20,894 nucleotides of DNA from positions 1-20,894 of IMG/VR virus record IMGVR_UViG_3300005734_000001; one strand, written 5' to 3'. The notes beneath the pieces were generated by a model, which saw only the letters and a list, made by a program, of their open reading frames with translations, did not search any database and had not been told where the DNA came from. Shown piece by piece: positions 1 to 20,894 of this stretch. The stretch comes from a virus. The translations under genes and the position numbers were made by a program. How positions within the stretch are numbered: position 1 is the stretch's first letter; each line of letters begins with the position of its first letter.

Positions 1-1
1 A

Positions 2-3000
2 CTACTGGGTGATCCAATCCCAGTACGCCCGCCTGTGCGCTCAGTTGCGGTAAACCCCTCTGCAGCTAAACCTCAGCCTACCCAGGAAGTAACGCCTGAC
101 GTAGAGCCTGAGATCGACCTACAGCAGGAACTTGCTAATCTGGATGCTGCTCAGGAGTTTTTAGCGGCGGAACCTCCCGTCTCTGAGAGAAGTTCTGAAA
201 CGAGTGAAGTGACGAGGGAAGTTCCGCAGGAACTTCAGGAGGAGCCTGAACGAGTTGAGGAAGTTATCGAAGCTGCCGGAGAGGTGGAGCAAGCGTCAGA
301 ACCGACAGAGCGCCAAAACATCCGTGAGAATATCCGAAAGTTAGAGGATCGAGTCCAGCAGCGTAAACGACTAATACGCAGTAAAGCTTCGTTGACCCAG
401 GCGGCTAAAGACTACGATACGACTGTTGAGAGGGTACGTGATGCGATGAACGCTTCTCTCCTTGATGATCAGTCCCGGTTAGAGGCCTACAGGAATCAAC
501 TGGATACGCTGGATGGTAAGCGTGAGGGTTACTCACTGTCTGAACAACTTACGACGGAAACTGCTGCGGATGTAGCATTGGAAAAGCGTGTTCAGGATAG
601 TCGTACAGCGCCTGAAGCAAAGGCTAAAAAAATCCACCGGACAGTAAACCTTGTGAAGAAGTACTTTACTGCAGGGCGTAAATCAATTTTGAACCAGGTT
701 CAAAACGTAGAGGAAGCCTTGAAAGCAGATCCTGAGATCGTACTTGGGTATGTGGATCAGGATGTTCTGTCTGAAAAAGAGAAGGGAATTATTGGTAACT
801 TTGTACAATTCTCAGAGTACATGGCTCCCGTTCTGGCTCGACTACACAAGAAAGAAATTAAATATCGTTTCAACGACTACATCAATTATTTGATAGACGA
901 TGAAACAGGTGATCTTGATCCTAACGTAATTACCGCGATCAACGCATCAATTTACAGTTGGGTAATCAAGGATGCTAAGGGTACTTATCTCAATACTCCG
1001 GAGGCTATTAACAGCTTACTAGGTAGGGATAGCAAAACCAAAGTCAATCGAGATGAATGGAACCTTCTTGGTGATGCCGGTATGTCTGAGAACCAGTTAG
1101 TCAGGACTCTGGGCCGAGATGCTGTTGGTATGCTAGGTCTTCGATTACCCCCGGATGTGCCTACAAATCTAAAGGAGCGTTTAGAACTCAGTCTAGGTAA
1201 TCATGCCCTCGCTATGTTAGTGGCCCAGGATATAGTGACTCTAAAGCAAGTACCTGTAAGAGAGCTTTCTGCACTTTCTGGTAAGGACGTAGCAGATGAG
1301 GTAGATGATATTGAGGCTAAGCTAAATGAGTCTCCAGACTGGGAAGGGGCTGAAGAAGCGGCAATGGAAGAAAAGAAGGTTGTGTACGCAAACTTCTACC
1401 GTGCTTCTTTTAAAACAGGGCCGGACGGGGAACCGATCCTAGCTCAAGGTCTTGAATCGATCGTGAGTAGGAACCGAGATTCCGGTAGTTTTTTCCACCG
1501 TCTCGTAGCCAATAACTTTGCGTCTCAGCGTCCTTCTCTGCGTCCGGTAGAAGAGGTAGGGGAGTTGATGCAAGGAACTGATCAAAAGGTACCTGCAGAG
1601 GTTCGGGAGATCTTGAAGGAGCACCAGTCACGAGCTCACAGTATCTCTCCAGACACGGATAAAGTATTTAGCTTTTTGACCTACGATCAGATGCAAGAAG
1701 CGGTCGGTGTCGATCCAAACTATGAAGAGACTCGTCATGTCGAGAACTATGAAGAAGTAATCGGTAAGAACGCGACACTGAAACGTGAAATTGACAACTA
1801 CAAAAGTTGGAAAGATGAATTAATTGCACGGACAGGTGACCCTGTTCACCCATTCTTCATGGCGCATAGTGCATGGAAGAACCTCCGTATCGGTATGAAT
1901 GGTTCAGTCATCAACCCCCAGGCCAGTAAAGTACAGCGCGGCCTGATCCGGATGAATGACTGGATTCAGCAAATCGACAAGTCTAATCCAAGACATGTCG
2001 AACAGTTTCGCCTGGGTGTTGCTGAAGCCCTGGATTTAAAAGTTGATAAACAGGAGATCCACACATCCATTGAGAAGCTTGAGGCAGCGTTAGCCGATCC
2101 TAAGACAGGGTTGAGAGCTGCGGTCGATGCCATCAAAGCCATCTTGGGTGATCAACTTGGTGAGCTTTCTGAGGAACAGATTGCGAACTACCAGCAGGCA
2201 ATCACCCAGGCCTCTAAAAACTACGAAGGGACGCACACCCTTCATGGCCTTACGAACCTGGCGAAATTTGAACTGGCCCCGGAAGACGGTACCTTTGAAA
2301 GTGATCTGGCTCGAGAGATCGACGGAGTAACCAATGGCCCGATCATCGGTACCGTACAGTTCGCTGCTCAACGTACCTTTGGTCGTCTACGTTCTATGTT
2401 AGAACGTGGAGGTATTTTCTTTGGAAAAGAGCGGAGTTTGGGTAAGTGGTTCGGGGGGCAAAACGTAGACAGTTACGTTGCCTTGTCTCAGGATTGGAAA
2501 GAAGCCGTAAATCGTCTGAAGCAAAATACACACAACCCAAGAGATATTGCCCGTATTGATTTAATCAGTAGTTACTTTGAGCCGGATCGTGGTAACAGCA
2601 AAGATCCTCTCATGACTACGGTGTACGGTTCAGGTAAACGCGCACAGAAAGCTAAGTTGACTCAAATGTTCATGGCATCTGTCTATACGAAAATAGAAGA
2701 TGTCGTAAATAGCGATAAGAGCGTGTCAGATAAGCAAGATGAATTGAACCAAATTGAAAATGACATCAATACGATTGCCGGTGCTCAGGTGTTCAATTTC
2801 TCTGGTACCGTGGAGAGTACGTTAAAGGCAGTGGCTGACCCGAAGGCGTTGAAGCAGTTGGATGCTTTCGTGGGACGTACTTATGGTGATGCTGTCATGG
2901 ATGCGATCAAGGCTAAGTATGAGGGATTCCAGCATAATCGTACTGTCTTCAACAACGCGATGGAGTCAATCACTGCGATATACAAAGTTATGTATACACG

Positions 3001-6000
3001 CGCGGTGGAGAAACGCACTCAAGAGATGATTGCATCTGGCGATTTAGTAGAGGGTTTTGAGACACTCCCTAAAACCGAAATCAAAAAGATAAAAGAGTTG
3101 TTACATAAGGTAATGCCCATCATAAGTACCACATTTGATGCGGACGATCCTTCTACCGGTATCTTTGTTTCTAATGAAGAACGGATGACGGCTTATGAAG
3201 CCCACAGTACGGTCCGTTCCACGTTCGCTAGAGGTGCGAGGCTGGTTTACAAAGATGCTAAAGGTAAGGCCATACATTCTGCTGGTTCCTTGGAATCTCA
3301 TGGTACACGCTCAGTCATTAGTAGTCCCGGAGTAGCGCCTGCCATAGTCGGTATCCATTCCATCGATGCGTCCATTGCCTTAATGACGATGAGAACTAAG
3401 AAAGTTCTGAACGTTCATGACGGTTTCGGTGCAGGTATTCTGTCTACTCTAGGGGTCGGTAAAGCTCTGAATCAGAACTTCACAAAGATGATGACGGACT
3501 ACAGTCTTCCAGCAGAAGCTAAGAAGACAATGGAACGGGTCATGAGTGAACTGGATGCGCTACCCGAAGAAGAGAAGAACAGTATCTTGTCTGAGGCTGA
3601 AGATCAGATAGTTGATTGGATGCCAGAGTACTTACGGGATGATTACAAAGATTTGCCCACTGGTTCGATTATCATTCCTCGTGCGAATGCTATCTATAAA
3701 AGTGGGCAGGATATACCGAACTACATCCGTAAGGTGTTTTCTAAAGTAACTCATGTTCTCCAGTACAACGTGGAAGAAGGCGGATATACCACAGGGAACC
3801 AGGGGGTTGATACACCGCAGGAAGAGATCCAGCCGGCTCAATCTCAGAGTCGTCCGAATCCGATCGAAAACTTCATCCGGAACAGTGATGACCTGACTCC
3901 CCGTAAATTGTTGGATTACCTTGAGACGAACATGAACGCAGAGGGTACTTACCCGAAAGCGATGAAGGCTCTGATCAAGCGTCTGAAGACAGCGGTACCG
4001 AAGGATGTGCAGCTTAAACTGTACGATAACAACTCGACGGATGTTGTGATTGATCCAACCCTACCACCAGAAGAACAAGTGAACCTACTCGAGACAGGAG
4101 TCCGCGGACTCTTTGATCCGAACAGCAACACAATCTATCTGCGGAGTACGGATTTTAAAAATCACGGAATGGGTATCGAAACGGTTACCCACGAGATGTT
4201 CCATGCAGTTGTGTCTAAAACCCTGCAGTCTAAGAACAAGCCTACTCACGTTAAACAAGCGGTACGTGATCTGAATAACCTGATGGACAAAACGCAGCAG
4301 TACATTGCAGCGAACCCAGGTGAGTTTAGTAATCCGGCTCCGTTTGAAACGATCGATGAGTTCGTAACCTGGGGTATGACAAATAAAGACTTCCAGGAAC
4401 TCCTGAAGAAAGTTCAGGTAGAGCGTCGTACAGGTCAACGTGTACTCAACGGCTTTAAAACTCTGGTGAATAACCTACAGAAAATTCTGTTTGGAAAATC
4501 GGCACTGGGTTCCTCGGCAACGATGAACACAGCGTTGTATCAGTTGGTTGAGAATGCTGGAGTGATCCTTTCTGAAGGTGCTCCTACAGACACCGACCAG
4601 GTGTACTCTGTATCTCCGCAGAGAGCTGATGATGTTGACCGTATGACTTCAGCGCAGATTCTGTCTGCACTGGGTCAGATTGATGAGCGTAACCCTCGCT
4701 CAGAGCTTCACAAAGACCATTTAACAGATCTTCAACAACGTGTAGTGGATTCGGTGGCAGGGCCATTTAACACCCGCCTGGACGAAGCACAGAAGGCTGT
4801 CGGTGACGACACGGATCAATTCATCCGAAACATCGCAGAAGAGACAACCCCATTCACATCCGAGCTGGTGATGGCGTTTGAGATGTCTCACCAGGAAGCG
4901 TATGTGGCTGAACAGATTGAGGCCGTATTCGGTAACAGTCTGGATGATCAGAGTGATGTTACAAATGAACTGGATCGATTGTGGCAAGTGGCCCGTAAGA
5001 ACCTAAGACCTGCAGATTTTTATGGCATGGCTCAGGACTCGGAACAGGCTCAGTGGCAGTACGATCTTTTATTCAACACCGAGATCGAAGACACCAACAG
5101 CTACTATTCCGAAGAAGCCGGTAAAGTCGTACAACGTAAGACTTCCGCTTACCTACAGCGATTTGCAGCCCTGGCTCTGACAAACGAAGCGTTCCGTAAC
5201 AAACTGAATGCTCTGGATGCCAATGTGCCGGTGGAAACCTTCGGCGGTAAAACTTTTGGACAGCAGTTGAATCTGTTACTGGATCGTATCCTGCAGTTGT
5301 TGTCTCGATGGACACATCCGGCAGAACGTTTGAAAGGAGACTCTGTAACAGCGCGTACCGATAATCTGTTGAATCACCTGGCTCAGATTGAGTTAAGACA
5401 GAAACAGCGTGTACTGAGGGCTCAGGAGCTGAGAGAGCATCCTGTGAACCAGAAGCTGAATGAAACGCTGAATGGGTTCAAGAGTAAGCTGGATAAGCTG
5501 GGCCGATCTGAACGACTACAGAACTCACGTATTCAGACTGTGGGTGCTGTCGGTACTGTGATCTCGACGATTGCCGGGGGTCGTGTTGAAGTCATGGCAG
5601 ATACCTTGAAAAAAGTACGTGACCGAATGTACGGCGATCGTCTGGGGCATCTGGGTGAACTGACAAATGAAGTACGTGGTGCGACTCCGGTTACTCGTAA
5701 GTTCTTTAACTTACTGCGCTTTGCTAAGCGTGACATCGACCAGCAACGTGCACAGGTTACAGATTGGGTGAAGGATCTGGTGAAAGGTAACTTTATCCAG
5801 GAGCTGACTAAAGAAGAGTCCGAGTCCCTAACCAAAACGGTACTGCGTACTGATATGGCTGCACTGCTGGGTAAATACACGGTGAACGATCTGATTAACT
5901 TTATGCAGGACGGTTCTAAACATCTGGATACTGAGATCCGGGATCTGCGTAGACAACTGAGCCAGTACCAACACCAACACTGGTACCGTAATCAGTCCCG

Positions 6001-8155
6001 TGCACTGGGTTACCACATGGTAAAAGGTCGCTCGACTTCAGCGATGTTGATGCTGAACGCACACAACATTGCTCACATGGGAGGCACTAATGCTTCAGTG
6101 AATACAAAAGAAGCCGATGCAGCGATGGGGCTTATTGATCGACTGGCTTCCCTGGAAGCGATTAAGTATACCGACCAGAAAGCGAAGAACACGGCAATTG
6201 AGGTGTTCCGTCGAGAGATCTCTACGAATGACACAGAGAACGGTGTAACAAATCTGATGCAGCAGGCGAAGCTTCTCAAAGAGCAGGCGCTCAGTGATGT
6301 CTTTGCAGGTGATCTGGTTCAATTCCAGAAGGGTTATACCTTTGATATGACCGATCCACACCAGTCCGTTGTGATGATGACGGAAGCTCAGGCGAATGCT
6401 GAGAAGCTAATGGAGAAAGGGTATACCCGGTATCCGAACGGAGTGGGTAAAGACCCGGGTGATCCAGACCAGGATACCGTTTACATCTACCATCGTCGTG
6501 ATGGCGGCAACAATGCGTACCTGACCGGGGTGATCTCCTATACCTCAAAAGCAATGAAGGGTACGTCCTTGTCCAGCTCTCTGCAGCAGGCCGGTGTTGA
6601 GGGTGCGTACATGACTCGGCAGAAGGATATGCGTCAAGTACTTCAGGCGAAACAACCGATGATTCAGAATCTGATGAATCGCAGTGACTTTGATCCGGAG
6701 CAGGTTAAAACCAACCACTTAGTACCGGTTCTTAATGCCCGAGGTGATGTACATAACCTGCGTTACATGATGTCCGATCAAGTGAAGGACTCTGTACTTA
6801 AACGCCACAACGATGTCGCTGAGATTATGGGTGCTCAAGCCGGTAACATTATCGATAAGGGGGCCACTAAGGACAGTAACGAGCGCACGATCGATGCCCT
6901 AAAAGAGATGTATGATCAGGACTTTTTGGATAACTCTGAAGCTTACATAAAAATAGGCCCAGACGCTAAAGATGAACGCCTGAAAGAAGTTTGGGACATG
7001 CTGCCGGCAGAAGCAAAACAACGGATTGAAGAGGTCTGGGGTAACCAGCCTGGGCAGTCGGGTCTGTGGGTGCGTAACGATATTCTGGACCTCGTGTTCG
7101 GTTACCGAAAAATGTCTCTGGCGAATGTATGGAACAAGGAATATAACGAGCGCAACATGGCAGAGAAAGCGTTCACATTTGCGGCTGAGTTGATGTTCAA
7201 AAAATCTAAATTTGGTGCAGCAACGGGTATTAAAGCAGGGGAGGATGCGGTTCAGGAATTGATTAAGGAAGTGAAGGATATACTGGTTATCAAGAACTTC
7301 TTTACCCTGGCGGGTAATATCATGAGTAACCTGGCCTTACTGTCTTGGAGTGGTGTTCCGATGAAAGAGATCGTGAAAAGCCATAAAGAGGCTTACGAAG
7401 GGGCTCTACGTTATCAGAAAGATCAGAAGGAGCTTTTCCAGACGCGACAAAAACTGAATCAAGGTTCAGTGAATACGCAGGTGGAGAAGGAGTTGAAATC
7501 AACGATCGCACGTTTGGAACATCGTTTATCGAATAATCCAGTGGCTGAGTTGATTGAAGCGGGGGTTTTCCAGACGATTATTGAAGATGTAGATCAACAT
7601 GATGATCAGTTCAGCTTCAAGTCTCGATTGGGTGAGTTCTCAGAGTCGTACACCAATAAGGTGCCTGAATCTATTCGTAACTCATTTAAGTTCATGGTGC
7701 TCTCTCACGATACAGGTGCTTATAAGTTCCTGAACCAGACAACACAAATGTCTGACTTCGTGGCGAGATATACCAAGTACAAGTATCTGACTCAGCACCC
7801 GACTAAAGCGGTGTCTAAGGCAGAAGCGATTGAGACAATCATGGATGACTTCGTACATTACGACGTACCGACTTCCCGTACCATCCAGTATCTGAATGAC
7901 ATGGGTATCATGATGTTCTCGAAATACTATCTGAGAATGCAGCGCCCACTGTTAAGACTGTTCCGGGAAAACCCGGCTCGAGGTCTGTGGCTGCTGGCGA
8001 TGCAGGGAATGGTGGACTTCAGTGCTCCGACCGATTCGGTGATCTGGACAAGAAGTTTCCTAGATTGGTTCTCAAATCCAGTGTCTACCGTGTTCGGTGC
8101 ACCGGATGAGATCATACCGATTAACGCGACACTTCACGCAACCGGTATCAAGTAA
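2..8155 (+). CDS. Virion-encapsulated RNA polymerase (N4 gp50-like), 5' end cut by window
   Basis: This is a giant T7-like single-subunit RNA polymerase, expected to be packaged in the virion and ejected to transcribe early genes. The frame is open to the window edge, so the GTG at base 35 is probably not the start; residue numbers here count from it. Residues 1-110 are acidic, Pro/Glu-rich and probably disordered. The polymerase core spans about 195-1290. It shows an R618 region followed by NPQ (like T7 after its T/DxxGR motif), motif A IDGVTNGP with catalytic D763, motif B with R852, K856 and Y864-G865 in the T7 spacing (RxxxK...YG), and motif C HDGFG with D1129. The remaining 1,400 residues begin with a zincin HEMFH at 1386-1390 and continue as largely helical sequence. 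Spacing of the motifs matches N4 mini-vRNAP as I recall it, suggesting about 780 residues lie upstream. It is convergent with all other genes here. Confidence 0.9.
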   Translation, partial: LLGDPIPVRPPVRSVAVNPSAAKPQPTQEVTPDVEPEIDLQQELANLDAAQEFLAAEPPVSERSSETSEVTREVPQELQEEPERVEEVIEAAGEVEQASEPTERQNIRENIRKLEDRVQQRKRLIRSKASLTQAAKDYDTTVERVRDAMNASLLDDQSRLEAYRNQLDTLDGKREGYSLSEQLTTETAADVALEKRVQDSRTAPEAKAKKIHRTVNLVKKYFTAGRKSILNQVQNVEEALKADPEIVLGYVDQDVLSEKEKGIIGNFVQFSEYMAPVLARLHKKEIKYRFNDYINYLIDDETGDLDPNVITAINASIYSWVIKDAKGTYLNTPEAINSLLGRDSKTKVNRDEWNLLGDAGMSENQLVRTLGRDAVGMLGLRLPPDVPTNLKERLELSLGNHALAMLVAQDIVTLKQVPVRELSALSGKDVADEVDDIEAKLNESPDWEGAEEAAMEEKKVVYANFYRASFKTGPDGEPILAQGLESIVSRNRDSGSFFHRLVANNFASQRPSLRPVEEVGELMQGTDQKVPAEVREILKEHQSRAHSISPDTDKVFSFLTYDQMQEAVGVDPNYEETRHVENYEEVIGKNATLKREIDNYKSWKDELIARTGDPVHPFFMAHSAWKNLRIGMNGSVINPQASKVQRGLIRMNDWIQQIDKSNPRHVEQFRLGVAEALDLKVDKQEIHTSIEKLEAALADPKTGLRAAVDAIKAILGDQLGELSEEQIANYQQAITQASKNYEGTHTLHGLTNLAKFELAPEDGTFESDLAREIDGVTNGPIIGTVQFAAQRTFGRLRSMLERGGIFFGKERSLGKWFGGQNVDSYVALSQDWKEAVNRLKQNTHNPRDIARIDLISSYFEPDRGNSKDPLMTTVYGSGKRAQKAKLTQMFMASVYTKIEDVVNSDKSVSDKQDELNQIENDINTIAGAQVFNFSGTVESTLKAVADPKALKQLDAFVGRTYGDAVMDAIKAKYEGFQHNRTVFNNAMESITAIYKVMYTRAVEKRTQEMIASGDLVEGFETLPKTEIKKIKELLHKVMPIISTTFDADDPSTGIFVSNEERMTAYEAHSTVRSTFARGARLVYKDAKGKAIHSAGSLESHGTRSVISSPGVAPAIVGIHSIDASIALMTMRTKKVLNVHDGFGAGILSTLGVGKALNQNFTKMMTDYSLPAEAKKTMERVMSELDALPEEEKNSILSEAEDQIVDWMPEYLRDDYKDLPTGSIIIPRANAIYKSGQDIPNYIRKVFSKVTHVLQYNVEEGGYTTGNQGVDTPQEEIQPAQSQSRPNPIENFIRNSDDLTPRKLLDYLETNMNAEGTYPKAMKALIKRLKTAVPKDVQLKLYDNNSTDVVIDPTLPPEEQVNLLETGVRGLFDPNSNTIYLRSTDFKNHGMGIETVTHEMFHAVVSKTLQSKNKPTHVKQAVRDLNNLMDKTQQYIAANPGEFSNPAPFETIDEFVTWGMTNKDFQELLKKVQVERRTGQRVLNGFKTLVNNLQKILFGKSALGSSATMNTALYQLVENAGVILSEGAPTDTDQVYSVSPQRADDVDRMTSAQILSALGQIDERNPRSELHKDHLTDLQQRVVDSVAGPFNTRLDEAQKAVGDDTDQFIRNIAEETTPFTSELVMAFEMSHQEAYVAEQIEAVFGNSLDDQSDVTNELDRLWQVARKNLRPADFYGMAQDSEQAQWQYDLLFNTEIEDTNSYYSEEAGKVVQRKTSAYLQRFAALALTNEAFRNKLNALDANVPVETFGGKTFGQQLNLLLDRILQLLSRWTHPAERLKGDSVTARTDNLLNHLAQIELRQKQRVLRAQELREHPVNQKLNETLNGFKSKLDKLGRSERLQNSRIQTVGAVGTVISTIAGGRVEVMADTLKKVRDRMYGDRLGHLGELTNEVRGATPVTRKFFNLLRFAKRDIDQQRAQVTDWVKDLVKGNFIQELTKEESESLTKTVLRTDMAALLGKYTVNDLINFMQDGSKHLDTEIRDLRRQLSQYQHQHWYRNQSRALGYHMVKGRSTSAMLMLNAHNIAHMGGTNASVNTKEADAAMGLIDRLASLEAIKYTDQKAKNTAIEVFRREISTNDTENGVTNLMQQAKLLKEQALSDVFAGDLVQFQKGYTFDMTDPHQSVVMMTEAQANAEKLMEKGYTRYPNGVGKDPGDPDQDTVYIYHRRDGGNNAYLTGVISYTSKAMKGTSLSSSLQQAGVEGAYMTRQKDMRQVLQAKQPMIQNLMNRSDFDPEQVKTNHLVPVLNARGDVHNLRYMMSDQVKDSVLKRHNDVAEIMGAQAGNIIDKGATKDSNERTIDALKEMYDQDFLDNSEAYIKIGPDAKDERLKEVWDMLPAEAKQRIEEVWGNQPGQSGLWVRNDILDLVFGYRKMSLANVWNKEYNERNMAEKAFTFAAELMFKKSKFGAATGIKAGEDAVQELIKEVKDILVIKNFFTLAGNIMSNLALLSWSGVPMKEIVKSHKEAYEGALRYQKDQKELFQTRQKLNQGSVNTQVEKELKSTIARLEHRLSNNPVAELIEAGVFQTIIEDVDQHDDQFSFKSRLGEFSESYTNKVPESIRNSFKFMVLSHDTGAYKFLNQTTQMSDFVARYTKYKYLTQHPTKAVSKAEAIETIMDDFVHYDVPTSRTIQYLNDMGIMMFSKYYLRMQRPLLRLFRENPARGLWLLAMQGMVDFSAPTDSVIWTRSFLDWFSNPVSTVFGAPDEIIPINATLHATGIK

Positions 8156-8161
8156 AACAAA

Positions 8162-8187
8162 AACCCCTCTTCGGAGGGGTTCTTTTT
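8162..8187. terminator. Bidirectional intrinsic terminator
   Basis: A 7-bp stem ACCCCTC/GAGGGGT closes a TTCG tetraloop. It is followed on the + strand by TCTTTTT and on the - strand by TTTTTGTTTT. It begins 7 bases after the polymerase stop codon, and its + strand T-run overlaps the stop codon of the leftward gene. It therefore ends the rightward late unit and the leftward middle unit at the same place. Confidence 0.92.
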
Positions 8188-8497
8188 ACCATTCTTCAGG
8201 GAATTCCAAGGTATCTTTATCTACTTCTACAGCAGACTTATAAATACCTAGAGGCGCTTTAACTATCCCTTTCCCTTGTTTGAACTTACTCGGCTCAATG
8301 TAAGGTAGACCATCATCATAACCTAAGTTATCTTCATCTTGAGACACCATAATAGATACGGTGTAGGGTCGTTCATCACAATTTACATTACCAATCGGGC
8401 GGCAAGAAGAAGTAAAGGTAACTCCTTCAATAGTTTTTCTTACCATTTCGTTGATAACTTCTTGAATGTCTACTTCTTGTAAAACAAAGTTGCTCAT
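8186..8497 (-). CDS. Hypothetical protein, 103 aa, last gene of the leftward unit
   Basis: I do not recognise this family. The product is 103 residues, soluble, with no signal peptide or membrane segment and a slightly acidic C-terminus. It begins 2 bases after the stop codon of the TS-like gene, with a GGCGGTG stretch inside that gene's last codons as a possible ribosome-binding site, so it is probably translated from the same message. Its stop codon lies in the bidirectional terminator, making it the promoter-distal gene of the unit. Coding is supported by tight packing, the coupled start and the downstream terminator rather than by homology. Confidence 0.75.
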   Translation of the reverse strand: MSNFVLQEVDIQEVINEMVRKTIEGVTFTSSCRPIGNVNCDERPYTVSIMVSQDEDNLGYDDGLPYIEPSKFKQGKGIVKAPLGIYKSAVEVDKDTLEFPEEW

Positions 8498-8499
8498 AA

Positions 8500-9396
8500 T
8501 TACACCGCCATAGGGGGTCGTTCAGCTTTAAACGGTTCTTTATTTACCTCAAGGCCAGTGACGTTAATATCGTCCCAGGTGAGGTTCAGAATGTCGTCCA
8601 GGCTGTTCAGTTCAGGGAGTTCGATCTTACCAGGAACACCCAGCTTACGATCGATCATCTCTTCAGCGTATTCAAACTGGTTCTGATAGATATGGATCTG
8701 AGTGAGGTCACACGACATCCAGCCCAATTCAAAGTCCAGTGCCTTCGCCATACACATCTGATACAGACGGTACTGCTGCGCGGCAAACTGGAAGCCGAAG
8801 ATGGTGTCCAGAGAACGGTTGTTCACCTTCATGTGAAGGGTCGGTTTACCCGTTACCTTATCAGGCAGTACAACGAACTGGTGAGAGTACCAGCACGGAG
8901 TTAGAGCCATGAAACGAGAGGCAGCAGGGTTCCAGAAAGTTGTCAGGTGACGACGACCGTAGGGATCATTCTTCAGACCCTCAAAGGTTTCTCTGAGTTG
9001 GTCTACAACGTTACCCGGTGCGATCTGACGATTAAAGTTACGCCATTGCCAGCCATAAGCCTGCCCCATATCACCTTCGTCCAGGTGATCCAGACCGCGC
9101 TTATCGAGGAACTCACGAGTGGTGTTGCCTTGCCAGAAAAAGATACCTTTTTCTTCAAGCTCTTTGGTCTGAGTACGTCCGTTCATCATCATCCAGAACT
9201 CCTCAAACGCCATACGCAAAGCGGCAGGACGGATGGTAGAGAACGGGAACTCACGAGGACTGTACACAACCTTGGCATCAAACATGGCCCGTGAACCGAC
9301 ACCGGTTCGATCCGGAACATCGACACCTAGAAGGAGAATGTCTGAGGCCATCTGAACGTAGCCTTCTTCTCCTTTGTACACTGTACCGTTAAACAT
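8500..9396 (-). CDS. thyA: Thymidylate synthase family enzyme with altered pyrimidine pocket
   Basis: A ThyA-family enzyme of 298 residues (E. coli ThyA has 264), expected to modify C5 of a pyrimidine deoxynucleotide with methylene-THF. Conserved features: DRTGVG at 29-34 (phosphate Arg R30), E66, W88, YGxQWR at 114-119, the RR pair 148-149 donated across the dimer, catalytic C168 in LTPCW, RSxD at 194-197, and HIY at 235-237. Two key positions differ. The residue after the catalytic Cys is W169 rather than His. The position aligned to E. coli N177, which reads the pyrimidine 4-position, is A205 (GFQFA in place of GLPFN). The substrate could therefore be dUMP, dCMP or another nucleotide; dTMP synthesis is not assured. 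The start is supported by TAGGAG 7 bases upstream. A structured leader lies 5' of it. Confidence 0.9.
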   Translation of the reverse strand: MFNGTVYKGEEGYVQMASDILLLGVDVPDRTGVGSRAMFDAKVVYSPREFPFSTIRPAALRMAFEEFWMMMNGRTQTKELEEKGIFFWQGNTTREFLDKRGLDHLDEGDMGQAYGWQWRNFNRQIAPGNVVDQLRETFEGLKNDPYGRRHLTTFWNPAASRFMALTPCWYSHQFVVLPDKVTGKPTLHMKVNNRSLDTIFGFQFAAQQYRLYQMCMAKALDFELGWMSCDLTQIHIYQNQFEYAEEMIDRKLGVPGKIELPELNSLDDILNLTWDDINVTGLEVNKEPFKAERPPMAV

Positions 9397-9418
9397 ACTG
9401 TCTCCTAAAAATAGTGGT

Positions 9419-9481
9419 GCACTATCGACCTTGCCCGTCGAACTGTTGTCACGTTAGCCCCAAAGGTCTTAACGATAGCGC
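9419..9481 (-). promoter_or_regulatory. Structured leader (three-way junction) upstream of the TS-like gene
   Basis: On the - strand, 9475-9481 pairs with 9419-9425 (GCGCTAT with ATAGTGC, one G-U). Inside are two hairpins: CGTTA/TAACG (9470-9474 with 9452-9456) and TCGAC/GTCGA with a 7-base loop (9437-9441 with 9425-9429). An alternative pairing, GACCTT with AAGGTC, would break the second hairpin. The element ends about 20 bases before the TS-like start codon, just ahead of its ribosome-binding site. It looks like a cis-acting control element but could be incidental, since each stem is short. It does not have the arms or T-loop of a tRNA. Confidence 0.35.
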
Positions 9482-9483
9482 AT
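9469..9483 (-). CDS. Possible 4-codon leader peptide (MRYR)
   Basis: A strong ribosome-binding sequence, AAGGAGA, lies about 10 bases upstream of an ATG that is followed by only three more codons and a TAA. The codons overlap the 5' strands of the leader stems in front of the TS-like gene, so a ribosome here would disrupt that fold. This is the arrangement expected for translation-coupled attenuation, but nothing beyond position and SD quality supports it. It may instead be a decayed gene start: another frame stays open from here to the TAG that overlaps the TS-like SD. Confidence 0.2.
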   Translation of the reverse strand: MRYR

Positions 9484-9533
9484 TTATGGGTGTCTCCTTC
9501 CAGACGGATATTTGAGTATTATTTGTGTTTACC

Positions 9534-9596
9534 TCAACATCCCCGTCTTCCCCAGTACTTCAGTATTGACTTCAAATAGCACAACCTATTGTCCAT
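9534..9596 (-). CDS. Possible 20-codon ORF in the gap before the TS-like gene
   Basis: An ATG preceded by AAAGGAAAAGG opens 20 codons ending in Arg-Arg-Gly-Cys. It is basic, with one hydrophobic stretch (CYLKSILKYW). It sits in the 239-base gap 9397-9635, which otherwise holds only the structured leader. The good ribosome-binding site is the only support, and I assign no function. Confidence 0.2.
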   Translation of the reverse strand: MDNRLCYLKSILKYWGRRGC

Positions 9597-9635
9597 CTAC
9601 CTTTTCCTTTCGAGCGACGAAGCTTACAGACTCAG

Positions 9636-10103
9636 TTATAACCCCTTCATATAGCGTTGATTACGCTTCCGAAAAGGTGTCCAGCGAGGTTTTTTACCTG
9701 CCAGAATTCGTTTGGATTCAGCCTCTACCTTACGTTCATTTCGTATCTTTCTGAACTTGGTTATCGGACTGAATCCCCGTGATGTTCGATACCAGGTTAT
9801 CCCTCTCTGTGGTTTCACATTATGGGGTTTACCTGAAGGTAATTTTTTGATCCCGTGAGAAGAACTTCCATAAAAACTCTGCCAGGAATACGTTCGTTTC
9901 TCTTCCCAGGCATCAAGTACTTCAATGAGGGTTAGCCCTCTCCGTATGGCGTGATGTTGAGCCAATGCAATAATGCTACGGAACTTTTTATACAGCACCT
10001 CTTTACTGTCAAAGCTGTTACCACGACGGACAGTATCGATGTAAGAGGCCTTTAATGATTTGTAACCCTTAGATTGGGCTACTTGTTTCCAATCAATCTT
10101 CAT
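9636..10103 (-). CDS. Hypothetical basic phage protein, 155 aa
   Basis: The N-terminus (WKQVAQSKGYKSLKASYI) and a following HHAIRR...WEEKR region resemble small uncharacterised proteins I recall from podoviruses, but I know no function for that family. The C-terminal 60 residues are rich in Lys and Arg, suggesting nucleic-acid or ribosome contact. There is no membrane segment and no nuclease motif I can identify. The ATG is preceded by AGAGAG and overlaps, as ATGA, the stop codon of the open frame in the preceding gap. It lies between the MazG-like and TS-like genes in the leftward unit. Confidence 0.75.
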   Translation of the reverse strand: MKIDWKQVAQSKGYKSLKASYIDTVRRGNSFDSKEVLYKKFRSIIALAQHHAIRRGLTLIEVLDAWEEKRTYSWQSFYGSSSHGIKKLPSGKPHNVKPQRGITWYRTSRGFSPITKFRKIRNERKVEAESKRILAGKKPRWTPFRKRNQRYMKGL

Positions 10104-10324
10104 GGATCAGTCTCTCTAAGGGTTGGAATTGGGGTGAGAAACCCGGTTCGGTGATACACCTGAACACACTCAAGGGTAGCCACAGATGGGTTATCCACTT
10201 TATGTGAGTGCTGAGTTTCTCGAGCTGTCTTTCCAGCAGTCAAGGCTTGTAGCGACTCGTTTATCCAACTGGTGAGTCGTACCAGTCCGCGCCTAGTACC
10301 TGGGAGGTACTGTGGCTGGATTCG
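10099..10324 (-). other. Open frame continuing the MazG-like gene past its stop, no clear start
   Basis: Directly after the TAA of the MazG-like gene, the same frame stays open for 74 codons and ends at a TGA that overlaps the next gene's ATG (ATGA). There is no ATG; possible starts are TTG near 10241 or GTG codons further in. The C-terminal half reads like ordinary protein (for example CVQVYHRTGFLTPIPTL). It could be a gene with a rare start, a readthrough extension, a remnant gene or chance. The first 60 bases also fold into hairpins, so an RNA role competes with coding. Confidence 0.3.
10295..10311. repeat. 7-bp hairpin with 3-base loop
   Basis: AGTACCT/AGGTACT encloses GGG on the + strand. 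It is flanked by ATCCA/TGGAT (10263-10267 with 10317-10321) and a CTGGT/ACCAG hairpin, giving another small three-way junction just after the MazG-like stop. There is no T-run on either side, so it is not a typical intrinsic terminator. Confidence 0.5.
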
Positions 10325-10795
10325 TTAGCTCAGACGAGGTTCATGCCAATTGGTGTTCTTCAAGAACTTACCTTTCGGATAGAACTTACCGTCCGTGCCT
10401 GTTTGATCCTGAGAGGACTTGATTGCCACTTCAGGGAAGTGACCTTCAGCGTATACCTGAATACCGATCTCATCCTCATAGAAGCCCAGAGTCTCTGTCA
10501 CTTCGTCTGAGGTGGTACACAGCTTAGACATGTTACTGTCATGGACTGCTGCCATGTCTGCATCGGCATCGATACCCATAATGTGAGCCATACCGTAAGT
10601 GACTACCAGGATGTCAGAGACTGCATCACGCATCTCCTGCCAATCCTTTGTTTCAACACCTTCGGTCAACTCTACAGTTTCTTCCTGGATCAAATGCAAC
10701 TGTTTACGGATGTGCTCCCAATTGGGTTTATTGGGATCACCTTGCTCATTACCGAAGACATCGTTCAGTTTTGAGACATTCACAAAATTCGTCAT
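10325..10795 (-). CDS. mazG: MazG-like nucleoside triphosphate pyrophosphohydrolase
   Basis: The all-alpha NTP pyrophosphatase superfamily signature is present: EExxE at residues 38-42 and a second acidic pair, D57 and D61, in RDAVSDILVVTYGM. These residues would bind Mg2+ and the triphosphate. The catalytic bundle occupies about 25-95; the remaining 60 residues form an extension without a motif I recognise. Such enzymes hydrolyse (d)NTPs to monophosphates. In phages they are thought to adjust the nucleotide pool or (p)ppGpp-type signals, and the TS-like enzyme two genes downstream fits a nucleotide role. The ATG at 10795 has AGGA about 8 bases upstream. It is preceded by a 436-base structured gap. 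Confidence 0.85.
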   Translation of the reverse strand: MTNFVNVSKLNDVFGNEQGDPNKPNWEHIRKQLHLIQEETVELTEGVETKDWQEMRDAVSDILVVTYGMAHIMGIDADADMAAVHDSNMSKLCTTSDEVTETLGFYEDEIGIQVYAEGHFPEVAIKSSQDQTGTDGKFYPKGKFLKNTNWHEPRLS

Positions 10796-10824
10796 AGTAC
10801 GTCCTGATTTGAGAAGTTGTATGC

Positions 10825-10860
10825 ACCCCTGTTTCAGTCAACAGGTAGGGGGCAACCCTG
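10825..10860 (-). repeat. Hairpin repeat element, copy 1
   Basis: The + strand core CCTGTTTCAGTCAACAGGTA is a CCTGTT/AACAGG hairpin, followed by GGGGGCAACCCTG. It matches copy 2 at 11028-11066 in both stem and flanking TAGGG. Its hairpin (10828-10845) is centred about 41 bases upstream of the MazG-like start codon. Confidence 0.55.
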
Positions 10861-11027
10861 TTAATGGAGAACGCGAGCAACCCGTCCTCATGACCTCCGT
10901 ACTTTTTGTAAACGTAAAGCTCACGTTTTATACACAACCTCTGCAAAGGTTGCGGATACCAAGGAAAGCATCACTAATGAGATTACTGTGCGAGTACGGA
11001 CGCGATCCACCAAGCGCAAAGCTAAGT

Positions 11028-11066
11028 AAACCCTGTTTCGTCCACAGGTAGGGTATACCTGCTATT
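11028..11066 (-). repeat. Hairpin repeat element, copy 2
   Basis: The + strand core CCTGTTTCGTCCACAGGTA keeps the stem CCTGT/ACAGG and the TAGGG tail of copy 1 while the loop differs (TTCGTCC). A conserved stem with a changed loop argues for selection on structure. In both copies the arms can also re-pair as (A/C)CCCT with AGGG(T/G). Confidence 0.55.
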
Positions 11067-11117
11067 CAGGCTGTGAGGAGCCTTGGACTATTTGCACAGC
11101 TAACTGATGGGCTATGG

Positions 11118-11202
11118 CTCCCATCGGATAGGAACCTACGGCTCTACTCTTGCTGGAGAACGGAACCTGTCATGGCTTCCGTAAGTCCCTATCCGATGGG
11201 AG
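11118..11202. repeat. 15-bp perfect inverted repeat enclosing smaller hairpins
   Basis: CTCCCATCGGATAGG (11118-11132) is exactly complementary to 11188-11202, with 55 bases between. Inside is ACGGAA/TTCCGT (11160-11165 with 11177-11182). The left arm can instead pair with GATGGG at 11105-11110, just outside the repeat, so two folds compete. There is no terminator T-run. Confidence 0.8.
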
Positions 11203-11203
11203 T

Positions 11204-11221
11204 GGGGGAGGTTAATCCCCC
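11204..11221 (-). terminator. GC-rich hairpin after the 61-codon membrane gene
   Basis: GGGGGA/TCCCCC with a 6-base loop begins about 10 bases beyond the stop codon of the preceding gene. The downstream - strand sequence is ACTCCC, not a U-run, so it is at best a weak or factor-dependent terminator, or a message-stabilising end. Confidence 0.35.
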
Positions 11222-11231
11222 GGTGAGATCA

Positions 11232-11417
11232 TCAGCAGTCTGTCTTGTCTGATTTATTTCCAAACAATAAAGGCCACACAACAACCAGTATCGTACCGGC
11301 GATCGCAGCATCAAACGCCATGGACATTAGACTGGATACGAAGTCCACTGCGACTACAGCAAATAACAGTAGTATGAATCCGATAATGCGTATTTTGTTG
11401 ATGAACTCAGGTGCCAT
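11232..11417 (-). CDS. Small membrane protein, 61 aa, two predicted TM segments
   Basis: Two hydrophobic stretches (about residues 9-31 and 36-52) follow a short basic N-terminus. The tail is short, charged and cysteine-ended. I do not recognise a family. The ATG overlaps the TerB-like stop codon by one base (TAATG), so translation is very probably coupled to it. A hairpin and the 436-base structured interval follow. With the 59-codon membrane gene upstream, it brackets the TerB-like gene, which suggests a membrane-associated partner; it could also be a superinfection-exclusion or lysis-timing factor. Confidence 0.75.
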   Translation of the reverse strand: MAPEFINKIRIIGFILLLFAVVAVDFVSSLMSMAFDAAIAGTILVVVWPLLFGNKSDKTDC

Positions 11418-11869
11418 TAGTTAGCGTCCAGACCATAGTCAGCAAGACGGATACCCAGTTTAGAGCCGACTTCTTTTAAGATAGCCAGTTCTTCTGGTTC
11501 GATCTCACCGTCAGCTTCAGCAACGGTTAACATAGTGATGAAGACTTCTTCAGCTTCCTGTGGGGAAGTTTTGACATCTTCGATTTCACGCATGATTTTC
11601 ATCTTTCCGATACGGAAACCCGCATCCAGCATAGATTCGAATCGAGCCATCACTTTGTTGATTTCAGGGCCGAAGTGCTCCAGGGATGGGTTAGCTGCCA
11701 ACAGCTTCTCCAGGCTGGTAATTTCTTCTGGCTCAATTTCACCATCAGCCGCAGCAATCAGCAGGGAACCTGCTACTACTGCTTCCATCAGGTCACGGTT
11801 TTCCATTTTTTTCAGTTCTGCAGCAGCAGAACCTGCTTTCTTTCTAAATAGTTTGCCTAACATGGACAT
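11417..11869 (-). CDS. terB: TerB-like (tellurite-resistance family) protein
   Basis: A TerB-fold helical protein of 150 residues. The diagnostic acidic signature DGEIEPEE occurs twice, once in each half (AAADGEIEPEE near 41-51 and AEADGEIEPEE near 114-124), as expected for the pseudo-symmetric metal-binding TerB fold. The N-terminus is basic (MSMLGKLFRKKAG). TerB proteins take part in membrane-linked stress and phage-defence-related Ter systems; its role in a phage is not known to me. It lies between two tiny membrane-protein genes: the 59-codon gene ends 17 bases upstream, and the 61-codon gene starts within its stop codon. No other ter gene is present. Confidence 0.85.
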   Translation of the reverse strand: MSMLGKLFRKKAGSAAAELKKMENRDLMEAVVAGSLLIAAADGEIEPEEITSLEKLLAANPSLEHFGPEINKVMARFESMLDAGFRIGKMKIMREIEDVKTSPQEAEEVFITMLTVAEADGEIEPEELAILKEVGSKLGIRLADYGLDAN

Positions 11870-11881
11870 TCTCTTAGTTGT

Positions 11882-11897
11882 ACCGACTATTGTCGGT
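11882..11897 (-). repeat. Hairpin between the 59-codon gene and the TerB-like gene
   Basis: ACCGAC/GTCGGT with loop TATT. It contains the stop codon of the 59-codon gene and ends 12 bases before the TerB-like ATG, so it could modulate the start of that gene. It lacks a T-run. Confidence 0.5.
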
Positions 11898-12066
11898 GAT
11901 CAGAATCGGGCGGGCCTGAATTGTATTCCCTCACCAGGGCATACAAGAGGAACACCCCCAGGACGACTGCACCTACAATTGAGAAGAAATACGTGAGTCC
12001 GATGAGAACCATCACGACTAACATCAACCCAAGTGCTTGGAGCAAAAATTTGATTTTGCCTAGCAT
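11887..12066 (-). CDS. Small membrane protein, 59 aa
   Basis: A short gene with strong support. The ATG at 12066 has GGGAGG at ideal spacing, it starts 12 bases after the stop of the 157-aa gene, and 59 codons run to a TAG. Residues 8-45 are almost entirely hydrophobic, enough for two tightly packed TM segments, followed by a polar tail ending SDHRQ. The N-terminus MLGKIKF resembles MSMLGKLF of the TerB-like protein downstream. I assign no family. Together with the 61-aa gene it frames terB, pointing to a small membrane-associated module. Confidence 0.75.
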   Translation of the reverse strand: MLGKIKFLLQALGLMLVVMVLIGLTYFFSIVGAVVLGVFLLYALVREYNSGPPDSDHRQ

Positions 12067-12078
12067 AGCGACCTCCCG

Positions 12079-12552
12079 TTATGAGAAGAGGCTTTTACCT
12101 TTTGGCTTACTTTCTGTAGCCGCCATCACTTCAGGCGGTACTTCGGGTACTTCTTCTGCACCGTCAGGGTCTTCAGATTCCGCTTCGACATCATTTTGTG
12201 CGAAGAGGCTGGGTTTAGGCTCGTTAACTGCCTCCTGTTCAGGTTCAGCGACAGCTTCTTCCTTTACTTCAGGCGCTTCGTTTTCGATCTCTTCTTCAGC
12301 GACTTCAGGTACCTCTTCAGTCTCTTGAATTTTTTTAGTTGGATCGACCGTGAGGGTGCCTTTTTCGAACTTAATGAAGTCCATCAAGTGATCTGTGATT
12401 GTACGACTGATGCGTTGTGCACCTTTGTCACGTAGGAAATCGGTGTACGCATCGATACGAGACTGGTCCTGGTGTACTTCCAGGTACTCTTCAGCCGCTT
12501 CGAGTGTGTCGAAGATCTCTCGACCTACGACGTATTTCTGTTCAACTTTCAT
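12079..12552 (-). CDS. Acidic unknown protein, 157 aa, ending in KSLFS
   Basis: I do not recognise the family. Residues 1-70 look folded and helical (FDTLEAAEEYLEVHQ...ITDHLMDFI). Residues 75-150 are a long Glu/Pro/Ala/Val-rich, surely disordered tail. The last five residues, KSLFS, are identical to the end of the SSB encoded two genes upstream, although the codons differ. A related KPSLF occurs at 113-117. This suggests short linear motifs for a common partner. The gene lies between the RuvC-like gene (11 bases upstream) and the 59-codon membrane gene. No catalytic motif is visible. Confidence 0.8.
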   Translation of the reverse strand: MKVEQKYVVGREIFDTLEAAEEYLEVHQDQSRIDAYTDFLRDKGAQRISRTITDHLMDFIKFEKGTLTVDPTKKIQETEEVPEVAEEEIENEAPEVKEEAVAEPEQEAVNEPKPSLFAQNDVEAESEDPDGAEEVPEVPPEVMAATESKPKGKSLFS

Positions 12553-12562
12553 GGGAAATTCC

Positions 12563-13057
12563 TTACGGGTATTTCAGTAGGGCGTAGTGGGCAATCATCA
12601 ATGCGTCACTGCGTCCATCCAGAAGACCCCCTTTCGGGCCTCGGATATTGACTTGAGGGTAGAGTCGCTCACATATCTCAGCGACACCCTGTTTGATGGC
12701 TTTCTGTCTCGGTGCACCTTTGAGCTTACTGCTCACAGATAGGCCTATCTCTTTTTGCCATGCTTTAGGTCTGACTAAATCAACAGGGGAACCTGATACT
12801 CTAGCGAGGGTATTAACTACCCCTACGTTGTAGCCAAACTTAAAGTTGGAACCTGCAGAGGCACCTTGGATAGAACTTACGTCCTCAACCATGACCATCC
12901 GTAGGGTGTATTCCTCTTGGATCTGTTTGAACCAAGCGGCAATATCAATAGGCTTATCTGTGGTGGGCATAAAAATAGCTTTATGCTCACTCGGCAGTAC
13001 CGCACAGATAGCCCCCTTATCTCCGGGATCTATCCCGACGTAGACAGAGGGCTTCAT
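12563..13057 (-). CDS. RuvC-like Holliday junction resolvase
   Basis: An RNase H-fold resolvase of 164 residues. The first strand carries GIDPG with D10; a second strand ends in VMVED with E58; the C-terminal helix has DGRSDALMIAHY with D147 and D151. These four acids are the expected Mg2+ ligands. The protein would resolve branched phage DNA before packaging and during recombination. It starts 2 bases after the SSB stop codon and belongs to the same replication/recombination block. Its length is close to RuvC (173). Confidence 0.9.
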   Translation of the reverse strand: MKPSVYVGIDPGDKGAICAVLPSEHKAIFMPTTDKPIDIAAWFKQIQEEYTLRMVMVEDVSSIQGASAGSNFKFGYNVGVVNTLARVSGSPVDLVRPKAWQKEIGLSVSSKLKGAPRQKAIKQGVAEICERLYPQVNIRGPKGGLLDGRSDALMIAHYALLKYP

Positions 13058-13059
13058 CG

Positions 13060-13818
13060 TTACGAGAACAGGGATTTAGCAGGGCCACCTGCCTGAGTAG
13101 CTGCCGCTGCTGGAGCGCCCGCTACACCCGCCTGAGCACCTGTCATGCCTTTGGCTTTGTTTTTAGTGATACCTGTCCACTTTTCAGCCCACTGGTCGTG
13201 GAATACTGCTTCAGTAATACCACCCAGGATTTCTGCTGTAGTCAGTTTGTCACGAGTACGGAAGAACTTATCGACTTCGTTTTCTTCACGAGTTTCACCT
13301 GTTGGCTCATACTCACCTGTCTGATCGTTCTTCGCACGTTTATCAACAACCTGCTTAAAGATACCCGCTGTAATATCCTGGCCTACCAGGTCAGAGAATA
13401 CGTTTACACGAGTAGGGATTTCTTTACCGGCATCGTAGTCGTACAGAGAAATAGTGCGTTCTTCAGTTTCCAGTTCACCGATTTCTTTACCGACAGATAG
13501 AAGTGCCAAGGCGTTAGCCTGCAGGAAGCCAGGAAGACCTTTCTTCTTGTTGGTCTTCTTATCGATGTAATACGTTTTCAGGCCTTTTGCAGTACCAGAA
13601 GTCATCCAGAATTGTTGCTTAATGGATTTTTCCTGGTTGTCTACTGTTGCTTTCATTTCAACGTTCAGAGCCATCGCGCCACTGTCTGCAGTGGTCAAAT
13701 AAGCTACTGCAATTTTGCAGTCGTATACACCGGATTCAACCAGGAAGCCACCGCCACCCAGTACATCTACTTCCTGTTCTACATCTGCGGATGATTTAAG
13801 TGCTGTTAATACAGTCAT
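13060..13818 (-). CDS. Single-stranded DNA-binding protein, N4 SSB-like
   Basis: A 252-residue phage SSB. A beta-rich core (about 20-200) includes the TSGTAKGLKTYYIDKKT and LPGFLQANAL segments that I associate with this phage SSB/DUF669-like family. It is followed by a Gly/Ala/Pro-rich linker (about 215-246) and a terminal KSLFS. It would coat ssDNA in replication and recombination. N4 SSB is also known to activate late sigma70 promoters by touching the host polymerase beta' subunit through its C-terminus, so the conserved tail may matter here. An intercistronic hairpin is centred 40 bases upstream of the ATG, then an AT-rich stretch with AGGA. Confidence 0.85.
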   Translation of the reverse strand: MTVLTALKSSADVEQEVDVLGGGGFLVESGVYDCKIAVAYLTTADSGAMALNVEMKATVDNQEKSIKQQFWMTSGTAKGLKTYYIDKKTNKKKGLPGFLQANALALLSVGKEIGELETEERTISLYDYDAGKEIPTRVNVFSDLVGQDITAGIFKQVVDKRAKNDQTGEYEPTGETREENEVDKFFRTRDKLTTAEILGGITEAVFHDQWAEKWTGITKNKAKGMTGAQAGVAGAPAAAATQAGGPAKSLFS

Positions 13819-13851
13819 GAGAATTTTTCCTATAAATTATTTTCGCCAAAG

Positions 13852-13864
13852 CCACCGGAGGTGG
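13852..13864 (-). promoter_or_regulatory. Intercistronic hairpin upstream of SSB
   Basis: CCACC/GGTGG with a 3-base loop (GGA on the + strand) lies 2 bases after the stop of the 67-aa gene. It is centred 40 bases before the SSB ATG and is followed on the - strand by CTTTGGCG and an AT-rich tract with TATAGGAAA. It belongs to a set of similarly placed hairpins in this window. There is no U-run. Confidence 0.5.
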
Positions 13865-13866
13865 TG

Positions 13867-14070
13867 TTATGCCACTCGACTCAGAGAGATGGTTTGACGG
13901 TAGTTAGGTTCAACAGAAGTCCAATGCACCCACTTCATAAAACATTCTTTAGGGTGCGTTGTGACTAATAGGACTCGTTGCGTGATGTGGTCTACACCCA
14001 CAATGATGCCCTTGGGAAAAGAGAGGTAGCGGTAGTTCACCCGCATACCTATTTTAAAGTTGCGGGGCAT
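13867..14070 (-). CDS. Hypothetical protein, 67 aa
   Basis: I do not recognise it. It is a small basic protein whose alternating pattern (FKIGMRVNYRYLSFPKG, then IIVGVDHITQRVLLV) suggests a small beta-barrel of SH3/KOW type, often seen in nucleic-acid or protein-binding adaptors. It fits neatly between the RecA-like gene (17 bases) and the hairpin before SSB, which supports coding. Its position within the recombination block suggests an accessory role. Confidence 0.65.
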   Translation of the reverse strand: MPRNFKIGMRVNYRYLSFPKGIIVGVDHITQRVLLVTTHPKECFMKWVHWTSVEPNYRQTISLSRVA

Positions 14071-14087
14071 AACTGCTGCCTTATGGT

Positions 14088-15802
14088 TTACTCGTAGTAC
14101 TCGTGAAGACGATCCAGAACTTTCTGTGCATCGTTATCGACGAAGGTTTCTTTGGTATCCCACATGCCCAGAGGCGCACGGATACGTTCGTTGACGGTTT
14201 CTTTCGTCAACTTGGCTTGGTACACGTACTTGAAGCCCAGGGCTTCTTCTTCTGGAGTGATCACCAGGAGATCAGAACCGTAGTCTTTCAACTTATTCAG
14301 CGGTACTTTTTTCGCTGCAATTACAGTAGAGAAGTAGGATTCAATACCCTGGTTCATGATGGAGCCTTTCACTTTGACCATGGTTTCCATGATCATTTCA
14401 GACTCGTTCATGATGTCCATTGAGTGCGCCAGGAAGATCACGTTTTTAGTGGACTTCGCAACGTACTGAGCCATCAGATTTTTCCAGAACGTACCGTAAT
14501 CGCCCCAGGCCTTCATGGTGTTCGCAGAGTTCAACACGTAGTTGTTCTCATACATGTCCATCATGTAGGTGAGCGTATCGATCACGATCGTATGGATCTC
14601 AGGCATGGATTCAGCAGCGGTGAACGCCTCGTATACCTGTAATGGATCAGTGACTGTGTATTCTTTGAATTTGCTGCGGAACGGTAACTTTTTGTTCGTT
14701 TACATTCACCCTGTATCGTTACTACAGAGCCGGGACGTACCCTGCCTCCGCTTTCACGGAGGACTAGACTATATCATCACCTCAATAATAAGGTGCCCAC
14801 TGCTTCCACCTCACTTGAGGTGTACTCTACTCACTTCCATCAAAATATTTTGATGTGTTTTCGATAGTCGTTGGAGCTTATACAACGTGTTTATAAGTTT
14901 GTCCTTTAACAATTTTAGCCATAGCAGCGACTGACGTACCAAAACGGTTCGCCAATGCAGTAGCACTAAAATCTTTATCACGAGGTTTGAATACCTTCCT
15001 ACAATATCGGACTTCATCATCAGTTAACTTAGATTTATCTTTTAAGTTAGCTAATGAGTTCTGCCTAGCTTGTTCGGATTTATGATTCTTTTTACCTTTA
15101 TAAGGTTTCCACAAACCTGTATCCCTAGCGTGTTTTAGGTTTTCAGCTTGAGTAACCCATTCAAGGTTATCGACGCGATTATTCAGCTTATCTCCGTCTT
15201 TATGATTTACCTGTGGTTTGTTTTCTGGGTTTTCCAGAAAAGCTAATGCCACTAAACGGTGAACCATTAAAGTCTTTTTTCTGATAACTACTGAGTAATA
15301 CCCTCTATTATTGAGGGTATAGGACACTTCCCGTTCTGGTTTGAGTATGTGTTTATACTCGCCTGTAAATTCCATACCTTTACCGACAATTGGAATTTTG
15401 TATTTACTTTGAGTAAATACTCGACCGTCTCGGGTAATTCTATAAATACCTGATTCAGTGTCTTCTATATAGTCTTCCATACTGCACCTTTATAAATTCA
15501 GATGCGTACAGTATACCAAATATAAACTCTGAGTGTTTGGTATTCCGTTGTATCTTGCCTGCTGATTGCCCAATCCTTTTGATTTTCAAGCATTCACGCT
15601 TACTGTTACCAGTTACGTTGTAGCTCAAAAGGCTCTAAGGGGTTTCCAGCAATTCAATGGGTTTAACGAGAACTTACAGTTAATTCTCGCAGTTCAGATA
15701 CATAACCCCTTCAGGGTTACGCAGGTTCATCAATGATGCTGATTTACCGCCAGCGGATTTACCACTGATCAACACCAGATGGTCATTCATCTGAGTAGAC
15801 AT
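14088..15802 (-). CDS. RecA/Sak4-like ATPase, split by a group I intron (join 15802-15683, 14696-14088)
   Basis: Splicing gives a 242-residue RecA-fold ATPase, likely a recombination mediator/annealing ATPase working with SSB. Exon 1 (15802-15683) encodes 40 residues with the P-loop GKSAGGKS at 14-21 and ends LNCEN. Exon 2 (14696-14088) resumes in frame with NKKLPF and carries the Walker B strand IHTIVID (D80) and NVIFLAHS (sensor strand). An ATG inside exon 2 gives a 172-codon ORF that could be misread as a complete gene; it lacks the P-loop. The start has AGGA 10 bases upstream, and a GC-rich hairpin is centred about 37 bases upstream of it. The gene follows the primase and precedes the 67-aa protein and SSB. 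Confidence 0.88.
14697..15682 (-). ncRNA. Group I intron, 986 bases, in the RecA-like gene
   Basis: Boundaries follow the rules: the 5' exon ends in U, the intron ends in G, and the reading frame is restored. P1 is GCGAGAAU (15690-15683) with the internal guide GUUCUCGU (15673-15666), placing the required U-G wobble at the splice site. The P box AAUUGCUGGAAACC is at 15654-15641. P5 is CCUUUUGA with UCAAAAGG (15632-15625, 15582-15575). The Q box is CAAUCAGCAGGCAAG (15568-15554). P7 is GACUAU with AUAGUC (14869-14864, 14772-14767), inside the classical CCAACGACUA and GAUAUAGUC signatures. P8 (CAUCAAAA/UUUUGAUG) and P9-type hairpins are present. The endonuclease gene fills the P6 loop. Confidence 0.95.
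14878..15480 (-). CDS. HNH homing endonuclease inside the group I intron
   Basis: A 200-residue intron endonuclease that would cut intronless alleles of the RecA-like gene. The N-terminal part (about 10-60) resembles NUMOD4 ([12 protein letters not shown]). The HNH_3 core is at about 73-117: VHRLVALAF, then [19 protein letters not shown], then ENLKHA. The C-terminus (about 152-198) is a DNA-binding helix-turn-helix ([20 protein letters not shown]). It has its own ribosome-binding site, AAAGGTG, 4 bases before the ATG. Base composition is AT-rich (17 G+C of 60 at 15001-15060) against about half in the primase, as expected of a mobile ORF. Its last codons double as one strand of intron helix P6. 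Confidence 0.93.
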
Positions 15803-15830
15803 ATTTAAATTCCTGATTGAAACCGCAGAA

Positions 15831-15846
15831 GGGGCCGGATGGCCCC
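15831..15846 (-). promoter_or_regulatory. Intercistronic hairpin upstream of the RecA-like gene
   Basis: GGGGCC/GGCCCC with a 4-base loop (GGAT on the + strand) starts 7 bases after the primase stop codon. It is centred about 37 bases before the RecA-like ATG and followed on the - strand by TTCTGCGG. There is no U-run, so it is not a standard terminator; it resembles the hairpins before SSB and the 110-aa gene. Confidence 0.5.
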
Positions 15847-15853
15847 ATGAGCT

Positions 15854-18022
15854 TTAAGCGGCTTTGTTCGAGTCACGCTCAATGATTTTCTTCGCAGCGG
15901 TCTTCATGATCGTGCTCTGAATTTCAGCGTCTTTGAGTTTGTTTGGAAGTTTGTCGTTGAGAGATTTAACACCCTCTTCAACCTGATCGTAGGAGTGGCC
16001 TGCATCAACCAGTAAACGAGCATAACGGTGCAATTGGTTGGAACGGTTACCTTCACCGGTATTGTTCACAAACCAACGCTCCAGGTTATTCAGGTTGGCC
16101 TGAGCCAATACCTGTTCCTGTCGTCGCTCGTTCTTAGAGGTGCGCGGGATGAATTCCAGTACGTCCAGTAACTGTCCGTCGTTGTACTCGTGGTGACCCG
16201 AGTGAGACAACCACTTGCGAGCACGTTGCCCGGTTTGGTCATCAACACCGAAGGGGAGCCAATCAAAGATGTTCTGCATGAACTCTTTAAAGTCATCAGC
16301 GTCCAGTTTCAGGGTGTAGTTCAAAGGCAGGATAATACGGAAGCGGTTCTCCTGTTCAGTGTGACGTTTTGTGGTGTAGTACATTGCTTTGTAGTCCTTC
16401 AGCAATAACTTAGCGGTACTCAGAGAGCAGCCACCGTCCACGTCAATCACAACCATATTAAAGCCTTCCATCACACACTCTTCGGCCCTGTGGCCTCCGG
16501 TTACGTGATGAGATACCCAATGGAAACCTTGGGCTTGAGTCACCTTATGTAGATCATCAAAGGCCTGAAACTCGTTCATGTAGTTGTAGGCGATGTGATC
16601 GGAGTAACTGAAAATCATCTGATCCAGATCGGTTTCCTGCAGAGATTCTCCTGACAGAAATTCGATCCCATCCACAAAGGACTTCTTGATGACGACGTTA
16701 TTTTTATAACCCCAGGCAATTGCCATGGTCATCATGTCCTGCTTCTGAGAAACACTGCCTTTGTAGAAGGGTAGGTCTTCCATCAACTCATACTGAGTCA
16801 CTTCACGTCCAGCCTGAGCCAGGTATTTCGCCAGCTTAACCGGTGCACGATCTCGTGCCATGATACGATCCAGGGACTTACCTGATTCCTCAGCCACTTT
16901 AATGGCGTGGTACAGGTGATCTTCTGTGATGTTGTATGTCTGATCCAGGAACGCATACGCACCCGCGAGCTTCATGACCTTCCAGTAACGGTGGTTCATC
17001 TCAGCTTTACGGATCTCGTCATGTTCCGGGAGATCTAATGCACGGTTCTCACAGTGGATCTTGTAGTCCATCCAGGGGATTGCTACCGCATCTTCCATCA
17101 CCAGTTTCTTACGGAAATGGGTACGGTCTGCCAGTTGTAGGCAGGTATCTGACAAATCACAGAGGAACTGTGAATGAGCCTGAGACTTCATACCGGCTAC
17201 CTCGGTAGCACCGTTGGCATTTTTGTTTTTGTGATTGTCTTTCACATAGGCAAAGAAGCAACGACGGGCATATCCCGTATCCAGTAGAGAATAAAATTCA
17301 TCTTCTGTTTTACTACCGTTCAGCAGACGTGAGGCGGTACCGAAGATCAGCATGTTGGCAGGGGTCTGTCCAGTGATCTCAGTACCACGTTTGTTGTCGT
17401 TGGTATGTTTGATCAGCTTGGACTTAATCTTACCCTTGTCGTAAAGCTCCAGGAACGGAGGGAACATTTCCATGTTACCTAGTAGGTTTGAACCAATCTC
17501 ATCCACTTCAAAGTTAATTGAGCCGGCTTCTGAGATAAGCAACTGTTCACGGAACTGTTTTAGAGCAGGGGCGGTACCTGAGTCGAAGCTGAAGAGATAA
17601 CCTCCTTTGCCTTCAAACTCAGCACGAACACGCTCCACTTCATCGTCTGGATCCGTGGCTCGTTTACCTGCACGTTTACACCCTCGGTTGTAAATCTGTG
17701 TCTCTGCGATGGCTGGATAGGTATCCTCCACAAACTGCTCCTGGAAGAGTTTAATAACCTCGTCTTCCATCACGTCCTGGGATTTACCTTTACCGAAACC
17801 GGATTGAGCCAGGTTTACTGAGTAGAGGTTGACGGGGACTACCTTACCTCCGGGCAGTTCTACATTGCAGCGCATAGTGGAAGCTACTTTAGCCAGGTAA
17901 TACCCGACCAGAACATGAAAATAATGTTCTTCGCTGGTGCCTACACGCTGTTTCATTATCTCAGTCAATTTTTCTGAGATAGGGTGATAGTCCAAGGTGG
18001 ACAAATCTCGAAGTGTACTCAT
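15854..18022 (-). CDS. Phage DNA primase with N-terminal ATPase (N4 gp43-like)
   Basis: A 722-residue replication protein. The N-terminal half is a DUF3987-like P-loop ATPase: Walker A SGFGKGKS at 74-81, Walker B FEVDE near 171-175, a sensor strand MLIFGTAS near 223-230 and a possible arginine finger, RR, near 252. The C-terminal half is an archaeo-eukaryotic-type primase: VVIDVDGG near 523-530 (metal ligands D526, D528), TTKRHT and FRIILPL near 549-566, VDDQTGQRARKW near 592-603, then a PriCT-like helical tail (about 650-712). It would unwind or translocate and prime phage DNA. Size and neighbours match the N4 primase gene as I recall it. It is downstream of the 119-aa gene by 10 bases. Confidence 0.88.
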   Translation of the reverse strand: MSTLRDLSTLDYHPISEKLTEIMKQRVGTSEEHYFHVLVGYYLAKVASTMRCNVELPGGKVVPVNLYSVNLAQSGFGKGKSQDVMEDEVIKLFQEQFVEDTYPAIAETQIYNRGCKRAGKRATDPDDEVERVRAEFEGKGGYLFSFDSGTAPALKQFREQLLISEAGSINFEVDEIGSNLLGNMEMFPPFLELYDKGKIKSKLIKHTNDNKRGTEITGQTPANMLIFGTASRLLNGSKTEDEFYSLLDTGYARRCFFAYVKDNHKNKNANGATEVAGMKSQAHSQFLCDLSDTCLQLADRTHFRKKLVMEDAVAIPWMDYKIHCENRALDLPEHDEIRKAEMNHRYWKVMKLAGAYAFLDQTYNITEDHLYHAIKVAEESGKSLDRIMARDRAPVKLAKYLAQAGREVTQYELMEDLPFYKGSVSQKQDMMTMAIAWGYKNNVVIKKSFVDGIEFLSGESLQETDLDQMIFSYSDHIAYNYMNEFQAFDDLHKVTQAQGFHWVSHHVTGGHRAEECVMEGFNMVVIDVDGGCSLSTAKLLLKDYKAMYYTTKRHTEQENRFRIILPLNYTLKLDADDFKEFMQNIFDWLPFGVDDQTGQRARKWLSHSGHHEYNDGQLLDVLEFIPRTSKNERRQEQVLAQANLNNLERWFVNNTGEGNRSNQLHRYARLLVDAGHSYDQVEEGVKSLNDKLPNKLKDAEIQSTIMKTAAKKIIERDSNKAA

Positions 18023-18032
18023 GGTTCACTCC

Positions 18033-18392
18033 TTAAAAGTCAAAACTAGGTGTACCCTGGGGCAGGTCATCTCTTTTGATCCGACCAGACCACACATTAT
18101 TTAAAGTGCGGTAAGACTTATTCAAACCCATGCGGGCATTGAGCCTCTGTACGAACTCATCACGAGTTTCTTTTTCTTTTCGTGGTATTCCCGTATTTGC
18201 TTCTTTCCACAGCAGGTACTCACGACGAATAAAGTCATAGTGGTACTGGGTGAGTTTGGTGCAGTCATGCCGTTTCCGTGCAGTGACATTAGTGAACAGA
18301 TCGTCTTGTACCGGGTCGGTTACAAGCGCGTCTTCAACAGTAAAAATACTATTAAAAACATTTTTAACTTTTTGGATTAACTTATTAAACAT
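18033..18392 (-). CDS. Hypothetical protein, 119 aa, possible helix-turn-helix
   Basis: I do not recognise the family. Residues 45-110 look helical and basic; LNARMGLNKSYRTLNNVWSG resembles a helix-turn-helix such as those in phage DNA-binding proteins. The first 30 residues are AT-rich in DNA and hydrophobic/basic (MFNKLIQKVKNVFNSIF). It is packed between the nuclease gene (9 bases) and the primase (10 bases), so it is probably co-translated with replication genes. Confidence 0.7.
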   Translation of the reverse strand: MFNKLIQKVKNVFNSIFTVEDALVTDPVQDDLFTNVTARKRHDCTKLTQYHYDFIRREYLLWKEANTGIPRKEKETRDEFVQRLNARMGLNKSYRTLNNVWSGRIKRDDLPQGTPSFDF

Positions 18393-18401
18393 GACAGTTT
18401 C

Positions 18402-19391
18402 CTAATTAAGAATTAATTCACCAGATTCGATGTATTTATCTTTTTGTTTACAGGTTGAGAAAGCATCACAATAACGACAAGCACCAACAGTGCCTTTTTG
18501 TTCAACAATAATTCCAACACCATTATCTTGGGCCATTCTTAATTGGGCCTCGGGTAATGTATTAAAGTTTTTAGTTGAACGAGTCATTTTCTCGGGGTTT
18601 TTGTAATACTTATAAACAGGGGCTTTTCGCCAAAGTTCTTTATCATTACATTCAGGGATGTCTTCATCCTTTGCTGTTAGATATTTAAGAACTTCAGTGA
18701 GTTTATTTCTAATCCAGCCTTCTGTTTCAGCGATCGACTTGAGTGGAATGCGCTGCTCCATGATTCGGCTGACGGGGTAGCCTTTGTCTTTTTCGACACG
18801 GGCTTTTGCTGCTGACCAGTCTGTGAAGATGAACTGAATTGCCATCTCATCCTGAGTGATTTTGTCAGGGTTGAGCCAGCGATAGATTGACCCTTGCAGG
18901 CTGTAATCTTCATCTTTGGTTCCAAACTGGTATGTGTAGGTGCTGGTTGATTTGAAATCCTCCAGACGACCTTCAGCAATGAAATCGAACTTACCGGATA
19001 CGATGAAGTTCAGGATCTCTTTCTCAGCCCGCTGCTCCAGGTAAACCGGTATGCAGTCTTCGTCGAGTTCCTCGGCAGAAGGGTTGATCTTCACACGCTC
19101 AATAACGCGCTTGGAGACACCCAGCTTACGCAGGGAATCTTTATAGTTCACCACCCAGGCATGTTCAATGCCGTTGTGAATCGCTGTACCAAGCGTTGAG
19201 GGGATAAGCCCCGCAATGTCAGGGGTCTGCTCACTTTTCTTTACTCGCGTAAGCAGGACGATCTGACGGACGCTTTTCAATAAGCTGGTTGCTGAGATGT
19301 GATTATTACGACTGTCATGGTCGTACTCGTCATGCGCCAACCAGACTGCCACAGACAACGGAATGTTCTGTAAGTTGGTGTATGCACCCAT
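18402..19391 (-). CDS. PD-(D/E)XK nuclease, RecB/Cas4-like
   Basis: A RecB-family nuclease of 329 residues. An N-terminal helix supplies GTAIHNGIEHAW (H72). The metal-binding core is GKFDFIAEGRLEDFKST with D136, D145 and K147. The RecB-type QxxxY motif is LQGSIYRW (Q166, Y170). The C-terminus has CRYCDAFSTC (C305, C308, C314), like the Fe-S clusters of Cas4/AddB, but the usual fourth cysteine near the N-terminus is absent; the only other one I see is C113. It would process DNA ends in replication or recombination. The sequence coding for its last third is AT-rich compared with the rest. A hairpin is centred about 40 bases before the ATG. Confidence 0.88.
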   Translation of the reverse strand: MGAYTNLQNIPLSVAVWLAHDEYDHDSRNNHISATSLLKSVRQIVLLTRVKKSEQTPDIAGLIPSTLGTAIHNGIEHAWVVNYKDSLRKLGVSKRVIERVKINPSAEELDEDCIPVYLEQRAEKEILNFIVSGKFDFIAEGRLEDFKSTSTYTYQFGTKDEDYSLQGSIYRWLNPDKITQDEMAIQFIFTDWSAAKARVEKDKGYPVSRIMEQRIPLKSIAETEGWIRNKLTEVLKYLTAKDEDIPECNDKELWRKAPVYKYYKNPEKMTRSTKNFNTLPEAQLRMAQDNGVGIIVEQKGTVGACRYCDAFSTCKQKDKYIESGELILN

Positions 19392-19423
19392 AACTTACTC
19401 CAATGGTTTGATAGAGGTTTTAA

Positions 19424-19439
19424 ACCCCCCGATGGGGGT
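19424..19439 (-). promoter_or_regulatory. Intercistronic hairpin upstream of the PD-(D/E)XK nuclease
   Basis: ACCCCC/GGGGGT with a 4-base loop lies 4 bases after the stop of the 110-aa gene. It is centred about 40 bases before the nuclease ATG and followed on the - strand by TTAAAACC. The short T-run allows a weak terminator; the spacing matches the other leader hairpins. Confidence 0.5.
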
Positions 19440-19443
19440 CTGG

Positions 19444-19776
19444 TTAGTCGATACGAATGTCTTCGTACACAGGTACTTCAGGGGTCTTCTCGGTTACGAT
19501 GTAACCCAGAGTATTGATCCAATGAATACCATGAGAGAGGTACACCTCATCGTCGCATTCGACGATTGTCCAGATGCAGTCTTCGTTTACTTCATGGTCT
19601 TTACGGAACTGCTGGAGATTATTCCAGTTCATCAGGCAGGAGCCTGATCCGTAATCAAAACCCATCCCGTGATCGTATGGGTTTACGATGGGTTTAAGCT
19701 TTTCAGCCCAAATATCATCCGTAGGGTACGGAGGATGCGGAGGATTGTTTAAGTTTTGCATTATTAATCGTTCCAT
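19444..19776 (-). CDS. Hypothetical protein, 110 aa
   Basis: I do not recognise the family. It is acidic and soluble, with a Pro-rich N-terminus (NNPPHPPYPTDD) and aromatic-rich middle; no catalytic motif is evident. The first ATG (19776) has AGGA about 9 bases upstream; a second ATG five codons later is a possible alternative start. Flanking hairpins lie on both sides (19424-19439 and 19808-19822), so it may form its own transcript segment. Confidence 0.7.
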   Translation of the reverse strand: MERLIMQNLNNPPHPPYPTDDIWAEKLKPIVNPYDHGMGFDYGSGSCLMNWNNLQQFRKDHEVNEDCIWTIVECDDEVYLSHGIHWINTLGYIVTEKTPEVPVYEDIRID

Positions 19777-19807
19777 AGGGTGTGTTCCTATTTATTAATC
19801 TGCGGAA

Positions 19808-19822
19808 CACGCCGGAGGCGTG
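19808..19822 (-). promoter_or_regulatory. Intercistronic hairpin upstream of the 110-aa gene
   Basis: CACGCC/GGCGTG with a 3-base loop (GGA on the + strand) lies one base after the stop of the HNH gene. It is centred 39 bases before the ATG and followed on the - strand by TTCCGCAG, then ATTAATAAATAGGAA. Confidence 0.55.
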
Positions 19823-19823
19823 A

Positions 19824-20450
19824 TTAACAATTAAACCATATCTCTTGGGCTTTATTAATATCAAAAGTTTTAAACAAATCAGGATTTAATATAAATGCCT
19901 GTTCGTTTTTGTCTTTTTTATAATATGCTGTTTTCACACGTCTGATAATATTTTTTCTTTTTAATTCATTAAATGAACGAGAAAAAGCAGCTTTTTGTGA
20001 GGGCGTATTAAATTCACCAGCCAGGACACAGATATTTGTTTCTGGGTCACGATTTAATTTAATTTGATTAAATAACTGGAAAGCGGATTTAGACACCTGA
20101 GCCAGTAAATCAAAAATATCCATATTAACAATATTCGCCTGAGTGCCTTGTATCATTCTGAGGGCGCGATTAGTTGCATGTATTACTTGAACATCTCCAT
20201 ACGATTTAGCGCCTTCAGCCAGAAGCCTGTGAGCTTCTATATGATCCTCAATGGTCAGTCTTATTAGATTTTCTTTACGATTGTTACCGCCTAGAGATCT
20301 AGGAATTATATGGTGCTTATGGGTAAGGTTACTATCTTTAGGTAGGGTGTACCCATTCAAAAAGTCTCGATATTGTTTAAATACGGGATCATTAAGAATT
20401 ATTTCATAACCATTAAAGGTAGGCGTTTTAGTCTTTAAATCATTTATCAC
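19824..20450 (-). CDS. HNH endonuclease fused to a winged-helix domain
   Basis: A 208-residue protein in two parts. Residues 42-78 form an HNH nuclease (HKHHIIPRSLGGNNRKEN, then H70 and H74 in EDHIEAHRLL). Residues 110-190 look like a winged helix (DIFDLLAQVSKSAFQLFNQI, then RSFNELKRKNIIRRV) and resemble the protein encoded just upstream. The start is GTG and overlaps the upstream stop by 11 bases. The DNA is very AT-rich (14 G+C of 60 at 19861-19920), unlike the adjacent genes. A free-standing homing endonuclease is the likeliest identity; a plasmid RepL-like ancestry of the winged helix is a guess. Confidence 0.85.
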   Translation of the reverse strand: MINDLKTKTPTFNGYEIILNDPVFKQYRDFLNGYTLPKDSNLTHKHHIIPRSLGGNNRKENLIRLTIEDHIEAHRLLAEGAKSYGDVQVIHATNRALRMIQGTQANIVNMDIFDLLAQVSKSAFQLFNQIKLNRDPETNICVLAGEFNTPSQKAAFSRSFNELKRKNIIRRVKTAYYKKDKNEQAFILNPDLFKTFDINKAQEIWFNC

Positions 20451-20814
20451 TTACTTGACTCCATATATGCTTAATGCGAGGCACATATTCGTGCGGAGGT
20501 AAGATGAAAAAGGGAGATACAATGTACGTGTGTTTTGAGTACATCAGTTGGGTTTCATCGTCAATATCAATGATTCCTGTAGCCGGTAAACGGCATACCA
20601 GATCGAATGTAATAAGCTCTTTATAGTAGGCGCTACGTTTATTCAACTGACCTTTGGTCAGGTTCTCAGAACGAAGAGTTGCGACATTAGTGCGGTAATT
20701 CATCTGATTTTTTATCTTTAGGAAAAGATCCCTGGCTCCTTTTGATAATAGCCCCATAACATCTAGAATATCCGGTGAATCATTTTGGTTATTCAGAGTA
20801 TTAAGTTGTCCCAC
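20440..20814 (-). CDS. Winged-helix protein, 124 aa
   Basis: Residues 15-105 show a winged-helix pattern: DILDVMGLLSKGARDLFLKI, a polar stretch, NKRSAYYKELITFDLVCRL as the recognition region, then a beta wing (KHTYIVSPFFILP). This aligns with the C-terminal domain of the adjoining HNH protein. It could be a transcriptional or replication regulator. The start is GTG at 20814 with AGGAG about 10 bases upstream; it overlaps the preceding open frame by 22 bases. Confidence 0.75.
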   Translation of the reverse strand: MGQLNTLNNQNDSPDILDVMGLLSKGARDLFLKIKNQMNYRTNVATLRSENLTKGQLNKRSAYYKELITFDLVCRLPATGIIDIDDETQLMYSKHTYIVSPFFILPPHEYVPRIKHIWSQVSDK

Positions 20815-20894
20815 CTGAGTATGTCTCCTAGGGAACCTACGATTAAGTCCCGTCTTTTAGGTGCTTGAGCTGGTTTAACGGGATTTTGGCTGTT
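20793..20894 (-). CDS. C-terminal fragment of an upstream gene (cut by window)
   Basis: From the right edge one frame stays open for 33 codons and stops at 20793-20795, overlapping the start of the 124-aa gene. The visible residues are Pro/Lys/Arg-rich, then hydrophobic (RRDLIVGSLGDIL). A second frame stops earlier (about 20846), so the assignment is only likely. Too little remains to name it. Confidence 0.45.
   Translation of the reverse strand, partial: NSQNPVKPAQAPKRRDLIVGSLGDILRWDNLIL

Follow-up and report, generated by a model that had tools for sequence, protein, structure and literature searches.

The closest described relatives of the intron analysed here are those in the nrdE gene of phage Twort, the nrdB gene of Pseudomonas phage KIL1 and the tape measure gene of Lactococcus phage AM11, together with related phage introns, all of which we take to be of the IA2 type. 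They are about 80% identical to it over the first 105-132 nt and share its P3-P9 core, its R and S elements and its P9, but they lie in other host genes, their endonuclease ORF is different or absent, and their internal guide sequence (IGS) and P3 differ through compensatory changes. The same host gene, Sak4/gp44, is also interrupted in the Escherichia N4-like phages PhAPEC7, PW8, Bas96 and SP5M, by an intron which likewise has a group I core and an HNH-type ORF but differs in its site (between QKA and WGD, codon 103/104 of the protein studied here), its endonuclease and its short P5. In GenBank a joined CDS is given for Sak4/gp44 in Bas96 and PhAPEC7, a 'putative intron' being noted for the latter, and in SP5M (L026 1825-2580) the same Sak4 intron is unannotated and left as three hypothetical proteins. 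The initial annotation of our DNA had known of no intron at this gene in N4-like phages; the GenBank entries contradict this, at another site of the gene.

Comparable elements have been described in other genes. The td group I intron of the N4-like Vibrio phage pVa5 (PMC5746245) is also HNH-bearing and situated in a DNA-metabolism gene, which is thymidylate synthase instead. In phage JA1 gp24, the DNA polymerase and gp43 are split by HNH genes (PMC3670811), and recA of Bacillus species hosts group I introns (reviewed in PMC3984707), the host gene being a RecA-family recombinase as here, but a cellular recA and not a member of the Sak4 family. No paper on an intron in a Sak4 gene was found in our literature search, and the codon-40 site appears to be unreported within the literature and records searchable. 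The site is new, yet the element is of a known kind, and introns had been annotated in this gene before.

The window, i.e. the whole stretch of DNA that was analysed, is an IMG/VR virus record of 20,894 bases, a fragment of a Schitoviridae-like (N4-like) phage. Its gene order (primase, Sak4, SSB, Holliday junction resolvase) is the one shown by N4-like phages (Schitoviridae), and the 71.7 kb IMG/VR contig 3300005736_000002 is 100% identical to it across the 14,226 bases compared. The intron is hosted by the gene of a Sak4-like ssDNA-annealing ATPase (N4 gp44 family) on the minus strand, with the following parts:

15683..15802, minus strand: first exon of the Sak4-like gene, whose 40 codons (MSTQ...LNCEN) include the Walker A motif GKSAGGKS, from translation
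14697..15682, minus strand: group I intron in phase 0, 986 nt, from an Rfam match, covariation, a same-site relative and the junction test
14088..14696, minus strand: exon 2 of the Sak4-like gene (NKKLPF...EYYE), from translation and profile matches

The frame of exon 1 opens at 15802 and stops at an in-frame TAA at 15682, the first intron bases; its 40 amino acids alone match PHROG 124 (E=1.7e-5). Gene calling would report the first ATG-started ORF of exon 2, which begins at 14606, as a fragment of 172 aa that lacks the P-loop, as the initial annotation had foreseen. The joined exons encode 242 residues with zero stops. Joining raised the PHROG 124 score from 111.9 bits for exon 2 alone to 152.5 bits over residues 3-242 and that of Pfam AAA_24 from 30.3 to 39.0, the profile match to the Sak4 family now being full length and including the P-loop. 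Sak4 homologues in 463 phage records are matched by the joined protein, in 462 of them at a single place and over 80% or more of its length.

The last base of exon 1 is T15683, omega-G is 14697 and exon 2 begins with A14696. An open in-frame join is also obtained by shifting both cuts together by -5 to +2; since these eight positions keep the frame, the frame alone does not fix the junction. Among the 13 shifts tried, only the junction given here combines an exon-final U with an intron-final G, and it alone produces NCENNKKLPF, a sequence which intronless relatives, e.g. phage SBP1 (L003), read uninterrupted. In nucleotides the junction of the joined window exons is GAGAAT|AACAAA and that of the SBP1 allele GAGAAC|AACAAA. 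U15683 forms a wobble pair with G15673 in P1, the intron ends in G14697, and exon joining restores the product of the intronless alleles. Across the site 82 of 84 aligned Sak4 loci are continuous, the exceptions being L005 and L027, the latter from a phage 100% identical to the window where compared. The initial annotation had placed the intron at 14697-15682 with base-exact splice sites, a P1 U-G wobble at 15683 and the final G at 14697, had claimed that joining restores the protein frame, and had proposed an alignment of intronless homologues as a check; each of these points was borne out, the coordinates being those of the only junction that satisfies both the U/G rule and NCENNKKLPF, and the 242-aa product being unbroken in relatives.

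The elements of the ribozyme core are located as follows:

15683..15689, minus strand: P1 5' strand CGAGAAU, which belongs to the exon and supplies the U of the U-G pair as its last base (sequence)
15667..15673, minus strand: P1 3' strand, internal guide sequence GUUCUCG (sequence)
15655..15661, minus strand: P3 5' strand CCCAUUG, pairing 7/7 with 14802..14796
14796..14802, minus strand: P3 3' strand CAGUGGG, pairing with CCCAUUG
15646..15651, minus strand: P4 5' strand UGCUGG (alignment-fold helix)
15560..15565, minus strand: P4 3' strand UCAGCA (alignment-fold helix)
14864..14869, minus strand: P7 5' strand GACUAU, R element (sequence, alignment fold)
14767..14772, minus strand: P7 3' strand AUAGUC, S element (Rfam match, alignment fold)
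14791..14795 and 14782..14778, minus strand: P8 5' strand CACCU and 3' strand AGGUG (sequence)
14745..14762, minus strand: P9 hairpin CCUCCG-UGAAAG-CGGAGG (Rfam match, fold; compensatory change in 6/6 pairs)

P1 (CGAGAAU/GUUCUCG) has 7 bp counting the U-G wobble; its GAGAAU/GUUCUC part recurs in L005 and has the counterpart GAGGAU/GUCCUC in KIL1. P8 has a counterpart at the same place in L005 (CAUAGC/GCUAUG). P1 with its U·G pair, P3, P4, P5, P6, P7, P8, P9 and omega-G are all present in the window intron; the P3-P8 helices are conserved, and the R and S elements pair as P7 (GACUAU/AUAGUC) in the perfect 6 bp already recognized in the initial annotation. The Rfam check suggested there gave a match to RF00028 at 14861..14745 (E=1.3e-5), but this covers the 3' half of the core only and its 34.7 bits are below the gathering score of 50, because a 603-base ORF separates the core halves.

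For the covariation analysis eight introns of phages, those of Twort nrdE and KIL1 nrdB among them, were aligned with the endonuclease ORF removed. Their consensus fold contains P4, P5 with extensions, P6, P7, P9 and P9.2, and 31 of its 51 pairs show compensatory changes. Paired cells amounted to 93.4% against 74.1% in shuffled alignments and the covariation score to 0.563 against 0.188; neither value was reached by any of 500 shuffles, and pairing fell to 31-39% in slid controls, so that chance is excluded for the intron core. P7 is invariant across the eight introns and thus contributes identity, not covariation. P3 is a pseudoknot, which such an alignment cannot represent, and since MAFFT misaligns the P3 3' strand and P8, it was tested apart, by strand swapping: P3 pairs 7/7 in six introns, shortly 3' of a GAA motif, and 6/7 in the other two, i.e. 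54 of 56 pairs in total compared with 40.0 when strands were swapped between introns (fraction 5e-5). Phage introns of the IA2 subgroup are marked by extra hairpins (P7.1/P7.2) between P7 5' and P3 3' and by sequence kinship with the Twort intron, and the window intron may be one of them. Hairpins CAUCAAAA/UUUUGAUG and CACCUC/GAGGUG were read directly from the sequence of that interval, and the core of the window intron aligns with the Twort nrdE intron. The assignment as a group I intron with exact ends, whose removal would restore the ATPase, is supported by homologous proteins, covariation, the same-site relative and the empty-site alleles.

The intron also carries a gene of its own, which had been absent from the finding in the initial annotation:

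14878..15480, minus strand: ORF of 200 aa for an HNH homing endonuclease, within the P6 loop (Pfam, PHROG and PDB matches)
15475..15511, minus strand: hairpin over the ribosome binding site (RBS) and ATG of the endonuclease (fold)

The HNH motif of this intronic ORF was recognized by Pfam HNH_3 (E=2.4e-11), and the protein matches I-HmuI (PDB 1U3E; E=3.7e-10, 42.6 bits over 91 residues), the SPO1 intron endonuclease, with which it has the HNH core in common but from which it is distant in sequence and differs in target gene. It also belongs to PHROG 59 (E=5e-44), which is the family of 12 intron-encoded nucleases of Bastillevirinae phages as well (PMC11878797). The search of bacterial genomes yielded three distant HNH relatives. 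The hairpin at the endonuclease start has a folding energy of -11.9 kcal/mol in the window, with z=-3.4 for a stretch of 41 nt picked by hand, and translational repression by it is possible. It resembles the situation in T4 introns. As a conserved feature it was rejected, the hairpin being clear in the window but not significant in L005 (z=-0.27), and a sigma-70 promoter for the endonuclease was likewise dropped (one weak site, where chance alone would give 2.9).

Further HNH and group I sequences were observed elsewhere. At 19824-20814 (minus strand) the window has a second HNH ORF, of 208 aa, in overlap with an ORF of 124 aa that lies upstream of it. The HNH protein weakly resembles this upstream ORF in its C-terminal portion (30% over 69 aa, E=2e-4), which looks like a fusion of an HNH domain with a duplicate of the adjacent ORF, and a search for a group I core in this segment found none. 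The phage of L005, IMGVR 3300049008_000030, has another strong group I intron match (L132 1501-1760, minus strand; 74.6 bits) adjoining an ORF which, judged by eye, resembles a phage RNA polymerase, and PhAPEC7 has an additional weak one (L130, NC_024790.1 24914-25167; 38 bits) outside Sak4.

In L005, from a phage whose primase is 52% identical to that of the window, a related intron lies between exactly the same two bases as in the window, and a search of viral contigs for further copies of the intron junction gave just these two known phages. E39, K42, L44, P45 and F46 are invariant across the 84 aligned relatives, and residues 40-41, at the exact junction, vary (A at 0.71 and G at 0.87 being the most frequent); the junction is thus a locally variable point in a conserved stretch. 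The proposal in the initial annotation of a homing site that cannot drift therefore holds for the flanking residues but not for the junction itself. Both introns occupy minority CENNK alleles, most other loci reading CEAGK or CESGK, and the intron was observed only in alleles of the ENN type. Nine intronless loci have CENNK like both carriers and form with them one supported group (99/94) in the Sak4 tree; empty same-site alleles are therefore found beside occupied ones in two phages.

It is almost certain, judging from these sequences, that the insertion after codon 40 of the Sak4-like gene is a phage group I intron of an ordinary sort, probably mobile and of the Twort/SPO1 (IA2-like) type. 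The exact ends, restored protein, covarying core, HNH gene, and occupied and empty alleles at one site can be seen in the sequence, and from them we infer self-splicing, cleavage and homing of the window intron. The catalytic core would fold in the transcript, guanosine would attack after U15683 and exon 1 after G14697, and the exons would join to encode the full 242-aa ATPase; ribosomes on unspliced RNA would stop at the UAA that immediately follows exon 1. A co-infecting phage with an uninterrupted Sak4 allele would be the target of homing: the HNH endonuclease would nick or cut this allele close to the junction, and recombination would copy the intron into it. A further reading, which we regard as very unlikely, starts from the intron's place in a recombination gene whose product could help to copy it into new genomes; splicing, the junction UAA and the RBS hairpin would jointly couple the level of the annealing protein to endonuclease expression, the element thereby tuning its own homing.

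The intron could also splice but be no longer mobile, having been inherited vertically in its lineage with an idle HNH gene, which we consider unlikely, although several data are in line with it. The Sak4 tree sets the carriers from the window and L005 apart, but a single clade, hence a single origin, is not rejected (AU p=0.49); two separate acquisitions, initially read from the tree placement, were dropped after this test, and the same-site pair cannot show recent homing. Nucleotide identity between the two introns (75%) is just slightly above that of exon 2 (72%), and the carriers are only two phages among the viral contigs searched. On the other hand, the HNH ORF is intact in both phages and its protein conserved (64% aa identity), and the L005 primase is nearest to that of the intronless L036 (69%, compared with 57% to the window's), whereas for Sak4 the closest protein to that of L005 is the window's (70.3% vs 68.1%), which hints at lateral exchange around the intron with co-conversion.

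A dead ribozyme in a broken gene, which would yield a truncated ATPase and a short peptide carrying the P-loop, agrees with the Rfam score under the cut-off; it is extremely unlikely in view of the intact core helices, the exact splice signals retained in two diverged phages, and the conservation of both exons without stops or frameshifts. The gene might finally be split by an intein, by insertion of a free-standing homing endonuclease or by an assembly error, and HNH genes are common beside Sak4 in N4-like phages. To these we assign practically no probability, and the sequence already excludes them: the in-frame stops at the junction exclude an intein, a group I core surrounds the HNH ORF, and L005, which comes from a different data set, has the interruption too. 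The preferred reading is a real, well delimited and probably mobile group I intron.

With this intron, group I insertion is seen at a second site of the Sak4/gp44 gene in N4-like phages, one that is common to two diverged phages. Because of the intron, annotation would wrongly present a conserved recombination gene as a fragment. The matched occupied and empty alleles constitute a set for testing homing.
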